Shown piece by piece: positions 1-64,000 of a stretch of DNA of 64,000 nt (positions within the stretch are counted from its first letter, which is position 1; each line of letters starts with the position of its first letter). Position numbers and translations under genes: made by a program. The notes beneath the pieces are model-generated. The model saw nothing but the letters and a program-made list of their open reading frames with translations, was not told where the DNA came from and searched no databases. Origin of the DNA: Pseudanabaena sp. UWO311 (GTDB lineage: Bacteria > Cyanobacteriota > Cyanobacteriia > Pseudanabaenales > Pseudanabaenaceae); assembly GCF_006937785.1 (NCBI RefSeq), contig NZ_SJEE01000013.1, forward strand, positions 1 to 64,000, given 5' to 3'.

Positions 1-74
1 CACTTTGATTTTGGGTTTTATGTCTTAAGCGAACCTTTGATTACTATATATTTCTATATATTTCTATTAGAAAC

Positions 75-1256
75 TTATCCCTGAATTGTCGTAAAGTCTG
101 ACTCATCGCCAAAATCTCGGAGATTGGAGACAGAATAATTTGGTATAGATACCGTGTGTTTAATATTATTTAAGATTTCCTGAGCTTCAGGCGAATTTAC
201 TTGTGCTAAGGCTCTCAAAATAGCATTGCGGACTGAGCGATCGCGGTCTTTTATTGCTTGTGAAAGATAGAACACAGCATCATGCGAGCCAATTTCCCCC
301 AATGCTAATGCAGCATCACAACGCACATAGGCATATTCATCATCTCTCAAAACTTGGGCAAGCAATGGTACAACTTCCTCCATGCCAATATGCCCTAAAG
401 TGCGAGCGGCAACACTGCGAGTATGACTAGAGGTGTTGTAGAGCATTTTGGAAACAGGCGAGATCGCGGGAGTACCTATATTCTTTAAAGCTTGTACGGC
501 TTGAGACTGGACACTAATGTCATTGTCAGTAAGTAATCGAGCTAGAGAATTAGCCGATAGAGGCGATTTAATCTGACCTAGCGCCCAAGCCGCTTCAAAA
601 CGAACGGACTTGCTACCATTCTCCAGAGCATCGATAAGGGTGGTAACCGCTAAGGGGGAACTAATTTGCCCAAGGGAGTGAGCGGCATGGACTTTTACCA
701 TATCGTCATTGTGTTTTAGTGCCTCCACTAAAGGTGATACCGCAGGTAAACTAGCTCGTCCCAGAGCCTTAGCGCTTGCAGCTTGTACCTGAATAGATGG
801 ATGTCGCAATAACTTTATTAATGCCCCGATCGCTTCAGCACTGCCAATCCAACTTAGTGCTGCTGCTGCTTGCCAGTGAATTTGACGGTGGGGATTTTTG
901 GTGGCGGCGATTAGCGGTGGGATTGCTATTGGCGATCGCAAATAACCTAAGGCGATCGCTGCTTTTTTGGATATAGCTATTTCATCGCTTTCGAGTCGCT
1001 CTAGCAAAGCAGGTAAGACATTATCGCGACAACGAATTATTTTTTGTAATGCTAAGGAAAATTGGTCAGAGCGCACAGCCGCATCAAACTCAGCTAAAAT
1101 TGCGGACTCGCCACCTAGATCGGGAGCGGACATCGCATAGCGATCTTCGGGGATGGCATATCCTGGAGATACGGGAATCCGGTAATCTTCTAACTTTGGC
1201 GGGGTGATTTTAGAAGCGACAGGAATTGTGGGTAGTTGCGGATCTGGTGCGGTCAT
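75..1256 (-). CDS. HEAT-repeat (PBS-lyase-like) protein
   Basis: A 393-aa protein made almost entirely of about nine 31-residue helical repeats from about residue 75 to 365. Repeats carry the signature of alternating Ala/Leu helices with G-x-I/L turns, for example ALGYLRSPIAIPPLIAA, ALGRASLPAVSPLVEAL and ALGEIGSHDAVFYLSQA. This is the HEAT/PBS-lyase repeat type found in cyanobacterial phycobilin lyases and in general scaffolds. I see no phycobilin-lyase-specific feature and no phycobilisome gene nearby, so a protein-protein scaffold role is the safest reading. The start ATG at 1256 is followed by a proline-rich N-terminal tail of about 40 residues. It is divergent from the permease gene at 1515. 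Confidence 0.85.
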   Translation of the reverse strand: MTAPDPQLPTIPVASKITPPKLEDYRIPVSPGYAIPEDRYAMSAPDLGGESAILAEFDAAVRSDQFSLALQKIIRCRDNVLPALLERLESDEIAISKKAAIALGYLRSPIAIPPLIAATKNPHRQIHWQAAAALSWIGSAEAIGALIKLLRHPSIQVQAASAKALGRASLPAVSPLVEALKHNDDMVKVHAAHSLGQISSPLAVTTLIDALENGSKSVRFEAAWALGQIKSPLSANSLARLLTDNDISVQSQAVQALKNIGTPAISPVSKMLYNTSSHTRSVAARTLGHIGMEEVVPLLAQVLRDDEYAYVRCDAALALGEIGSHDAVFYLSQAIKDRDRSVRNAILRALAQVNSPEAQEILNNIKHTVSIPNYSVSNLRDFGDESDFTTIQG

Positions 1257-1405
1257 GGCGGCTGTTTCCTATTAAGCATTGGTGCATGTTTTTAGTCCCG
1301 TTACCCATTGCAGCAAATTTTAATTTTTAGTTTTGCTGTATTAACATTACATTTTACGAGAAGAGTCCCAAAAAATTTTAAAACGTACAGCACTTTATAA
1401 GCCTC

Positions 1406-1411
1406 TATAAT
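1406..1411 (+). promoter_or_regulatory. Possible -10 box of the permease gene
   Basis: A perfect TATAAT lies in the 258-bp divergent spacer, about 100 bp before the permease start. I see no convincing -35 hexamer at the right distance, so this is only a candidate. Confidence 0.3.
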
Positions 1412-1514
1412 TGTTAAGCTAAAAATTAACAAACTAGCAAACGCCTTAAACCCTAGAAATAAAAATGGCGGTTTGCGCCCTTATTTATCTCTGGGAATGC
1501 CAAATAGCGCAACT

Positions 1515-2504
1515 ATGAATCAAATTCTCAGTGCCTTTACTTTGTTTTTGAGCCTCCTCGTGGAAGCAATCCCGTTTTTGTTGATGGGGGTTTTGCTGTC
1601 TGGAGTCTTATTAATATTTGTAGATGAGCGCAAGCTTATAGCTATTTTGCCCAAAAATCCTTTTTTAGGAGCATTAGCTGGAAGTCTACTCGGATTTATG
1701 TTCCCCGTGTGCGAATGTGGCAATGTGCCTGTGGCGCGGAGACTTATTTCTCAAGGCGCACCGATTTCGGTGGCGGTGAGCTTCTTAATGGCAGCTCCAA
1801 CGATTAATCCTGTGGTAATTTGGGCAACTTGGACAGCCTTTCGCGATCAGCCTGAAATTGCGGTATTGCGAATTGTGCTTTCATTTGCGATCGCTACAAT
1901 TGTTGCCATGGTATTTAGTTCTCAAAAAGATTTGCGAGCTATTTTGCAACCGAATATTGCCCTTGCTTTACCAGCACCAAAGGTTAAGGCGGGTGCTGTA
2001 CCTGTGGGCACATTTTTCTTGGGAGAAGATCGCAATCAACCTTTAGACTTTGCGGGTTATTTATCGTCAAGTAATCAAATTGTCACTAAGTCTTTGCCCG
2101 ATCGCTTAAATCTATTGCTAGACAATACGCTTGCAGAAATGCGTGAGCTAGGGGCAATCCTCGTGATGGGTAGTGCGATCGCCGCAATAATTCAGGTTTG
2201 GGTTCCCCGCGATATCATACTGGGTTTGGGGCAGGGGCCAGTTAGCTCAATTGTCGCAATGATGATCTTGGCGGCGATTGTTTCGATTTGCTCGACTGTG
2301 GATTCATTTTTTGCGCTGTCCTTTGCCTCCACTTTTACGGGCGGATCGCTACTAGCATTTCTAGTTTTTGGCCCAACGATCGATCTCAAGGCGATCGGCT
2401 TGATCTTAACTATTTTCAAAAAGCGCGCTGTGATCTATATGTTTTTACTCACGGCTCAGCTCACTTTTTTAAGCTGCCTATTTATCAATTTTCAGATTCG
2501 TTAG
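1515..2504 (+). CDS. YraQ/ArsP-type permease
   Basis: Integral membrane permease of the DUF318 (YraQ/ArsP) family. The protein has about eight hydrophobic segments in two blocks, separated by a polar stretch near residues 145-200. The conserved CECGNVP motif near residue 65, at the start of a helix, and the MAAPTINPVVIWAT motif are typical of the family; family members include efflux permeases for organoarsenicals. The frame is open from a TTG at 1473, but I prefer ATG 1515 (MNQILSAF), which puts the first membrane helix directly at the N terminus; ATG 1497 is also possible. The substrate cannot be told from sequence. The gene ends just before a 24-bp perfect hairpin at 2521-2571. Confidence 0.85.
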   Translation: MNQILSAFTLFLSLLVEAIPFLLMGVLLSGVLLIFVDERKLIAILPKNPFLGALAGSLLGFMFPVCECGNVPVARRLISQGAPISVAVSFLMAAPTINPVVIWATWTAFRDQPEIAVLRIVLSFAIATIVAMVFSSQKDLRAILQPNIALALPAPKVKAGAVPVGTFFLGEDRNQPLDFAGYLSSSNQIVTKSLPDRLNLLLDNTLAEMRELGAILVMGSAIAAIIQVWVPRDIILGLGQGPVSSIVAMMILAAIVSICSTVDSFFALSFASTFTGGSLLAFLVFGPTIDLKAIGLILTIFKKRAVIYMFLLTAQLTFLSCLFINFQIR

Positions 2505-2520
2505 GAATGAAAATTTAATA

Positions 2521-2571
2521 AAATCCAAAACTATTGGGGCGGGCTTTGCCCGCCCCAATAGTTTTGGATTT
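2521..2571. repeat. Perfect 24-bp hairpin, triloop TTT
   Basis: Arms 2521-2544 and 2548-2571 are perfect reverse complements, joined by the triloop TTT in the apex GGGC-TTT-GCCC. It lies 16 bp after the permease stop. A-rich and T-rich ends make it a likely terminator usable in both directions. It belongs to the GC-NNN-GC hairpin set described in the findings. Confidence 0.9.
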
Positions 2572-2613
2572 TAATTACACGAGTTATTTATTTTCTATCC
2601 GTTAGTATATTAG

Positions 2614-3732
2614 ATGGGTAACTTTTATGTTGCTCATGCTTCAAAGTCATTAAATCAAAGGTTGTCTGTGTCCGTGAGTGAAACTCTACTCGAATCTATT
2701 TCCGTCACATCTATTCCCAATGAATCTTTAGCAAATCTCGATCTGACAGATTTTTCGCTTTCCTTACCCGATCCCAATGATGAAGGACTTGCAGAAGGTC
2801 AATTTCTCGAAGAAGTCGATCTAGCTTGGCAAGTATGCGATCGCTTCGATTTGCAGACAGATATTTGGCGGGGTAGAATCTTGCGAACTGTACGCGATCG
2901 CGAGAAGGCAAATGGCGAAGGGCGCGGTACGGGATTCTTGAAATGGCTGCAAGAGCGAGAAATCAGTAAGTCTCAGGCTTATTCATGGATTCAGCTTGCC
3001 AATAGTGCTGACACTTTAATGGCAGATGGTCAGCTAGATGCTGATGATATTCGTCAATTTAGTAAAAGAGCTTTCTTAGAAACTGCCCAAGCTTCTTCAG
3101 AAGTACAGCAGTTAATTGTCGATGCCGCTAGAAATGGAGAAAAAATTACTAGACGTGAAGTGCGGCAGCTCTCCGATGAATGGACATCAATGAGTTCTGA
3201 TCATCTTCCCGATGAGCTAAAAGAGAAGGTTGCCGCTCACACTATTCCGACCCGTTATGTCGCGCCACTAGTTCGCGAAATTGACAAGCTGCCTGAAGCT
3301 TATCAAAAACCATTAAAAGAAGCGATCGCCGATGCCTCTGATCTCGATAATATTAAGCTCGTTACCGCTGATGCTCAAAGGTTGACCAAATATCTTTCCA
3401 ATACGGGACAAGTACAAGCGATCGCAAACCGTTCTGTTAACATCGATCTTGCGCTTGAGGAAGCTCTAAGACTTGGATGCCTCAAACTCGCATCTGATCT
3501 GGTCAGCCAAGCCTCACAACTTGAACAGGCGATCGCTAAACTCTACGGTATCTGGAAGCGCGTTGCTACATCCGCCGATCAGCTATATGTGGAGTCGGGT
3601 GCAAGCACTCCTAATTTACTAGATCTACTTAATTCTCTTGATTCCTTAGCCAGTCAAAATGTCACTGTCCAGATTGGTAATGATCAGTCAGGACGAACTA
3701 TTCGCTTGCAAATCACGGAAGAAGATCAATAG
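2614..3732 (+). CDS. Conserved hypothetical protein, DUF3102-like middle region
   Basis: A 372-aa soluble protein that I do not recognise with certainty. Residues about 75-140 (DIWRGRILRTVRDREK, then GTGFLKWLQEREISKSQAY) resemble the DUF3102 / plasmid-partition-like pattern in which a protein processes a repeated helix-turn-helix motif of the type 'GxFLxWLxxxxxSxxxAYxWI', so nucleic-acid binding is plausible. The rest is helical, with a C-terminal stretch (TVQIGNDQSGRTIRLQI) that looks like beta strands. No signal peptide or membrane helix. It is followed by the 66-nt inverted-repeat element at 3745 and then recQ. Function unknown. Confidence 0.75.
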   Translation: MGNFYVAHASKSLNQRLSVSVSETLLESISVTSIPNESLANLDLTDFSLSLPDPNDEGLAEGQFLEEVDLAWQVCDRFDLQTDIWRGRILRTVRDREKANGEGRGTGFLKWLQEREISKSQAYSWIQLANSADTLMADGQLDADDIRQFSKRAFLETAQASSEVQQLIVDAARNGEKITRREVRQLSDEWTSMSSDHLPDELKEKVAAHTIPTRYVAPLVREIDKLPEAYQKPLKEAIADASDLDNIKLVTADAQRLTKYLSNTGQVQAIANRSVNIDLALEEALRLGCLKLASDLVSQASQLEQAIAKLYGIWKRVATSADQLYVESGASTPNLLDLLNSLDSLASQNVTVQIGNDQSGRTIRLQITEEDQ

Positions 3733-3744
3733 ATGCAAAGATTG

Positions 3745-3810
3745 AGATCTCCGACTTTTTCTGTGCAATCATAGATCGTCTTTGTTAGTCACAGAAAAAG
3801 TCGGAGATCT
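3745..3810. repeat. 66-nt inverted-repeat element, copy 1
   Basis: Arms AGATCTCCGACTTTTTCTGTG (3745-3765, first 20 bases shown as AGATCTCCGACTTTTTCTGT) and its reverse complement at 3790-3810 enclose a 24-nt centre. A second copy with nearly the same arms, the same 66-nt length and a different centre lies at 13079-13144. Confidence 0.85.
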
Positions 3811-3877
3811 GGGCATTTATTAGGTTTCTTTTAGGGAGTTAATCCCCTTACCTGAAATTTACCAATCTAAAACAGCT

Positions 3878-6103
3878 ATGTCAAACAGTGATTCTTTGCA
3901 GCAGGCGCTGAAGCAATATTTTGGATATGAATCCTTTCGGGCAGGTCAGCGCGAGATTATTGAAGCAAGTATGGCTGGTCGCGATACCTTGGCGATTATG
4001 CCAACTGGGGGCGGTAAGTCGATTTGCTTTCAGTTACCAGCATTGCTCAAGACTGGAGTGACAATAGTCGTGTCCCCTCTAATTGCACTGATGCAAGATC
4101 AAGTTACGGCACTCAAAGAAAACGGTATTGGCGCGACATTTCTCAACAGTACGCTGACAAATAGAGAAAGCACTCAGCGATCGCAAGCAATTCTCAATGG
4201 TGCGATCAAATTAGTTTATGTAGCACCTGAGCGCCTATTTGCGGAGCAGTTTCTCGAATTCCTGAATATCATTAAAGGGAAAATGGGTATCGCAGGGTTT
4301 GCGGTGGATGAGGCTCACTGTGTTTCGGAATGGGGACATGATTTTCGACCAGAATATCGCCAACTAAGTCGAATTCGCCAACTCCATCCTGATGTACCCG
4401 TGATTGGCTTGACCGCTACGGCGACAGAGCGGGTGCGCGAAGATATAAGTCAGCAATTACAACTGAAGCAGCCATACATCCATGTAGCGAGCTTCAATCG
4501 GTCGAATCTCTACTATGAAGTTGTTCCCAAACAAGGGAATGAGCAAACCTATGTAAATCTTTTACAGCAAATTAAGCGACTGCAAGGATCTGGCATAGTC
4601 TATTGCCTCAGTCGTAAACGTGTCGATGAAATAGCCAGTCGCCTGAGAGAAGATGGCATCGAAGCAATTCCCTATCACGCAGGATTAGGAAATAAAGAGC
4701 GGGAAGAAAATCAAACTCGTTGGATTCGTGACGATGTGCAGGTAATGGTGGCGACAGTTGCCTTTGGCATGGGCATTAATAAACCTGATGTAAGATTTGT
4801 GATTCATTACGATTTACCCAAAAATATTGAAGGATATTATCAAGAATCAGGACGAGCAGGACGAGATGGCGAAGATTCTCACTGTACATTGTTTTTAGGC
4901 TATGGAGATTTAGAAACGATCAAGTTTCTCATAGCTCAAAAAGTCGATCCTCAAACCAATGAACCATTGGAAGCAGAACAGAGAATTGCGCAGCAGCAAT
5001 TACGTCAGGTGGTGGACTATGCTGAAGGAGTCGCCTGTCGCCGCACGATTCTGCTTCGTTATTTCGGCGAACATTTCCAAGGTGATTGCGGCAACTGTGA
5101 TAACTGTCTTTCCCCGAAGCCAATGGAAGATTGGACAGTGGAGTCTCAAAAATTTTTATCCTGTGTAGCTAGGACAAAGGAGAGATTTGGAGCAGGGCAT
5201 GTAATTGATGTGTTGAGAGGTTCGCGCAAAGAGAAAGTACTCCAACATGGACATGAGAACCTATCGACCTATGGCATTGGTAAAGATCGCAGTCTGGATG
5301 AATGGCGACAACTTGCGCGATCGCTAACTCATCAAGGTTTTCTAACCCAAACTACTGATGGCTACGGTATTCTCAAGCTCAACGATCGCAGTTGGGAAGT
5401 AATGCGAAATCAGCGTAATGTGCTATTGCCAATAGAACGTGATGCTGAGCATGCAAAAACTACTGATCGGGAAGGGTCAAGAGAAAGACCTGTTGATGTG
5501 GATATTCTCTTTGAGAGATTACGGCTGTTACGCAAAAATCTTGCTGATGAGCAGGAAGTCCCGCCCTATGTGATTTTCAGTAATGCCACGCTTAATCAAA
5601 TGGCAGAGCAGCAACCAACGGATCGAAAAGATTTCGCGAAGCTGTCAGGGGTTGGCGCAAAGAAATTAGAACAATATGCCGATGATTTTATCGCAATTAT
5701 TCTCGACCATCATCTCAAATATCCTCCAGCGGAAATCACCGAATCAACTCCCTCCAAAGTCAAACAGGAAGCCACGCCAAAATCAAAATTATCAAAGGCA
5801 AGTACACAACGCGAAACCCTTGCAATGTATGAGAATGGCTTAGATATTGACGATATAGCTCGCGATCGCGGACTTAAACCCGCAACTGTCTGGACGCATT
5901 TAGTCCAACTAATTGAAGCTGGCTATGCGATTAACTGCGATCGCCTTGTTGCTCCAGAGCGTCAAACTGTAATTTATGAAGCATTAGATGCGATCGGCGG
6001 TGATTCTTTACGCAATCTCTTTGATCACCTGCGTGAGGAATATAGCTACGATGAAATCAAGATAATTCGCGCCATCTGGCAAAATGAGAAGGAGCCTCTA
6101 TAG
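3878..6103 (+). CDS. recQ: ATP-dependent DNA helicase RecQ
   Basis: Full-length 741-aa RecQ, a 3'-5' DNA helicase of recombination and replication-fork repair. Visible in order: Walker A GGGKS near residue 46; DEAH box (VDEAHCVSEWGHDFRPEY) near 142; helicase C-terminal lobe with GRAGRDG near 325; the RecQ zinc site (ACRR near 385 and CGNCDNC near 405); RQC winged helix; HRDC domain about 540-612 (FAKLSGVGAKKLEQYADDF); and an extra C-terminal HTH domain about 645-700 (DIDDIARDRGLKPATVWTHL) of the type found in longer RecQ proteins. Nothing is missing. It is preceded by the 66-nt repeat and followed by a 140-bp spacer, so it is probably transcribed alone. Confidence 0.97.
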   Translation: MSNSDSLQQALKQYFGYESFRAGQREIIEASMAGRDTLAIMPTGGGKSICFQLPALLKTGVTIVVSPLIALMQDQVTALKENGIGATFLNSTLTNRESTQRSQAILNGAIKLVYVAPERLFAEQFLEFLNIIKGKMGIAGFAVDEAHCVSEWGHDFRPEYRQLSRIRQLHPDVPVIGLTATATERVREDISQQLQLKQPYIHVASFNRSNLYYEVVPKQGNEQTYVNLLQQIKRLQGSGIVYCLSRKRVDEIASRLREDGIEAIPYHAGLGNKEREENQTRWIRDDVQVMVATVAFGMGINKPDVRFVIHYDLPKNIEGYYQESGRAGRDGEDSHCTLFLGYGDLETIKFLIAQKVDPQTNEPLEAEQRIAQQQLRQVVDYAEGVACRRTILLRYFGEHFQGDCGNCDNCLSPKPMEDWTVESQKFLSCVARTKERFGAGHVIDVLRGSRKEKVLQHGHENLSTYGIGKDRSLDEWRQLARSLTHQGFLTQTTDGYGILKLNDRSWEVMRNQRNVLLPIERDAEHAKTTDREGSRERPVDVDILFERLRLLRKNLADEQEVPPYVIFSNATLNQMAEQQPTDRKDFAKLSGVGAKKLEQYADDFIAIILDHHLKYPPAEITESTPSKVKQEATPKSKLSKASTQRETLAMYENGLDIDDIARDRGLKPATVWTHLVQLIEAGYAINCDRLVAPERQTVIYEALDAIGGDSLRNLFDHLREEYSYDEIKIIRAIWQNEKEPL

Positions 6104-6243
6104 CAATCAATCTAAAATCACATTCTAAACTAAAACCAGAGAGGGCGTTGGCACTGGCTTGTTGTTAACTATTAGCTACTTATATTTCAATTTCTGCTAG
6201 ATTATAGATCAAGGAATTCAAAAAATAGGAGTCCCTAGAACTT

Positions 6244-6600
6244 ATGCCACAGATAGCTAATTCAATGTCAGAGACATCTACAGAAATATTAACTGATGTA
6301 GCGCAACCACATGTTGTCTTGAATTTGTCTCTCTCCTATCAGGATCTTGTTGAGGTCATCACTAAATTGGGGCTGAGAGAAATTATCCAATTAAAGAGAT
6401 TACTCGATCGCCAAATCAATCAGTCTATAGAAATTTACACAGGTGATGATGAGTTAATCTTGGATGAAATTGAAAGACAACACCCTGCTTATAACGTCAC
6501 GATGACTCAAGCTGTGCAATCCGCTTTAGATGAGTCTCAAAACCAAAAATTTACAAACGGGAGTGATTTTCGTGACTGGCTTGTTTCCATTTCAGATTGA
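6244..6600 (+). CDS. Putative antitoxin-like protein
   Basis: A 118-aa acidic protein upstream of, and overlapping by about 29 nt, a RelE/ParE-like gene. The centre (REIIQLKRLLDRQINQSIEI) is a helical segment and the C-terminal part is rich in acidic and polar residues, as in many type II antitoxins, but I see no named DNA-binding fold. AGGAG about 10 bases upstream supports the ATG at 6244. The call as antitoxin rests on gene order and overlap, not on homology. Confidence 0.6.
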   Translation: MPQIANSMSETSTEILTDVAQPHVVLNLSLSYQDLVEVITKLGLREIIQLKRLLDRQINQSIEIYTGDDELILDEIERQHPAYNVTMTQAVQSALDESQNQKFTNGSDFRDWLVSISD

Positions 6601-6970
6601 AGCATCAAGTAAATTTCAACGCAGCTATAAACTTTTACTAAAACGCCATTGTAAAGGTGACCGTCAGAAAGAAACTTTTATCGATACCATCAGTGAGCTT
6701 ATAAACCGCCTCGCTTCTAATCCTTATTTGTCTGATGCAAATCTTGAACCATTACCAAAAGGATTGGTGATATCGGATAGCTGGAAGTTTTATAAACTTA
6801 GGTTTCGGATGCCGAGTCTCGCTGGCGCATCTGGGCAGGGGAGGCTGATGTATCTAGTGAGTCAAAATCAAAAAATCATCAAATTAGCTTGGATTTATAC
6901 TCATGCTGAATATGAGAAGCGACCAGAGGAACAAGAATTAAAAGCTTTAATTAGAGAACTATTAGATTAA
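6572..6970 (+). CDS. RelE/ParE-like toxin candidate
   Basis: About 132 aa. The pattern SSKFQRSYKLLLKRHCKG, then a pair of helices (FIDTISELINRLASNPYL), then a strand-rich core (WKFYKLRFRMPS, GRLMYLVSQNQKIIKLAWIY) and a terminal helix fits the RelE/ParE ribonuclease/gyrase-toxin fold. The frame is open from ATG 6530, but GTG 6572 has a well-placed GGGAG at about 6559-6563, so I choose it. The protein is longer than a typical 85-100 aa RelE. It is followed after 11 bp by the M28 peptidase gene in the same direction. Activity is untested. Confidence 0.6.
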   Translation: MTGLFPFQIEASSKFQRSYKLLLKRHCKGDRQKETFIDTISELINRLASNPYLSDANLEPLPKGLVISDSWKFYKLRFRMPSLAGASGQGRLMYLVSQNQKIIKLAWIYTHAEYEKRPEEQELKALIRELLD

Positions 6971-6981
6971 AACCTAGTCGA

Positions 6982-7824
6982 ATGAAAAAACTCCAAGATC
7001 GATTACTTGATCATCTCCAAAAAATTGTTATAGAGCGTAATCCCTACTATGCATCAGCTGGACATTTATTTGCTAGGGAATATATCCGATCGCATTTTGC
7101 TAAATTTGGTGAAGTAGTCACCCATGAGTTTGAAGTCAATGGTAATAAGCATCAGAACTTGATTTTAAATATTGCTGCTAATAACCAGAAACAGCGATCA
7201 CCTTTGATTATTGGCGCACATTACGATACGGTTCCTGCTTGCGTGGGAGCGGATGACAATGGATCTGGGGTTGCCGTACTGCTCGAACTCGCTGAATATT
7301 TTTCGACAAATCCAATTAAATATCCGATCCAATTAATCGCCTTTGATATGGAGGAATATGGCTTGAGTGGAAGTGCCGCTTATGCGAAAAAACTCAAAGA
7401 TGACAAGCAAAAATTGCGGCTGATGATTTCTCTGGAGATGTTGGGATATTGCGATCGCAGTCCAAATTCGCAACATTATCCCGCAGGCTTAGACAAGTTC
7501 TATCCTAACACTGGTGATTTTATTGGCTTGATCGGGAGTATTCCGACAATTCCCGATCTGATCCATTTACAACATCACATGAAATCAACTGTGCCTTGTG
7601 AATGGCTTCCTGCGGGTTGGCGTGGTTTAGTTATCCCCGATACTCGTCGTAGCGATCATGCGCCTTTTTGGGATGCTGGTTACAAAGCTCTGATGATTAC
7701 TGATACTGCGAATATGCGAAATCCTCATTATCATAAAAGTAGCGATCGCCTTAAAACACTAGATTTAGAATTTCTCACTAATGTTTGCCAAGGTCTAATT
7801 GTTGGCATAAAGGCTCTAAAGTGA
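6982..7824 (+). CDS. M28-family zinc aminopeptidase
   Basis: A 280-aa metallopeptidase of the M28 family, which removes N-terminal residues using two zinc ions. The zinc/catalytic motifs are visible: AHYDTVPACVGADDNGSG near residue 80-97 (His-x-Asp and the bridging Asp in ADDNGSG), DMEEYGLSGS near 125 (catalytic and zinc-binding Glu), and SDHAPFWDAGY near 225, with a final HYHKSSD His. There is no signal peptide, so it is probably cytoplasmic. It starts 11 bp after the RelE-like gene and could share its transcript. It ends directly at a 26-bp perfect hairpin. Confidence 0.88.
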   Translation: MKKLQDRLLDHLQKIVIERNPYYASAGHLFAREYIRSHFAKFGEVVTHEFEVNGNKHQNLILNIAANNQKQRSPLIIGAHYDTVPACVGADDNGSGVAVLLELAEYFSTNPIKYPIQLIAFDMEEYGLSGSAAYAKKLKDDKQKLRLMISLEMLGYCDRSPNSQHYPAGLDKFYPNTGDFIGLIGSIPTIPDLIHLQHHMKSTVPCEWLPAGWRGLVIPDTRRSDHAPFWDAGYKALMITDTANMRNPHYHKSSDRLKTLDLEFLTNVCQGLIVGIKALK

Positions 7825-7825
7825 G

Positions 7826-7880
7826 CCAAAACCAAAGAGTGAGTCGCCCGCTACGCGGGCGACTCACTCTTTGGTTTTGG
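7826..7880. repeat. Perfect 26-bp hairpin, triloop TAC
   Basis: Arms 7826-7851 and 7855-7880 are perfect reverse complements with apex CCCGC-TAC-GCGGG. The hairpin begins one base after the stop of the peptidase gene and is directly followed by a second, short GCGC-AAA-GCGC motif. It probably separates the peptidase and serS transcripts. Confidence 0.92.
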
Positions 7881-7931
7881 GCGCAAAGCGCTGTATGATG
7901 CTTTGAATGCGTTTAGGTTAAATAAAAGTTC

Positions 7932-9206
7932 GTGTTAGACATTAAGCTCGTGCGATCGCAGCCAGAACAGGTGCAAGCTCGCCTCAACAGTCGAGGCAAA
8001 GGTTACGACATTAGTAGATTGGTCGAACTAGAGCAGGAAGTCCGTGCACTTGAAACTCAGCGATCGCATTTGCAAGCCGAAAGCAACGACATCGGTAAGC
8101 AAGTTGGCATCAAAATGAAAGCTGGTGCGCCAGAATCAGAAATCCAAGCACTAAAAGCGCGATCGCCTGAAGTCAAACAACTGCTAGCGGAACTAGAACC
8201 GAAGGAAAGAGCGCTCCGAGAAGAAAGCAATGCCATTTTGATGACTTTGCCAAATTTGCCTAGCGAAACAACTCCCATTGGCGCGAATGAAACCGAAAAT
8301 GTCGAAGTGCGACATTGGGGTGATGAATATAAAAGCGATCGCACCGATATTTTGCCTCACTGGGAAATCGGCGAAAAATTAGGGATTCTCAACTTTGAAC
8401 GTGCAGTCAAAATTGCTCAAGCTCGCTTTGTTAACTTAATCGGAGCAGGAGCAGCCCTTGAACGGGCGCTCATTCAGTTCATGCTGAATACCCATACTGC
8501 CAATGGTTATGTCGAAGTTGCACCACCGCTATTGGTTAATACGGCAAGCTTGACAGGCACTGGGCAACTACCGAAGTTTGCTGATGATTCATTTAAATGT
8601 ATTGACGATGATCTATGGCTGATTCCTACTGCTGAAGTGCCTGTTACGAATCTGTATCGAGATGAAATCTTTGATGGAGAGAACCTACCAGTTCATCATT
8701 GCGCCTATACTCCTTGTTTTCGCCGTGAAGCAGGTAGTTATGGACGCGATACTAGAGGCTTAATTCGCTTACATCAGTTCAACAAAGTCGAACTCGTAAA
8801 ATTTGTCCTTCCCGAAAACTCGGCTGAGGAGCATGAAAAACTAGTCCGTGATGCCGAATCGATTTTGCAAGCCTTAAAACTTCCCTATCGTGTTGTCGAA
8901 CTTTGTACTGGCGATATCGGCTTCAGTGCAGCCAAATGCTATGACCTCGAAGTTTGGCTACCGACCGCAAATACCTATCGCGAAATTTCTAGCTGCTCGA
9001 ATTTCCATGATTTTCAGGCTCGTCGGGCAAATATTCGCTTTAAGAGTAAGGGCAAGAAGGGAACTGAGTTTTTGCATACCCTCAATGGCTCAGGCTTAGC
9101 CGTCGGACGCACCATGTCCGCCATTCTCGAAAACTATCAGCAGCCTGACGGACGCATCTTGATTCCTGAAGTACTGCAACCTCTCATGAACAAAGAATAT
9201 CTTTAA
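7932..9206 (+). CDS. serS: Seryl-tRNA synthetase
   Basis: A 424-aa class II aminoacyl-tRNA synthetase that charges tRNA-Ser. The N-terminal residues about 25-105 form the long coiled-coil arm that touches the tRNA variable arm ([19 protein letters not shown] and following). The catalytic part shows [20 protein letters not shown], motif 2 ([18 protein letters not shown]) and motif 3 ([18 protein letters not shown]). The length is normal. The start is GTG at 7932, giving MLDIKLVR, the usual N terminus of SerRS. The stop codon lies in the left arm of the hairpin at 9201-9239. Confidence 0.97.
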
Positions 9207-9254
9207 ATGGAAGCACGCTAAGCGTGCTTCCATTTAAAGCACGCTTAGCGTGCT
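9201..9254. repeat. Hairpin overlapping serS stop, triloop TAA
   Basis: Arms 9201-9218 and 9222-9239 pair perfectly over 18 bp with apex CACGC-TAA-GCGTG. The left arm contains the last sense codon and the TAA stop of serS (9204-9206). A second hairpin, AGCACGC-TTA-GCGTGCT, overlaps it at 9238-9254. Confidence 0.9.
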
Positions 9255-9283
9255 GTTAAAAAAATATAGCGCGAGGCGCAACC

Positions 9284-9958
9284 ATGGCTACGATTCACAA
9301 ACTGCATCCTGACAATCCACAACCACGGACGATCGCCCAAATCGTAGCCGCTTTACGCGATGGCGCGATCATGCTCTATCCCACGGATACTGTCTATGCG
9401 ATCGGTTGTGATCTGATGTCAAAGTCGGGTATAGAAAGTGTGCGCAAGCTCAAGCAGATGTCGAACGATAAGCCGCTTACATTTTTATGCTCATCGCTAT
9501 CGAATATTTCTGAATATGCGATCGTCTCTAACGCTAACTATCGAACTATGAAGAGTCTTGTGCCAGGACCTTTTACTTTCATCTTGCCTGCTACCAAGCT
9601 TGTACCAAAATTGGTGTTAAATCCCAAGCGTAAAACTACAGGGATTCGAGTTCCTGATCATGGCGTATCGCAGACTCTTATTGAAGCGCTTGGAAATCCG
9701 ATCATTTCTACTTCTGCTAATCAGTCGAAAGCAAATCTTGATGATGAAGATTTTATGCCTCAACCCAAGAATGGAAAACAAAGTAATGTTTGCGAATTAC
9801 CTAAAATAGAACTCTTCGATCGCTTTTATAAATTAGTGGATTTGATCATTGATGATGGTTCTGACCGCACCTATGAAGTATCAACAATCCTCGATTTAAC
9901 AGACGATCTCCATCCTCAGATTTTGCGCCAAGGCTTAGGAAAATTTGAACTTTCTTGA
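9284..9958 (+). CDS. TsaC/YrdC/Sua5-type threonylcarbamoyl-AMP synthase
   Basis: A 224-aa YrdC-domain protein. This family makes threonylcarbamoyl-AMP from threonine, bicarbonate and ATP for the t6A modification at position 37 of ANN-decoding tRNAs. Typical features: LYPTDTVYAIGCD near residue 30, the basic patch RKLKQMSNDKPLTFL near 55-70, PGPFTFILPA near 93, GIRVPDH and the ISTSANQS motif near 141-148. There is no Sua5 C-terminal domain. Other YrdC-domain paralogues exist in bacteria, so the exact tRNA role is inferred. It lies in the same direction as serS, 77 bp downstream. Confidence 0.85.
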   Translation: MATIHKLHPDNPQPRTIAQIVAALRDGAIMLYPTDTVYAIGCDLMSKSGIESVRKLKQMSNDKPLTFLCSSLSNISEYAIVSNANYRTMKSLVPGPFTFILPATKLVPKLVLNPKRKTTGIRVPDHGVSQTLIEALGNPIISTSANQSKANLDDEDFMPQPKNGKQSNVCELPKIELFDRFYKLVDLIIDDGSDRTYEVSTILDLTDDLHPQILRQGLGKFELS

Positions 9959-9979
9959 TCAACTTAAGGCTTGTCAAAG

Positions 9980-10102
9980 AGCCAAGAACTCAAGTTCTTG
10001 GCTAAGAGCTCAAGTCCACTGAAGTGGACTCCATAATATATGTTGATTAACCTAACCCGTTTCAACGGGTTTGAGATTTTAGCCTGCACTCAAGTGCAGG
10101 CT
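9980..10102 (+). repeat. Four-hairpin interspersed element, copy A
   Basis: Four short stem-loops in a row: AGCCAAGAAC...GTTCTTGGCT (9980-10003), AGTCCACTGAAGTGGACT (10013-10030), AACCCGTTTCAACGGGTT (10054-10071) and AGCCTGCACT...AGTGCAGGCT (10081-10102). Related copies are at 24164-24275 (opposite direction) and 35071-35191. Confidence 0.88.
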
Positions 10103-10117
10103 ATTGCACGATTATGT

Positions 10118-10149
10118 TTCATGATGTAGTATGCATACTACATCATGAA
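10118..10149. promoter_or_regulatory. Perfect 32-nt palindrome upstream of rtcB
   Basis: The half-site TTCATGATGTAGTATG is followed directly by its exact reverse complement, giving a 32-nt perfect palindrome centred on ATGCAT. It ends 9 bases before the rtcB start ATG (10159), so as DNA it could be an operator and as RNA it would fold into a stem beside the ribosome-binding region. No factor is identified. Confidence 0.7.
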
Positions 10150-10158
10150 TTTAAGATT

Positions 10159-11340
10159 ATGGCTTATCAACAGTTAAATATCTCAACGCCCAAGCCCGTC
10201 TTGTCTTGGGCAGATCATGCACTTGGCCATGAAGAAACCAAAATGGCGAAGAATGTCGCTTCCTTACCATTTGTGTTTAAACATGTAGCCCTAATGCCCG
10301 ATGTCCATCTTGGCAAAGGCGCTCTCGTCGGTTCTGTGGTTGCGACTAAAGAAGCGATCATCCCTGCGGCTGTAGGAGTGGACATTGGTTGCGGCATGGC
10401 GGCTATCAAAACTCCATTTCGTTATCAACAACTAGAAGGGAAGCTCAAGCAAATTCGTCTTGAAATTGAAGCTGCAATTCCCGTGGGCTTTAATGACAAC
10501 AAAGAAGTCGAAAAGCCAGTGCTCAACTGGCAAGGATGGCGAGAATTTGGTGATTTACATGATGGGGTTCAGCACCTTGAAGGTAAAGCCATGAAGCAAA
10601 TGGGATCTCTCGGCGGTGGAAATCACTTCATAGAAGTCTGCATAGATACTGATAATCAAGTGTGGCTGATGCTGCATTCTGGTTCTCGAAATATTGGCAA
10701 TATGCTAGCCCAAAGACATATCGAGACAGCTAAGGAACTAGCCAGATTAGCAGGAACTTCTCTGCCCGATAAGGATCTAGCCTATTTTGTTGCTGGTACT
10801 TCTGAATTTGCTGCTTACTGGCGCGATTTGCAATGGGCGCAGGAATACGCCCGTTTTAATCGAGATGTCATGATGGCAAGATTTAAGAAGATTATCGAGA
10901 AATATGCTAGTGGCGGTAAGCCCGTAAAGCCATTACTGACTGTAAATTGCCATCATAATTATGCAGAAAAGGAAGTTCACTTTGGTGAGGATGTATATGT
11001 CACTCGCAAAGGTGCAGTAAGGGCAAGAACAGAAGACTATGGCATTATTCCTGGTTCAATGGGAGCGAAGTCTTTCATTGTCAAAGGAAAAGGAAATGCT
11101 GAAAGTTATTGTTCTTGCTCTCACGGAGCTGGGCGATTGCTATCGCGGAGTAAGGCGAAGGATCAATTCACATTAGATGACTTAATTCAACAGACTCAAG
11201 GAATTGAGTGTCGTAAGGATACAGGAATTATTGACGAGATTCCTGCTGCTTATAAACCGATTGAGCAAGTGATGCAACAGCAATCGGATCTAATGGAAGT
11301 AGTCGCTACTTTGAAACAGATTATTTGTGTAAAAGGTTAA
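10159..11340 (+). CDS. rtcB: RtcB-family RNA ligase
   Basis: About 393 aa from ATG 10159 (MAYQQLNIST). RtcB ligates RNA 2',3'-cyclic phosphate or 3'-phosphate ends to 5'-OH ends using GTP and Mn2+. Metal and guanylate residues are visible: GVDIGCGMAA near 90 (Asp and Cys), GSLGGGNHFIEV near 155-167, MLHSGSRNIGN near 180, the NCHHNYAEKEV His motif, PGSMGAKSF, and the SCSHGAGR motif near 330 whose His takes GMP. The frame stays open upstream to 10114, but that extension would run through the perfect palindrome at 10118-10149. No archease or RtcA gene is beside it. Confidence 0.92.
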   Translation: MAYQQLNISTPKPVLSWADHALGHEETKMAKNVASLPFVFKHVALMPDVHLGKGALVGSVVATKEAIIPAAVGVDIGCGMAAIKTPFRYQQLEGKLKQIRLEIEAAIPVGFNDNKEVEKPVLNWQGWREFGDLHDGVQHLEGKAMKQMGSLGGGNHFIEVCIDTDNQVWLMLHSGSRNIGNMLAQRHIETAKELARLAGTSLPDKDLAYFVAGTSEFAAYWRDLQWAQEYARFNRDVMMARFKKIIEKYASGGKPVKPLLTVNCHHNYAEKEVHFGEDVYVTRKGAVRARTEDYGIIPGSMGAKSFIVKGKGNAESYCSCSHGAGRLLSRSKAKDQFTLDDLIQQTQGIECRKDTGIIDEIPAAYKPIEQVMQQQSDLMEVVATLKQIICVKG

Positions 11341-11408
11341 TACTGAACATCTTAAAACTGATGTTACGTGGAACTCAGATGATAGATCTCTTGCTGCTAG
11401 ATTGACAG

Positions 11409-11474
11409 GGCAAGCACGGGGGCATTGCCCCTACCTGAACAATTTAGATTTGGTAGGGGCTGTGCCCCCGTGCC
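11409..11474. repeat. Imperfect long inverted repeat downstream of rtcB
   Basis: The left arm at about 11409-11435 (containing CACGGGGGCATTGCCCCTAC) pairs with the right arm at about 11452-11474 (GTAGGGGCTGTGCCCCCGTG). This type of GGGGCA repeat is common between cyanobacterial genes. No coding potential seen. Confidence 0.7.
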
Positions 11475-11531
11475 AGCCACAGTCCTATGCCGTAAAAGGA
11501 ATTCCTTCCATTTAACATCAGTTAAAACCAG

Positions 11532-11559
11532 AAAAAGCCACGCTCAGCGTGGCTTTTTT
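11532..11559. terminator. Bidirectional terminator between rtcB and gltX
   Basis: GC-rich stem GCCACGC-TCA-GCGTGGC flanked by an A-run on the left and a T-run on the right, giving a U-tract in either direction. It sits 3 bases before the gltX stop and 190 bp after rtcB, the two genes being convergent. Confidence 0.88.
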
Positions 11560-11562
11560 CAC

Positions 11563-12999
11563 CTAAGGAGTTAAGGCGCGTTGCAATCGTGACAATGCTA
11601 TACCTTTGCGATGGAGTAAGACAAAGGTCGGCAAGATCTCGGGACCATGTAAATCGCCTGTGAGGGCAGCCCGTAGGGACTTCATCACGACTCCTTTTTT
11701 GACACCTTGAGATTTCATGACCGTTTTAATGACTTCTCCTGCGCTATCCGCATCTAGTTCTGAAGTTTCTTTTAGTGCTTCGATTAGTGCTGTGATAATA
11801 CCCGCGATCGCATCGCCTTGGAGAGTAGTTTTCGCCTCATCGGTATAGTCTTCAAACTCAGTGAAGAAGAACTTGCTAATCGTTGCGGCATCGGTCAGCA
11901 GCGTTAAGCTTGGTGCAATTAGTTTAGTGAGATCGAGCAACCATTGGCGATCAACTGATTCCAAATCATAACCAGCTTCCTTGAGGAATGGCGTGAGGCG
12001 ATCGCAAACATCTTCTGTCGGCAATGAGTGCAAATATTGGCTATTAATCCAATTTAGTTTGTCCCAATCAAACTTTGCGCCTGCTTTATTGACGCGATCG
12101 AAGCTAAAGATTTCCGTGGCTTCCTGCAAAGTGAATAATTCCTTGCCATCGCTAGGCGACCATCCCAACAGCGCCATGTAGTTATTAAAGGCTTCGGGAA
12201 TATAACCCATGTTCCGAAATTCCCAAACGGAAGTTGCGCCATCTCGTTTGGAGATTTTCGCGCCTTGCTGATTGAGAATGAGCGGTGTATGTCCGAACTG
12301 AGGTGGTGTTGCGCCTAATGCTTCGTAAATCAAAATTTGCTTGGCGGTGTTGGCAATATGATCTTCCCCACGAATGACTTGGGTGATCTCCATATCGATG
12401 TCATCGACAACTACGGCAAAGTTATACAGAGGTAAGCCAATATTGCCCTGTTCATCGACACGGGCGATTACCATGTCACCGCCGAGGTCGCTGCTGCTCC
12501 ATGAGACAGTGCCGCGTACTAGATCATTCCATGCAACTGTGCGTGGCTCTTCGATTATGAAACGAACTACGGGGCGACGACCTTCGGCTTCAAAGGCTTG
12601 GCGTTGCTCGTCGGTAAGGTTACGATGGCGATTGTCGTAGCGTGGGGCTTGTTTGTTGGCTTTTTGCGTTTCCCTCATTGTCTCTAGCTCAGATTCTGTG
12701 CAGTAGCAAAAGTATGCTTTTTTCTCGGCTAGGAGCTTCTGTACGGTGGCAATATAGCGATCGCTACGTTGTGTTTGAAAAAATGGGCCTTCATCAAAGT
12801 CGATCCCTAGCCATGCCAAGCCTTCTAAGATATTTTGGGTGTATTCGTCCTTAGACCGTTCGCGATCGGTGTCTTCGACTCTCAGGATAAATGTCCCTTT
12901 GTGATGACGGGCATACAGCCAGTTAAATACGGCGGTACGGGCTGTGCCGATATGTAGGTTACCCGTGGGGCTTGGTGCAATGCGAACTCGAACAGACAT
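11563..12999 (-). CDS. gltX: Glutamyl-tRNA synthetase
   Basis: A 478-aa class I aminoacyl-tRNA synthetase that charges tRNA-Glu; in cyanobacteria Glu-tRNA also feeds tetrapyrrole synthesis through glutamyl-tRNA reductase. The HIGH motif lies in PSPTGNLHIG (residues 9-18), and the KMSKS-equivalent is KISKRDG near 248. The DTDRERS and RGEDHIANT segments and the helical anticodon-binding C-terminal part are normal for bacterial GluRS. Length and ends are typical. Many cyanobacteria have a single non-discriminating enzyme, but this cannot be told here. Confidence 0.97.
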   Translation of the reverse strand: MSVRVRIAPSPTGNLHIGTARTAVFNWLYARHHKGTFILRVEDTDRERSKDEYTQNILEGLAWLGIDFDEGPFFQTQRSDRYIATVQKLLAEKKAYFCYCTESELETMRETQKANKQAPRYDNRHRNLTDEQRQAFEAEGRRPVVRFIIEEPRTVAWNDLVRGTVSWSSSDLGGDMVIARVDEQGNIGLPLYNFAVVVDDIDMEITQVIRGEDHIANTAKQILIYEALGATPPQFGHTPLILNQQGAKISKRDGATSVWEFRNMGYIPEAFNNYMALLGWSPSDGKELFTLQEATEIFSFDRVNKAGAKFDWDKLNWINSQYLHSLPTEDVCDRLTPFLKEAGYDLESVDRQWLLDLTKLIAPSLTLLTDAATISKFFFTEFEDYTDEAKTTLQGDAIAGIITALIEALKETSELDADSAGEVIKTVMKSQGVKKGVVMKSLRAALTGDLHGPEILPTFVLLHRKGIALSRLQRALTP

Positions 13000-13078
13000 G
13001 AATTTGTAAACGTTATAAAATCCAATTATCCTTCATATCACGTTACTGTGTCGAAAAAAGCTGAAAGTGTGAAGGCTC

Positions 13079-13144
13079 AGATCTCCGACTTTTTTTGTGA
13101 TTAGCAGAATTGTTCTGTAATAGCAGAGAAAAAGTCGGAGATCT
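13079..13144. repeat. 66-nt inverted-repeat element, copy 2
   Basis: Arms at 13079-13099 and 13124-13144 match those of the element at 3745-3810 with only a few changes; the 24-nt centre is unrelated. It lies between gltX and the DUF4258-like gene and marks the left edge of the accessory island. Confidence 0.85.
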
Positions 13145-13159
13145 TGAATGCGATATTAC

Positions 13160-13516
13160 TTAGATTCTTACGCGGCGCTTGGTGGTGAAGTTCCAATATG
13201 TGGTGAGGATTTGATGGCTATTTAGGTTGTGGATGCAGATAACTTGTAAGCCTCTCAGGGCATTGGTGAACTTAGCATAGGGGCTATGTTTGAGTAGGCG
13301 ATCGCTAAGTGTATAAACGGTCGCACCATGATTATCAAAGCGCTTTTGACCATAGGCAATCGCTATTTGGATCATATCGTTACTAATGGCGCGTTGCTGT
13401 TGACGGCGTTGAAGATGGTTAAGGTCTTTTAATTTACAGATGGGGGTAAAGTCAACTTTTGATGTTAGGCGATCGTCATTGGCGGCGATCTGTTGGATTT
13501 GTTTGTGGGTGTTCAT
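13160..13516 (-). CDS. DUF4258-like small protein
   Basis: A 118-aa protein. The segment LQRRQQQRAISNDMIQIAIAYG followed by strands (ATVYTLSDRLL, LRGLQVICIHN, ILTTYWNFTT) matches the pattern of DUF4258, a RelE-related fold: an R-x-x-QR-x-I-S helix, then a short beta sheet. The protein is very basic. Some DUF4258 proteins are thought to act as toxins, but I see no antitoxin partner on this strand. It starts the accessory island and is divergent from the RelE/HigB-type pair at 13637. The start is ATG at 13516. Confidence 0.65.
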   Translation of the reverse strand: MNTHKQIQQIAANDDRLTSKVDFTPICKLKDLNHLQRRQQQRAISNDMIQIAIAYGQKRFDNHGATVYTLSDRLLKHSPYAKFTNALRGLQVICIHNLNSHQILTTYWNFTTKRRVRI

Positions 13517-13588
13517 AACTAAGTTGAGTTCGATGTGCTTAACTTAGCGTTTGTAATTGTTGAAGTGAAGGACATTTGAGGGAAGATA

Positions 13589-13617
13589 ATATCTGTCTTA
13601 AATGTCGTTATCTGTCC
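13589..13617 (+). repeat. Direct repeat flanking a toxin-antitoxin pair, left copy
   Basis: ATCTGTCTTAAATGTCGTTA and the next bases TCTGTCC resemble the right copy at 14251-14280 (TTTGTCCTTAACTGTCGTTA, then TTCGTCC). One copy lies just before and one just after the pair at 13637-14243. Confidence 0.55.
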
Positions 13618-13636
13618 CCACTCAATCATTTGTTTT

Positions 13637-13978
13637 ATGGAGTCGCAACCCAAGAAAATTCGTGAATATACAAAGTCTGATGGATCGCGTCCTTTTACTC
13701 AATGGCTTGATAGCTTACGCGATCGCGTGGCACAGGATAAAATAGCGGCTAGACTTAAAAGAGTAACGCTCGGAAATTTAGGCAATTACAGATCTGTTGG
13801 TGAGGGTGTATGCGAACTCAAGATCGATTATGGTGCGGGTTATCGGATTTATTTTGGACAAGTTGGCTCTGTGGTGGTGCTGTTGCTGTGTGGTGGTGAT
13901 AAGAGTACGCAGGATCGAGATATTAAGTTAGCTAAAGAGTATTGGAGAGATTATGCAAAGCGTGAAGGTTCCGACTAG
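13637..13978 (+). CDS. RelE/HigB-type toxin (Gp49-like addiction-module killer)
   Basis: A 113-aa basic protein of the 'addiction module killer' branch of RelE/HigB toxins. Typical features: the start REYTKSDGSRPFTQWLDSL, the helix ARLKRVTLGNLGNYRSVG, then GVCELKIDYGAGYRIYF, VVLLLCGGDKSTQDRDI and the terminal KLAKEYWRDY helix. Family members cut mRNA at the ribosome. The 3' end overlaps the next gene by 26 nt. As usual for this branch, the toxin gene comes first. Activity is inferred. Confidence 0.85.
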   Translation: MESQPKKIREYTKSDGSRPFTQWLDSLRDRVAQDKIAARLKRVTLGNLGNYRSVGEGVCELKIDYGAGYRIYFGQVGSVVVLLLCGGDKSTQDRDIKLAKEYWRDYAKREGSD

Positions 13979-14243
13979 TAGAGATTATCAAGAGTATTTA
14001 GTTAATTCGCTCAAAGATCCTGATAGGGCGGCTGGCTATATTGCGGCAATTTTGGAGGAATCTGATCCTGAGCCTGAGTTGTTGGCTTCAGCGCTTGATG
14101 ATGTGGCGATCGCTTTGGGTGGTGATGGCGATCGGCAATGGGTGCAAGATTTTGGCACAAGTGATAAAAGCCAAGCAGTGTATGAGTTTGCGGCGTGGCT
14201 GGATAGTTTGGGGCTAAAGCTAACGGTAACGGTTAAACCTTAG
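13953..14243 (+). CDS. Antitoxin-like protein with altered HTH region
   Basis: A 96-aa partner overlapping the toxin gene by 26 nt. The N-terminal half fits the HI1420-type antidote pattern (YQEYLVNSLKDPDRAAGYIA, AILEESDPEPELLASALDDV), and the last segment FAAWLDSLGLKLTVTVKP also fits. The middle, where relatives have a helix-turn-helix (usually ending in a SxxxLYKAL-like helix), here reads GGDGDRQWVQDFGTSDKSQA and does not give a clear HTH. DNA-binding autoregulation may therefore be lost or changed. Confidence 0.75.
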   Translation: MQSVKVPTSRDYQEYLVNSLKDPDRAAGYIAAILEESDPEPELLASALDDVAIALGGDGDRQWVQDFGTSDKSQAVYEFAAWLDSLGLKLTVTVKP

Positions 14244-14250
14244 ATATTGC

Positions 14251-14280
14251 TTATTTGTCCTTAACTGTCGTTATTCGTCC
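14251..14280 (+). repeat. Direct repeat flanking a toxin-antitoxin pair, right copy
   Basis: Right-hand partner of the repeat at 13589-13617; the shared core is TTAA(A/C)TGTCGTTAT. It begins 8 bases after the antitoxin stop. Confidence 0.55.
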
Positions 14281-14347
14281 TTCCATGTTTAAGTCACTTG
14301 TGACAAGCTTTGAGTATTGATTTAGTTTGTTAATTTCTACTGCAACT

Positions 14348-17284
14348 ATGAGACAACAACGCGATCGCAGTTTACATTTCTCGCCCGAAGGTATTGCTCT
14401 CATAGAAGAAGCGATGCAAGGAAAAGATTGGGATAAAAATCAACTTGCGGAACAAGTAGAAATTTCCTATGAATCAATATGTAGGTATTTGCGGGGTGAA
14501 CGTCCTCCTCAAAGAAAGAATATAGAGATCATCGCAAAGCGATTAGGACTTAAGCCAATCGATCTAGTCAATCCTGATGAATGGATTTCATCAACTAAAG
14601 CGAGTGAGACAAAAACAAGTTTAGTGGATTGGCGAAGCGTGAGTAAGGGAATGCTAGATAATTTAAAGAGGCTGACGACTGAGGCTTTAACTGCTGGGGA
14701 TGGGATTCGCTTTGACTTTGATGATATTTTTGTGCCTTTGGGCGTGGTTGAGCGTCAACAAAAAACTAAACGGAAAGAAGATGATGGTGCGCCCGATCGC
14801 GGATCTGAGTTGTATGAAGAAAAGGTAACGCCGATTACGCATAAAGACTTCTTTGAAGATGTACTTTTGCGGGGTAATACCAAAAATAGCAACGGTAAAC
14901 GGATTGCGGTGATTGGGGAGGCGGGAGCAGGGAAAACTACGCAGTTACAGAAAATTGGTTCTTGGTTGCTGGAAGAAAGTGATGACATTCCAATTTGGAT
15001 TTCCTTGACTGATTTAGGAACAAAACCTTTAGAGGAATTTATATTTGAAAATTGGGTGCGTAATGCTTCTGGGAAAAGAACTGCGCCGCAAGAGTGGAAA
15101 GATTCGCTTGAGGACGCGATCGCTTCTGGGAAGGTTTGGTTATTGCTTGATGGTGTTGATGAGATGACGGATAGCAATCCGCTTTCCAATCTGGCAACTC
15201 AATTAAAAGAAGGCTGTCTCAATAATGTGCGAGTTGTTTTGACTTGTCGGGTGAATGTTTGGGATAGTGGTAAAGTTCTGACAGGTTTTGATGTTTATCG
15301 AAATTTAGATTTTGATTATCCTAATGATGTATATAAATTTATTGGTAAGTGGTTTGTTCATGCTCCAGATTTGGCTGGAAGTTTAACGCAAGCTTTGGAA
15401 CAGTCGGGGAAAGAACGCATTCGCGATATGGTGAAAAATCCTCTGCGGTTGACTTTGCTTTGTTATAGTTGGCAGTTGAAGCATGGGGAACTACCTGAAA
15501 CTAAGGCGGGGCTTTATGCGTGGTTTGTGGAGGCATTTTATAAATGGAACAAGGGCAAAGCTCAGATTGAACTTTCTCGCAGTCAGGAAGAGAAACTAAA
15601 TCAAGCTTTGGGGGAGTTAGCAAAGCGAGCTATAGATGGGGAAACTTCGCGATTTCGTTTGACTAAGACTTTTATTGAGAATGTTTTTAGAGATTTTGAT
15701 ATTGATCTATTCGATCTTGCGCTTAAACTCAATTGGTTAAATGAGATTGGTGTTGCCGCAGAAAACCCTCTAGAGACTGTTTATGCTTTTTATCACCCAT
15801 CATTTCAAGAGTATTTTGCTGCTTTAGCGATCAATGAACATAGCTTTTTTCTCGAAAACAAACCTGATGATGTAATTTCTGGCTGTTACAAGATCTTTGA
15901 ATCAAAGTGGTTAGAGGTTGCATTATTCTGGATTGGAACATATTCCAAAGCTAGGGACGAGAAAAACAAATTAATTTGTGAACTGGCTGAATTTAAAGAG
16001 AACAATTACTGTTTTATTCAATTTAGAAAATATTTTTATGGCTATCAATCTATAGCTTTAGCAGCGAGATTAATGGCAGAGTATATAGGCTGTTCTCAGG
16101 ATGACATAAATAATGTCATGTGGCAATTGTGCCAGTATTCATTTGGATTCTTTGATGCTGAAACTCAAAGTTGGATAAGATTCTTATTACCTATTCAAGA
16201 ATGTGCGACACAAGCCTTAATCTATTCTAATCATACAAGAGTTAAAGATGAGTTAGATTATATCAAGAATCTATTATTAAAAGCTATAGAAATAGATAAT
16301 CATGATGATATTCAATCCTTCCTTGAATGCAACTTAAATTGTTATGGATCAAGTCCATCTATGGCACATATAAGATTTTCACTAGATAGCATTGATAAAG
16401 ACGAAACAGTTGAATTTTTGGGATCTATAGTTTTTGAAATTGAGCAGTTGCTTGGGCAAATTGATGGTATAAATGTTTACACAATATATAAATCTTCTAA
16501 CCCAATCGAGTCTAATCATCAAATAGATAAAGTTATTGAATCACTAATTAAAATTGATTTTACGAATCCCAAAGAAATCATTAAACTTATTGATTCAATC
16601 GGAGATGATGAAATCAGAGATGATATACCATTTTATGAATGGTTTGACATCAATCCTTACCTGATTAATTACTGTATACCAAAAACAACTAAACCATCAT
16701 TAGTTAGAGCAATAGTTGGCGAATTTTCAAAATGGTTTTTGACTACACTTGAAGATAGATCTTCTGAAGCTGATTGCCTTGCATATCATTTCCTATGGCG
16801 ATGCTCAGAATTGATGAATTATAAAGATTTTTACGATTCATGGCATCCTAAACTATTTAAGGCGATATTAGATTTAGGTTGTTTAGAGAGTCAGCTAATT
16901 GATCGTGATGCAGTTCAAGAAGAACTTGACCGCAATACTGTCCATCCCGAAATACGCTGTTTAGTTGTCGATATCCGCCATCTTGAACAAGAAAGCAATC
17001 CTAATGTAATTGCCGAAGAAATAGCCATCAAAATCTTTGACTCTTTAGGGCGCAAGATTCCAGAAATTCAGCGAGTCTCCAGTTTAAAGCGTGAATTACT
17101 TAATCTAAAGTTTGAGCTTGGTTTTGAGAAATTAGCGATCGCCCTTTATGGCAAAAATGCTAATGAGGCGATTGCCCAACTCTGCCAAAACCTCACAGAT
17201 TCAATCCCAATGCGCTCATTCACAGGAGGACAAACCACCGAAGAACTTATCAGTCAAATCAATGCTTGGCTATTGGAAATGTAA
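14348..17284 (+). CDS. HTH-NACHT family STAND NTPase
   Basis: About 978 aa from ATG 14348 (MRQQRDRSLHF); a TTG at 14327 is also open. Residues about 5-75 are an XRE-type helix-turn-helix (WDKNQLAEQVEISYESICRY, then IIAKRLGLKPIDL). The NACHT NTPase follows: Walker A IGEAGAGKTTQLQK near 191-203, Walker B VWLLLDGVDEMTD near 263-275, VRVVLTCRVNVWD near 293-305, and the end motif FYHPSFQEYFAALA near 483. Beyond about residue 500 is a 470-residue helical, AT-rich region with no repeat or fold I recognise, the place where relatives carry sensor repeats. Bacterial NACHT proteins act in antiphage defence. It sits between two toxin-antitoxin loci, which fits a defence role. Confidence 0.88.
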   Translation: MRQQRDRSLHFSPEGIALIEEAMQGKDWDKNQLAEQVEISYESICRYLRGERPPQRKNIEIIAKRLGLKPIDLVNPDEWISSTKASETKTSLVDWRSVSKGMLDNLKRLTTEALTAGDGIRFDFDDIFVPLGVVERQQKTKRKEDDGAPDRGSELYEEKVTPITHKDFFEDVLLRGNTKNSNGKRIAVIGEAGAGKTTQLQKIGSWLLEESDDIPIWISLTDLGTKPLEEFIFENWVRNASGKRTAPQEWKDSLEDAIASGKVWLLLDGVDEMTDSNPLSNLATQLKEGCLNNVRVVLTCRVNVWDSGKVLTGFDVYRNLDFDYPNDVYKFIGKWFVHAPDLAGSLTQALEQSGKERIRDMVKNPLRLTLLCYSWQLKHGELPETKAGLYAWFVEAFYKWNKGKAQIELSRSQEEKLNQALGELAKRAIDGETSRFRLTKTFIENVFRDFDIDLFDLALKLNWLNEIGVAAENPLETVYAFYHPSFQEYFAALAINEHSFFLENKPDDVISGCYKIFESKWLEVALFWIGTYSKARDEKNKLICELAEFKENNYCFIQFRKYFYGYQSIALAARLMAEYIGCSQDDINNVMWQLCQYSFGFFDAETQSWIRFLLPIQECATQALIYSNHTRVKDELDYIKNLLLKAIEIDNHDDIQSFLECNLNCYGSSPSMAHIRFSLDSIDKDETVEFLGSIVFEIEQLLGQIDGINVYTIYKSSNPIESNHQIDKVIESLIKIDFTNPKEIIKLIDSIGDDEIRDDIPFYEWFDINPYLINYCIPKTTKPSLVRAIVGEFSKWFLTTLEDRSSEADCLAYHFLWRCSELMNYKDFYDSWHPKLFKAILDLGCLESQLIDRDAVQEELDRNTVHPEIRCLVVDIRHLEQESNPNVIAEEIAIKIFDSLGRKIPEIQRVSSLKRELLNLKFELGFEKLAIALYGKNANEAIAQLCQNLTDSIPMRSFTGGQTTEELISQINAWLLEM

Positions 17285-17299
17285 GACAGGAGAAATAAA

Positions 17300-17494
17300 A
17301 TGAACACTAAAGAAGCGATTGCCCATGAAATCGAACAAGTACCTGAACCATTATTAGAACAAGTACTAGAATTTTTACTATCCCTCAAATCTCAATACCA
17401 ACAAGAGAAACTAGAAATTACCATGATGAGCGAATCATCTCTAGCAAAAGACTGGCTTAGCCCAGAGGAAGACGAAGCATGGCAAGATTTGTAA
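17300..17494 (+). CDS. Small antitoxin-like protein upstream of MazF homologue
   Basis: A 64-aa acidic protein (MNTKEAIAHEIEQVPEPLLE, then QVLEFLLSLK) of the DUF2281-like antitoxin type that often precedes PemK/MazF or PIN toxins in cyanobacteria. A GGAG lies about 9 bases before the ATG. It begins 15 bp after the NACHT gene and overlaps the toxin gene by 16 nt, so the NACHT gene and this module may be co-transcribed. The C terminus SPEEDEAWQDL is the usual acidic tail thought to contact the toxin. Confidence 0.8.
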   Translation: MNTKEAIAHEIEQVPEPLLEQVLEFLLSLKSQYQQEKLEITMMSESSLAKDWLSPEEDEAWQDL

Positions 17495-17814
17495 AAGGAG
17501 ATATCGTGATTGTCCCTTTCCCATTCTCTGACCTATCGCAAAGCAAACGCCGCCCAGCCTTAGTAATCGCAAACTTACGCGGTGACGATCTAATCTTGTG
17601 TCAGATTACCAGCCAAAATCTTACCGATTCCTATGCAGTAGCTATCAACAACAACGACTTTGAGACAGGAAGCTTAAACAAACCCAGTAATATCAGACCC
17701 AATCGCATATTTACCGCCGATCAGTCGATTATTTTATCCATTGCTGGACATCTCAAATCTATCAAAACTAATCAAGCGATCGCTAAAGTTATCGAGATAC
17801 TAAATACCCCATGA
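17479..17814 (+). CDS. MazF/PemK-family toxin
   Basis: A 111-aa SH3-like barrel toxin. Family signature: the N-terminal RFVKGDIVIVPFPFSDLSQS, KRRPALVIANLRGDD with the catalytic Arg, and the late NIRPNRIFTADQSIILSIAGHL segment with the conserved serine/threonine region. Family members are sequence-specific endoribonucleases neutralised by the upstream protein. It overlaps the antitoxin gene by 16 nt and the next gene by 4 nt (ATGA), so the three are one operon. Confidence 0.87.
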   Translation: MARFVKGDIVIVPFPFSDLSQSKRRPALVIANLRGDDLILCQITSQNLTDSYAVAINNNDFETGSLNKPSNIRPNRIFTADQSIILSIAGHLKSIKTNQAIAKVIEILNTP

Positions 17815-18053
17815 AAGACTATCACATCAACATTTTCTACAGCGAAGATGATGAAGCCTATATTGCTGATATACCTGACTTGAAATATTGCTCAGCGATC
17901 GCAGAAACTCCTCAGCAAGCACTCAATGAAGTAATTCTTGCTAAAACTGCATGGTTAGAAGCCGCCACAGCAGAAAACAAAACAATTCCAAAACCACATC
18001 ATTTCGATATAGGTTCAAATAGCAACGATCCGAAACCCTTACTAAAGAGTTAA
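17811..18053 (+). CDS. HicB-like antitoxin domain protein
   Basis: An 80-aa protein with the HicB-type partly degraded RNase-H fold: YHINIFYSEDDEAYIADIPD, LKYCSAIAETPQQALNEV, then a helix ILAKTAWLEAA. HicB normally pairs with a HicA toxin, but here no HicA gene is adjacent; instead it is translationally coupled (ATGA overlap) to the MazF-type gene. It may be an orphan or a third part of this module. It is the last gene of the island. Confidence 0.8.
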   Translation: MKDYHINIFYSEDDEAYIADIPDLKYCSAIAETPQQALNEVILAKTAWLEAATAENKTIPKPHHFDIGSNSNDPKPLLKS

Positions 18054-18129
18054 GATAACCTTCTATTAATATTCATGGTTTATGATTAAGCTTTTGGCGA
18101 AATTATTAGATTGAGAAAGTGAATAAAGA

Positions 18130-20511
18130 ATGCGATCGCTTGCACCCCTCATCAAAACTTGCTTACTTGACCTAGAAATCAAAGTAAATATCACAGTCAG
18201 GCAAAAGCGTAAAGAATTACATATCCTGCTAGAGTCCACAAATTTTGGCGATCGCCAATTGTTAGTAGAGGCGATCGCCAAATGTTGCTATGACTTTGAA
18301 GACCGAAATTTTAACGCGGCGCGAATTTATGCATTCTGGTTTGGGCAGCCACTACCACTCTGGATCGAAAGAATTGAGTTCGAGCAAGAGCAAGTATCAA
18401 TAAACATCCCAGAGAAAGAGCTACAAAAGCCAGCTATAAATTTAGGCTCAGATCACGAGAGCGCATGCGATCGTTTTATCGTTTGTGGCTTGGGCAGCCT
18501 CGGACAGCACTCTGTATTTAACTTAAAGAAATTTGCCTACCGTGAATATGAAGTAAAAATTTTTGCAATCGATCGAGTCCAGCCAGAGATCATGGAATTC
18601 GATAACTTCTCAGAAATGCTCGATCAACCCATAATTGTCGGAGATTGTCGGCGCTCTGAAGTATTGATCAAAGCAGGAATCGATCGCTGTCGAGGGATTT
18701 TGCTAGTTACTAGCAACGAGAATGTAAATATTGAAACAGCGATCGCCGCCCGTCGTCTCAACCCCAATGTACATATTGTTGTGCGCTCTTCTCGTCAAAA
18801 TCTCAATCAGTTACTAAAAGATCAACTAGGAAACTTTGTTGCCCTCGATCCTGTGGATCTTCCTGCGGCTGCCTTTGCGGTAGCAGGCTTGGGCGAAGGC
18901 ACATTAGGACTATTTCAATTAGGCGATCGCAAATTACGGGTAGTAGAACGCTCTATAGAGTCAGACGACTATCGTTTTTTGAGAACGCCTGCTTATCTGT
19001 TACACAAAAAAAATGCGCGGCTTTTAAGTATTGCCGATCCTAATTCTGAGCGCTTATTCTTTCAATGGGAGCCTGACACCATTGTCCAAATTGGTGATAA
19101 AGTCGCCTTCATTGAATTTGTCGAAAATGATTTCTCCACGACTAGCCGCCAATATTCAGAACTAACTGAGCGTCCTTTACATAAGGGTTCATCCTCTTTT
19201 CAGAAAATCAATCAGCTAATCCAAAAAATTACAGGTTCAGTATTTTGGAAGACTAAATGGCATCAGATTGTCGCTTGGTTTCAAGCAGTTCGATCGCGCC
19301 GCCTAATTCTATGGGGAATTATTACCGCAATTGTACTTTGGGGAATTAGCTCAGTAGTTTTATTCTTTAATGTGCCGAATATTTCATGGCAAAAGGCAAT
19401 TTCCGCAAGCATGATTTTGTTGCTAGGTGGATTTGGTGATGTCTTTGGCGGACTAGGCGAAGACCAAGTACCTTTGTGGGTAGTGATATTTTGCTTGTCG
19501 ATTACTTTGATTAGCTTACTCTTCGTTTTGGGTGTAGTCGGATTGATAGCCGATAGCATTCTCAGTTCTAAGTTTGAATTTTTTAAGCGATCGCTACCTT
19601 TGCCGACCCGCGATCATATTGTCCTGATCGGGTTTGGGAGACTAGGACAGAGAATTGCCGATCTTCTATTTAAATTACAAATTCCATTTGTGATCGTCAG
19701 TGAGAATCCTCACGACTGCGATCTTGCGGATAAAGTGCCTTGGTTCACTGGCAATATCATCGAAGAATTATCGAAAACCAATCTTGCCAAAGCAAAAAGT
19801 ATTCTCTCCGTCACCGACGATCAAATGCTCAATCTTGAAGCGGCTCTATTAGCTCGTGATGCAGCCAAAAAAATCAATGGGCAAATGAACCTCGCGATTC
19901 GCACCTACGATCGCTACTTCAGCGAAAACTTAGCAGAGCTTTTGCCAAGTTCTCAATCTTTTTGCGCCTATGCCCTTTCTGCCGAAGCCTTTGCAGGAGC
20001 AGCTTTTGGCGAGAATATGTTGAGTCTGTTTCGCCTCAATCAGCGTACGGTCTTAGTTGCTGAATATATCATTGTAGAGAATGATACATTGATCGGCAAA
20101 AATCTTTCGCAAATCGCCTATGGCTATACCGTTGTGCCAGTTTATCTCAAGACGAGCGCCTCGAAAGCAGATGGACATCGTGAGTTTTATATGCCTTCCG
20201 ATGATGAGGTGATGAAAGTAGGCGATCGCCTAACGCTTTTAGCTTCTATCTCAGGACTAAGGCGCATCGAGTTAGGCAATCTTCATTTGCCAAAACGTTG
20301 GCAGTTACGCGCCAAGCCCCCTCTTAATTCCAGTGTGTTGCTTGATGCTGGGAATAAGCTAAAAAATATTTCAGGTTGCGATCTAGAGCTGGCTCGTCGC
20401 TTTATGCAAAGTCTCCCTGCTGCGATCGAGTTGCCAATGTATGACACTCAAGCCTATCGACTAGGTCAAGAACTGATGCGACTCCTCCCAATTAAAATCT
20501 ATCCTTTATAA
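18130..20511 (+). CDS. Two-TM potassium-channel-like protein with two RCK (TrkA-N) modules
   Basis: A 793-aa membrane protein. Residues about 115-330 form the first RCK/TrkA-N module (FIVCGLGSLGQHSVFNL, with the Rossmann G-x-G-x-x-G pattern). About 385-480 hold two membrane helices enclosing a pore loop, and about 490-720 are the second RCK module (HIVLIGFGRLGQRIADLL). The pore-loop reads ILLLGGFGDVFGG, where classic potassium channels have T-x-GYGD, so selectivity may be altered. Related cyanobacterial proteins are annotated as potassium channel or NAD-binding protein. The stop codon lies in the following hairpin. Confidence 0.85.
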   Translation: MRSLAPLIKTCLLDLEIKVNITVRQKRKELHILLESTNFGDRQLLVEAIAKCCYDFEDRNFNAARIYAFWFGQPLPLWIERIEFEQEQVSINIPEKELQKPAINLGSDHESACDRFIVCGLGSLGQHSVFNLKKFAYREYEVKIFAIDRVQPEIMEFDNFSEMLDQPIIVGDCRRSEVLIKAGIDRCRGILLVTSNENVNIETAIAARRLNPNVHIVVRSSRQNLNQLLKDQLGNFVALDPVDLPAAAFAVAGLGEGTLGLFQLGDRKLRVVERSIESDDYRFLRTPAYLLHKKNARLLSIADPNSERLFFQWEPDTIVQIGDKVAFIEFVENDFSTTSRQYSELTERPLHKGSSSFQKINQLIQKITGSVFWKTKWHQIVAWFQAVRSRRLILWGIITAIVLWGISSVVLFFNVPNISWQKAISASMILLLGGFGDVFGGLGEDQVPLWVVIFCLSITLISLLFVLGVVGLIADSILSSKFEFFKRSLPLPTRDHIVLIGFGRLGQRIADLLFKLQIPFVIVSENPHDCDLADKVPWFTGNIIEELSKTNLAKAKSILSVTDDQMLNLEAALLARDAAKKINGQMNLAIRTYDRYFSENLAELLPSSQSFCAYALSAEAFAGAAFGENMLSLFRLNQRTVLVAEYIIVENDTLIGKNLSQIAYGYTVVPVYLKTSASKADGHREFYMPSDDEVMKVGDRLTLLASISGLRRIELGNLHLPKRWQLRAKPPLNSSVLLDAGNKLKNISGCDLELARRFMQSLPAAIELPMYDTQAYRLGQELMRLLPIKIYPL

Positions 20512-20566
20512 AACCAAAAAGAGAAATTACGGCGCGAAGCGCCGCAATTCCTCTTTTTGGTTTTAT
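20508..20566. repeat. 28-bp hairpin overlapping channel-gene stop, triloop GAA
   Basis: Arms 20508-20535 and 20539-20566 pair with two mismatches, apex GGCGC-GAA-GCGCC. The left arm contains the TAA stop (20509-20511) of the channel gene. It lies between convergent genes. Confidence 0.9.
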
Positions 20567-20587
20567 GTATGTCTGGCGACAGCCATA

Positions 20588-21280
20588 TTACGAATTTAGG
20601 GAAATAGCAATCTGCTGCTTTTCCTCGTTTGGTGATTGTAAATTAGGTAGTGGAATCGCTTGAGAATTTTCAGCGATTGCAGGAATATCATTCTTGGTTG
20701 GTAAAGTCATTTCCGTAGAAGGATACAGCCACCAAGCAAATAACCTTGTCATCTGGGGCATCAGCAGATAGGTCATCGTGGGCACTGCGATCGCGGTCAC
20801 GACTGCCACACGAGGCACTAAAGGCAACATCCCCAAAAACTGTTGAAAAATTGCAGAAATCATTGTAATTAAAGGGAATACAGCCAGCCAAGTCACTAAA
20901 GCCATCTTATAGCGAGGCGGTGGTGCGATCGCGGGTTTCCCTGGAAGCGTAAACCAAGTTTCTAAACCAGTTAACACCTGAATCTGGGGTGGACTCACCG
21001 TGAGAGGCTCAGCGATCGCAAACCAGTGCTGGCGTTCTGCCGAGGCTTCCCAATGGCGTAAATTACTTAAGCGATCGAACTTAAAGATGATGCGATATTC
21101 TGGGTCATCAGCATTGACTGGACGAAATACATTGCTGCCCAGATAGCCAGAAAATTGTCCACAAGCATTGGTAACTCCAGTCAAAAAAGCTTCAAATTCA
21201 TCTTTGCATTCTGGTTTAACTCGTCTAGCGATCGTTACCGTAACAGAAGGATCATTAAGTTTATGTTGAGTTTCCGACAT
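20588..21280 (-). CDS. ABM-domain (antibiotic biosynthesis monooxygenase-like) membrane protein
   Basis: A 230-aa protein. Residues about 10-110 have the ferredoxin-like ABM fold (VTVTIARRVKPECKDEFEAF, then GYLGSNVFRP and FDRLSNLRHWEAS). Two hydrophobic segments follow at about 125-150 (MALVTWLAVFPLITMISAIF) and 155-180, then a polar tail. ABM domains with this C-terminal membrane part occur in many bacteria; the substrate is unknown. The ATG at 21280 matches the usual domain start. Confidence 0.8.
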   Translation of the reverse strand: MSETQHKLNDPSVTVTIARRVKPECKDEFEAFLTGVTNACGQFSGYLGSNVFRPVNADDPEYRIIFKFDRLSNLRHWEASAERQHWFAIAEPLTVSPPQIQVLTGLETWFTLPGKPAIAPPPRYKMALVTWLAVFPLITMISAIFQQFLGMLPLVPRVAVVTAIAVPTMTYLLMPQMTRLFAWWLYPSTEMTLPTKNDIPAIAENSQAIPLPNLQSPNEEKQQIAISLNS

Positions 21281-21368
21281 ACAGTTTCAATTGGGTTGAG
21301 CGTTTAGCTTGTAGTTGCAAAGCTACCTTGTACAACAAGTCTCTCTGTCTTCGTTTCAATGTATCTAA

Positions 21369-21447
21369 GCCCCCTACCCCCCCCAATTCTGGGGGGCTTT
21401 GAAGGAATGTTATTTTCATTTTCCCCCAGAATTGGGGGCTAGGGGGC
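21369..21447. repeat. Imperfect inverted repeat, CCCCCAGAATTGGGGG type
   Basis: Left arm about 21369-21395 (CCCCCTACCCC... CAATTCTGGGGG) pairs with right arm about 21422-21447 (CCCCCAGAATTGGGGGCTAG). This is the sort of interspersed intergenic repeat common in cyanobacteria. It sits between the two minus-strand genes. Confidence 0.7.
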
Positions 21448-21481
21448 GATTAATTAATGTTCAATCAATCGAACCACAATA

Positions 21482-21522
21482 AAAATTTAAAAAGTGTTGC
21501 TTTGCAACACTTTTTAAATTTT
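21482..21522. repeat. Perfect 19-bp hairpin, triloop TTT
   Basis: Arms 21482-21500 and 21504-21522, apex TTGC-TTT-GCAA. It lies about 38 bp downstream of the ABC substrate-binding protein gene on the minus strand and is probably its terminator. Confidence 0.9.
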
Positions 21523-21559
21523 GTTGTTTCGGGTTGGAGCGCCAAGCATTGTTATTTTT

Positions 21560-23365
21560 CTAGGACTTCAATTTCAATTGTTCTAGATTCCACAATGCTC
21601 CCGTCACGCCAGTACTACCAGCTAGTGCCGATGGTTGCGCATTCTCAACGCGATCGCGTACAGCAACCAAATAAAGAGGCATCGTTAAATGGATTAGTGG
21701 TAATTGTTCCTGAACTAATTGTTGATATTCGGCATAGATAGCCTTACGCTTAGTTTCATCTAGTTCCTGTGCTCCTTGGATCATTAAAGAGTGAATTTTC
21801 TTTTCCCAATCAGCAACTTCACGCCCTGGGAAAGGTTGCTCATCCCCAACTGGCCCCTTATTAAACATATGGGAATCACCATCAGTTGCCCAAAGATTAA
21901 TCGCGCTATTCGGTTCAGCACCTCCAGTAAAGCCAAGAATCGTCGCATCCCATTGCTTCGAATTGTCGAGCTTATCGGAGATAATCCGAAAATCAACTGG
22001 AGTGAAGTCAATCTTCATGCCAATTTTTTCTAAATCGCTTTTAATTTGTGCTCCCATCGCAACCCTACCTCCCGCAGGAGCCAGCAAAGTAAAGCGCACC
22101 AGATTACCTTGAGCATCCAGAAGTTGTTGTTCAGAATTATATTTATATCCTGCTTGCAAAAGAATCTCTTTTGACTTTTCAGGCTGATAATCATAAACTT
22201 TTAGTCCTTTTTCGGGAGGGAAGAAATAGGGGCTAGGGATCGAAACTGGTGAATTTTGAGTCTGGGCTAAGCCTCTCGACAGATTGGTAATTATTGCTTC
22301 ACGATTTATCGCATAGGCGACAGCGCGACGGAAGATAACATCGTTAAACCATTTTGATTTTTTTGGATCGACAAAGGGTTCATTAGTTTTAGGATTTTTG
22401 CCCTTATTGAGGTTGAACATAATGAAAGCCTGACCTGTGGCGGGGCCAGCATTATAGATTTTGTAGCGATCGCGCTGTTCAAAACGCTTTAGCAATTGAT
22501 AGTCTTCACCGCGTAAGCGATACATATCGAGGTCTTGCGATCTGAATCTTAGCAGCGCAGTATCTGGAGATTCCACAATCTGCATGACAAATTGTTTGAT
22601 ATATGGCAATCCCTTTTTCCAATAGTAGGGATTAGGCTTATAGATGATGCGTTCCGAAGGTCGATATTCTTGGATTACATAGGGCCCATTGCCAACTAGT
22701 TGATTTACAGGTGTCGTGAGAGTCCATGTCTCTAAAAACTTTAGCTTCTGATTAGGAACTTTCGGATCTTCCTTGAGAGTGGGTTCAAAAACATGTTTAG
22801 GTAAAATACCAATCCCGCCGATGGTGCGTAAAGCAGGTGCAAAGGGTTCGCTCAAGAAGAAGGAAATACGGCGATCGTCGAGCTTCTCAACTTTGGGAAG
22901 AGTTTGGGATTGTCCAATTCGCAGGACATCACGAGTGCCATTGGGAATTTTCTCATTGAAGATCACATTTTGATAGGTAAATAAAACGTCATCAACAGTG
23001 AGGGGTTGACCATCTGACCATTTCAAATCAGGGCGCATCGTGAAAATTAGTTGTTTACCTTCCTGTTGAAATTCCCATTTTTCCGCTAGTTCTGGTTCAA
23101 CCTCTTTGGTAAGTGGATTCTCAGTGAGCATCCCAGTAAGTGTATAGCCGATCGCAATGCCACTATAAGCTTCCTGAATTAAGACTGGATTAAAGGTTTT
23201 AATGTCGCCATCAAGGGGCACAACCAAGCGATTTTTTATAGTTTCAGGTGCGATCGCACACCCCCAAAGCAGTAGGGAACAGATACTAATCAGTAGTAGT
23301 AATACCAATGCCTTCCATTGCTTGACCTTTGCTCGTTTCTGAATACTTTTTCTCACGATCGCCAT
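21560..23365 (-). CDS. ABC transporter substrate-binding lipoprotein, family 5 (peptide/nickel type)
   Basis: About 601 aa. The N terminus has a basic stretch and a hydrophobic helix ending in a lipobox (SICSLLLWGC), so the mature protein is lipid-anchored. The body is a family 5 solute-binding protein: LTENPLTKEVEPELAEKWEF, FTMRPDLKWSDGQPLTVDDV, FRRAVAYAINREAI, and the lobe near QLPLIHLTMPLYLVAVRDRV. I choose ATG 23365; GTG 23356 is an alternative with an AGGGAAG better spaced. The frame is open to 23437, but this extension runs through the hairpin at 23407-23439. No permease or ATPase gene lies beside it. Confidence 0.9.
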   Translation of the reverse strand: MAIVRKSIQKRAKVKQWKALVLLLLISICSLLLWGCAIAPETIKNRLVVPLDGDIKTFNPVLIQEAYSGIAIGYTLTGMLTENPLTKEVEPELAEKWEFQQEGKQLIFTMRPDLKWSDGQPLTVDDVLFTYQNVIFNEKIPNGTRDVLRIGQSQTLPKVEKLDDRRISFFLSEPFAPALRTIGGIGILPKHVFEPTLKEDPKVPNQKLKFLETWTLTTPVNQLVGNGPYVIQEYRPSERIIYKPNPYYWKKGLPYIKQFVMQIVESPDTALLRFRSQDLDMYRLRGEDYQLLKRFEQRDRYKIYNAGPATGQAFIMFNLNKGKNPKTNEPFVDPKKSKWFNDVIFRRAVAYAINREAIITNLSRGLAQTQNSPVSIPSPYFFPPEKGLKVYDYQPEKSKEILLQAGYKYNSEQQLLDAQGNLVRFTLLAPAGGRVAMGAQIKSDLEKIGMKIDFTPVDFRIISDKLDNSKQWDATILGFTGGAEPNSAINLWATDGDSHMFNKGPVGDEQPFPGREVADWEKKIHSLMIQGAQELDETKRKAIYAEYQQLVQEQLPLIHLTMPLYLVAVRDRVENAQPSALAGSTGVTGALWNLEQLKLKS

Positions 23366-23406
23366 CTTCCCTAAAAATTCAACAAAACAAAGTAATTTTT
23401 TAGCAG

Positions 23407-23439
23407 TTGTGTTGCGGGCGCGAAGCGCCCGCAACACAA
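23407..23439. repeat. Perfect 15-bp hairpin, triloop GAA
   Basis: Arms 23407-23421 and 23425-23439, apex GGGCGC-GAA-GCGCCC, between ispF and the substrate-binding protein gene, both on the minus strand. Probable terminator of ispF. Confidence 0.9.
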
Positions 23440-23452
23440 TTACATTTAGCCA

Positions 23453-23932
23453 TTAGCTTTTAACTAATAAAACTACAGCGTGAACTGCGATCGCTTCTTT
23501 TTGCCCGATCGCATCCATGCCTTCGTTAGTGGTAGCCTTGACGCTGACACAATCAATCGGCAAATTCATTGCTTGAGCTAGGCGATCGCGCATTGCTTTA
23601 ATATGTGGTTTGAGTTTGGGCGCTTCGGCAATCACCATTGAGTCAAGATTATTCACGCGCCAACCCTGTGCTCCGATTAGCTCCTGTACTTGTTGCAATA
23701 GCATGATGCTATCGGCTCCTGCCCATTTGGGGTCAGTGGGTGGAAAATAATGTCCAATATCGCCAAGGGCAAGCGCTCCCAGCATGGCATCCATGATCGC
23801 ATGGGTCAGCACATCGGCATCGCTATGTCCTAGTAGTCCTTTTTCGTAAGGAATTTCGACACCTCCAAGAATTAGGCGGCGATCGCTAACGAGTCGGTGT
23901 AGGTCATAACCATTGCCAATGCGGATATTCAT
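23453..23932 (-). CDS. ispF: 2-C-methyl-D-erythritol 2,4-cyclodiphosphate synthase
   Basis: A 159-aa enzyme of the MEP isoprenoid pathway that cyclises CDP-ME 2-phosphate to MEcPP and CMP. Active-site pattern: [10 protein letters not shown] at the N terminus (Asp8 and His10 bind zinc), [19 protein letters not shown] near residue 35-53, [11 protein letters not shown] near 57-67 and the C-terminal [20 protein letters not shown]. Full length. In cyanobacteria this pathway supplies carotenoids, phytol and quinones. Confidence 0.96.
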
Positions 23933-24022
23933 AGATGAGTAGCTGAGTTTTACTATTCATAATATAAACCCAATTTCACGCGGTGTTAGTTTTGTCTTTA
24001 CGTAGGCTTTCCAAAAAATATC

Positions 24023-24077
24023 AAGAAGAATAATTAATGTTGCGAGGCTTTACCTCGCAACATTAATTATTCTTCTT
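24023..24077. repeat. Perfect 25-bp hairpin, apex GAGG-CTTTA-CCTC
   Basis: Arms 24023-24047 and 24053-24077 are perfect reverse complements. The apex differs from GC-TTT-GC only by one base (GC-TTT-AC), which opens the loop to five bases. It is not close to a gene end, unlike most of its relatives. Confidence 0.9.
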
Positions 24078-24163
24078 TTGTATCTGGGCGCACTTTAAGC
24101 AAAGTCTATTCATTAATTAATTAACTTATACAAGCCTGTCAATTTCATGACTTACGCAGTATC

Positions 24164-24275
24164 CCTGCGCTCAAGTGCGCTAAAGCTTAAACCCGTTTCA
24201 ACGGGTCACTAACAGTATTCTGTAGTCCACTTCAGTGGACTTGAGCTTTTAGCCAAGAACTTGAGTTCTTGGGTT
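24164..24275 (-). repeat. Four-hairpin interspersed element, copy B
   Basis: Reverse-orientation copy of the element at 9980-10102: a degenerate GCGC...GTGCGC stem, AACCCGTTTCAACGGGT, AGTCCACTTCAGTGGACT and CAAGAACTTGAGTTCTTG. It is located directly upstream of xdhA. Confidence 0.85.
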
Positions 24276-24319
24276 ATTTACGCAAGCCCTAAATTTGTTA
24301 CTCCAGCAGAGAAATTCCC

Positions 24320-25738
24320 GTGACTCAACAGGTAAACCCTATTTCCGTAACTGATTTTACATTCACCCTCAACGGTGCAGCTTCTCGCGTTAAAGACATT
24401 GCGCCCACGACCACACTGCTGCACTATTTACGACAAAACGGCTATGTGGGAACCAAAGAAGGCTGTGGTGATGGTGACTGCGGTGCTTGTACTGTAACTA
24501 TCGTGGGTAAAGATAGTCATGGTAAGCCCCAGTATCAAGCAGTAAATAGTTGCTTAGTTCCCATCGGCGCGATCGCAGGACGAGAGGTGATTACTGCCGA
24601 GGGTATCGCCAATGGGCAACTGCATCCAGTCCAAGCCGCGATGGTAGAAACGGCAGGATCTCAATGCGGATATTGCACGCCTGGCTTCATCATGAGTATG
24701 TTTGCGGCTTACTACAATGGCAGCCTGAGCAATGATATCTGCATTGAGGGAAATCTCTGTCGCTGCACAGGCTATATACCGATCCGCAAAGCAGCGCAAC
24801 AATTAGCGACAACAATTCCCGATGATCAATTCCGCACTGAGCTAGCTCAAAAAAATTCTGATTTGGCTGCGATCGCCTATGTAAATGCGCAGCAGCAATT
24901 TTATCGCCCCACAGAGCTGTCAGAAGCACTGCAACTACTTCAGCAATATCCCGAAGCGACTTTGGTGGCGGGTGCAACAGATTTGGGCTTAGAAATGAGT
25001 TGGCATCGACGGGCTTATCCAGTGCTGATTTCCTTGGAAGCAATTGCCGATCTAAAGCAGATTCACCAAACCGATGACTATGTTGAAATTGGCGCGGCAG
25101 TTCCCCTCAGCCATATTGAAGACTTGCTGCATGGCGTTTTTCCTAGCCTTGATGAAATGTTGCATTGGTTTGCGGCAAGGCAGATCCGCAATCGGGCGAC
25201 CTTGGGCGGCAATATTGGCACGGCTTCTCCCATTGGCGATTTGCCACCTGTGTTGTTAGCCCTTGATGCGACCTTGAAGTTAGTTAGTGCCGAAGGCGAT
25301 CGCAGTTTGCCTTTGGCTGATTTCTTTAAAGGCTATCGACAAACAGAACTGAAGCAAGGCGAAATTATTCATTCTGTGACAATCCCCAAAGCGATCGCCT
25401 CTGGGGCAACTAAACGTCTCAGTCAGTCCTATAAAATTGGCAAACGCGGCACTGACGATATCAGTATCGTGGCAGCAGCTTTTGTGATTGATCTAGATGC
25501 TGATCAAAAAATTCTCCATGCCCGTCTAGCCTATGGTGGTGTCGCGGCAACTCCAATTCGAGCGATCGCAGTCGAATCGATGCTAGTCGGTCAGCCTTGG
25601 ACAATGGAAACTGTGCGATCGGTGAAGCCTGCTCTGCATGAAGTATTTACTCCTCTTAGCGATCTGCGTGGAAGTGCTGACTATCGAAAGATGCTAGTAG
25701 GGAATCTATTTGAGAAGTTTTTTGTTGAACATAGTTGA
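24320..25738 (+). CDS. xdhA: Xanthine dehydrogenase small subunit (2Fe-2S and FAD)
   Basis: A 472-aa subunit of the xanthine oxidase family. Residues about 10-85 are a plant-ferredoxin-like 2Fe-2S domain (EGCGDGDCGACTV), and about 90-165 the second cluster domain (GSQCGYCTPGFIMSMFAAY and EGNLCRCTGY). From about 195 comes the FAD domain (YRPTELSEALQLL, VAGATDLGLE, IRNRATLGGNIGTASPIGDLP). It passes electrons from the molybdenum centre to NAD+. The start is GTG 24320. With the next two genes it forms the xdh operon for hypoxanthine/xanthine oxidation. Confidence 0.93.
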   Translation: MTQQVNPISVTDFTFTLNGAASRVKDIAPTTTLLHYLRQNGYVGTKEGCGDGDCGACTVTIVGKDSHGKPQYQAVNSCLVPIGAIAGREVITAEGIANGQLHPVQAAMVETAGSQCGYCTPGFIMSMFAAYYNGSLSNDICIEGNLCRCTGYIPIRKAAQQLATTIPDDQFRTELAQKNSDLAAIAYVNAQQQFYRPTELSEALQLLQQYPEATLVAGATDLGLEMSWHRRAYPVLISLEAIADLKQIHQTDDYVEIGAAVPLSHIEDLLHGVFPSLDEMLHWFAARQIRNRATLGGNIGTASPIGDLPPVLLALDATLKLVSAEGDRSLPLADFFKGYRQTELKQGEIIHSVTIPKAIASGATKRLSQSYKIGKRGTDDISIVAAAFVIDLDADQKILHARLAYGGVAATPIRAIAVESMLVGQPWTMETVRSVKPALHEVFTPLSDLRGSADYRKMLVGNLFEKFFVEHS

Positions 25739-25740
25739 AG

Positions 25741-25771
25741 ATACCAGTTGAGGCAAAGCCTCAACTGGTAT
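25741..25771. repeat. Perfect 14-bp hairpin, triloop AAA, inside xdh operon
   Basis: Arms 25741-25754 and 25758-25771, apex GAGGC-AAA-GCCTC, placed 3 bases after the xdhA stop and 36 bases before xdhB. There is no U-tract, so it may stabilise or process the message rather than end it. Confidence 0.88.
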
Positions 25772-25807
25772 GTGATGGATTTTTTGTAGATATGGAAGGA
25801 ATACAAA

Positions 25808-28138
25808 ATGACGATTACAGATCAAAAAGTCAGTAACAAAAAAAGCCACGAAAGCGCCGCAGGTCACGTTAGCGGCAGCGCCGTCTATACAGACGATCAA
25901 CTCCTCCCCGCAGGAATGCTTTCCCTTTATCCTGTGCTGTCGCCCCATGCCCATGCCAAAATCACCAAGCTTGACTGCACCGCCGCCTATGAAATTGAAG
26001 GTTTAGTGACGATCTTGACGGCGGATGATGTAGCTGGAGAGAACAATACGGGTGTAATCATTCACGATGAAGTATTGCTGCCCACCGATGAGGTCAGTTA
26101 TTGGGGACAGGTGGTAGTTTGGGCAGTCGGTGAGACTGAAGATGCGGCTCGTCAAGCTGCTGCCAAAGTAGTTGTCGAATATGAGCCTCTACCAGCAATT
26201 GTCACTATTCAAGATGCGATCGCGGCGGAGAGTTACCATCTTAAAAAACAGGCGATTAAACGCGGTGAACCTGAGACGGCTATCCAAAATTGCGATCGCA
26301 CCCTCGAAGGTGAACTAGAAGTCGGCGGACAGGATCATTTCTATTTGGAAACCCATACCAGTTGGGCAATTCCTGATGGAGAGAATGGCTACAAGGTCTA
26401 TAGCTCCACCCAACATCCCAGTGAAACTCAAGTAATCGTAGCGCGGGTTTTGGGATTGCCCAGCAGTCATGTTGTTGTCACCTGTCTGCGGATGGGCGGC
26501 GCATTTGGCGGCAAAGAGTCTCAAGCTAACCCCTTTGCGGCAGCGGCAGCTTTGGCAGCATATAAGACGGGTCGTCCTGCCAGAGTCAGTTTACGTCGAC
26601 ATCAAGACATGATTGTTACAGGCAAGCGGCATAACTTTTTAGGCAAATATCAAGTTGGCTTTACTAACGATGGGCTAATTACGGCGCTCAAAGCTGAGCT
26701 ATACGCAGATGGAGGTTGGAGCCTTGACCTGTCACCACCCATCATCATGCGGGCGATGATGCATATCGATAACGCCTACTACATTCCTAATTTAGAAGTA
26801 CAAGGATGGATTGCCAAAACCCATCGAGTTTCTAATACTGCCTACCGTGGTTTTGGGGGACCACAGGGCATGGTCGTATGTGAAGAAGTCGTCGATCGCA
26901 TAGCACGTAACCTTGGTTTGTCGCCCGAAGTCGTCCGCGAACGGAACTTCTATCATGGGACTGGCGAAACTGGCACTACTCACTATGGACAGGATATAGT
27001 TGATAACCGCATCGATCTGGTCTGGACTGAAGCTAAAGAAAAATCGAATTTTAGCGATCGGCAAGCCCAAATCGCCCAATTCAATCAAACTAGTCCCTAC
27101 AAAAAACGTGGCATAGCGATTACTCCTATGAAGTTCGGGATTTCCTTCACCAAAACCGAGTACAACCAAGCAGGTGCACTAGTTCTCATCTATACCGATG
27201 GCAGTATTCAGGTAAATCATGGTGGTACAGAAATGGGTCAAGGGCTGCATACTAAAATGCTCCAAGTCGCCGCCAAGTCCCTTGGTGTCAAACTTGATCG
27301 CTTTCGGATCATGCCCACAAGTACCGATAAAGTCCCAAACACTTCCGCAACAGCGGCTTCCAGTGGCTCCGATCTCAATGGTCAAGCAGTTAAAGATGCC
27401 TGTGAAATCTTGCGGAAACGCATGTCTACCGTAGCTGTAAAAATGCTCAATCTTGATGCCCCCGAAGATCTTGTTTTCGAGGATGATTGGATTTATTGCC
27501 GCACCTATCCCAGCGCAAGGATCGCTTTTGAAGAAGTAGTAAAGCAAACCTACAACGAACGGATTAGCCTCTCGGCAAATGGCTTCTATCGCACGCCAAA
27601 TATTTTTTGGGATGCCAAACTGAATAAGGGTCGTCCGTTCTATTACTTCTCTTACGGTGCGGCTGTGAGTGAAGTAGAAGTAGATGGATTCACGGGTACA
27701 TTTAAACTGCGACAGGTGGATCTTGTCCAAGATGCTGGCGAATCGATTAATCCATTGATTGATAAAGGTCAGATCGAAGGTGGCTTTGTGCAGGGGATGG
27801 GTTGGCTGACTATGGAGGAACTAGTCTGGGATAAAATCGGTCGATTGCTGACCTACGCGCCAAGCACTTACAAAATCCCCACCGTTAGCGAAATCCCCGA
27901 ACAATTCAACGTCAATCTACTAGAACGCGCCGCTCAAGATGGTGTAATTTTTGGTAGTAAAGCGATCGGTGAGCCTCCATTTATGCTGGCGATATCCGTA
28001 AGAGAAGCCATTCGCAATGCTGTCGCCGCTTTTGGTAATGCTGACTATGTGCCCTTGGCGCTTCCTGCTACACCTGAGGCGACCCTCTGGGCGATCGAGT
28101 CAGTGAAGGCGGCTTCTCTATCTGCCTTGCAAGTATGA
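25808..28138 (+). CDS. xdhB: Xanthine dehydrogenase large (molybdopterin) subunit
   Basis: A 776-aa molybdenum-cofactor subunit. It begins with the a/b hammerhead domain (AAGHVSGSAVYTDDQLLPAG) and shows the catalytic-domain motifs GQDHFYLETHTSWAIPD near 173, RMGGAFGGKESQANPFAAA near 230, NTAYRGFGGPQGM near 343, GGTEMGQGLHTKM near 475, and the C-terminal GSKAIGEPPFMLAISVREAI with the conserved catalytic Glu (GEPP). The sequence fits bacterial XdhB rather than aldehyde oxidase, but substrate preference needs assay. AGGAA lies about 9 bases upstream. It overlaps xdhC by 4 bases. Confidence 0.94.
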   Translation: MTITDQKVSNKKSHESAAGHVSGSAVYTDDQLLPAGMLSLYPVLSPHAHAKITKLDCTAAYEIEGLVTILTADDVAGENNTGVIIHDEVLLPTDEVSYWGQVVVWAVGETEDAARQAAAKVVVEYEPLPAIVTIQDAIAAESYHLKKQAIKRGEPETAIQNCDRTLEGELEVGGQDHFYLETHTSWAIPDGENGYKVYSSTQHPSETQVIVARVLGLPSSHVVVTCLRMGGAFGGKESQANPFAAAAALAAYKTGRPARVSLRRHQDMIVTGKRHNFLGKYQVGFTNDGLITALKAELYADGGWSLDLSPPIIMRAMMHIDNAYYIPNLEVQGWIAKTHRVSNTAYRGFGGPQGMVVCEEVVDRIARNLGLSPEVVRERNFYHGTGETGTTHYGQDIVDNRIDLVWTEAKEKSNFSDRQAQIAQFNQTSPYKKRGIAITPMKFGISFTKTEYNQAGALVLIYTDGSIQVNHGGTEMGQGLHTKMLQVAAKSLGVKLDRFRIMPTSTDKVPNTSATAASSGSDLNGQAVKDACEILRKRMSTVAVKMLNLDAPEDLVFEDDWIYCRTYPSARIAFEEVVKQTYNERISLSANGFYRTPNIFWDAKLNKGRPFYYFSYGAAVSEVEVDGFTGTFKLRQVDLVQDAGESINPLIDKGQIEGGFVQGMGWLTMEELVWDKIGRLLTYAPSTYKIPTVSEIPEQFNVNLLERAAQDGVIFGSKAIGEPPFMLAISVREAIRNAVAAFGNADYVPLALPATPEATLWAIESVKAASLSALQV

Positions 28139-29103
28139 TCTACGATGAGCTTCTATCATTACTTAGTCAAGACGCTGTGGTCGTGGCAACGGTAATTAGC
28201 ACTAAGGGTTCTGTCCCGCGAGAGGTGGGCGCGAAAATGCTAATTACCTGCGATCGCTGCATTGATACGATCGGGGGCGGTGCAGGAGAGGCTAAGGTAA
28301 TCGCGCAGGCAAAGGAAGTTCTACAAACTGGAGAAAAAAGGCGCATAGAAATCGACCTAACTGGATCGCCCAAGCGTCAGACTGAGGGAGTTTGTGGTGG
28401 TTGGATGGAGATACTTTTAGAGCGATGGCAGGGAGATGCGGCGATCGTGATCGCGCAGCAGATAATTGCAGAATTAAAATTAGGGCGTTCTCTTACTTTG
28501 GTTACTCCTTTTGGTGATGGACATCCCTACTTACTCAAGGAGAAAGGAAAAAGGAAAAAGGAAAAAGATTCGGTAGCTTTTATTGAGGTTTTGGAGCCTG
28601 TGCCGATATTGTTGATCGTGGGTGCGGGGCATGTGGGTGAGCAGCTTGCTAAGGTCGCCCACTTAGTCGGGTTTCAGATTGCGGTTCAGGATGATCGTCC
28701 TGAATGGGCAAACTCAGAGAGATATCCACAAGCTGCTTTTATCTACTCCAATATCGAGCAAGCTTTGGAAGCATTCTCAAATCATCTGAGTCTCCATGTG
28801 GCGCTAGTCACACGCGGCTATCGTTATGATTTGGATGCTTTAACGGCTTTACTAAATCGCGATTTACCCTGTGCTTATATCGGTATGATTGGCAGTGAGA
28901 GGAGGGTGATGCAGGTGTACGAGCAAACTAAGTTAATGGGAATCTCTGAGGATAAACTTAAATCTATCTATGCGCCGATTGGTCTAGATATCGGGGCTTT
29001 AACTCCTGCGGAGATCGCGGTTAGCATTGGCGCGGAGTTAATCATGCTGCGGCGTGGCGGTACTGGGCGATCGCTATCGGCAAGTTTGCGTAACCCCAAA
29101 TAA
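28135..29103 (+). CDS. xdhC: XdhC/CoxI-family molybdenum-cofactor insertion factor
   Basis: A 322-aa chaperone family protein that binds Moco and helps its sulfuration and insertion into the XdhB subunit. The N-terminal XdhC domain shows VVATVISTKGSVPREVGAKM and CDRCIDTIGGGAGEAKVI, and the C-terminal Rossmann domain has ILLIVGAGHVGEQLAKVAHL, VTRGYRYDLDAL and APIGLDIGALTPAEIAVSI. The linker (KEKGKRKKEKDS) is coded by four 7-bp repeats GGAAAAA. ATGA overlap with xdhB means translational coupling. The stop lies in the next hairpin. Confidence 0.9.
   Translation: MIYDELLSLLSQDAVVVATVISTKGSVPREVGAKMLITCDRCIDTIGGGAGEAKVIAQAKEVLQTGEKRRIEIDLTGSPKRQTEGVCGGWMEILLERWQGDAAIVIAQQIIAELKLGRSLTLVTPFGDGHPYLLKEKGKRKKEKDSVAFIEVLEPVPILLIVGAGHVGEQLAKVAHLVGFQIAVQDDRPEWANSERYPQAAFIYSNIEQALEAFSNHLSLHVALVTRGYRYDLDALTALLNRDLPCAYIGMIGSERRVMQVYEQTKLMGISEDKLKSIYAPIGLDIGALTPAEIAVSIGAELIMLRRGGTGRSLSASLRNPK
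28539..28566 (+). repeat. In-frame heptamer repeat (GGAAAAA)x4 inside xdhC
   Basis: Four 7-base units, GGAGAAA then GGAAAAA three times, within coding sequence; they give the Lys-rich inter-domain linker. Such heptamers recall the cyanobacterial short tandem repeats (STRR). Confidence 0.85.
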
Positions 29104-29142
29104 GAGTGGCGACGCAAAGCGCCGCCACTCTTATTTGGGGTT
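29092..29142. repeat. 24-bp hairpin overlapping xdhC end, triloop AAA
   Basis: Arms 29092-29115 and 29119-29142 pair with one mismatch. The left arm holds the last three sense codons (Asn-Pro-Lys) and the TAA stop of xdhC. Confidence 0.92.
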
Positions 29143-29169
29143 TTATGTCCCGATCAAACCTTTTACACC

Positions 29170-29262
29170 AATTCACAAAAGTGTTGTCACACTTATGTGA
29201 ATTAAAAACCAAACCCCGTAAGGGTTTTAAAAGCACAAAATGGCTATGCCATTTTGTGCTTT
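29170..29262 (+). repeat. Three-hairpin interspersed element, copy 1
   Basis: Stem 1 AATTCACAAAAGTG... TGTGAATT (29170-29202), stem 2 AAAACC... GTAAGGGTTTT (29205-29228), stem 3 AAGCACAAAATGG-CTAT-GCCATTTTGTGCTT (29230-29262). Other copies are at 38079, 42761 and 58341. Confidence 0.85.
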
Positions 29263-29307
29263 GAGATAAAAAGCTGCCATAATTGAGCTTAACTACAGCC
29301 TAACTTT

Positions 29308-30522
29308 ATGAGCGATCGCCTTCCAATCGATTCCACTAAAAACATAGACAAATCTCTTGAAATATCAAGTTTATGTCATTCCTTAGATGGCTGTGTGTTG
29401 GTTGTCGATGACAATCCCACCAACTTGAGTGTGTTGGTGAACTTGTTGCGAGATGTGGGGCTGCGAGTCTTGGTGGCAACCGATGGCGAAAGTGCGATCG
29501 AGCAGACTGAATATGTCAAGCCCGATCTGATCTTGTTAGATGTGATGATGCCAGGTATCGATGGCTTTGAGACTTGTCAAAGGCTCAAGAGCAATGCTGA
29601 AACCGTAAAGATTCCGATTATTTTTATGACTGCGCTCTCAGAAACAGTGGATAAAGTGCGCGGTTTATCCTTGGGTGCTGTGGACTATGTGACTAAACCT
29701 TTTGAGCATGAAGAGGTTTTAGTGAGAATTCGTACCCATTTAACGATCGCGAAACAGCGCCAGACTATCGAGTCTCAAAATCTGGATTTGCAAGCTGAAA
29801 TTAGCGATCGCAAACGGGCTGAAGAATCCTTAACAATCTTTCTCCACGCAGTTTCCCATGACCTACGGAATCCTGTAACAGGTTTATTGATGGTATTGGA
29901 TAATTTAGCGAAGACAGCAAGCAGCGCTGACACAAATATTCTGTTGTCAAAATCTACGCTTGAGAGAATGCAACAAAGTGGCAATCGACAGTTAGCATTA
30001 ATCAACTCATTGCTGGAGTCCCATGTGAATGATGTCCATGGAATTATCATTCATCCTCAGCCTGTGGCGATTATGGAAGTCATCCAAGCTGCGATCGATG
30101 ATCTGCAACCACTTTTAGATAAGGAAGAAGCGGAAGTTGTTGTGCAAATCTCCCCTGAATTACCACTTGTTTTCGCTGATGCTGCTCATGTCTGTAGAGT
30201 CTTTCAAAATCTGATTGCTAATGCGATCAAACATAATCCACCAAATCTCAAACTCACAATTTCGGCAAAGATAAGTCCTGAGAATAGTCTCCTTTGCGAG
30301 GTTTCTGATGATGGCGTAGGTATGACAAATGAACAAAGTGAACATCTATTTGAACTTTACGCTCAGGGCAAGCATCAAACTAAACTTAATCGGCGATCGC
30401 TCAGTCTTGGTTTAGGGCTGTACATTTGTCGCCAAATTGTCCAAGCTCATGGCGGTGCGATCGGGGTAACTGGAGAGATTAATATCGGTTCGCGCTTTTG
30501 GTTTACATTACCAATGTCATAA
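29308..30522 (+). CDS. Hybrid response regulator / histidine kinase
   Basis: A 404-aa cytoplasmic signalling protein. Residues about 28-148 are a receiver domain (VLVVDDNPTNLSVLVNLL; phospho-acceptor Asp in LILLDVMMPG near 77; Lys in VTKPFEHEE). A short coiled coil (QTIESQNLDLQAEISDRKRA) leads to a HisKA domain with the H-box FLHAVSHDLRNPVTGLL near 176-190 and a HATPase_c domain (N box FQNLIANAIKHNPPN, G1 VSDDGVGM, G2 SLGLGLYICRQIVQAHGG). No partner gene is next to it, so the signal is unknown. Confidence 0.92.
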   Translation: MSDRLPIDSTKNIDKSLEISSLCHSLDGCVLVVDDNPTNLSVLVNLLRDVGLRVLVATDGESAIEQTEYVKPDLILLDVMMPGIDGFETCQRLKSNAETVKIPIIFMTALSETVDKVRGLSLGAVDYVTKPFEHEEVLVRIRTHLTIAKQRQTIESQNLDLQAEISDRKRAEESLTIFLHAVSHDLRNPVTGLLMVLDNLAKTASSADTNILLSKSTLERMQQSGNRQLALINSLLESHVNDVHGIIIHPQPVAIMEVIQAAIDDLQPLLDKEEAEVVVQISPELPLVFADAAHVCRVFQNLIANAIKHNPPNLKLTISAKISPENSLLCEVSDDGVGMTNEQSEHLFELYAQGKHQTKLNRRSLSLGLGLYICRQIVQAHGGAIGVTGEINIGSRFWFTLPMS

Positions 30523-30527
30523 AGAAC

Positions 30528-30569
30528 CAATTTTTGTTGGCGTGGCTAAGCCACGCCAACAAAAAATTG
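30528..30569. repeat. 19-bp hairpin with one bulge, triloop TAA
   Basis: Arms pair across the apex GTGGC-TAA-GCCAC between the convergent kinase and radical SAM genes; A/T-rich ends make it a likely two-way terminator. Confidence 0.85.
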
Positions 30570-30580
30570 TTACTAGTTTC

Positions 30581-33151
30581 TTAACGCATCGACTCGCGAT
30601 GAACTTTGACTAACCTAACTTCATCTTCTTCAGCAAGATACTTATTCATCATGTAAACAACATACTCAGGTTTGAGATTGCTGTCTGGCTTGCAACTACC
30701 CATGAAATGAATTTTCGGAAACTCAGGATCGGGATTAGTGACATTAATTGCAAAAATACGATCGCGTAATTCCAACATTTGATTGCGCCCCGATTTTGAA
30801 ACTTTTGGCATTTGGATCGAAGTTGCGGCGAGGACACAGTAACCTGCGCCTTCGAGTAAATCCATGATGTCAGCAGCATTGCGCTCTTTGGGCGTAATAA
30901 AAGCAAGCGTTAACGTATATTCCGCAACTTCAAGAATAGAATCTAAGGATGGTGAATGTACTTCCACTTCCTCGATCGCATAAATTGGTAAATCATCATC
31001 AAGTTCTGCACTAAAACGTTGCTGAAACTCGGCAATGGGAATATGCGCCGTTAATTCAAAATCAACAAATTCAGCATTGCTGGTTTGACCGAGGGGCAGA
31101 GCCTTGGCTATAGAAATACGCGGTAAAGGATTAAATCCCTCTGTATGAGCGACAGGTATCGCTGCACGACGAGCCGCACGTTGGAAGAAGCGATGTAAGT
31201 CTAGATGGGAAATCAAACTCATATCGCCCAGCTTGCCAAACTTCAGACGAATACGCTGGACTCTGGGAGGAACAATCGGCTTCTCTAGGGAAATGGCAGG
31301 AATTTCGGGTGGTGGAATCACGATGTTATGTCCAAAGGCGGGACCACAAACTCCACAAGCTGAGCAGCCACCAAAGGAGCAGTCAGGAACAGTTTGAGCC
31401 GCGATCGCCCTTTCCCAGTCTTCAATTAGCCATTGTTTATCGATGCCAGTATCAATGTGATCCCAAGGTAAAGGATCGGGGATTTTTAAGGATGGTGCAT
31501 CCCAAACTAGATCGGCTTCCGAGATCGCCTGAGTCCATGCTCCAAACGCCTTCTCCGTATTCTCAAACCATGAATCCATACCCGCGCCCAGTTGCCATGC
31601 CCGATACACGACTTTACCCAAACGGCGATCGCCCCGTCCGACAAAATCTTCCATCGCACTGATACGAATATCGGTATAGTTGACCTTCACTCCACTCAAG
31701 CGGCGAAACTCTTGGCGCAATAATTTCTGCTTCTGCACAAAGTCGCCACTAGACACAGTATGCCATTGGAAAGGGGTATGGGGCTTGGGAGTGAAATTAG
31801 AAATGGTGATATTCACCGATAGTTTCTTGCGCCCTTTTTCCGAACATTCATTCTGCAACCATGCCACAGTATCGACAATCCCAATTACATCTTCATCGGT
31901 TTCCGTCGGCAAGCCAATCATGAAGTAAAGCTTCACTTTGTCCCAACCTTGGGTATAGGCAGTTTTAATCCCTTGCAGCAGTTCCTCATCGGTCAAACCC
32001 TTATTAATCACATCGCGCAAACGCTGTGTACCTGCTTCAGGCGCAAAGGTCAGCCCCTGCTGTTGACGACCATCTCCACTACGAAGCATATGCGCGATAT
32101 TCTCATCAAAGCGATCCACTCTCTGGCTCGGCAATGAGAGAGTTATATGCTCATCTTTGAAGCGATTTTTAATCTGTACGCCCACCGATGGCAGCGCCAG
32201 ATAATCGGAACAAGAGAGAGAAAGTAAAGAGAACTCGTTGTATCCTGTCTCCCGCAATGCCTTCTCAATCGTATCCACAACCTTTTCAGGATCGACATCA
32301 CGGGCGGGACGAGTCAGCATCCCTGGTTGGCAAAAGCGACAGCCGCGTGTACATCCGCGTCGAATTTCGATGGTTAGGCGATCGTGAACAGTTTCCACTA
32401 AGGGAACAAGTCCAATACTATGTTCTGGCATCGGAGTGGCGACACGGCGCAGGGCGCGAGGCGAGACATCATGACGATTGGGTGCGATCGCGCCAGTCTT
32501 GATATCCATGTCATAAAATTCAGGCACATATACGCCATCGACTTCATTAGCAAGCGCTAACAGGGTTTCGCGGCGATTTTTACCTGCTAATTTGGAATCT
32601 TTAAGAACTTCACCAATTTCAGGTAATAATTCTTCGCCATCACCAAGAGCAAAAAAATCAAAGAAGTCAGCATAAGGTTCAGGATTAGAAGTCGCCGTTT
32701 GTCCCCCTGCAAAGATTAAAGGACATTCTTTAATACTCAATTCACTGCGTTCTTGCCATGTCATTGGAATATTTGCCAGATCCAACATTTCTAAAACGTT
32801 GGTTGCGCCTAGCTCATAGCTAAGACTAAAGCCCAAAATGTCAAATTCCCGTAGCGATCGCTTTGACTCAACGGCAAATAAATCAGTTTTAGTTTCGCGT
32901 AATTTTGCGGATAGATCGGGTGCGGGTAAATAGGCGCGATCGCATAGCTGACCATCTTTAGAATTAATAATGCTGTACAGGATGATATGTCCTAAGTTGG
33001 ACGCGCCCACCTCATAAATTTCAGGATAAGTCAGCGACCAACGTACGAGTGCATCGTCCCAAGGTTTGCGCACTGCACCAAACTCGTTGCCAAGATAACG
33101 GGCTGGTTTAAGGATTTCGGAGTTAAGTAACTGTTCTACGGGTACGGGCAT
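30581..33151 (-). CDS. TIGR03960-type radical SAM protein with DUF2344 domain
   Basis: An 856-aa fusion typical of cyanobacteria. The N-terminal part (about 30-230) has the B12-binding-like fold, the radical SAM core follows with its cluster motif RRGCTRGCRFCQPGML near residue 268, and HITLSLPSQRVDRF and KLYFMIGLPTETDEDV are normal core segments. A Cys-rich patch (CSFGGCSACGVCG) near 610 is followed by a DUF2344 domain (RIRLKFGKLGDMSLISHLDL) to the end. The family is linked to Fe-S redox and possibly tRNA or ribosome modification, but its reaction is not known to me. GTACGGGC precedes no clear SD. Confidence 0.88.
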   Translation of the reverse strand: MPVPVEQLLNSEILKPARYLGNEFGAVRKPWDDALVRWSLTYPEIYEVGASNLGHIILYSIINSKDGQLCDRAYLPAPDLSAKLRETKTDLFAVESKRSLREFDILGFSLSYELGATNVLEMLDLANIPMTWQERSELSIKECPLIFAGGQTATSNPEPYADFFDFFALGDGEELLPEIGEVLKDSKLAGKNRRETLLALANEVDGVYVPEFYDMDIKTGAIAPNRHDVSPRALRRVATPMPEHSIGLVPLVETVHDRLTIEIRRGCTRGCRFCQPGMLTRPARDVDPEKVVDTIEKALRETGYNEFSLLSLSCSDYLALPSVGVQIKNRFKDEHITLSLPSQRVDRFDENIAHMLRSGDGRQQQGLTFAPEAGTQRLRDVINKGLTDEELLQGIKTAYTQGWDKVKLYFMIGLPTETDEDVIGIVDTVAWLQNECSEKGRKKLSVNITISNFTPKPHTPFQWHTVSSGDFVQKQKLLRQEFRRLSGVKVNYTDIRISAMEDFVGRGDRRLGKVVYRAWQLGAGMDSWFENTEKAFGAWTQAISEADLVWDAPSLKIPDPLPWDHIDTGIDKQWLIEDWERAIAAQTVPDCSFGGCSACGVCGPAFGHNIVIPPPEIPAISLEKPIVPPRVQRIRLKFGKLGDMSLISHLDLHRFFQRAARRAAIPVAHTEGFNPLPRISIAKALPLGQTSNAEFVDFELTAHIPIAEFQQRFSAELDDDLPIYAIEEVEVHSPSLDSILEVAEYTLTLAFITPKERNAADIMDLLEGAGYCVLAATSIQMPKVSKSGRNQMLELRDRIFAINVTNPDPEFPKIHFMGSCKPDSNLKPEYVVYMMNKYLAEEDEVRLVKVHRESMR

Positions 33152-33207
33152 GGTTTCACGACAATATGAGCTAAACCTATTTTACATTTAGCGCGATCGC
33201 GATTAGC

Positions 33208-33239
33208 TATAATCGTTTCATAGTCAATTTTTAGGAGGT
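33208..33239 (+). promoter_or_regulatory. -10 box and strong ribosome-binding site of the Uma2 gene
   Basis: TATAAT at 33208-33213 and AGGAGGT at 33233-33239, 8 bases before the ATG at 33248. The SD is a full match to anti-SD, unusual in this window, and fixes the start. Confidence 0.6.
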
Positions 33240-33247
33240 AATCGCAT

Positions 33248-33820
33248 ATGGTTTTAGCAGCTACTAAGCGATATACCGCGTCAGAATATCTAGCTCTAGA
33301 GGAAAAAGCCGAATTTAAAAGCGAATTTATTAACGGAGAAATTATCCCAATGGCAGGAGCTTCCGCAAATCACAATAAAATTGCCTTAAATTTGTGTCGG
33401 CTATTACCTCTAGCAATTGGTGAGCAAACCTATGAGATATTCATGAGTGATATGCGGCTATGGCTTCCTGAATATAGTCGTTATACCTATCCTGATGTGA
33501 TGGTGGTTGCAGGTGAGCCAGCTTTTGTTGATCAAAGACAGATGGAAGTTACTAATCCCTGTTTGATTATTGAGATTCTATCTAGCTCCACCCAAGCCTA
33601 TGATCATGACAGTAAATTTCGTCAATATCGCTCTATTCCTAGTTTTCAGGAATATATTTTGGTATATCAACATGGCTATGAAGTTGATCACTATGTCAAG
33701 GAGTCGGAGGATCGATGGGTATTGATGACCTATAAGGGAGAAGAATCTATGATTGAGTTGGTATCAATGCGGATAGGAATCAGATTAAGAGATTTGTATA
33801 AGCGAGTGAAGTTTGACTGA
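33248..33820 (+). CDS. Uma2-family (DUF820) putative restriction-like endonuclease
   Basis: A 190-aa protein of the large cyanobacterial DUF820/Uma2 family with a PD-(D/E)XK-like fold. Visible: YTASEYLALEEKAEFKSEFI with the acidic N-terminal residues, NGEIIPMAGASANHNKIALN, YTYPDVMVVAG carrying the Asp of the nuclease core, and LIIEILSSSTQAYDHDSKF with the E-x-L motif. The family is expanded in cyanobacteria and found near mobile genes; the natural substrate is unknown. The full SD and a nearby -10 support strong expression. coaBC begins 40 bp later on the same strand. Confidence 0.87.
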   Translation: MVLAATKRYTASEYLALEEKAEFKSEFINGEIIPMAGASANHNKIALNLCRLLPLAIGEQTYEIFMSDMRLWLPEYSRYTYPDVMVVAGEPAFVDQRQMEVTNPCLIIEILSSSTQAYDHDSKFRQYRSIPSFQEYILVYQHGYEVDHYVKESEDRWVLMTYKGEESMIELVSMRIGIRLRDLYKRVKFD

Positions 33821-33860
33821 TCAACCGCTTTGTAAATCCGTAGAGTAGCTGTAAGTAAGT

Positions 33861-35072
33861 ATGAGTCATGTATTAATTGGAATATCAGGAGGCATTGCCG
33901 CCTACAAGGTTTGCGAAGTTGTTTCAAGCTTGGCAAAACGCGGTATTGAGGTGCGAGTGATCTTAACGAAATCAGCAGCAGAATTTGTTGCTCCGCTTAC
34001 TTTTGCCACACTCTCACGCCAACCTGCCTATACCGATGCTGACTTTTGGCAGCCGAGCAATGGTAGACCATTACATATTGAGTTAGCAGAATGGGCTGAC
34101 ATATTTTTGCTAGCACCAGTAACCGCCAACACCTTGGCGAAACTCTCTTATGGAATGGCAGACAACCTGCTCACAAATACAGTCCTAGCTTCTACTTGTC
34201 CGATTCTATTTGCTCCTGCGATGAATACGACCATGTGGCTCCAACCCTCTGTCCAAGAGAATTGGCATAAGTTATTACAAAATATTCGATATACAGCGAT
34301 CGCACCGACGGATGGGATTCTCGCCTGTGATGCGGTTGGCACTGGAAGAATGGCAGAACCAGAAATAATTTTGGAATATTTAGAATCTTTTCTATTTACA
34401 AAGGGAAAACAAGATTTAAAAGGAAAGAAGATTTTAGTGAATGCTGGCGGAACTCGCGAATTTATCGATCCTGTGCGTTTTATCGGCAATCCATCCACAG
34501 GTAAGCAGGGATTTGCGATCGCTAAAGCAGCCATGCATCGTGGTGCAAATGTTACGCTCATAACTGCCTCTAGTATGACTCTCTCTATGGGAGAGGGGCT
34601 AGGCGTGAGGGTAGTTCGCACAGCCGCAGAAATGCACAAAGCTATGCTCGAAGAATTCCCATTAGCTGATATCACGATCGCAGCCGCAGCTATCGGTGAT
34701 GTGCGATCGCAATTTCAGAGCGATCACAAGTTACCCAAATTAGAACTTCCTTTAAATCTAGCGCTAGAATATATTCCCGATATTGTTGCCGATCTTGCAA
34801 GCCGTAAACGTTCTGATCAATTGCTAGTGGGCTTTGCGGCTCAAACTGGAAATGAGTCAGAGATCTTATCAGCGGCAAAAGAGAAGTTAGCGCGAAAAGG
34901 GCTAGATGCGATCGCGGCTAATGCAGTTAATAGTTCTCAAACAGGTTTTGGAACTGATACTAATCAAGCCACATTTATCCATAAGAATGGCAATACGCAA
35001 TTCACGCCCCTCTGCTCAAAATTAGAACTTGCCCATTGTCTATTCGATTTCCTGATCTGTGCACACAAGTAG
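33861..35072 (+). CDS. coaBC: Bifunctional phosphopantothenoylcysteine decarboxylase / phosphopantothenate-cysteine ligase
   Basis: A 403-aa coenzyme A pathway enzyme. The N-terminal flavoprotein (CoaC, about 1-180) shows ISGGIAAYKVCEVVSSLAKR, the catalytic His in PLHIELAEWADI and APAMNTTMW. The C-terminal ligase (CoaB, from about 190) shows VNAGGTREFIDPVRFIGNPS and the Lys-bearing end (AAQTGNESEILSAAKEKLARKG). A small loop near 236-246 reads SMTLSMGEGLGVRVV and is coded by a copy of an interspersed repeat (34581-34611). The stop is followed at once by the four-hairpin element copy C. Confidence 0.93.
   Translation: MSHVLIGISGGIAAYKVCEVVSSLAKRGIEVRVILTKSAAEFVAPLTFATLSRQPAYTDADFWQPSNGRPLHIELAEWADIFLLAPVTANTLAKLSYGMADNLLTNTVLASTCPILFAPAMNTTMWLQPSVQENWHKLLQNIRYTAIAPTDGILACDAVGTGRMAEPEIILEYLESFLFTKGKQDLKGKKILVNAGGTREFIDPVRFIGNPSTGKQGFAIAKAAMHRGANVTLITASSMTLSMGEGLGVRVVRTAAEMHKAMLEEFPLADITIAAAAIGDVRSQFQSDHKLPKLELPLNLALEYIPDIVADLASRKRSDQLLVGFAAQTGNESEILSAAKEKLARKGLDAIAANAVNSSQTGFGTDTNQATFIHKNGNTQFTPLCSKLELAHCLFDFLICAHK
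34581..34611 (+). repeat. Interspersed-repeat sequence within coaBC
   Basis: CTCTCTATGGGAGAGGGGCT and the following AGGCGTGAGGG resemble, in reverse, the intergenic cyanobacterial repeat of the type CCCTCACCCTAGCCCTCTCCCA. Here it is translated in frame as part of a surface loop of CoaBC. Confidence 0.65.
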
Positions 35073-35191
35073 CCAAGAACTCAAGTTCTTGGCTAAAAGC
35101 TAAAGTCATCTAAAGATGACTAAATAAAATCAACCCATTTCAACCCGTTGAAACGGGTTTTAGCTCTTAGCCCGCACTTGAGTGCAGGGCT
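35071..35191 (+). repeat. Four-hairpin interspersed element, copy C
   Basis: Stems: AGCCAAGAAC...GTTCTTGGCT (35071-35094), AGTCATCTAAAGATGACT (about 35104-35121), AACCCGTTGAAACGGGTT (about 35143-35160) and AGCCCGCACT...AGTGCAGGGCT (35169-35191). The second stem differs from copy A in both arms together. The last stem includes the stop of the minus-strand gene at 35190. Confidence 0.88.
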
Positions 35192-36785
35192 AATTTGGTG
35201 TCGTCGCTGGTTCTAAACCTGTTGCTTTCCCAAATTTGCGAAGGCGATCGCTTTCGGGTTCCATCCAAGCATAGACAAAATGACTAATGCAATTAATCTT
35301 TGGCTGTCTAGCCAATATCGCCCTCGTTTGGATTTCAAAACTAGGATGTCCATCAAATCCCTGTCCCCAAGTTCCCGCCAGAACTGGACAAACCAATGTC
35401 TCAGGTGCTGATTGGCGGACAACTTCAGCGACTTGATCGGCAACGCAGCTACCATCACTACAAAGTGCATAGGTCATCGGATGCCGCTCCATGTAATTTG
35501 GGAAACGATCCCAAGGCTGCATTCTTGCCTCAAATTTGCCTGACTCAGCGCGATTGCCATTGGGGAAGAAAACCGTGCCAATGGGAACATTATTTTGCTT
35601 AAGAGGAGCCGTGATTGTGTTTACAAAATTAATCACACCTTTATAGACATGGTTTGTGGCGATATTCCAGAGTAAACCTTCCGCGATCGCAGCAGTTTCT
35701 CTAGGATTTTTAATATTTGTCGGTCTCACCTTAATGTTATCTGTCAGCTTCTTCTCAGTCTGAACCACATCATCAGCCGTCAGGTCACCATTTTGGAGAT
35801 AGATATCCATGAGTTCTCGAACAGTTCTATTGTCAATACTATTCAGCAAAGCTGTTCGCGAAGCTTTTCCATGAATCCATAGCTGCTTGACGTTATCAAT
35901 CAACTCACCAGTGGAATTAGTGGGATAGCGTACATAATCAAATACCATTCCGTCGGGATTGCGTTGCATCAGCGCTTTGACTACAGATGTCAGATCAGCT
36001 TTGGCGATCGCATTGTACGGATCGACGAATAGATGATCGACCTCATAGGCATCTTCATAAAAAGCTCGCCCATTACTAACTAAGTTGCGGTCAAAATTGG
36101 TATTGGCAATACTATTTTCACCTCGACCATTAAGTGCTAAGGCTCCCGAACGCCCCTTGATTTCGCTATAGCCATAGCCAAAATTCATTGTAAAAGACCA
36201 ACCATAAACTTTGATCCCCCTAGCTCTGCCGATTTCGATCGCTTGTTTCCACAGATCATAGTCCGCAGGTACTTCCCCCGCCTTGACCGACTCTTCCATC
36301 ACCGATCGCCAAGGCGTAGGATTATCGGCAACTGGCAGTAACACCCGCCCATCATAAAAAACTTCGATAAAAACTTGGTTATAGCCGCGATTTGCCATTT
36401 TATCGAAAACATCTTCTAATACACCTGCTTTGACATCATTGGGATATAGCCGCAACCAAGTAGCTTGAGTTTGGGGTGTATTGCGATCGCGACAGGCTTG
36501 CAATTCTGATTTGTGTTTTTGAAGGATCGCCTGATATTGAGATTGGGCATTTGGATCGCGAGGACTTATGACTAAAGCTGATTTTCGCAGTTCATGTTTT
36601 CGCAAAATTTCCGCAGTACCCACGTCACAGGTGGGCTTGCCCCATAAAATCTTGTCAGGTAATGCACCCGCGATCGCATTCCCAGTAAAGACTGTACTTA
36701 AACAACAAGCAAAAGAAGCGATCGAAAGCAAATTAAATTTATTAAGCTTTTTATTAATCTTTTTCTGGTTTATTTTATATTTCAT
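35190..36785 (-). CDS. Exported family 10 glycosylhydrolase-like protein
   Basis: A 531-aa protein with a signal peptide (basic start, then hydrophobic LLSIASFACCLSTVFTGNAIA, cleavage expected near residue 40). The rest resembles cyanobacterial 'family 10 glycosylhydrolase' (DUF187/GHL-type TIM barrel) proteins: MANRGYNQVFIEVFYDGRVL, IGRARGIKVYGWSFTMNFGY, DHLFVDPYNAIAKADL, and GMVFDYVRYP. These TIM-barrel proteins are often predicted to act on polysaccharide; catalytic residues are not certain here. It is convergent to coaBC. Confidence 0.75.
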   Translation of the reverse strand: MKYKINQKKINKKLNKFNLLSIASFACCLSTVFTGNAIAGALPDKILWGKPTCDVGTAEILRKHELRKSALVISPRDPNAQSQYQAILQKHKSELQACRDRNTPQTQATWLRLYPNDVKAGVLEDVFDKMANRGYNQVFIEVFYDGRVLLPVADNPTPWRSVMEESVKAGEVPADYDLWKQAIEIGRARGIKVYGWSFTMNFGYGYSEIKGRSGALALNGRGENSIANTNFDRNLVSNGRAFYEDAYEVDHLFVDPYNAIAKADLTSVVKALMQRNPDGMVFDYVRYPTNSTGELIDNVKQLWIHGKASRTALLNSIDNRTVRELMDIYLQNGDLTADDVVQTEKKLTDNIKVRPTNIKNPRETAAIAEGLLWNIATNHVYKGVINFVNTITAPLKQNNVPIGTVFFPNGNRAESGKFEARMQPWDRFPNYMERHPMTYALCSDGSCVADQVAEVVRQSAPETLVCPVLAGTWGQGFDGHPSFEIQTRAILARQPKINCISHFVYAWMEPESDRLRKFGKATGLEPATTPN

Positions 36786-36917
36786 AGACTTGAGAAATAG
36801 TAAGGTTCGGGATCAGGAAATCGTATAGAAACAAATCCTATCCCATCTAAGTTTTTATAGACGAACTAGGCTTAACAATGTGGCAAACTGACAAGTGTAT
36901 TTCCGACTCTCCTCACC

Positions 36918-38069
36918 ATGCTCCATAACCCTGCCAGATTTAAGCCTAGCCCTATCGAAGATGATTCTGAGGAAAATGATGAAGAATTAGAGTTTTATGA
37001 CTTCAATGAACCCGAACCAGGTAGCCCACCTGGAACCCTAATCATTGATGAAGATGCGACTATTCCCAATATTTTCTTGATTGATTACAATACCGATGAA
37101 GCCCTAGGAGTTCAGCTTGCGACTCCTGAAGAATGTTTTCCTTATCTAGATACCCACTCAGTTTCATGGGTTGATGTACAGGGTTTAGGTTCTGAAGATG
37201 TACTAAAACGTTTGGGGAAAGTGTTTGGACTCCATGAGCTTGTGTTGGAAGACATTGTTAATATTCCTCAGCGCCCCAAGGTTGAGAGTTTTGAGGATCA
37301 AGAATTGATCATTCTGCACATGGTGACTAGTCGCGAAGACGGTCGAGGTTTTTATGATGAGCAGGTGAGCTTGATTTTGGGAAAAAACTATGTACTGAGC
37401 GTACAAGAAGAACCCGAAACTGATGTATTTGAGCCAATTAGGCAGCGTATTCATCGCAATCGTGGTGTAATCCGATCGCAAAAGGCTGATTATCTTACCT
37501 ATGCCCTGATTGATGCGATCGTGGATGGATTTTTTCCTGTGCTGGAGGACTATGGCGAACGTCTTGAAGATTTACAAGATGAGGTGGTTGATAAACCCAC
37601 CCGCCAAACTCTCGATAAAATCCATAAAATCAAGCGTGAACTGTTACTATTACGGCGTGCAATTTGGCCGCAGCGCGACGCAATTAATTCGCTAATTCGG
37701 GAAGAAAGTCCAATGATTGATCGCGAGGTGCGCGTGTACTTACGTGATTGCTATGACCACACTGTCCAAGTTATGGATATGGTTGAGACCTACCGCGAAC
37801 TTGCAGCCAACTTGATGGATATTTATCTGTCATCGTTGAGCAATAGCACCAACGAGATCATGCGTTTTTTAACTGTGATTTCCACAGTGTTTATTCCGCT
37901 TACCTTTGTGGCAGGGGTATATGGCATGAATTTTGATACTGAATTAGGAAATATGCCCGAATTGAAATTACCGTATGGTTATGCTCTCTGTTGGCTACTA
38001 ATGCTATCGATGTCTGGGGGATTGTTATTTTTCTTTTGGAAAAAAGGCTGGCTATTTAGCCCAAAATAA
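36918..38069 (+). CDS. corA: CorA-type magnesium/cobalt transporter
   Basis: A 383-aa CorA protein. It has a long soluble N-terminal domain starting with an acidic tail, then the stalk helix and two C-terminal membrane helices. The signature YGMNF of the pore is at about residue 335 (VAGVYGMNFDTELGNMPE), followed by the second helix and a basic end (FFFWKKGWLF). Family members form pentamers that pass Mg2+ or Co2+. ATG 36918 is chosen; it follows a TCCTC-rich stretch without a good SD. Confidence 0.93.
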   Translation: MLHNPARFKPSPIEDDSEENDEELEFYDFNEPEPGSPPGTLIIDEDATIPNIFLIDYNTDEALGVQLATPEECFPYLDTHSVSWVDVQGLGSEDVLKRLGKVFGLHELVLEDIVNIPQRPKVESFEDQELIILHMVTSREDGRGFYDEQVSLILGKNYVLSVQEEPETDVFEPIRQRIHRNRGVIRSQKADYLTYALIDAIVDGFFPVLEDYGERLEDLQDEVVDKPTRQTLDKIHKIKRELLLLRRAIWPQRDAINSLIREESPMIDREVRVYLRDCYDHTVQVMDMVETYRELAANLMDIYLSSLSNSTNEIMRFLTVISTVFIPLTFVAGVYGMNFDTELGNMPELKLPYGYALCWLLMLSMSGGLLFFFWKKGWLFSPK

Positions 38070-38078
38070 AGTTACTTC

Positions 38079-38167
38079 AAAACATAAAATGGCTATGCCA
38101 TTTTATGTTTTGAAAACCCTTACAGGGCTTGGGTTTTAATCCACAAAACGTCATACTTTTGTGGATT
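38079..38167 (-). repeat. Three-hairpin interspersed element, copy 2
   Basis: Reverse orientation. AAACATAAAATGG-CTAT-GCCATTTTATGTTT (38079-38111), AAAACCCTTACAGGG...GGGTTTT (38112-38137), AATCCACAAAA...TTTTGTGGATT (38138-38167). Relative to copy 1, two bases change in both arms of stem 3 and of stem 1, keeping the pairing. Confidence 0.85.
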
Positions 38168-38222
38168 GATATAAGATCCGTGAAATTCAATAATCCACAT
38201 AATCCGCGATTCTGACTTTATT

Positions 38223-39026
38223 GTGTTACTTCCTCAACCTCACAAGCGCAGACTGCAAAGGGTGACCTTACAAGCGCATCAAGTCTCACCAGTTTTACAA
38301 ATTAATAGCGAGATCGCCCTCACCCCAGAGCAAAGACATTACCTATGCAATGTATTGCGTTTAGAATCTGAATCTGAATTTATCGCCCTCGATCGCCAAG
38401 GTGGATGGTGGTTAGCCCAATTGTCAGCAGATCTAGATAATGCCAAGATTATTGCCAAGCTAGAAAATAATTCGGAATTATCTGCCCAGATTACCCTTGG
38501 CATCGCCATGCCCAAAGGTAGCAATATCGAGTCAGTAATTAGGCAAACTACGGAATTGGGAGTGCGACAAATCGTGCCGTTATTTAGCGATCGCACGGTC
38601 TTGAAACCAGACAATCAAATTGGTAATCAAAAACGCGATCGCTGGCAACGCATTGCCGAAGAATCTGCTGAACTTTCGATGCGTACCTACGTGCCTGAAA
38701 TAAATAATCCAACATCATTAACTTCTTGGTTTGAGCTTCTCGCTAATTCGCCATCATCAAGCTTGAAATATATTTGCGTGATTAGTCCCCATGTGACGCA
38801 TCTACTTACGAGCTTACAAGGATCAAGTTATTCATCAGACTTTGCTGAAAACAAAGGGCAAATAATTATAGCTACGGGCTGCGAAGGGGGCTGGACTGCT
38901 AGAGAAGAAGAAATGGCGATCGCATCGGGTTTTGTCCCTGTGTCATTAGGCGATCGGGTGTTATCTGCTGTCACTGCACCAGTAGTAGCTTTATCTATAG
39001 TCAGCGCATTCAGTGACTGTAGATAA
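38223..39026 (+). CDS. rsmE: 16S rRNA (uracil-1498-N3) methyltransferase RsmE
   Basis: A 267-aa SPOUT-class methyltransferase that acts on 16S rRNA near the decoding centre. The N-terminal PUA-like domain has ALTPEQRHYLCNVLRLE. The SPOUT part shows AMPKGSNIESVIRQTTELGV, PLFSDRTVLKP, RWQRIAEESAELSMRTYVPE, ATGCEGGWTAREEE and the knot end SLGDRVLSAVTAPVVALSIV. The start is GTG 38223. All core parts are present. Confidence 0.92.
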   Translation: MLLPQPHKRRLQRVTLQAHQVSPVLQINSEIALTPEQRHYLCNVLRLESESEFIALDRQGGWWLAQLSADLDNAKIIAKLENNSELSAQITLGIAMPKGSNIESVIRQTTELGVRQIVPLFSDRTVLKPDNQIGNQKRDRWQRIAEESAELSMRTYVPEINNPTSLTSWFELLANSPSSSLKYICVISPHVTHLLTSLQGSSYSSDFAENKGQIIIATGCEGGWTAREEEMAIASGFVPVSLGDRVLSAVTAPVVALSIVSAFSDCR

Positions 39027-39352
39027 GGTGTAACCAAACCAGTAGCTTGCGCCCCTGCGGGGCGCAAGCTTATGTAACCAAACCTGTAAGATTTCGCCTC
39101 TGTGGGGCGAAACTTATGTAGCCAAACCTGTAAGGTTTTGCCCCCGAGGGGATCAAGCTTATGTAACCAAACCCGCAAGGTTTCGCCCCTGCGGGGCGAA
39201 ACCTTGCGGGTTTGGGTTTGTGTGAAAAGTGCTATGGCAACGCCATTTTGAATATGGGTATTATTTATGAATATCTTCCTTTACTCCTTCTTTTTTTATG
39301 CTAAATTCTAGTAAAACTTGCTAAAAAATCTTTACTAGAATTAACCAATTCA
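39027..39352. other. 326-bp intergenic region with tandem hairpin repeats
   Basis: Contains the four-unit tandem repeat at 39031-39220, then an AT-rich stretch with TTATGAATATC and no clear promoter. No gene is seen on either strand; an open frame on the minus strand across the repeats is rejected. Confidence 0.7.
39031..39220. repeat. Tandem repeat, four 44-45-nt units, each with a hairpin
   Basis: Units start at 39031, 39075, 39119 and 39164 with TAACCAAACC. Each carries a stem such as TTGCGCCCC-TGC-GGGGCGCAA or TTTCGCCCC-TGC-GGGGCGAAA, and ends AAGCTTATG or a variant. The final unit extends into a longer stem (AACCCGCAAGG...CCTTGCGGGTT). It lies 5 bp downstream of rsmE. Confidence 0.9.
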
Positions 39353-40261
39353 ATGCAACAAAAGACGCTATTTCCTCCAATTACTAGGTTTGACACACTT
39401 ATCAACCCAATTGCAGTAAAAAAAGAACTTGACACGCAGTATTGGAGTATTCGCAATATCTCACAAAGTGTTGATTTATCGGCATGGCGCTCATTTCTTC
39501 GAGATCTCCCTCCAGATCCATATGTGGAGTCTAGATTTAAGCGGATGTCTTGGTTGCATATACTGAGAGACGGTAGCGTCCAAGATATGGGTGAATGTGC
39601 TATGGCGCAGGGTGGCAACTACAACGATGCTTGTACGATGGCAAATAAGAATCGCTACTACCAGCCTCTAGAGAGCGCTTTCATTGAACGAGAGGATGTG
39701 CAATCATTTGTTGCCGATTGGGCGAAGCTTTGGGGAATAGGTGTAGGGGAGCCGATTCTGATGCAGATCACGGGTGTTAGAGGGAATGGGCAAATTGACC
39801 CTTTGCAAGGGCAGGGTATTCATGCGGACGGATGCACAGCATTGAGTATTGTTTTACTTTCTCGCGAAAACGTATATGGAGCAACTAATTATCTTTACAA
39901 TGATAAAGAAGGTACTCAGCCAATTGCCACAGTTGTTTTGAATGCAGGCGATATTCTGCATTTATGTGACGACAAATTGTTTCACAATGTGGATAGAATT
40001 ACTGAGCAATTTCCAGATGTCCCATTTGAACGCTTTGTTATTATCATCAACAGTCGCTTTGTCGATAATTTCCAAAATGATGAGCTACGAAAATGTTTCC
40101 CCAGTGCAGTTCTTTATGGTGATAAATGTCGGAATTTGGACTTAAACACAACGCTCTATAAATACTATGAGTCCACGAATTATGACTACAAATCAACAAC
40201 ACACCGTGCAAATGTTGCAGCAGAACATAGTACTGCACACCAATGGCAAAAAATTGCATAA
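39353..40261 (+). CDS. 2OG-Fe(II) dioxygenase family protein (PF10014 type)
   Basis: A 302-aa non-heme iron oxygenase candidate related to the 2OG-Fe_Oxy_2 family that includes free amino-acid hydroxylases. Iron ligands fit HAD in GQGIHADGCTALSIVLL near residue 155 and His in DDKLFHNVDRI near 204; an Arg in ERFVIIINSRF may bind 2-oxoglutarate. The substrate is not known. The last 32 residues are coded by DNA that overlaps the start of the yjbQ gene. It is AT-rich and has no GCGATCGC, unlike its neighbours, suggesting recent entry. Confidence 0.85.
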   Translation: MQQKTLFPPITRFDTLINPIAVKKELDTQYWSIRNISQSVDLSAWRSFLRDLPPDPYVESRFKRMSWLHILRDGSVQDMGECAMAQGGNYNDACTMANKNRYYQPLESAFIEREDVQSFVADWAKLWGIGVGEPILMQITGVRGNGQIDPLQGQGIHADGCTALSIVLLSRENVYGATNYLYNDKEGTQPIATVVLNAGDILHLCDDKLFHNVDRITEQFPDVPFERFVIIINSRFVDNFQNDELRKCFPSAVLYGDKCRNLDLNTTLYKYYESTNYDYKSTTHRANVAAEHSTAHQWQKIA

Positions 40262-40625
40262 CATTACCCGCCAAGTGGAAGCAGTTTTAGACCAATCTGG
40301 GATAAAGATAGGGCTATGTAATGTGTTTTTGAGACATACCTCAGCAAGTCTAATTATTCAAGAAAATGCTGATCCTGATGTGTTAGCAGATCTAGAAACA
40401 TTTTTTGCGAAACTGATTCCCGAAGATGCCAGTCAATATCGTCATATCTCGGAAGGGGTTGATGATATGCCATCCCATATTCGCAGCGCCCTAACCAAAA
40501 CATCAGAAACGATCCCGATCGCTAATGGTAAACTTGCCCTCGGCACTTGGCAAGGAATCTTTGTCTGGGAACATCGCAATTTGGGGCATACCCGCGAAGT
40601 GCTGGTACATATTACAGGATGCTAA
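40182..40625 (+). CDS. YjbQ-family (secondary thiamine-phosphate synthase) protein
   Basis: About 147 aa from ATG 40182; ATG 40167 and ATG 40212 are also in frame. The YjbQ family (UPF0047) has the conserved pattern HNITRQVEAVLDQSGIKIGL, FLRHTSASLIIQENADPDV and MPSHIRSALTKTSETIPI, ending GTWQGIFVWEHR. Some members have weak thiamine-phosphate synthase activity. It overlaps the upstream oxygenase gene by 50-95 nt depending on start, and it ends one base before yvcK, so yjbQ-yvcK look co-transcribed. Confidence 0.88.
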   Translation: MTTNQQHTVQMLQQNIVLHTNGKKLHNITRQVEAVLDQSGIKIGLCNVFLRHTSASLIIQENADPDVLADLETFFAKLIPEDASQYRHISEGVDDMPSHIRSALTKTSETIPIANGKLALGTWQGIFVWEHRNLGHTREVLVHITGC

Positions 40626-41969
40626 ATGAAGCCCTCAAAAAAGCCACCAGCAAATCGATATCGTCCAGCCGTTAAAAGAAAAAAGTGGCTGAGAGGGTTT
40701 CAGTGGTTTTTACCAGGACTATTTGTCAAGCGATGGTTACTAGTTAGTATCATTGGCATTTTACTAATCGTTTTAGGGATTGCCATCTCCGCTAAGCTAA
40801 CCCCGATCTTATTTCTATCACGCCTGATTGGTAACGCGATCGACACCTTGGTTGCCATATTGCCACGCAATATGAGTGGGCCAATCGCCTTTGCAATTGG
40901 CATCGGACTATTATGGCTGGGACAGAAACGAGCGCTCGGCTCGATCACCCAAGTTTTGATGCCCAATCAAGACAAAGAACTATTAGAGTTGCTAGTCTCC
41001 CATCGCAAACTCAATCGTGGCCCCAAAATTGTTACTGTGGGCGGAGGTACTGGGTTATCAAACTTATTGCGTGGACTCAAGCAATATAGCGCCAATATTA
41101 CCGCGATCGTCACCGTTGCTGATGATGGCGGCTCCTCTGGACGGTTACGCCGCGAGCATGGTGTATTGCCTCCAGGTGATATTCGTAATTGTCTTGCCGC
41201 CCTTGCTGATGAAGAAAAGTTAGTGACCGAGCTATTTCAATATCGATTTAAAACGGGGGAAGGTCTATCTGGGCATAGTTTCGGCAATTTATTTCTTACG
41301 GCGATGAGCGAAGTAACAGGTGATCTGGAAAAGGCGATCGCGGCTAGTTCACAGGTATTGGCGGTGCGCGGTCGCGTTCTGCCAGCAACTCTTGATCACA
41401 TGGTGTTATGGGCCGAATTTGAAGACGGACGCTATGTAGAGGGAGAGTCGAATATTCCTGAAGCTAAAGGTAAGATTAGGCATATTGGTTGCAAGCCAGA
41501 TAATCCTAAGGGGTTACCTCAAGCGATCGAAGATATCAACGAAGCAGATCTGATCGTCATTGGGCCTGGCAGCTTATATACGAGTATTATTCCTAACCTG
41601 CTCGTACCTGAAATACTTCAAGCATTAATTGATCGCAATGTACCATCGATCTATCTTTGTAATATTATGAGTCAGGTAGGTGAAACAGACGGCTATGCTG
41701 TATCTGACTATGTAAGAGTTTTAGATGAGATAGCTGGTGTGAGACTGTTTGATGTAGTTTTAGCCCAGAAGCATCCACCTTCTGAGCGATCGCTACAACA
41801 CTATGCCTCATCTGGGTCACATTTTACGGTTCTAGATCGTGATAGTCTCGCTGCTATAGGTTGTCCTGTTTTGATTGCCAATATCATGCGAGAGAAACCC
41901 AACGGAACAGTATGTCATGACTCAGAAAAACTTGCAGGTGTCTTAATGCGCTGGTATAACCGTCAGTAG
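40626..41969 (+). CDS. yvcK: YvcK-family (CofD-like) protein
   Basis: A 447-aa protein. Two hydrophobic segments lie in the first 110 residues ([20 protein letters not shown] and [17 protein letters not shown]), then the CofD-like nucleotide-binding domain: [71 protein letters not shown], and [17 protein letters not shown]. YvcK proteins bind UDP-GlcNAc and influence cell-wall/central carbon balance in Bacillus; the extra N-terminal membrane part occurs in cyanobacteria. It directly follows yjbQ. Confidence 0.88.
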
Positions 41970-41983
41970 TTGGATTTTTATAC

Positions 41984-42009
41984 AAAAATGTCAAAATGTC
42001 AAAATGTCA
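41984..42009 (+). repeat. Three 8-base tandem repeats (CAAAATGT)
   Basis: ACAAAAATGT then two more CAAAATGT units in the 74-bp gap between yvcK and the RsbW-like gene. No function seen. Confidence 0.7.
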
Positions 42010-42043
42010 GATTATTTAGAAAGTCAGTCAGATTAATTCATCA

Positions 42044-42499
42044 GTGTTAGAAAAATACCACATTCAAGTTAACAGTGATATTTATGCTCTTTCTAAATTG
42101 CAAGAGTGGTTTCAGCAATTTCAAAATTTATTACCAAAACCAACTTGGATGCAATGCAATCTCGTGCTGGTTGAAGTGTTTACCAATGTAGTGTCTTATG
42201 CACATGAGGGACTTTCTGAAGAAACGCCCATCGATATTGAAATTATGATTAATGTTGCTGAATATCTACTAGAAATGAGGATTTGGGACTTTGGTGAACC
42301 TTTTGATTTGCAATCAGAAATTGATCGGGCTGCTTTAGAAGCGCAAAAGAGCCAAGATTTTGAAAGTATTGATGATATTCCCACAGGTGGGCGAGGTTTA
42401 ATGATTGCAAAGACAGTTGCTGACAATATCAGATACGAGACTTTGCCTGACGGTCGTAATTGTTTTGTGATGAGCAAAAGTTTTTCAAAGCTTGTTTAA
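42044..42499 (+). CDS. RsbW-like anti-sigma-factor-type ATPase
   Basis: A 151-aa single-domain HATPase_c_2 protein, like the serine kinases/anti-sigma factors RsbW and SpoIIAB. The N box is NLVLVEVFTNVVSYAHEG, the G1-like box DFGEPFDLQ, and the G2-like box GGRGLMIAKTVADNIRYE. In cyanobacteria such proteins may act with PP2C phosphatases and STAS partners, none of which is nearby. The start is GTG 42044. The last codons are in the left arm of the hairpin at 42484. Confidence 0.85.
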   Translation: MLEKYHIQVNSDIYALSKLQEWFQQFQNLLPKPTWMQCNLVLVEVFTNVVSYAHEGLSEETPIDIEIMINVAEYLLEMRIWDFGEPFDLQSEIDRAALEAQKSQDFESIDDIPTGGRGLMIAKTVADNIRYETLPDGRNCFVMSKSFSKLV

Positions 42500-42549
42500 A
42501 TGAGAGGCGACGCAAAAAAGTGCGGACTCTCATTTAAACAAGCTTTGAA
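42484..42549. repeat. 23-bp perfect hairpin overlapping the RsbW-like gene end
   Basis: Arms 42484-42506 and 42527-42549 are perfect reverse complements around a 20-nt centre. The left arm carries the last four codons and the TAA stop (42497-42499); the right arm ends directly at the stop of the convergent small gene (42550). Confidence 0.9.
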
Positions 42550-42744
42550 TTAGCGCTTAAGCCATAGTACAAAGGCAAATAAACCTACGGGTAAAGTAAT
42601 GGCATATATTGCGATCGCATTCATTACATCTACTGTCAAATTATTTGTCAATAAGCCCCAAGTGGGTGCAGCATATTTAATTACTGCCGACGCGATCGTT
42701 GAATACACAAATAATCGCAAAATAAATAAAATTTGTTGCCACAT
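42550..42744 (-). CDS. Small two-helix membrane protein
   Basis: A 64-aa hydrophobic protein with two likely membrane helices (ILFILRLFVYSTIASAVIKY and VMNAIAIYAITLPVGLFAFV) joined by a short polar loop, ending in the basic WLKR. I recall similar short proteins in other cyanobacteria but know no function. It is convergent with the RsbW-like gene. The AGAAGAGAT before the start may serve as a weak SD. Confidence 0.7.
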   Translation of the reverse strand: MWQQILFILRLFVYSTIASAVIKYAAPTWGLLTNNLTVDVMNAIAIYAITLPVGLFAFVLWLKR

Positions 42745-42760
42745 AATCTCTTCTCAGTTA

Positions 42761-42855
42761 TACCAATTCACAAAAATGTGGCGACACTTTTGTGAATAAA
42801 AAGCAAATCCCGTAAGGGTTTTAACAACACAAAATGGCTACGCCATTTTGTGTTT
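42761..42855 (+). repeat. Three-hairpin interspersed element, copy 3
   Basis: AATTCACAAAAATG...ACTTTTGTGAAT (42761-42798), AAAAGC...CCCGTAAGGGTTTT (42799-42822), AACACAAAATGG-CTAC-GCCATTTTGTGTTT (42826-42855). Confidence 0.85.
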
Positions 42856-42902
42856 TGTATTAGTAATCGGTGCGCAGCTCCGCCGCTTACCCACAGATAT
42901 TT

Positions 42903-42937
42903 AAACAAGAGCGGCGCTTTTTACGCCGCTCTTGTTT
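42903..42937. terminator. Terminator of the PBP1A gene
   Basis: Stem AAACAAGAGCGGCG...CGCCGCTCTTGTTT around a T-rich loop, ending at the PBP1A stop on the minus strand. One arm again reaches the stop region. Coordinates are accurate to about one base. Confidence 0.75.
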
Positions 42938-44868
42938 TAGTTTTTCTTTTTGCCGCCTTCTTTGTCTTGGATTTCACTTGGCACAGGGAACTGCTCAATC
43001 GGCTGCCCAGCTAGGGCTCTTTCCATAAACTTACGCCAAATCGGAACCACATAAACACCGCCTGTCACACCATTTGCCATCGGTGAATAATCATCATTAC
43101 CGATCCAAATCGCAACTGCTAGCTGTGGTACATAGCCTACAAACCAAGCATCTCTAAAGTCTGAAGTTGTACCCGTCTTACCCGCTACAGGTCGCCCGTC
43201 ACTCATTTGCGCTTCGGTTGCCGTACCGTTGGTAACCACTCCACGCAAGGCATCAGTTAAGTAAGAAACTGCGATTGGATCAAGGATTAGTTCAGGTTTG
43301 GGTGTATTATCCAGCACCAAATTGCCATTGCGATCAGTGACACGGGCAATTAATGTCGTTTTAGATTTATAGCCACCACTGGCAAATACTGCATAGGCTC
43401 CTGCTACCTCCATTGGAGTTACATCGGCAGCACCAAGCGGTAGAGAAACAACAGGGAGAATCGGACTATTGATCCCCAATTTTCGACAAAGAGCTACAAC
43501 ATTTTCATTACCAAATTCTATCCCTAACCTAAGCGCAGGAATATTTCGAGAAACGGCGATCGCTTGACGAATGCTCATGGCTCCTGAGAACTTATTGTCA
43601 TAGTTTCTAGGTACATAAGGTTCATCACCGTCAGGAATAGTCATTGGACTATCATCAATTATTGAGTCAGGAGTATAGTTACCTGATGCAAAAGCAAGAT
43701 AGTACACAAAAGGTTTAAACGAAGAACCTAACTGTCGTCTTGCTAAAACCGCACGATTAAATTGATTTTTGTCAAAGTCTCCAACACCACCTACTAAAGC
43801 TTTTACAAATCCTGTGCGTGGATCAACAGCTACTAAAGACAATTGGTCGGCATAGGCTCCGCGATCAACTAAATCCTTGTGACCTTCGGCAGCAACTTCT
43901 TCGGCAATACGCTGCATCTTTAAGTCAATCGTTGTCTGGACACGCAATCCACCTTGAAGAACGACATCACGACCAAATTTTTCTTCTAGCTCAGTCGTAA
44001 CAGCCTGGGACACATAAGGAACGCGACTAGCTTCGTAAGAGATCCCCTGCTTACGAATTATTATTTTCTGTGCCTTGGCGGCTTTGACTTCAGCTTGGGT
44101 GGCCCATCCAAGCTCTAGAAGTCGATCAAGCACTAAACCCTGACGCTTCTTGGATTCACTAAAGTTGTCTACTGGATTGAATACTGAAGGCGCTTGAATC
44201 GTACCTGCTAACATAGCAGCCTCTCCAAGGGTCAAATCAGCGGCAGATTTACCAAAATAATTCTGTGAAGCGGTTTCAGCTCCATTCGTATTTTTTCCCC
44301 AAAATACTTGGTTGAGGTACATCTCAAGGATTTGCTCCTTAGTAAATACCTGCTCAACACGCATTGCTAAAACTGCTTCGGCAACTTTGCGATTGAGGCT
44401 ACGCTCGTTGGACAGAAACAAGTTTTTAACTAATTGTTGCGTTAAGGTCGATCCTCCTTCTACGGTTCCTCCTGCATTAAAGTTAGCTAAAATTGCGCGT
44501 CCAACACCACTGGGATCAATACCCTTATGGGTATAGAAGTATGCATCTTCCATGGCTAGAACCGATCGCTTAAGATGTGGTGAAATGCGATCAAGCGTTA
44601 CGACTTCACGGTTGACATCACCATGCAAACGGGCAATTAAGCCACCGTTAATGTCATATATATAAGTGGTTTCAACTGGTACATAGCCTTTAAGGACTCT
44701 GACATCGGGCAGATCTCGAAAACTTAGCGCTAAGCCAACCAGACCACCAGCTACTGCCGCACCACCAATCATGATAATGCCCAGCAGCGTGCCACCAACA
44801 GCTTTGAGAGTGCCTTTTAAAATACTGCCTGTAAGAGACTGAGAACGCTCTACACTATTCGATGCCAC
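42937..44868 (-). CDS. Class A penicillin-binding protein (PBP1A type)
   Basis: A 643-aa bifunctional peptidoglycan synthase. A short cytoplasmic tail and one membrane helix near residues 22-50 (GIIMIGGAAVAGGLVGLALS) precede the glycosyltransferase domain with AMEDAYFYTHKGIDPSGV near 107, GGSTLTQQLVKNLFLS near 137 and YLNQVFWGKNTNG. The transpeptidase domain shows SSFKPF (SxxK Ser near 385), SRN near 441 and KTGT (VAGKTGTTSDF) near 564. Cyanobacteria have several such PBPs. The start is GTG 44868, with ATCAAAGGGTAGA upstream giving a GGGT-like SD. Confidence 0.95.
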   Translation of the reverse strand: MASNSVERSQSLTGSILKGTLKAVGGTLLGIIMIGGAAVAGGLVGLALSFRDLPDVRVLKGYVPVETTYIYDINGGLIARLHGDVNREVVTLDRISPHLKRSVLAMEDAYFYTHKGIDPSGVGRAILANFNAGGTVEGGSTLTQQLVKNLFLSNERSLNRKVAEAVLAMRVEQVFTKEQILEMYLNQVFWGKNTNGAETASQNYFGKSAADLTLGEAAMLAGTIQAPSVFNPVDNFSESKKRQGLVLDRLLELGWATQAEVKAAKAQKIIIRKQGISYEASRVPYVSQAVTTELEEKFGRDVVLQGGLRVQTTIDLKMQRIAEEVAAEGHKDLVDRGAYADQLSLVAVDPRTGFVKALVGGVGDFDKNQFNRAVLARRQLGSSFKPFVYYLAFASGNYTPDSIIDDSPMTIPDGDEPYVPRNYDNKFSGAMSIRQAIAVSRNIPALRLGIEFGNENVVALCRKLGINSPILPVVSLPLGAADVTPMEVAGAYAVFASGGYKSKTTLIARVTDRNGNLVLDNTPKPELILDPIAVSYLTDALRGVVTNGTATEAQMSDGRPVAGKTGTTSDFRDAWFVGYVPQLAVAIWIGNDDYSPMANGVTGGVYVVPIWRKFMERALAGQPIEQFPVPSEIQDKEGGKKKN

Positions 44869-44931
44869 AGCTATCTACCCTTTGATCAATTCATAGGTAA
44901 TCTTACTGCATTAATTAAGTATTGCGTACTA

Positions 44932-44968
44932 AAAACTTAAGGTTGTGACAAGCACAACCTTAAGTTTT
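44932..44968. repeat. Perfect 16-bp hairpin between hisE and PBP1A gene
   Basis: Arms 44932-44947 and 44953-44968, apex GGTTGTG-ACAAG-CACAACC. Downstream of hisE on the minus strand; likely its terminator, with a T-rich continuation in that direction. Confidence 0.85.
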
Positions 44969-44973
44969 GACTT

Positions 44974-45252
44974 TTAGCGTCGTTGCGCAAGTTTGTCATA
45001 TACCAATTGCAGATCAACATGGTGATGCGCGATCGCTACTAACGTGTGGTAAAACAAATCAGCGACTTCTGATGCGATCGCATCAGGATCATCATCTTTA
45101 CAAGCCATCACAACTTCAGCAGACTCTTCACCAATTTTCTTTAAAATTTTGTTATCGCCACCTGCGAATAATTTACAGGTATAAGAACTTTCTTGCGGAT
45201 TCTCGCGGCGATCGACAATTACTGCAAATAATTCTGAGAGTGGATCGTTCAT
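44974..45252 (-). CDS. hisE: Phosphoribosyl-ATP pyrophosphatase
   Basis: About 92 aa from ATG 45252 (MNDPLSELFAVIVDRR). It hydrolyses phosphoribosyl-ATP to phosphoribosyl-AMP in histidine synthesis. The all-helical MazG-like motif KIGEESAEVVMACKDDD and EVADLFYHTLVAI are visible. Many bacteria fuse this domain to HisI; here it stands alone, so HisI must be elsewhere. An upstream extension to 45291 would run through a hairpin and is rejected. AAATA-rich leader, no clear SD. Confidence 0.92.
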   Translation of the reverse strand: MNDPLSELFAVIVDRRENPQESSYTCKLFAGGDNKILKKIGEESAEVVMACKDDDPDAIASEVADLFYHTLVAIAHHHVDLQLVYDKLAQRR

Positions 45253-45277
45253 AAAATAAAAATATTTATAAAAAATA

Positions 45278-45304
45278 ATTGTGAGACGCAAAGCGACTCA
45301 CAAT
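45278..45304. repeat. 12-bp hairpin, triloop AAA
   Basis: ATTGTGAGACGC-AAA-GCGACTCACAAT, one mismatch, just upstream of hisE and downstream of rplL. Confidence 0.8.
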
Positions 45305-45310
45305 CTTAAT

Positions 45311-45372
45311 AATAAAGGCACGCCCCGCGTGCCTTTATTGTTTTTGAATGTTCTGCAAAACAGAACATTCAA
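45311..45372 (-). terminator. Two hairpins after rplL
   Basis: TTGAATGTTCTG...CAGAACATTCAA (45344-45372) and AATAAAGGCACGC-CCC-GCGTGCCTTTATT (45311-45339) follow the rplL stop on the minus strand. Together they probably end the ribosomal operon; the second is GC-rich with a weak U-tract. Confidence 0.75.
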
Positions 45373-45394
45373 GCAAGCTAAATGTTGCCAACAA

Positions 45395-45787
45395 TTACTT
45401 GATGGAAACCTTACCACCAGCTTCTTCGATTTGCTTCTTAGCAGCTTCAGCATCAGCTTTAGGCATAGCTTCTTTGATGGTCTTAGGAGCAGACTCAACC
45501 ATATCCTTAGCGTCTTTCAAGCCCAAGCCTGTGATTTCGCGAACGATCTTAAGAACAGCAATCTTCTTGTCAGCAGGAACTTCATCAAGTACCAAGTCAA
45601 AAGCAGTCTTTTCTTCTTCTACTTCAGCAGCAGCAGCGCCAGCGCCAGGAGCAGCCATCATCATGCCACCAACTGGAGCAGCAGCCGAAACGCCGAAGGT
45701 TTCTTCAATAGCTTTGACCAATTCAGAAGCTTCAAGAAGGCTCAAAGACTTTAGTTCTTCAATGATGCTATCGATTTTTGCAGACAT
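45395..45787 (-). CDS. rplL: Ribosomal protein L7/L12
   Basis: A 130-aa stalk protein of the large subunit that recruits translation GTPases as dimers on L10. N-terminal dimer helices ([20 protein letters not shown]), an Ala/Gly-rich hinge ([16 protein letters not shown]), and the C-terminal domain ([40 protein letters not shown]). Length is normal for cyanobacteria. It is the last gene of the secE-nusG-rplKAJL cluster, 97 bp after rplJ. Confidence 0.97.
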
Positions 45788-45819
45788 AATTTTTCTCTTT
45801 AATTAATTAGATTAGGTTA

Positions 45820-45875
45820 GTAATTCGTAATTGATAATTCGTAATTCGTAATTGATAATTCGTAATTCGTAATTA
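45820..45875. repeat. Heptamer tandem repeats between rplJ and rplL
   Basis: A 21-base unit GTAATTCGTAATTGATAATT(C) occurs 2.7 times; it consists of three related 7-base words (GTAATTC, GTAATTG, ATAATTC). It resembles cyanobacterial STRR repeats and fills most of the spacer. Confidence 0.88.
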
Positions 45876-45884
45876 CCAATCCTT

Positions 45885-46412
45885 CTACGCAGCTTCTTTC
45901 TCAGAAACAGCCTTGACAGCTCTGCCCAGAGATTGAGGAACCTCTTTGATACCGATCGCGATTTTGGCGGTAACAGAATTGATTGCACCAGCAATTTGCG
46001 CAAACAGTACTTCCTTGGAAGGTAGATCAGCGATTGCCTGCAAGTCTTTTGCAGTCAATGCCCGACCTTCTAAGACACCGCCACGAAGTTCGGTTTTCTT
46101 AGATTCCTTTTGGAATGCTTGATATGCCTTAACAGCACCACCAATGTCATCTTTAACAAATAGGCAAGCCGAAGGTCCAACTAGGAAACCTTCAAGAGGC
46201 TTCCATTCAGGAGTTCCAGAAATTGCTTGCTTGAGCAAAGTGTTTTTGGTAGTTCTGCACACCGTTCCCGTGGGACGGAGTGAGCGACGGAGTTTAGTAA
46301 TCTCAGCAACTGACAAAGTTGAGTAATCGATTACCATGACCATCTGAGTTCCTTCAAACTCTTTGGACATTTCTCCGACTAAAAATTTCTTTTGGTCTAG
46401 GGTCTTACCCAT
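45885..46412 (-). CDS. rplJ: Ribosomal protein L10
   Basis: A 175-aa protein that anchors L7/L12 dimers to 23S rRNA. Start MGKTLDQKKFLVGEMSKEF, the rRNA-binding segment (LRRSLRPTGTVCRTTKNTLL) and the C-terminal helix region (AINSVTAKIAIGIKEVPQSL) are all present. A strong GGAGGTGAG lies 7 bases before the ATG at 46412. Upstream is a 316-bp leader with a regulatory structure (see separate entries), which fits autoregulation by L10-L12. Confidence 0.97.
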   Translation of the reverse strand: MGKTLDQKKFLVGEMSKEFEGTQMVMVIDYSTLSVAEITKLRRSLRPTGTVCRTTKNTLLKQAISGTPEWKPLEGFLVGPSACLFVKDDIGGAVKAYQAFQKESKKTELRGGVLEGRALTAKDLQAIADLPSKEVLFAQIAGAINSVTAKIAIGIKEVPQSLGRAVKAVSEKEAA

Positions 46413-46439
46413 ATGGTTCTCACCTCCTTGTGTTTGGGG

Positions 46440-46472
46440 CTAATTAAATGGCGCGATGCGCCATTTAATTAG
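46440..46472. repeat. Perfect 15-bp hairpin, triloop GAT, before rplJ
   Basis: Arms 46440-46454 and 46458-46472, apex GGCGC-GAT-GCGCC, about 12 bases before the rplJ ribosome-binding site. It could hold the SD in a fixed context. Confidence 0.88.
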
Positions 46473-46494
46473 CTATGTAATCTTTAAAGTCATT

Positions 46495-46526
46495 AAAAAA
46501 GCCTCGTCTTTTCACAAGCCGAGGCT
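46495..46526 (-). terminator. Attenuator terminator in the rplJ leader
   Basis: On the minus strand: AGCCTCG, a 13-nt loop, CGAGGCT, then TTTTTT. The 5' side (46518-46525, GCCTCGGC) can instead pair with GCCGAGGT (46561-46568) transcribed earlier, so termination and the alternative pairing exclude each other. Confidence 0.8.
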
Positions 46527-46728
46527 AAAAAAGTATTCTTTCAAGAATCTTTTTTAAAACACCTCGGCAGGAAATTAAGCCATGAGCACCTGCTGTCTAT
46601 GGAGATATTCAGTTGTCGAAATTTCTTTCTAGGCTTATTACAACAATTAGACTTAGCTTTTACTTTTTCTTGTGGACTGTCCACTCAAGGCAAACAGTCT
46701 ACAGTTAAATGACTTTGAAAGGCTTTGA

Positions 46729-47442
46729 TTACGAATCTGCGAACTTGAGATCACGCAGAGCTGTAACATCAACTTCGATCGCGGGTCCCATAGTTGCAGA
46801 TACATATAGCGAGCGCCAGTATCTACCCTTTGCTCCCGAAGGACGATTGCGATCAATCGTTTCTTGCAAAGCTTTCAGGTTGATTAGCAAGTCTTCAGCA
46901 GTGAAGGCAGCCTTGCCAAATTGAATATGGACGATCCCTGTGCGATCGGCACGGAATTCTAGCTTACCAGCTTTGAATTCATTGATTGCAGCACCTAAAT
47001 CAGTAGTTACCGTACCACCTTTAGGTGAAGGCATCAACCCTCTTGGACCAAGCAACTTACCAAGCTTAGCCACTTGAGGCATCATGTCAGGCGTTGAAAT
47101 CAGCAAATCAAAATCCATTCTTCCCTTGCTGATTTCATCGATTAGTTCCTCAGAACCAGCGATGTCTGCGCCTGCAGCGGTTGCTTCGGCAACTTTTTCA
47201 CCGCGAGCAATAACTGCTACACGAATTGTTTGCCCCGTTCCTTTCGGTAAAGTTACCGTTGTCCGCAATTGTTGATCGGCGTACTTCGGATCGATACCTA
47301 GTCTGACGTGTGCTTCTACCGACTCAGGGAACTTAGCAGTTGCAGTGACCTTAACTAGTTCCAACGCATCGATTGGTGCGTAAGGGCGATCCTCAACTTT
47401 GCTGAGAGCTTCCTTAAGACGTTTTGAGATTTTCTTTGCCAT
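46729..47442 (-). CDS. rplA: Ribosomal protein L1
   Basis: A 237-aa protein of the large-subunit L1 stalk, which moves E-site tRNA. Typical: [59 protein letters not shown], and the [17 protein letters not shown] segment. In E. coli L1 represses its own operon by binding the rplK leader. It lies 99 bp after rplK. Confidence 0.97.
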
Positions 47443-47541
47443 GATTGCTCCTACGGGGTGCGATCGGAAAAATTAATTCCCTCCCCCAACTAAAATTTTT
47501 ATTTGAATTTTATAGATATTGAAAATCAGCAAAATTAGCAA

Positions 47542-47967
47542 CTAAGCGCTAATTGTAACGCCCATGTTCTTTGCCGTGCCTTCAATAATCTTCATCGCTG
47601 CGTCGATATCATTTGCATTGATATCAGGCATTTTGGTTTCAGCGATTTGACGAAGTTGATCTCTGGAGATTGAACCTACTTTTTTACGGTTAGGCTCTGC
47701 TGAGCCAGAGGTGATACCAGCCGCTTTTTGAATCAAAACTGATGCTGGTGGTGTTTTGAGAACGAAGGTAAAGCTTCGGTCTTCATACACAGATATTTCT
47801 ACAGGAATGACCATGCCTGCTTGATCAGCAGTACGGGCGTTATATTCCTTGCAAAACATCATGATGTTGACACCATGCTGACCTAGAGCTGGACCAACTG
47901 GTGGAGTTGGGCTAGCCTTACCAGCATTAAGTGCCAACTTGATAATTGCTGTAACTTTCTTAGCCAT
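47542..47967 (-). CDS. rplK: Ribosomal protein L11
   Basis: A 141-aa protein of the GTPase-associated centre. Typical: [20 protein letters not shown] (Pro-rich N-terminal turn), [18 protein letters not shown], and the 23S-binding C-terminal half ([20 protein letters not shown]). ATG 47967 is preceded by two copies of a 13-base sequence that echoes the first codons (47967-47992). 57 bp after nusG. Confidence 0.97.
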
Positions 47968-47992
47968 TAATTTTAGCCGTTAATTTTAGCCG
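47967..47992 (-). repeat. 13-nt direct repeat at the rplK start
   Basis: On the minus strand ACGGCTAAAATTA occurs twice immediately before ATGGCTAAG, so the start-codon context is present three times. This looks like a slippage duplication; no good SD precedes the ATG. Confidence 0.75.
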
Positions 47993-48024
47993 TTTAAGAA
48001 ACTACAAACCTGCGTTTGAGTGAA

Positions 48025-48669
48025 TTAGTTTTGCTTTTGCACCTGAGTGAACTCTAGTTCAACTGGTGTATCTCTACCAAAGATTGAAAGCAGTGCTTTA
48101 AGTTTGCTACGTTCTGGGCTAACTTCCACCACTTCACCTTCAAAGTCTTTGAAAGGTCCATTAAGCACTTTGATCTTGTCGCCTTGAGCCATGTTGATTT
48201 TGAGAACTGGCTCTTGCTCGACGGTGACACGGAAAATTCTTTCAACCTCTTTTTCGGTAAGAGGACGAGGTTTAACATGTCCTCGACCGCGACCGTAGTG
48301 ACGTTTTTGTTCTGTGCCGACAAAGTTAATTACATGGGGAGTGCTTTTGACAGCAAGCCATGCATCATCATCAACTTCTAACTGCCCGATTTCATTTCTG
48401 ACAGTTTTGATCTGAATCAGAACATAACCAGGGAAAATCTTTTCCTCAGATGTTGCTCGACTGCCATCCTTTCTCAGTTTGACGGTCGCTGTCTGCGGAA
48501 TTTCAATTTGCTTGATCCTATCTTCTACATCAAGGGTCTTGATGCGTTGCTCTAGGCTCGACTTAACCTTTTTTTCGCAGCCCGAAGCAATTTGAACGGC
48601 ATACCAGTTAAAGAGTATGTCTTCATCTTCTTGGCTACTAGATGAGTGGTCGATATCCTCGGTAAACAT
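48025..48669 (-). CDS. nusG: Transcription termination/antitermination factor NusG
   Basis: A 214-aa NusG. NGN domain about 20-135 (NWYAVQIASGCEKKVKSSLE, IFPGYVLIQIKTVRNEIGQL, STPHVINFVG) and KOW domain near 160-214 (MAQGDKIKVLNGPFKDFEGE, SILKALLSIFGRDTPVELEF-like). It has an acidic N-terminal tail of about 20 residues. Links RNA polymerase to the ribosome or Rho; cyanobacteria lack Rho as far as I know, so elongation control is the likely role. TAATG overlap of one base with secE. Confidence 0.96.
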   Translation of the reverse strand: MFTEDIDHSSSSQEDEDILFNWYAVQIASGCEKKVKSSLEQRIKTLDVEDRIKQIEIPQTATVKLRKDGSRATSEEKIFPGYVLIQIKTVRNEIGQLEVDDDAWLAVKSTPHVINFVGTEQKRHYGRGRGHVKPRPLTEKEVERIFRVTVEQEPVLKINMAQGDKIKVLNGPFKDFEGEVVEVSPERSKLKALLSIFGRDTPVELEFTQVQKQN

Positions 48670-48920
48670 TATTGAAACACCTGCAATGCGATCACCTTAA
48701 ACAAAGCATCTATCAAATAAACAAAGGTTGCTACTGCAACGATCATCAAAAGAACGGACGCAGACTCACTAATGAGCTGTTGGCGCGTGGGCCAAACGAT
48801 CTTGCCGAATTCGGCTTTGGATTCTACAAAAAGTTTAGCTACTCCAGTTGGCTCAGATTTTGCATCTGATTCAACTTTAGAAACTTCTTTTGGTTGCTCT
48901 TTCAGGTCGTTTTTCGTCAT
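48669..48920 (-). CDS. secE: Preprotein translocase subunit SecE
   Basis: An 83-aa single-pass SecE. The N-terminal half is polar and Lys/Glu-rich, followed by the conserved FGKIVWPTRQQLISES amphipathic helix and one membrane helix (VLLMIVAVATFVYLIDALF). It clamps SecY in the translocon. The stop overlaps nusG by one base (TAATG), so the two are translationally coupled. Confidence 0.95.
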   Translation of the reverse strand: MTKNDLKEQPKEVSKVESDAKSEPTGVAKLFVESKAEFGKIVWPTRQQLISESASVLLMIVAVATFVYLIDALFKVIALQVFQ

Positions 48921-48996
48921 AGCGGCAACTCTTGCGATTCCTTTGCAATCTTTGTAAATGCGATACGTTTAAGTGCAATTCTCTAAAATGGTGAAG

Positions 48997-49069
48997 CGCG
49001 CCCTGGAGGACTCGAACCTCCGACATCAGGTTTTGGAGACCTGCGTTCTACCAACTGAACTAAGGACGC
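48997..49069 (-). tRNA. trnW: tRNA-Trp (anticodon CCA)
   Basis: A 73-nt cloverleaf on the minus strand. Acceptor GCGTCCT pairs with AGGGCGC (with one G-U), D-arm TTAGTTCAGTTGGTAGAAC, anticodon stem with CCA at 49034-49036 in GGTCTCCAAAACC, T-arm GGAGGTTCGAGTCCTCC and discriminator G. CCA is not encoded in the gene. It stands between rplS and secE, an order that is common in cyanobacteria. Confidence 0.97.
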
Positions 49070-49169
49070 ACGTAATGAAAACACGATTTCGATACGCAAC
49101 CAGTTATATGTACTGTATCAATTGCTATATAAAAATAGTATTTGATACTTAGTATAACTGTAGATGGAT

Positions 49170-49532
49170 CTATAGTGGGCGATCAAATCGTTGTTTAAGA
49201 CGAGTTGCTTTACCAACTAGGTCACGTAAGTAGTAGAGCTTAGCACGACGGACTTTACCACGACGAATCACTTTGATGCTTTCAATTTGAGGAGAATGTA
49301 GCAAGAAGGCTCGCTCTACTCCGATCCCTTGAAATACTCGACGGACAGTAATGACAGAGTTAATGCCAGAACCACGTCTCGCGATGATTACGCCTTCGTA
49401 TGGCTGAGTACGTTCTTTGCCGCCCTCTTTAATCCTAACTCCAACCTTGACAGTATCTCCTACATAAATTGTGGGGAGATCCGTTTTGATATATTCCGCT
49501 TCAATTGAGCGGATGATTTCAGAAGCGTTCAT
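49170..49532 (-). CDS. rplS: Ribosomal protein L19
   Basis: About 120 aa from ATG 49532 ([20 protein letters not shown]), the usual start of L19; the frame stays open a further nine codons to 49559. L19 is at the interface of the subunits. Typical segments: [40 protein letters not shown], and [20 protein letters not shown]. It precedes tRNA-Trp on the same strand. Confidence 0.96.
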
Positions 49533-49597
49533 GAGGAATGCCAAAAAAGTCGCGATCATCTATGTTAAAGCATGAATGCTTCGATGTCTATAATTTT

Positions 49598-49648
49598 CGC
49601 AAAAAAGTTTAGATATAGCGCTTAGCGCTATATCTAAACTTTTTTGCG
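49598..49648. repeat. Perfect 24-bp hairpin overlapping the methyltransferase gene end
   Basis: Arms 49598-49621 and 49625-49648, apex GCGC-TTA-GCGC. The right arm contains the last four sense codons (Arg-Lys-Lys-Val) and the TAG stop of the gene at 49634. Confidence 0.93.
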
Positions 49649-50485
49649 CAGGCTGGAGCTGGGGGGAAGTTGGCTATTGTTTTGTTCGGCTTTACGGATG
49701 GCGATGATTTCGGCGGCAGAGCTTTGTAAGGTCTGATCGCGATAGGGAATCGCCGCACGAGTTTTTAAAAAAGCAGCCTCGTTTTCGGAAATTGGGGGTA
49801 ATGCTGTGGGCGCAAAGGCGGCGATCGTGCTGGGGGATTTGCGTCCGATGGGGGAGATCGCACCAATTTGCAATCCTGCCATAAGCATGGCGGCACGGAC
49901 GGCGGCGGACGAGGAGTAAGTAACAAGATAGCCGTCAGGTTTGAGGCTGTTGGCTAAAAGCTGGATAAATTCTACTGTCCAGAGTTGAGGACAATGGGGC
50001 GGGGAGAAGGGATCGAGAAAGATGGCATCAGCCCATTTGGATGGGACTTGGCTAATGGTTTGCCTTGCGTCACCGATGAGTAATTGCAAAGATAAATTCT
50101 CGGTGGTTACGGTTTGAGTTGCGGCAGCGATTTTTAAGATTTGGGCGATCGCAGGTTGCCAGATATCTACTAATCCTGATGCGATCGCTTTTTGGGGGAC
50201 TTCGAGGTTGTTTTCGAGGGCGATAATGTGGAGGTTGGCGGCGCGATCTTGTAATTCTGATACACAGGCGATCGCGGCGGCGGTGTTGTAGCCTAAGCCA
50301 TAGCAAACATCAAGGATGTTAAGTTGAGTTTGGGTGCTGGCTTTTTCGGCGATTTTGGCGGGTATGACAAATTTAGCTTCGGCTTCGTGTTTTGCGCCGT
50401 GAGAGCTATGGAATGTTTCTTGAAATGTTTCTGACCAAAAGGTGACTGAGCCGTCTTCGGTGGGAAAAAGTGAAAGCTTATCCAT
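49634..50485 (-). CDS. MnmD-type tRNA wobble-uridine methyltransferase
   Basis: A 283-aa SAM-dependent methyltransferase resembling the N-terminal (MnmD) part of MnmC, which finishes mnm5(s2)U at tRNA position 34. Pattern: LSLFPTEDGSVTFWSETFQE, ETFHSSHGAKHEAEAKFV, the SAM site LNILDVCYGLGYNTAAAI, DAIFLDPFSPPHCPQLWTVE with the DPFSP motif, and YLVTYSSSAAVRAAMLMAGL. The oxidase half of MnmC is absent, as in other single-domain MnmD proteins. It overlaps trhO by one base. Confidence 0.88.
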   Translation of the reverse strand: MDKLSLFPTEDGSVTFWSETFQETFHSSHGAKHEAEAKFVIPAKIAEKASTQTQLNILDVCYGLGYNTAAAIACVSELQDRAANLHIIALENNLEVPQKAIASGLVDIWQPAIAQILKIAAATQTVTTENLSLQLLIGDARQTISQVPSKWADAIFLDPFSPPHCPQLWTVEFIQLLANSLKPDGYLVTYSSSAAVRAAMLMAGLQIGAISPIGRKSPSTIAAFAPTALPPISENEAAFLKTRAAIPYRDQTLQSSAAEIIAIRKAEQNNSQLPPSSSLRKKV

Positions 50486-51267
50486 TAAATTCGATCAATA
50501 CTGACGCGATCGTCAAACACAAAACATTCACCTTCCCAAACACTTTCTTCGGTCGGAACTTCTTCAATATATTTAAGAATGCCTCCTTTGAGATGATATA
50601 CCTCACTAAAGCCTTGAGAAAGCATATAGGCACTAGCCTTTTCACAACGAATTCCGCCTGTACAGAACATAGCAACCTTTTGATGCTTCTCTGGATTTAG
50701 TTGCTCTTGCACATATTGAGGGAATTCTCCAAAGGTATCTAGATTTGGATTGATAGCTCCTTTAAATGTGCCAAATTCTACTTCGTATGTGTTGCGCGTA
50801 TCAATGACGATCACGTCAGGATCAGCAATCAATTCATTCCAATCTTTAGGTTCTACGTAAGTGCCAACTCGATACCGTGGATCGATGTCGGGAACGCCCA
50901 AAGTGACGATCTCTTTTTTGAGTCGTACTTTCATTTTTTGAAATGGAACTCCTTGGCAATAGGATTCCTTATGCTCTAAGTTCTGAAGGCGAGGATCTTT
51001 TCGTAAATACACTAGTACGGCATCGATCGCATCACGACTACCTGCGATCGTGGAGTTAATGCCTTCTTTGGCAAGCAGGATCGTGCCTTTGAGTTGATGA
51101 GCGTCACAAAATTCTTTAAGCGGATTCCGCAATGATTCATAATCTGGCAATTCTGTAAAATGATAAAAAGCCGCGACAACACAAGGTTCCATCGCTTCTT
51201 GCTGATTAGCTTGAATTGCTTGATTAATTTGTGCTTGCAGACGGGTTACTTGTTTAATCCTAGTCAT
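50485..51267 (-). CDS. trhO: Rhodanese-like tRNA hydroxylase TrhO
   Basis: A 260-aa YceA/TrhO protein, which hydroxylates tRNA U34 to ho5U using oxygen. N-terminal ferredoxin-like domain ([20 protein letters not shown]) and rhodanese domain with the catalytic loop [16 protein letters not shown] near 195 and [20 protein letters not shown]. It is translationally coupled (one-base overlap, TAATG) to the MnmD-type gene; both act on the tRNA wobble uridine, which supports both calls. Confidence 0.92.
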
Positions 51268-51424
51268 TTGCCCAGAAATTTGCCAGAAATTTATTTAAAA
51301 GGCGATCGCTTTTTTATAACTCCAATATAGCGCCTTGCGTTCTAGTTATCCTAATCACCATCGGTTGAAAATCCGCTAAAAAATTGCAAAACCCTTATGG
51401 GATTTTGATTACTTCGCTCAGCCC

Positions 51425-51540
51425 AATATTTACAGCATTGTTCGATCAAACCCGCCACAAGAAATGGCGCAGGGTAAAGCCCCGCAATGGGTTTTATATT
51501 CTTATTCGTGGCGGGGTTGAAAGCAAATTGCTGTAAATAT
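51425..51540. repeat. Long interrupted inverted repeat reaching into tetR end
   Basis: ATATTTACAGCA (near 51426) pairs with TGCTGTAAATAT (51529-51540), and AAACCCGCCAC (about 51448-51458) with GTGGCGGGGTT (51508-51518). The right arm lies inside the last codons of the tetR-type gene. Confidence 0.7.
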
Positions 51541-52084
51541 CCCGACAGAGCTGCTGTGGTAACTGTTCAAGAACTCGCTGAAACGGGGCGAAATCTCTCA
51601 AACCATGCGACAAAATCAAAGCTCCCTGCATACCAATCATCGCATCTTCGCCGCGTTCCTTTGCCAATTTTTCATCTAATCCTGCGGTGACTAGAACCTT
51701 GGCGATCGCATCAATCCATAGCGAAAAAGCACCTCGAATCTCTGCGTGAAATAAGTCATCACTCGACTGCTGCATCACCAAAACTGCCCAGAGGCAAGAA
51801 TTTTGTCCCTCATTAAAAAATTTGCCCACTTCCTCACTCATGGACTGAAATTTAGCGATCGGTGGTTCGGGGCGATCGAGAATTTCCAAAATGCTCGTCT
51901 CTAGCCAATTGTTGACATGCATAAGAGCTGTCTCCGCCATTTCTGCCTTGCCTCTAGGGAAATGGTGATAGAGACTAGCTTTCCCCAGTCCCGTCTCTTG
52001 AGAAATTTTGGAAAGGGTTACACCTTCATAACCAAACTGACGAAACAGCTTGAGCAAAGTTGGTACATGGGTTTGTTTGGACAT
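51494..52084 (-). CDS. TetR/AcrR-family transcriptional regulator
   Basis: A 196-aa regulator. The N-terminal HTH is LLKLFRQFGYEGVTLSKISQ then ETGLGKASLYHHFPRGKAEM (residues about 8-48). The C-terminal ligand-binding region is of the TetR_C type. It is divergent from the detoxification operon beginning at 52267; the spacer contains two TACCG...CGGTA-type half-sites over a promoter, which suggests it represses that operon and releases on binding an unknown small molecule. Its last codons lie in an inverted repeat. Confidence 0.92.
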   Translation of the reverse strand: MSKQTHVPTLLKLFRQFGYEGVTLSKISQETGLGKASLYHHFPRGKAEMAETALMHVNNWLETSILEILDRPEPPIAKFQSMSEEVGKFFNEGQNSCLWAVLVMQQSSDDLFHAEIRGAFSLWIDAIAKVLVTAGLDEKLAKERGEDAMIGMQGALILSHGLRDFAPFQRVLEQLPQQLCRDIYSNLLSTPPRIRI

Positions 52085-52098
52085 AGATTTGTTTGTGT

Positions 52099-52143
52099 AG
52101 CCCCTAAAGAATGATTAGCTCTGCTAATCATTCTTTAGGGGCT
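52099..52143. repeat. Perfect 21-bp hairpin, triloop TCT, in divergent spacer
   Basis: Arms 52099-52119 and 52123-52143, apex TTAGC-TCT-GCTAA, followed by TTTTTT on the plus strand. It lies 14 bases before the start of tetR on its 5' side, an unusual place; it may insulate the two transcripts. Confidence 0.9.
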
Positions 52144-52170
52144 GTTTTTTGCGAGAACTATATTTACCTA

Positions 52171-52199
52171 TTGACACTATACCGAACGCACAGTACAGT
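52171..52199 (+). promoter_or_regulatory. Promoter of the GST operon
   Basis: TTGACA (52171-52176), 17-base spacer, TACAGT (52194-52199). The consensus -35 is exact and the spacing optimal. The first operator-like repeat covers the spacer and -10. Confidence 0.75.
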
Positions 52200-52227
52200 A
52201 TCAATATACCGAGCGAACGGTACAGTA
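52178..52227. promoter_or_regulatory. Two operator-like repeats for the TetR regulator
   Basis: TATACCGAACGCACAGTACA... (52178-52200) and TATACCGAGCGAACGGTACA... (52205-52227) are 23-base direct repeats spaced 27 bases apart start to start. Each has dyad symmetry (TACCG...CGGTA, perfect in the second). They overlap the promoter, as expected for TetR-family repression. Confidence 0.75.
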
Positions 52228-52266
52228 AATTTAACTTTGCTCCTCACAAAAAAAATAGGCAAATTA

Positions 52267-52863
52267 ATGATTAAGCTATATGGTCACGAAATCTCTGGGA
52301 ACAGCTACAAAGCGCGTTTAATGTTGTCACTACTCAACCTTGAGTACGAATGGGTGAGAGTCGATCTAATGAAAGGAGAACATAAATCTCCAGAATATTT
52401 GGCAATGAATCCATTTGGACAAGTACCTTTGCTGATCGATGACGAAACTCAACTTGCTGATGCTCAGGCGATTTTGGTTTATTTAGCAAGAAAGTATGGC
52501 GGCGAACAATGGTTTCCTACAGATGCATTACCAATGGCGCAAGTGGTTCGTTGGTTATCTACCGCTGCGGGTGAAGTGCGGCAAGGCACAGAGAATGCCA
52601 GACTTTTCTATTTATTTGGGGCAGGAACTAAGATAAATATTGAACGCGCTACTGAAAAATCTCATTTCATTCTCAAGCAACTTGACCAACATTTGAGTAC
52701 TAGAACTTGGTTAGAGTGCGATCACCCTACCATTGCCGATGTTGCTATCTATCCCTATATTTCACTAGCCAAGGATGGCAAAATTGAACTTGATGCTTAC
52801 TCTCATGTTTTGAGTTGGATGGAGAGATTTCAGAAACTTTCTGGCTATGTTCCTATGCTATAA
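52267..52863 (+). CDS. Glutathione S-transferase family protein
   Basis: About 198 aa from ATG 52267 (MIKLYGHEISGNSYKARLML); an upstream extension to 52111 would run through the promoter, operators and hairpin. The thioredoxin-like N-terminal domain has a Ser in HEISGNSYKARL as the likely catalytic residue, the cis-Pro motif NPFGQVPLLID and DAQAILVYLARKYGGE. The C-terminal all-helical domain is normal. It opens the operon 52267-55873 and probably conjugates an electrophile with glutathione. Confidence 0.92.
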   Translation: MIKLYGHEISGNSYKARLMLSLLNLEYEWVRVDLMKGEHKSPEYLAMNPFGQVPLLIDDETQLADAQAILVYLARKYGGEQWFPTDALPMAQVVRWLSTAAGEVRQGTENARLFYLFGAGTKINIERATEKSHFILKQLDQHLSTRTWLECDHPTIADVAIYPYISLAKDGKIELDAYSHVLSWMERFQKLSGYVPML

Positions 52864-52915
52864 AACTAGGGCATGAGCGCGATCGCGAATTCCGATCATT
52901 AGAACCAACAATATT

Positions 52916-53461
52916 ATGAAAATCTTGGCAATATCTGGCAGTATTCGCGCTAAATCTTCTAATTCAGCTATTTTGCAAGCCATGAAAGAATTAGCACCCG
53001 ATATTGTGAATATCGAAATTTATGATGGTATTGCCAATTTGCCACACTTCAATCCTGATATTGACAGTGAAAACGCCTTAGTCTCAGTGATTGATTGGCG
53101 ATCGCAGATTCAAAATTCTGATGGCATAATTTTCTGTACACCTGAATATGCTCACGGCGTACCTGGGGTTCTCAAAAATGGCCTCGATTGGATCGTTTCA
53201 TCGGGCGAGTTTATGCATAAGCCCACGGCTGTAATCAGTGCTTCTCCTTCCATTGATGGTGGAGCCAAGGCAAATGCTTCTCTTGTTCAGACACTTAGAG
53301 TGATGATGGCAGCAATCGCCGAAGATACAATACTCTGTATCCCCGCTATTTCTGCGAAGCTAAACCATGAGAGTAAATTAATTGATCCTGCAACAGAAAT
53401 TGCATTGCGATCGGTTTTAGATGCTCTTGTTTCATTAATTAATCAGTCAAATTCTCAGTAA
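52916..53461 (+). CDS. NAD(P)H-dependent FMN reductase
   Basis: A 181-aa flavodoxin-like FMN reductase. FMN phosphate loop ISGSIRAKSSNSAILQAM at the N terminus, and TPEYAHGVPGVLKNGLDWIV near residue 77-96 which is the family signature. Such proteins reduce quinones, azo dyes or chromate. It follows the GST gene by 52 bp, ATG at 52916. Probably part of the same stress operon. Confidence 0.92.
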   Translation: MKILAISGSIRAKSSNSAILQAMKELAPDIVNIEIYDGIANLPHFNPDIDSENALVSVIDWRSQIQNSDGIIFCTPEYAHGVPGVLKNGLDWIVSSGEFMHKPTAVISASPSIDGGAKANASLVQTLRVMMAAIAEDTILCIPAISAKLNHESKLIDPATEIALRSVLDALVSLINQSNSQ

Positions 53462-53484
53462 TCTAGCATGGAGTAACTAGCTTT

Positions 53485-53595
53485 ATGTGGAAATGGTTTG
53501 CCAATCTCTTTCAGACTAATTTGTGGGATCGATCAAACAGCACGATGGAATGTCAACAGTACCTTCAAGAACTCCATAAGTACACAAGGAATTAA
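53485..53595 (+). CDS. Possible small protein of 36 aa
   Basis: ATG 53485 to TAA 53593-53595. The product begins MWKWFANLFQTNLWDRSNST and is followed by MECQQYLQELHKYTRN; GGAG lies about 12 bases upstream. The stop lies 4 bases before the next start (53600), like a gene placed in an operon. I recognise no family, and it could be chance. Confidence 0.35.
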   Translation: MWKWFANLFQTNLWDRSNSTMECQQYLQELHKYTRN

Positions 53596-53599
53596 ACCT

Positions 53600-54193
53600 A
53601 TGCCCAGACAATTTGGCACGATCGCTTTCACTCCAGCCGTGAAAGCCATGCAAGAAAAAATGGGTTCCCGTGAGAACTACGAGCGCTTTGTGGCGAATGG
53701 GGCTGACAATAATACGGTTACTCCCGATGTTGCTCAGTTTATCGCGAGTATGGAAGGATTTTATCTCGGTACTGTTACTTCCAATGGCTATCCTTATATT
53801 CAGTTTCGCGGCGGTAAGGCAGGATTTTTAAAGGTTCTGGATGAGAAGACATTGGGCTTTGCTGATTATCGCGGCAATGTGCAGTATATCTCGGTGGGCA
53901 ACCTTTCAGAACATGATAAGGCATTTCTATTTTTAATGGATTATCGGAATCGCCGCCGTTTGAAAATCCTTGGTCGCGCAAGGATTGTGGAAGACGATCC
54001 TATGATCCTTGCTCAAGTCCAAGATCCTGACTATGCAGCTACTGTAGAACGTGCGATCGTTTTTGAAATCGAAGGCTGTGATTGGAACTGTCCGCAACAT
54101 ATTCCCGTTCGCTATTCCCAAGTAGAGGTAGAAGCAATGCAAGCTAGAATTAGTGAATTAGAGCAACTTCTAGCCGAGGCTAAAAACTCATGA
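53600..54193 (+). CDS. Pyridoxamine 5'-phosphate oxidase-like flavin protein
   Basis: About 197 aa from ATG 53600 (MPRQFGTIAFTPAVKAMQEK), with AAGGA upstream; an open extension to 53498 is set aside. The split-barrel FMN-binding core has FYLGTVTSNGYPYIQFRGG, TLGFADYRGNVQYISVGNL and FLFLMDYRNRRRLKILGRAR. The C-terminal EMQARISELEQLLAEAK-like end is a short coiled coil. Relatives are general flavin oxidoreductases. The stop overlaps the next start (ATGA). Confidence 0.9.
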   Translation: MPRQFGTIAFTPAVKAMQEKMGSRENYERFVANGADNNTVTPDVAQFIASMEGFYLGTVTSNGYPYIQFRGGKAGFLKVLDEKTLGFADYRGNVQYISVGNLSEHDKAFLFLMDYRNRRRLKILGRARIVEDDPMILAQVQDPDYAATVERAIVFEIEGCDWNCPQHIPVRYSQVEVEAMQARISELEQLLAEAKNS

Positions 54194-54849
54194 TTATGAA
54201 ACTTCATGCAGATTTGAGTCAGCGCGTTGTCATCGAAAGTGAATCCCTCGATTGGGTGGATGCTCCTATGTTTGGTGTCCAGCGCCGAATGCTCGAACGA
54301 GATGGCGAAGAAGTGGCTAGAGCAACATCAGTCGTGCGCTATGCTCCAAACAGTAATTTCTCCGCGCATACCCATGGCGGCGGCGAAGAGTTTTTGGTCT
54401 TAGAAGGTATTTTCTCCGATGAGTATGGCGACTATCCTGCGGGAACCTATATTCGTAATCCTGTTGGGTCAACCCATACGCCTTTTAGCAAAGAGGGTTG
54501 CACAATTTTAGTCAAGCTCTGGCAAATGCATCCTGATGACCAACAACGAGTTGCGATCGCCACGAAGCAAACGCCTTGGGCTAATGGACTAGTCAAGGGA
54601 TTACAAGTAATGCCCCTGCATAGCTATGGAACCGAAAATGTCGCCCTAGTTAAATGGGATGCGGGTACTCAGTTCCAGCCTCATATGCATTTAGGCGGCG
54701 AAGAAATTTTTGTGGTTGATGGAGTCTTTGAAGATGAGTTTGGCGCTTACCCCAAGGGTACTTGGTTGCGGAATCCTAGTGGTAGTCGGCATACTCCGTT
54801 TAGTAAGTCAGGCTGTCTAATTTATGTCAAAGTTGGACATCTGAGCTAA
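54190..54849 (+). CDS. Double-cupin (ChrR-like) protein
   Basis: A 219-aa protein with two similar cupin domains. First: VVRYAPNSNFSAHTHGGGEE then LVLEGIFSDEYGDYPAGTYI; second: VKWDAGTQFQPHMHLGGEEI then VVDGVFEDEFGAYPKGTWLR. Both have the His-x-His and Glu metal-ligand pattern (HTHGGGEE, HMHLGGEE) and end with RNP-x-GS-x-HTPFSK. It resembles the cupin part of ChrR anti-sigma factors, which sense singlet oxygen, but lacks the zinc-binding N-terminal domain. ATGA overlap with the previous gene. Confidence 0.9.
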   Translation: MIMKLHADLSQRVVIESESLDWVDAPMFGVQRRMLERDGEEVARATSVVRYAPNSNFSAHTHGGGEEFLVLEGIFSDEYGDYPAGTYIRNPVGSTHTPFSKEGCTILVKLWQMHPDDQQRVAIATKQTPWANGLVKGLQVMPLHSYGTENVALVKWDAGTQFQPHMHLGGEEIFVVDGVFEDEFGAYPKGTWLRNPSGSRHTPFSKSGCLIYVKVGHLS

Positions 54850-54883
54850 TCTATTTTCTGTGCTTGTCACTGCTTTTAAAAAT

Positions 54884-55414
54884 ATGAAGACACAAAGTAT
54901 TCTTTCTAACATTGTTCTATATGGTCGCTCGACATGGCAGATAATGCGATCGCGTCTTAGTCCTAAAAAAGGGATAAAAGATATTCTGAACTATCGATAT
55001 ATCTCGACCAATTTAGCCACAAGCGGTCAGCCAACTGCCGCAGAGCTGGAATTAATTAGTCAAGCTGGCTATAAGACTATTCTCAATTTAGCACCCCCGA
55101 CTGCGTCCAATGCTCTGCCAGAGGAACAGGCGATCGCAACTAGTTTAGGAATGGATTATATCAATATCCCCGTAGTTTGGGATAATCCCACAATGGCAGA
55201 CTTTAACCAGTTTTGCGATGTGATGGCAAATCATAAAGACCAACCAATTTTTGTCCATTGTGCGATGAATATGCGCGTATCAGCATTTATGTATCTCTAT
55301 CGTTACTTGAAGCTAGGAGTCCCTGTATCAGAGGCTCGTGCAACCATGACGACCGTCTGGGAACCCAACGCTACTTGGCAAAACTTCATCGAAACTGCGA
55401 TCGCCTCTAATTAA
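54884..55414 (+). CDS. Protein-tyrosine-phosphatase-like (DSP/DUF442) protein
   Basis: About 176 aa; start ATG 54884 (MKTQSILSNIVLYG), with GTG 54860 an alternative. The segment YISTNLATSGQPTAAELELI then GYKTILNLAPP is typical of the BLH/DUF442 phosphatase family, and the P-loop is FVHCAMNMRVSAF (C-x5-R: HCAMNMR). Members relate to sulfide/persulfide handling and to dual-specificity phosphatases; the actual substrate is unknown. It starts close after the cupin gene. Confidence 0.85.
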   Translation: MKTQSILSNIVLYGRSTWQIMRSRLSPKKGIKDILNYRYISTNLATSGQPTAAELELISQAGYKTILNLAPPTASNALPEEQAIATSLGMDYINIPVVWDNPTMADFNQFCDVMANHKDQPIFVHCAMNMRVSAFMYLYRYLKLGVPVSEARATMTTVWEPNATWQNFIETAIASN

Positions 55415-55450
55415 CGCATCTAATTAACTTTTACCTAAATCTTAAACATC

Positions 55451-55873
55451 ATGGAAACTAAACCACCACTGCCACCATTTACCCTAGAAACTGCCAAAGC
55501 CAAAATCCAAGCTGCCGAAGATGCTTGGAATACTCGCGATCCCGATCGCGTAGCTCTTGCCTATACCGAAGACTCCGAATGGCGTAATCGCAATGAATTT
55601 GTAAATGGACGCGATGAGATTAGAGAATTTCTCAAGCGTAAATGGGAGAAAGAACTTGATTATCGCTTGAGAAAAGAACTGTGGTGTTTTATGGATAATC
55701 GGATTGCGGTGCGATTTGAGTATGAATATCATGATAAATCTGGCTCTTGGTATCGTGCCTATGGCAATGAAAATTGGGAATTTGCCGAAAATGGTTTGAT
55801 GATGCGGCGCTTTGCTAGCATTAACGATCTGGCTATCCAAGAAAGCGATCGCAAGTTTCGCTGGGAACGTTAA
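55451..55873 (+). CDS. DUF1348 / NTF2-like protein
   Basis: A 140-aa protein of the DUF1348 group of SnoaL/NTF2-like proteins: [40 protein letters not shown], and [20 protein letters not shown]. The curved sheet and cone helices give a pocket, but the ligand is unknown. It ends the apparent six- or seven-gene operon; the stop is followed by a mini GC-TTT-GC stem and then a 23-bp hairpin. Confidence 0.9.
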
Positions 55874-55904
55874 ATTTACAGCGCTTTGCGCTTAAACCCA
55901 AACC

Positions 55905-55953
55905 AAGAAAACATTTAAAAACATTGCTTAGCAATGTTTTTAAATGTTTTCTT
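55905..55953. repeat. Perfect 23-bp hairpin, triloop TTA
   Basis: Arms 55905-55927 and 55931-55953, apex TTGC-TTA-GCAA, flanked by partly pairing CCAAACC/GGTTCGTTTGG. It ends the detoxification operon between convergent genes. Confidence 0.9.
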
Positions 55954-55980
55954 GTGGTTCGTTTGGTCGGTAATTACTGT

Positions 55981-56017
55981 AAACGAAAAAGCCGCTCTCA
56001 GCGCGGCTTTTTCGTTT
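55981..56017 (-). terminator. Terminator of the CBM20-SGNH-DUF1796 gene
   Basis: Arms AAACGAAAAAGCCGC (55981-55995) and GCGGCTTTTTCGTTT (56003-56017). The stop codon of the minus-strand gene (56016-56018) lies within the right arm. U-tract in both directions. Confidence 0.85.
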
Positions 56018-58289
56018 AAGGATTTGGTGGACACCAGAATAGATTTTGACTAGATATACCAAGAGATTCGAGAATCTCCTTCATGGTTTTAGTACATTCC
56101 ATCCAATAGTCTTGGTTGTCATACATCCAGTCGGGACTGAAGTGAAGATCGTAATGGAGTAGATTGGGAATATTCGCAAACTCGTCAGATGTTTGCTTGG
56201 AAATAAGCAATACTCGGAATGGCTTGCCCTTGCATTTAATCGTTAGCTTCTCGATCAGGTCTAGCACATAGTCTCGATTAGTTACGCCAGTACGCACAAA
56301 TAAAACTTCATCGCAATGATCCAGAGTGTATAAAAATCTCTTTGCCCGCGCCGAATAGCGAACCCGCATTCTTTCATGAATCGGCTGCATATTATTCGCA
56401 GGATCGTCAGTGTCTTCGACTTCATGACCAAAGGATAGACCAGACCATTTGGAATGATAGACCCTCCCCTCTTCAATATTATAATGAAGATAATCAGGGT
56501 TCCACATGTCTCGGAAATCATTCATTACCATATCTGACACATCGCCTAGATTTGTGGAACGCGCCAAATCAAAGGGGAACGCTGGCCCATCATATTCCAT
56601 TTTGTACAGGAGCATTCTCGCCGCACAGCGATCGCCTAATGGCAAAATGGCAATACGGTTAATTTCTGATAGTTTACATTTGTATTTGAGCAACATTGTC
56701 GATTTGACTGGAGCCTTGACTCTGCTCTCTAAACCTTGCTCGCCAATCATCATTGTCCGAAATGGTGCTTCTGGATTGGCAGGATCGTGATAAACTCCCG
56801 CAGGCATAGCAGCTAACGCCGCCCGAATTTCTTTCCACATCGGATGGATGTTATATTCTTCTTCAGATTCATTGATAATACGGATTGTGCGATCGCCTTC
56901 CTTAAGAATACCTAGATGTCCATCATAGTAAAGAATTTCTGCGTTTTGAGGAGCAAAAAACTTGAGCGCAGAGCAATATTGCAGATCGACTCCAATTGGA
57001 ATTTTAACTGTGTTCTCAATTGTTCCATTAAATCCCACTGAAAGCAATGGAACTGTGCCTAGCTCATCATTTTTAGCAATATACGTCGTACCAAAAGTTA
57101 AATCAGCTTTACGTTTCAGGGCTTCTTGTAATTCCTTCCAAGTTGGAGTGATGTTGTAATCATGTTTGGAATTGTTAATGATTCGTAGAGTCTGAGCTTC
57201 GGGGTTAGCAAATACTTGAAATCCATATTTATCGACATAGATAGCAATTTCGGTGTTACTGCTATGGGATTTGACAGCTTGCTCTTGCGATCGCTGCTCA
57301 TGATTAATTTTAAAGATATCGAGGTTGATCGCTTCAAACATCAGTTTATGACCAGCAGTATTAGGATGTGCGACATCCAGCGATATGCCAGATTTCCATC
57401 CTCCATAGCCATCATCTAAAGCATCTAGCCAGTCGAGAATCGGAACGCCCCATCGCAACATGCGATAGTGGGTATCCCGCAAAAGCCAGTTATGCTCAGG
57501 GTTATAGTCTCCATTGGGGTATAAACCTCCAATCACAGGTATCGCCCCCAAATCTTGGGTCATTTTAATCAGTTGCTGCAAACCGCTTTCGAAGCGGCGC
57601 TGGACGGCACGGCGATCATGGGGACGGCAGTAAGCTAGTCCTTCGTTTCCTAAAGAGAGCGAAATAATTACCAGATCTGGTTTTTCAGGTACAACGACTG
57701 AAGCGAAGCGCTCAATTGTACTAGTGACATTTGCACCCAATTGCGATCGGTTGATCAATTGATGACCAAATTTTTCCTTTAGGACTTGCCCTAGTTGATT
57801 TGCCCAACCCTTTAGCAACCAAGCACTACAACCCATAGCCACAGAACTGCCGAGGACTAATACTTTGAGCCCATTTTGTGAATGTGTTTCTGGTTTTGCC
57901 TCTGACTCTGATGCGATCGCATTTTCTAAATATCCATAGGGGAATGGGTGGACATATCCAAATGCAAGATCATCAACAACGATTGTCGAAGTTTTGGAGC
58001 CAATGTGCTCTATCTCAATGGGAACCCAGCGATTGATTTCTTTTTCGCATTCCCATTGAGCTTTCCCATTAGCATCAATTCGCACATACTTATATTCAAT
58101 TTTCTCTTCAGCATCAGTCAAGGTGTGCGGATCAATTTCCACATCTACCCACCAAATTGGGTAGCGATCGCCTGATGTCCGCAGAGGTAAATATTTTTTG
58201 ATGTCCCATGATCCAAATTGAGAAATCGAGCCGACGATACCAATCATTTCCCCATTTTGAGTGGGTGCTTTTACCTGAAATCGATACAT
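56016..58289 (-). CDS. CBM20 - SGNH hydrolase - DUF1796 multidomain protein
   Basis: A 757-aa protein with an unusual domain order. Residues about 1-110 resemble a CBM20 starch-binding domain (GIVGSISQFGSWDIKKYLPL, then EYKYVRIDANGKAQWE). About 140-330 form an SGNH/GDSL hydrolase: GSSVAMG (block I, Ser), GNEGL (block III), and DVAHPNTAGH (block V, Asp-x-x-His). Two short repeats follow (about 350-390, RIINNSKHDYNITPTWKEL, and about 460-495, RIINESEEEYNIHPMWKEI). From about 545 the C-terminal part (ILPLGDRCAARMLLYKMEYD, then PAFPFDLARSTNLGD) is like DUF1796. No signal peptide. Function unknown, perhaps glycan acyl-ester removal. It is transcribed away from pgk. Confidence 0.8.
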   Translation of the reverse strand: MYRFQVKAPTQNGEMIGIVGSISQFGSWDIKKYLPLRTSGDRYPIWWVDVEIDPHTLTDAEEKIEYKYVRIDANGKAQWECEKEINRWVPIEIEHIGSKTSTIVVDDLAFGYVHPFPYGYLENAIASESEAKPETHSQNGLKVLVLGSSVAMGCSAWLLKGWANQLGQVLKEKFGHQLINRSQLGANVTSTIERFASVVVPEKPDLVIISLSLGNEGLAYCRPHDRRAVQRRFESGLQQLIKMTQDLGAIPVIGGLYPNGDYNPEHNWLLRDTHYRMLRWGVPILDWLDALDDGYGGWKSGISLDVAHPNTAGHKLMFEAINLDIFKINHEQRSQEQAVKSHSSNTEIAIYVDKYGFQVFANPEAQTLRIINNSKHDYNITPTWKELQEALKRKADLTFGTTYIAKNDELGTVPLLSVGFNGTIENTVKIPIGVDLQYCSALKFFAPQNAEILYYDGHLGILKEGDRTIRIINESEEEYNIHPMWKEIRAALAAMPAGVYHDPANPEAPFRTMMIGEQGLESRVKAPVKSTMLLKYKCKLSEINRIAILPLGDRCAARMLLYKMEYDGPAFPFDLARSTNLGDVSDMVMNDFRDMWNPDYLHYNIEEGRVYHSKWSGLSFGHEVEDTDDPANNMQPIHERMRVRYSARAKRFLYTLDHCDEVLFVRTGVTNRDYVLDLIEKLTIKCKGKPFRVLLISKQTSDEFANIPNLLHYDLHFSPDWMYDNQDYWMECTKTMKEILESLGISSQNLFWCPPNP

Positions 58290-58681
58290 AGATTATGTCT
58301 TTTGTGGATAGGGACTGATTAGTTCCGCCAACTCATACCGAAGCACGAAATGGCTACGCCATTTTGTGCTTTTAAAACCCTTACTGGGTTTGGTTTTTAA
58401 TTCACAAAAGTGTCATCACATTTTTATGAATTGGTATAACAACCGTTAGCATTTTTAGCGATCGCCTTAAACTTGAACTATTTTTGAACTTAGCATTAAG
58501 TTGCACTTGAAGTCTGTTTTAGAAACTACAGCTAGCAATCGAAAAAGATCGTTATTGAATTGCAAAGCAAATTATTAAGTAGCTACCTCGTATTTTTTGG
58601 GGTTTAAACTGGACGGAATTCGGTAAAATTATTAAGACATAGTAAAAAAGCAACTTTATATACTACGAGTATAAAAAATTT
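58290..58681. other. 392-bp intergenic region before pgk
   Basis: Divergent spacer between the minus-strand multidomain gene and pgk. It holds three-hairpin element copy 4 (58341-58437) and, near pgk, an AT-rich promoter-like zone with TATACT (58659-58664). No gene is seen. Confidence 0.7.
58341..58437 (-). repeat. Three-hairpin interspersed element, copy 4
   Basis: Reverse orientation: AAGCACGAAATGG-CTAC-GCCATTTTGTGCTT (58341-58371), AAAACCCTTACTGGG...GGTTTT (58374-58397), AATTCACAAAAGTG...ATGAATT (58399-58437). Confidence 0.85.
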
Positions 58682-59884
58682 ATGGCGAAGAAAAGTCTTG
58701 CAAGTTTGACTGCTGCGGAATTAGCAGGCAAGAAAGTTTTAGTAAGAGTTGATTTTAACGTTCCTCAAGACGAAACTGGCAAAATTACAGACGATACCCG
58801 TATTCGTGCAGCACTACCAACCATTAAGTACCTCACCGAAGCTGGCGCTCGCGTAATTCTCACCAGTCACTTCGGCAGACCCAAGGGTGTCACTGAAAGT
58901 CTTCGACTCAATCCTGTAGCAGTACGTCTATCTGAGCTACTTGGTCAGCCCGTTGTCAAAACCGACGATTGCATTGGTGACGCAGTTGCGGCTCAAGTTA
59001 ATGCTCTTAACAATGGCGATGTCGCTTTGTTAGAAAATGTACGTTTTTATCCTGAAGAAGAAAAGAACGATCCTGAATTCGCCAAAAAACTAGCATCTTT
59101 GGCTGACATTTATGTAAATGATGCTTTTGGTACTGCTCACCGCGCCCATGCTTCCACAGAAGGCGTAACCAAGTACATCAGCACCTCAGTTGCTGGTTTC
59201 TTGCTTGATAAAGAATTGCAATACTTAAGTGGTGCGATCGACAATCCTAAGCGTCCTCTGGCTGCGATCGTTGGTGGCTCTAAGGTTTCTAGCAAGATCG
59301 GCGTAATCGAAACCTTGCTCGATAAGGTTGATTATTTGTTGCTCGGCGGCGGCATGATCTTTACCTTCTACAAAGCTCGTGGCTTGAGCGTTGGTAAGTC
59401 TCTCGTTGAAGAAGATAAGCTAGACTTGGCTCGCGCCCTTGAAAAGAAAGCCGCAGAACGTGGTGTCAAGTTCTTACTCCCAACTGATGTTGTTGTTGCT
59501 GATAACTTCAAGCCTGATGCTAATGCTCAAACTGTTAGCATTGACAATATTCCTGATGGTTGGATGGGCTTGGATATTGGTCCTGACTCCGTAAAGGTAT
59601 TCCAAGCTGCGCTTTCTGAATGCAAATCTGCAATCTGGAATGGCCCAATGGGTGTATTCGAGTTTGATAAGTTTGCTGTTGGCACTGAAGCGATCGCGCA
59701 TACTCTTGCTGATCTTACAGCCACTGGTACAATCACCATCATCGGCGGCGGCGACTCTGTAGCTGCGGTTGAGAAGGTTGGTGTTGCTGATAAGATGAGC
59801 CACATCTCAACTGGTGGTGGTGCAAGTTTAGAATTGCTCGAAGGCAAAATCCTCCCTGGTATTGCAGCTTTGAACGAAGCTTAA
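58682..59884 (+). CDS. pgk: Phosphoglycerate kinase
   Basis: A 400-aa glycolytic and Calvin-cycle enzyme that transfers phosphate between 1,3-bisphosphoglycerate and ADP. N-terminal [80 protein letters not shown] and the C-terminal nucleotide loop [20 protein letters not shown] with [11 protein letters not shown]. Codon use is biased to frequent codons, as in highly expressed genes. ATG 58682. It is followed by a bidirectional terminator. Confidence 0.97.
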
Positions 59885-59894
59885 TATATTTCCA

Positions 59895-59933
59895 TTAAAA
59901 AAAGAGGGGCGCATCGCGCCCCTCTTTTTTTAA
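59895..59933. terminator. Bidirectional terminator, triloop ATC, pgk / COP23
   Basis: Arms 59895-59912 and 59916-59933 pair perfectly over 18 bp, apex GGGGCGC-ATC-GCGCCCC, with A-run left and T-run right. The right arm includes the stop of the convergent COP23 gene (59930-59932). Confidence 0.93.
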
Positions 59934-60736
59934 CGAAAATTATCAGGGTTGAGCCTTCTGCCTCCAGTAAAGCCACTATTGCTTATGCTAGTACCAGTGC
60001 CCCCATCACTAGGATCGAGGAATGGCTTCAAGTACAAGTTGCCACTACGCACATTAGATACAGGACGGCTTGGAGATATTACCGAGCCAAGGACACCATT
60101 AATTCCCTTGAGATCTATGCCTAAACCAAGATCGCCAGTGATGTCATTTAAAGTGCGATCGCGTCCACGATAGGTATTTACGGCTGTGGTTGCTTGACCA
60201 CTATCAGCAGTGGCAAGATTTCCAAATACGCGATCGCGAGTAGCAATCGGGTCTTGTCCATTGGGAACAGTCAGAACAATCCGACAAGCAGCGTTTTTAT
60301 CGGTAGTAGCACAGATCACGTTGTACCCATTTTCAGTACTGGTTCGCATTTCCACTAAACCATCGGGGCGGTATGACTCCAACCGACGGCTAATTTCATT
60401 GCAACGCTTTTCAGGTGACCAGCCATCACCCATCGCACTAGGAGCAGCCCAAGGGAAATATTTTTGGGGTTGGCTCTTGGGTTGATAGACAACAATATAT
60501 TGACCATCACGCGACTGGCAACTAAAACGTGCCGTTTTGTTGTCAGTAGGATTGGCAGCTTTATCGTTGGGATTTTCAGATGGCAGTCTTGAAGGATTTG
60601 AGCTAGGGGTTGTCTCGACAGGGATAATCTGAGCGAGGCTCGGACTTGCTAATAGGGGTAAACCTAACGCGATCGCCGACAAATAGCCAAGCTGTTTTTT
60701 TAAAAATTTTGGTAAATTTCTGGTTAAGTAATTCAT
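59930..60736 (-). CDS. COP23-domain exported protein
   Basis: About 268 aa from ATG 60736 (MNYLTRNLPKFLKKQLGYLS), with a signal peptide ending near SPSLAQ; the frame also opens upstream to 60805. The middle region is a COP23 domain (circadian oscillating polypeptide of 23 kDa): ARFSCQSRDGQYIVVYQP, PEKRCNEISRRLESYRPDGL, NGYNVICATTDKNAACRIVL with paired Cys residues. The family is known from cyanobacteria and peripheral membranes, role unclear. The C-terminal part is Gly/Ser/Asn-rich. Confidence 0.85.
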   Translation of the reverse strand: MNYLTRNLPKFLKKQLGYLSAIALGLPLLASPSLAQIIPVETTPSSNPSRLPSENPNDKAANPTDNKTARFSCQSRDGQYIVVYQPKSQPQKYFPWAAPSAMGDGWSPEKRCNEISRRLESYRPDGLVEMRTSTENGYNVICATTDKNAACRIVLTVPNGQDPIATRDRVFGNLATADSGQATTAVNTYRGRDRTLNDITGDLGLGIDLKGINGVLGSVISPSRPVSNVRSGNLYLKPFLDPSDGGTGTSISNSGFTGGRRLNPDNFR

Positions 60737-60948
60737 AGGATTAGTGGGTGTGTGAGGATGAGTAAACAAATAAAAGCGTCCCCCCAGATATATTTTGCGA
60801 CTCATGCGTGCTTACGCCTATGACATTGAGCCTGACTTTAACTATAGATCTTACTAAATATTTATGACCTAAGTGTCATAGCATATGTTCCCGCTAAAAA
60901 TTTAAAAAGCAAAACTTCTTGTCGCGTCAAAATTTTTGATCAAACAAA

Positions 60949-61001
60949 CCGATAGAGTTTTTAAAAGTGTTTCTCTGTAACACTTTTAAAAACTCTATCG
61001 G
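60949..61001. repeat. Perfect 23-bp hairpin with 7-nt loop
   Basis: Arms 60949-60971 and 60979-61001, centre TCTCTGT, downstream of the FAH-family gene on the minus strand. Likely terminator. Confidence 0.9.
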
Positions 61002-61026
61002 AGGTTGAGCGCAAAATACTCTGTTA

Positions 61027-61848
61027 CTATTCGTTAATTTCGCTTTCTTCAGGTTCTTGCTCAATCGGTAAAGGCGATCGCAAGATTACCGTGTTATGCA
61101 ATTTACCAATCCCCTCGATTTCGATATAAATGCGATCGCCTTCTTGCATTTGCCCCACACCTTCAGGCGTACCTGTGAGAATAATATCTCCTGGAAGTAA
61201 AGTCATGATTTGGCTAATGTAGGAAACGATATAGTCTGGGGAAAATACCATCTCCTCAATTGAGGTTGACTGAAAAGGCTTTTTAGTATCATTTACAAAA
61301 GTTTGTAGCATCGCAGTAGGACTGATTTCGCGCACAATCCAAGGACCCAAAGGACAAAAAGTGTCAAAGCCCTTCCCCCTAGTCCATTGGCTATCACTTC
61401 TTTGTAAATCCCTTGCTGTCACATCGTTGGCGATCGTATAGCCCCAAATAGCTGCGATCGCTTGATTGGGTGTGACATTAAAACAAAGAGAACCAATCAC
61501 CAGTGCTAACTCACCTTCATATTCCACTCTTTTAGACTGCGGCGGCAAGGCTATTTTAGCTTCAGGAGCAATAATCGTAGTAGTAGGTTTTAAAAATATA
61601 ATTGGCTCTTTGGGGACTTCTCCACCCATTTCTGCAGCATGTGCCGAATAGTTTTTACCCACAGCAACAATCTTGCTCGGCTCACAGGGAGCTAAAAGTT
61701 GATAAGTATCTGGCGCAAGTAATTCACCATTTGGCTCCCCTCCCAGCCAAGGTGCTGTACTGAGTAGCCTTATAGATTGATTCAACTCTAACAGCCCGTA
61801 ACAGACTTCCCCTTGGGAAGTTTTCACGCGAACATAACGATCCGCCAT
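61027..61848 (-). CDS. Fumarylacetoacetate-hydrolase family protein
   Basis: About 273 aa from ATG 61848 (MADRYVRVKTSQGEVCYGLL); the frame is open to 61884. FAH superfamily: KIVAVGKNYSAHAAEMGGEV, RVEYEGELALVIG with the metal-binding Glu residues, WGYTIANDVTARDLQRSDSQ, and GDIILTGTPEGVGQMQEGDR. Members hydrolyse or decarboxylate C-C bonds in dioxo acids or oxaloacetate; the substrate cannot be set. Length normal. Divergent from the symporter gene. Confidence 0.9.
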   Translation of the reverse strand: MADRYVRVKTSQGEVCYGLLELNQSIRLLSTAPWLGGEPNGELLAPDTYQLLAPCEPSKIVAVGKNYSAHAAEMGGEVPKEPIIFLKPTTTIIAPEAKIALPPQSKRVEYEGELALVIGSLCFNVTPNQAIAAIWGYTIANDVTARDLQRSDSQWTRGKGFDTFCPLGPWIVREISPTAMLQTFVNDTKKPFQSTSIEEMVFSPDYIVSYISQIMTLLPGDIILTGTPEGVGQMQEGDRIYIEIEGIGKLHNTVILRSPLPIEQEPEESEINE

Positions 61849-61946
61849 AGCATCTTGTTTGTATCTAAATATTAAGAGGGGCAACCTAGCAGACTTGATT
61901 ATATAGCAATCATTAAGTACCGCAGCATAATTAAAAATCCAGAGCC

Positions 61947-61985
61947 AAAATCTGTACCGCCCGCTATACGGGCGGTACAGATTTT
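61947..61985. repeat. Perfect 17-bp hairpin between FAH and symporter genes
   Basis: Arms 61947-61963 and 61969-61985 around CTATA (apex CCCG-CTATA-CGGG), with partial pairing further out (CAGAGCCAAAA/TTTTGAGGTTTT). It is located between two divergent genes, not at a gene end. Confidence 0.88.
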
Positions 61986-62114
61986 GAGGTTTTATTGCGA
62001 TCGCAGTTCATTTTGGACTTTCTTTTTTGTCTGGCTAAGTTAGCTTGATCCCCAGATCTGTAAGTTTTTTGCTGTAAGTTTTGTATGGCAGTTTTTACAT
62101 TAGCAATTTGGAAT

Positions 62115-63347
62115 ATGAATCTATCTACTTTTATTCTCATTTCACTAGCATTTGGTGTTGCATTTGGGACTTTGTTAAACACAACTTTTCCTGAGAATAT
62201 TGAACTAATCAATCAAAGTTTTTTAGCTCCAGTTGGTGAATCTTTTTTAAGGCTGATTCAGTTTGTGGTCGTTCCAATTGTTTTCTCTTCACTAATTATG
62301 GGATTAACCAGAATCCAAGGAGCTGGACAAGTTGGCAGATATACAGTTAAGTTAATGACCAGCTACCTGATCACCAGTTCAATCGCTCTTTGTGTGGGTA
62401 TGGGGACTGCCTATTTCTTGCAGCCTGGTAGTGGCGTAAAAGGCTTCTCAATCTCAGAGAATATTAGTATTACTGAAGCACCATCTTTAATATCTTGGCT
62501 CGTTAGCCTAATTCCTGTAAACCCATTAGAAGCTCTTAGCACTGGCAATCTATTGCAAATCATTTTCTCAGCAGTTCTATTGGGGATAGGTGTTCAACTT
62601 GCTAAAGAGAAAGCAAAACCTTTCGTGGAATTGATTGAAAGTATCTATCACATTAGTGAAAAGACTTTATCCATAATTTTGTATGTTGCGCCTTTGGGAG
62701 TATTTGCACTAATGAGTTCCACAATCGCCACCCAAGGATTAGAACTAGTAGCAAAATTGTTTCTCTATGTTTTTGGCTTAGTAATGGCTTCTTCGATCAT
62801 GATTTGCTTGGATATGTTAGCTCTGTTTACGCTCAAAGCTGATCCTGTAAGATTTTTGCGTAGTCTTTCAGAAGCGATCGCCTTAGCCTTTGGTACGGCT
62901 AGTTCTAATGCCGCTTTGCCAGTAGTATTGCAAAATATTCAAGAGAACTATGGCTTACGTGAAGAAATAGCCAGTTTCGCGATCCCTCTAGGTACGGCTC
63001 TTAAACGTGATGGCGCAGCGATTTTGCAAGGATTTAACGCTCTATTTGTCGCTCAAATCTATCAAGTTCCCTTAACCCCTTCTCTACTAACTGCGATCGC
63101 TGTTAGTAGTTTACTGGTTTCATTTAGTACCCCTGGAGTGCCTGGCTCAGCATTGATCACGATGGCAACTGTGCTATCAGCCTCAGGTTTACCCTTAGAA
63201 GCGATCGCCTTAGTCGCAGGGATTGATCGCTTAACCGATGGATTTAAAACTGTCGTTAATATTATTGGGAACAGTGTGAATGCAATTATTCTCAGCCATT
63301 GGGAAGTTGAACAAATACCCGAAGCAGAGCAAATACCAGTTAGATGA
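62115..63347 (+). CDS. Dicarboxylate/amino acid:cation symporter (SLC1/DAACS)
   Basis: About 410 aa; ATG 62115 (MNLSTFILISL) gives a good first helix, ATG 62085 is also possible. The SLC1 glutamate/dicarboxylate transporter pattern: RLIQFVVVPIVFSSLIMGLT, the helical hairpin 1 GTASSNAALPVVLQNI (SSSNAALP-like), and PLGTALKRDGAAILQGFNAL, with GVPGSALITMATVLSASGLP in the late part. Family members take up C4 dicarboxylates, glutamate or serine with Na+ or H+. Substrate unknown. Its 3' end is followed by a 29-nt palindrome. Confidence 0.93.
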   Translation: MNLSTFILISLAFGVAFGTLLNTTFPENIELINQSFLAPVGESFLRLIQFVVVPIVFSSLIMGLTRIQGAGQVGRYTVKLMTSYLITSSIALCVGMGTAYFLQPGSGVKGFSISENISITEAPSLISWLVSLIPVNPLEALSTGNLLQIIFSAVLLGIGVQLAKEKAKPFVELIESIYHISEKTLSIILYVAPLGVFALMSSTIATQGLELVAKLFLYVFGLVMASSIMICLDMLALFTLKADPVRFLRSLSEAIALAFGTASSNAALPVVLQNIQENYGLREEIASFAIPLGTALKRDGAAILQGFNALFVAQIYQVPLTPSLLTAIAVSSLLVSFSTPGVPGSALITMATVLSASGLPLEAIALVAGIDRLTDGFKTVVNIIGNSVNAIILSHWEVEQIPEAEQIPVR

Positions 63348-63366
63348 AAACAAACCACTACTGTTG

Positions 63367-63395
63367 AATAACTATATTTCTGTATAATAGTTATT
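63367..63395. promoter_or_regulatory. 29-nt palindrome including a -10 box
   Basis: AATAACTAT and its complement ATAGTTATT flank an 11-nt centre that includes TATAAT (63383-63388), 22 bases before the next start codon. It could be an operator or the terminator of the symporter gene. Confidence 0.5.
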
Positions 63396-63409
63396 TAAAA
63401 AACGTCTAA

Positions 63410-64000
63410 ATGAGCATTTCTCGCAAGCGATCGCCATTCACAAAAAATATTCCACTTAGCTCGGTGCTAGTTGGGCCATTTGTGGCAATCATTGTGAGTA
63501 CAGTGGGACTAGTTGGCTATCTATCTTACCAGAGTGGTCAACAAGCAATCGAGAATTTGGCTAACCAACTATTGAGGCAAACTTCAGAACGAATCAGCGA
63601 TCGTCTCAATAGTTATTTACAAATTTCACAACAGGTTGTCGCTACAAATGATTTGGCGGTAAAACAGGAAACGCTCAATATTAATGATCAAGAAAAATTA
63701 AGACAACAACTCTGGCAGCAGATGTTGTTAAACCCATCACTGCCCAACAATATTTATTCAAGCGAGGATGGGAATGGTATTGGCTATCTGCGAATTAGCT
63801 CTGAAGAATTTCGGAAACTTGCAGAAACAGCCACAGGCAAAAATATTCCCCTTGGCTCTATTTTTTTTCACAAAATTGTTCCCAACCAGCGTCGGTACTA
63901 TTCAACTGACTCCCAAGGCAAACATCTTCAACTATTTTTACAATTCGATGATGACTTTCGCACTGTTAGTTGGTATAGGCAAGCTAAAGATATTGGTAAG
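63410..64000 (+). CDS. Membrane sensor protein, N-terminal part (cut by window)
   Basis: The first 197 residues of a longer protein that runs off the window in frame. A basic start (MSISRKRSPFTKNIPL) leads to a membrane helix (SSVLVGPFVAIIVSTVGLVG), then a mostly helical and then mixed outer domain (YLSYQSGQQAIENLANQLLR, DRLNSYLQISQQVVATNDLA) of the Cache-like type that usually precedes a second helix and a histidine kinase, adenylate cyclase or GGDEF domain. Which output domain it has cannot be seen. A TATAAT lies at 63383. Confidence 0.85.
   Translation, partial: MSISRKRSPFTKNIPLSSVLVGPFVAIIVSTVGLVGYLSYQSGQQAIENLANQLLRQTSERISDRLNSYLQISQQVVATNDLAVKQETLNINDQEKLRQQLWQQMLLNPSLPNNIYSSEDGNGIGYLRISSEEFRKLAETATGKNIPLGSIFFHKIVPNQRRYYSTDSQGKHLQLFLQFDDDFRTVSWYRQAKDIGK

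Follow-up and report, generated by a model that had tools for sequence, protein, structure and literature searches.

The window, meaning the whole stretch of 64,000 nucleotides of Pseudanabaena sp. UWO311 analyzed here, carries on its minus strand the gene series nusG, rplK (L11), rplA, rplJ, and rplL, all of which exceed the NCBIfam equivalog cut-offs. The spacer between rplA and rplJ spans 316 nt and holds the predicted attenuator, whose leader was the unique match to RF00557 in a genome-wide search. Rfam matches to GibS and tsr26 scored far under gathering and were rejected. In the direction of transcription, the genes and features are as follows.

46729-47442, minus strand: rplA (L1), the upstream gene (TIGR01169, 314.4 bits).
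46486-46620, minus strand: L10 leader in full (Rfam RF00557, full-length match to model positions 1-138; 72.4 bits, gathering threshold 44).
46558-46609, minus strand: predicted L10(L12)4-binding hairpin, or anti-antiterminator (RF00557 alignment; fold of -10.3 kcal/mol).
46609-46602 with 46565-46558, minus strand: outer stem of the anti-antiterminator (RF00557 alignment).
46593-46589 (GCAGG) with 46571-46567 (CCUGC), minus strand: inner stem of the anti-antiterminator (RF00557 alignment).
46578-46575, minus strand: unpaired UUAA of the anti-antiterminator, which also contains the kink-turn AGACA/CGA (RF00557 alignment).
46561-46568, minus strand: putative antiterminator 5' arm GCCGAGGU, common to the anti-antiterminator 3' strand (sequence; family pairing).
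46527-46556, minus strand: A/U hairpin inside the antiterminator, predicted to bring its arms together (folding; spacers of 82 leaders against shuffles).
46518-46525, minus strand: putative antiterminator 3' arm GCCUCGGC, common to the terminator 5' arm (partner search, shuffle controls, family pairing).
46500-46526, minus strand: predicted intrinsic terminator AGCCUCG...CGAGGCU (fold of -13.5 kcal/mol; compensatory changes).
46495-46500, minus strand: U-tract of the terminator, U6 (sequence; a U-rich tract stands in all Pseudanabaenaceae rows of the 28-leader alignment).
46474-46494, minus strand: possible minimal leader-peptide ORF, MTLKIT-stop, with the GAGG of the terminator 3' arm as Shine-Dalgarno (SD) sequence (inference only).
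46439-46473, minus strand: second hairpin GCUAAUUAAAUGGCGC-AUC-GCGCCAUUUAAUUAGC, between the terminator and the rplJ SD (genus folding and covariation).
45885-46412, minus strand: rplJ (L10), the presumed regulated gene (NF000955, 155.9 bits), with the SD AAGGAGG at about 46428.
45395-45787, minus strand: rplL (L7/L12), presumed to be co-regulated (TIGR00855, 149.3 bits).

The sequence bears out the hairpin and U-tract that the original prediction had described as a terminator: AGCCUCG (46526-46520) pairs with CGAGGCU (46506-46500) around a loop of 13 nt, and U6 follows. A simple terminator/promoter scan gave nothing above chance and did not report this hairpin, because its loop limit of 8 is below the 13-nt loop. 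The proposed 8-base pairing of an earlier segment with the terminator 5' arm (46568-46561 with 46525-46518) is likewise found, GCCGAGGU and GCCUCGGC forming seven Watson-Crick pairs and one U.G pair, so that 46525-46520 is common to antiterminator and terminator. Between the two arms, the A/U hairpin (AAAAAAGAUUCUU/AAGAAUACUUUUUU) expected to stack inside the antiterminator was also recovered by folding. The interval first proposed took in the antiterminator and the terminator correctly, but it stopped short of the L10-binding hairpin that lies upstream, at 46609-46558. This hairpin has the kink-turn and UAA elements (AGACAGCAGG...CUUAA...CCUGCCGAGG, 46598-46562), and its 3' strand, CCUGCCGAGGU, includes the antiterminator 5' arm, which overlaps the inner stem at 46568-46567 and the kink-turn and outer stem at 46566-46561. 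Since an RF00557 kink-turn/UAA hairpin overlaps that arm, the idea of an L10-L12 sensor becomes concrete.

Folding predictions were consistent with a structured leader. The antiterminator reached -22.4 kcal/mol (ViennaRNA), and the RNA up to the terminator 3' arm folded with z = -3.4, none of 200 dinucleotide shuffles being as good; for the whole leader, z was -2.3 against shuffles. When the alternatives were forced on the full leader, the energies were nearly equal (-33.7 for the antiterminator and -34.3 for anti-antiterminator plus terminator), and minimum free energy folding by itself does not decide between the two predicted states.

With a probability of roughly 0.88, we regard this leader as an attenuator by which the rplJ-rplL operon controls its own transcription, through three RNA structures that exclude one another. 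When L10(L12)4 is scarce, the nascent leader would form the antiterminator, GCCGAGGU pairing with GCCUCGGC and enclosing the A/U hairpin; this would take up the terminator 5' arm and let RNA polymerase read through into rplJL. Once L10(L12)4 exceeds 23S rRNA, the complex would bind and stabilize the kink-turn hairpin, and because the 3' strand of that hairpin contains the antiterminator 5' arm, the antiterminator would be blocked, the terminator would form, and transcription would end at 46500-46495. The sequences, the RF00557 membership, the logic of the overlaps, their conservation, and the covariation of the terminator are direct observations; that L10(L12)4 binds, that the response has this direction, and that transcription terminates in vivo is proposed by analogy with Bacillus subtilis and the RNA family. 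The suggestion that L10-L12 gives feedback by attenuation is supported in this way; it equals the B. subtilis mechanism (PMC4538822) and hence is not new, the effect of the protein and the early 3' ends being expected from homology.

RF00557 was detected in 173 of 291 genomes of the phylum and in 37 of 38 Pseudanabaenaceae genomes, and one family with small genomes (f20, probably marine picocyanobacteria) included many genomes without a match. For comparison, 96 cyanobacterial leaders were extracted by the core motif of the binding hairpin, so that conservation of the motif is partly by construction: the inner stem was paired at 5/5 positions in all 96 leaders, the core motif being the selection criterion, and UAA, which was no such criterion, was present in 92. 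In each leader, the strongest partner of the anti-antiterminator 3' strand, with one mismatch allowed, and the best terminator-like hairpin were located separately, and a shared segment of at least 4 nt was counted as coincidence. The partner fell on the terminator 5' arm in 82 of the 96 leaders, distributed over 21 families, against a mean of 15.3 when the strand was shuffled (100 trials; sd 3.6, maximum 24), 26 when it was reversed, and none for its reverse complement. Because the leaders share descent, they represent fewer independent events than the shuffle null assumes; even so, 21 families are many. An antiterminator search restricted to contiguous helices overlooked the pairing in many of the other cyanobacterial families, where an A.C mismatch interrupts it. 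Moreover, the spacers enclosed by the antiterminator outfolded their shuffles, with a mean z of -2.5 and 64 of the 82 leaders under -1.5, which agrees with the A/U hairpin seen in UWO311.

Within the covariation alignment of 28 Pseudanabaenaceae leaders, compensatory changes affected five of the seven terminator pairs, a level reached by none of 500 shuffles, and the antiterminator was paired in 99% of cells. Conservation of both pairings in relatives, on which the original prediction had staked its refutation, is thus found for the terminator, for the antiterminator, and for their overlap. The antiterminator 5' arm is nearly invariant, and every change in the 3' arm preserves the pair (G-C to G.U, U.G to U-A); there are no two-sided compensatory changes of the antiterminator in this alignment, because its 5' arm hardly varies, presumably owing to a double duty as L10 target. 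Across the phylum, the pair flanking GAGG changes type (U-A in 44, U-G in 32, and C-G in 2). The outer stem of the anti-antiterminator was only approximately 70-85% paired in Pseudanabaenaceae. These two points weigh against attenuation, as do the undecided minimum free energy fold and an A.C mismatch in the antiterminator of 40 of the 82 leaders.

These data bear on three other explanations. The complex L10(L12)4 might bind the leader and repress translation of rplJ, as in Escherichia coli, leaving the terminator-like hairpin without a regulatory role. In E. coli, repression of rplJL acts on translation, and for other species a 2008 binding study cited in PMC4538822 suggested likewise (PMC4538822, PMC10931766); furthermore, the genus has a second conserved hairpin immediately 5' of the rplJ SD. 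However, a U-tract terminator whose 5' arm is the antiterminator partner is kept across 21 families, the anti-antiterminator ends approximately 130 nt upstream of the SD, and the SD lies outside all three structures, which makes translational repression improbable. Less probable again is a constitutive partial terminator that sets the rplKA:rplJL ratio, with rplJL transcribed mainly from a promoter after rplA and the antiterminator incidental. The hairpin is plausible as a terminator, and an extended -10-like TGUUGUAAU (46645-46637) occurs 5' of the leader within a conserved block; yet the overlap of antiterminator and terminator is far above chance and goes together with a protein-binding hairpin whose function is known, and a promoter at that place would be upstream of the terminator, so that its transcripts would also be attenuated.

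The third explanation, accidental complementarity in a spacer that is A/U-rich and has a single GC-rich hairpin, would agree with the single leader, where the antiterminator pairing is only modestly unusual (p 0.02 for the UWO311 leader and higher for many others). It is refuted, for practical purposes completely, by the 82 of 96 leaders against 15 ± 4 and by the covariation of the terminator. Autogenous attenuation is the reading we retain, and it can be set against the known systems.

Yakhnin, Yakhnin and Babitzke (2015, PMC4538822) proved the rplJL attenuator of B. subtilis experimentally, combining footprinting and competitor oligonucleotides with reporter mutants and with transcription in vitro in the presence or absence of L10(L12)4. 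Like the leader described here, the B. subtilis attenuator comprises a kink-turn/UAA anti-antiterminator, an antiterminator, and an intrinsic terminator, each overlapping the next (PMC4538822); in both, 8 nt are common to anti-antiterminator and antiterminator, and an SD-like GAGG in the terminator 3' arm is followed by AUG. The geometry differs. Antiterminator and terminator overlap by 6-8 nt in cyanobacteria (median of 7 pairs) and by 5 nt in B. subtilis/Bacillaceae; moreover, the antiterminator 5' arm of cyanobacteria takes in two bases of the inner stem of the binding hairpin, whereas in Bacillaceae its first bases are GAGG, within the outer stem. Indeed, the inner-stem G and C positions were antiterminator-paired in 78 and 80 of the 82 cyanobacterial leaders. 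Bacillaceae leaders extracted by the same core motif displayed GAGGU pairing with (A)GCCUC, a 5-nt terminator overlap that fits the 5 shared nt published, and a long further stem. An 11-nt antiterminator test gave no excess in Bacillaceae (2/24), because in that group the antiterminator is longer and has GAGG as its start; it was recovered by folding in 17 of 20 leaders.

As regards RF00557 (L10_leader), the match is full-length and above gathering, with kink-turn hairpin and terminator included. The family consensus carries no mark of the antiterminator pairing, so a family match by itself does not show a switch. A likely earlier bioinformatic proposal is reportedly that of Yao in 2007. The E. 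coli rplJL leader involves the same protein complex and a similar kink-turn target (PMC10931766), but it acts on translation, and no terminator or antiterminator is described for it (PMC4538822, PMC10931766). In marine Prochlorococcus/Synechococcus, a table entry of Axmann 2005 lists a structured RNA predicted 5' of rplJ, likened in that entry to the E. coli beta operon and given there without an attenuation model (PMC1242208). Our literature search turned up neither RNA 3' ends nor binding or reporter experiments for any cyanobacterial rplJ leader, and rplJ goes unmentioned in Naville and Gautheret 2010 and in the Synechocystis papers on Term-seq and actuatons.

Two types of leader could be separated by the base that faces the kink-turn A in the antiterminator. 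This A faces C, as an A.C mismatch, in 40 of the 82 leaders (including L005-L030 and L061-L064), and the mean duplex energies of that group were -12.2 for the antiterminator and -15.7 for the terminator. For the A-U group, to which the UWO311 leader belongs, the corresponding means were -14.7 and -12.9. This difference suggests two default settings. At somewhat below even odds, we tentatively envisage a cyanobacterial variant of the L10 attenuator in which the antiterminator invades the inner binding helix and the kink-turn; in the A-U type the antiterminator would outweigh the terminator and the default would be on (Pseudanabaena), and in the A.C type the terminator would outweigh the antiterminator and the default would be more off (family f7 and others). 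Pseudanabaena would add, before the rplJ SD, a leader-peptide start that is independent of Rho, together with the second, covarying hairpin.

B. subtilis has a second tier, in which a leader peptide counteracts Rho and the terminator 3' arm serves as the SD of that peptide (PMC4538822). In all Pseudanabaena leaders examined, AUG lies approximately 8 nt 3' of GAGG; the ORFs range from 2 to 45 codons and the peptide is unconserved. Rho (PF07497) was found in none of 20 genomes, including UWO311, with nine control genomes positive; a Rho-blocking role of the leader peptide therefore cannot apply, and the peptide, if made, must act otherwise, or the AUG may be incidental. The second hairpin is a near-perfect stem of 16 bp, whose sequence diverges widely among species while the pairing is kept. 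Its mean z in the genus was -5.9, 10 of the 16 pairs were changed on both sides, and none of 500 shuffles had as high a covariation score.

The attenuation mechanism and the RNA family are known already, and a wide occurrence of L10 leaders in cyanobacteria is on record (PMC10931766); what is new is the cyanobacterial case, with a modest structural twist. The mechanisms of RF00557 leaders may diverge and deserve exploring (PMC10931766). In this context, a mechanism proven in Bacillus would be extended to a phylum in which RF00557 leaders are known and their mode of action had been left open (PMC10931766), with base-level predictions now available for tractable cyanobacteria. An intrinsic attenuator placed between rplA and rplJ would allow a phylum that lacks Rho to set L10/L12 apart from L11/L1, in keeping with the several copies of L12 that each ribosome needs.

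Other elements were observed around the leader, all read on the minus strand. Upstream of it, a block conserved in Pseudanabaena (AAGUCUAAUUGUUGUAAUAAGCCUAGAAA, 46653-46630) contains the -10-like TGUUGUAAU, and could be a candidate rplJ promoter similar to that of B. subtilis. A conserved block 3' of rplA (AAAGCCUUUCAAAGUCAUU, 46725-46705) is complementary to a conserved block 3' of the terminator U-tract (AAUGACUUUAAAG, 46498-46484); neither is a genome-wide repeat. A functional long-range helix between them was considered and set aside; the downstream block survives where the upstream block is lost. At 46700-46660, 3' of the rplA stop, there is a divergent inverted repeat, whose arms, from inspection of the alignment by eye, are variable yet paired in relatives. 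Finally, the rplJ-rplL spacer contains ATTACGAATT-like units in tandem (45880-45820).
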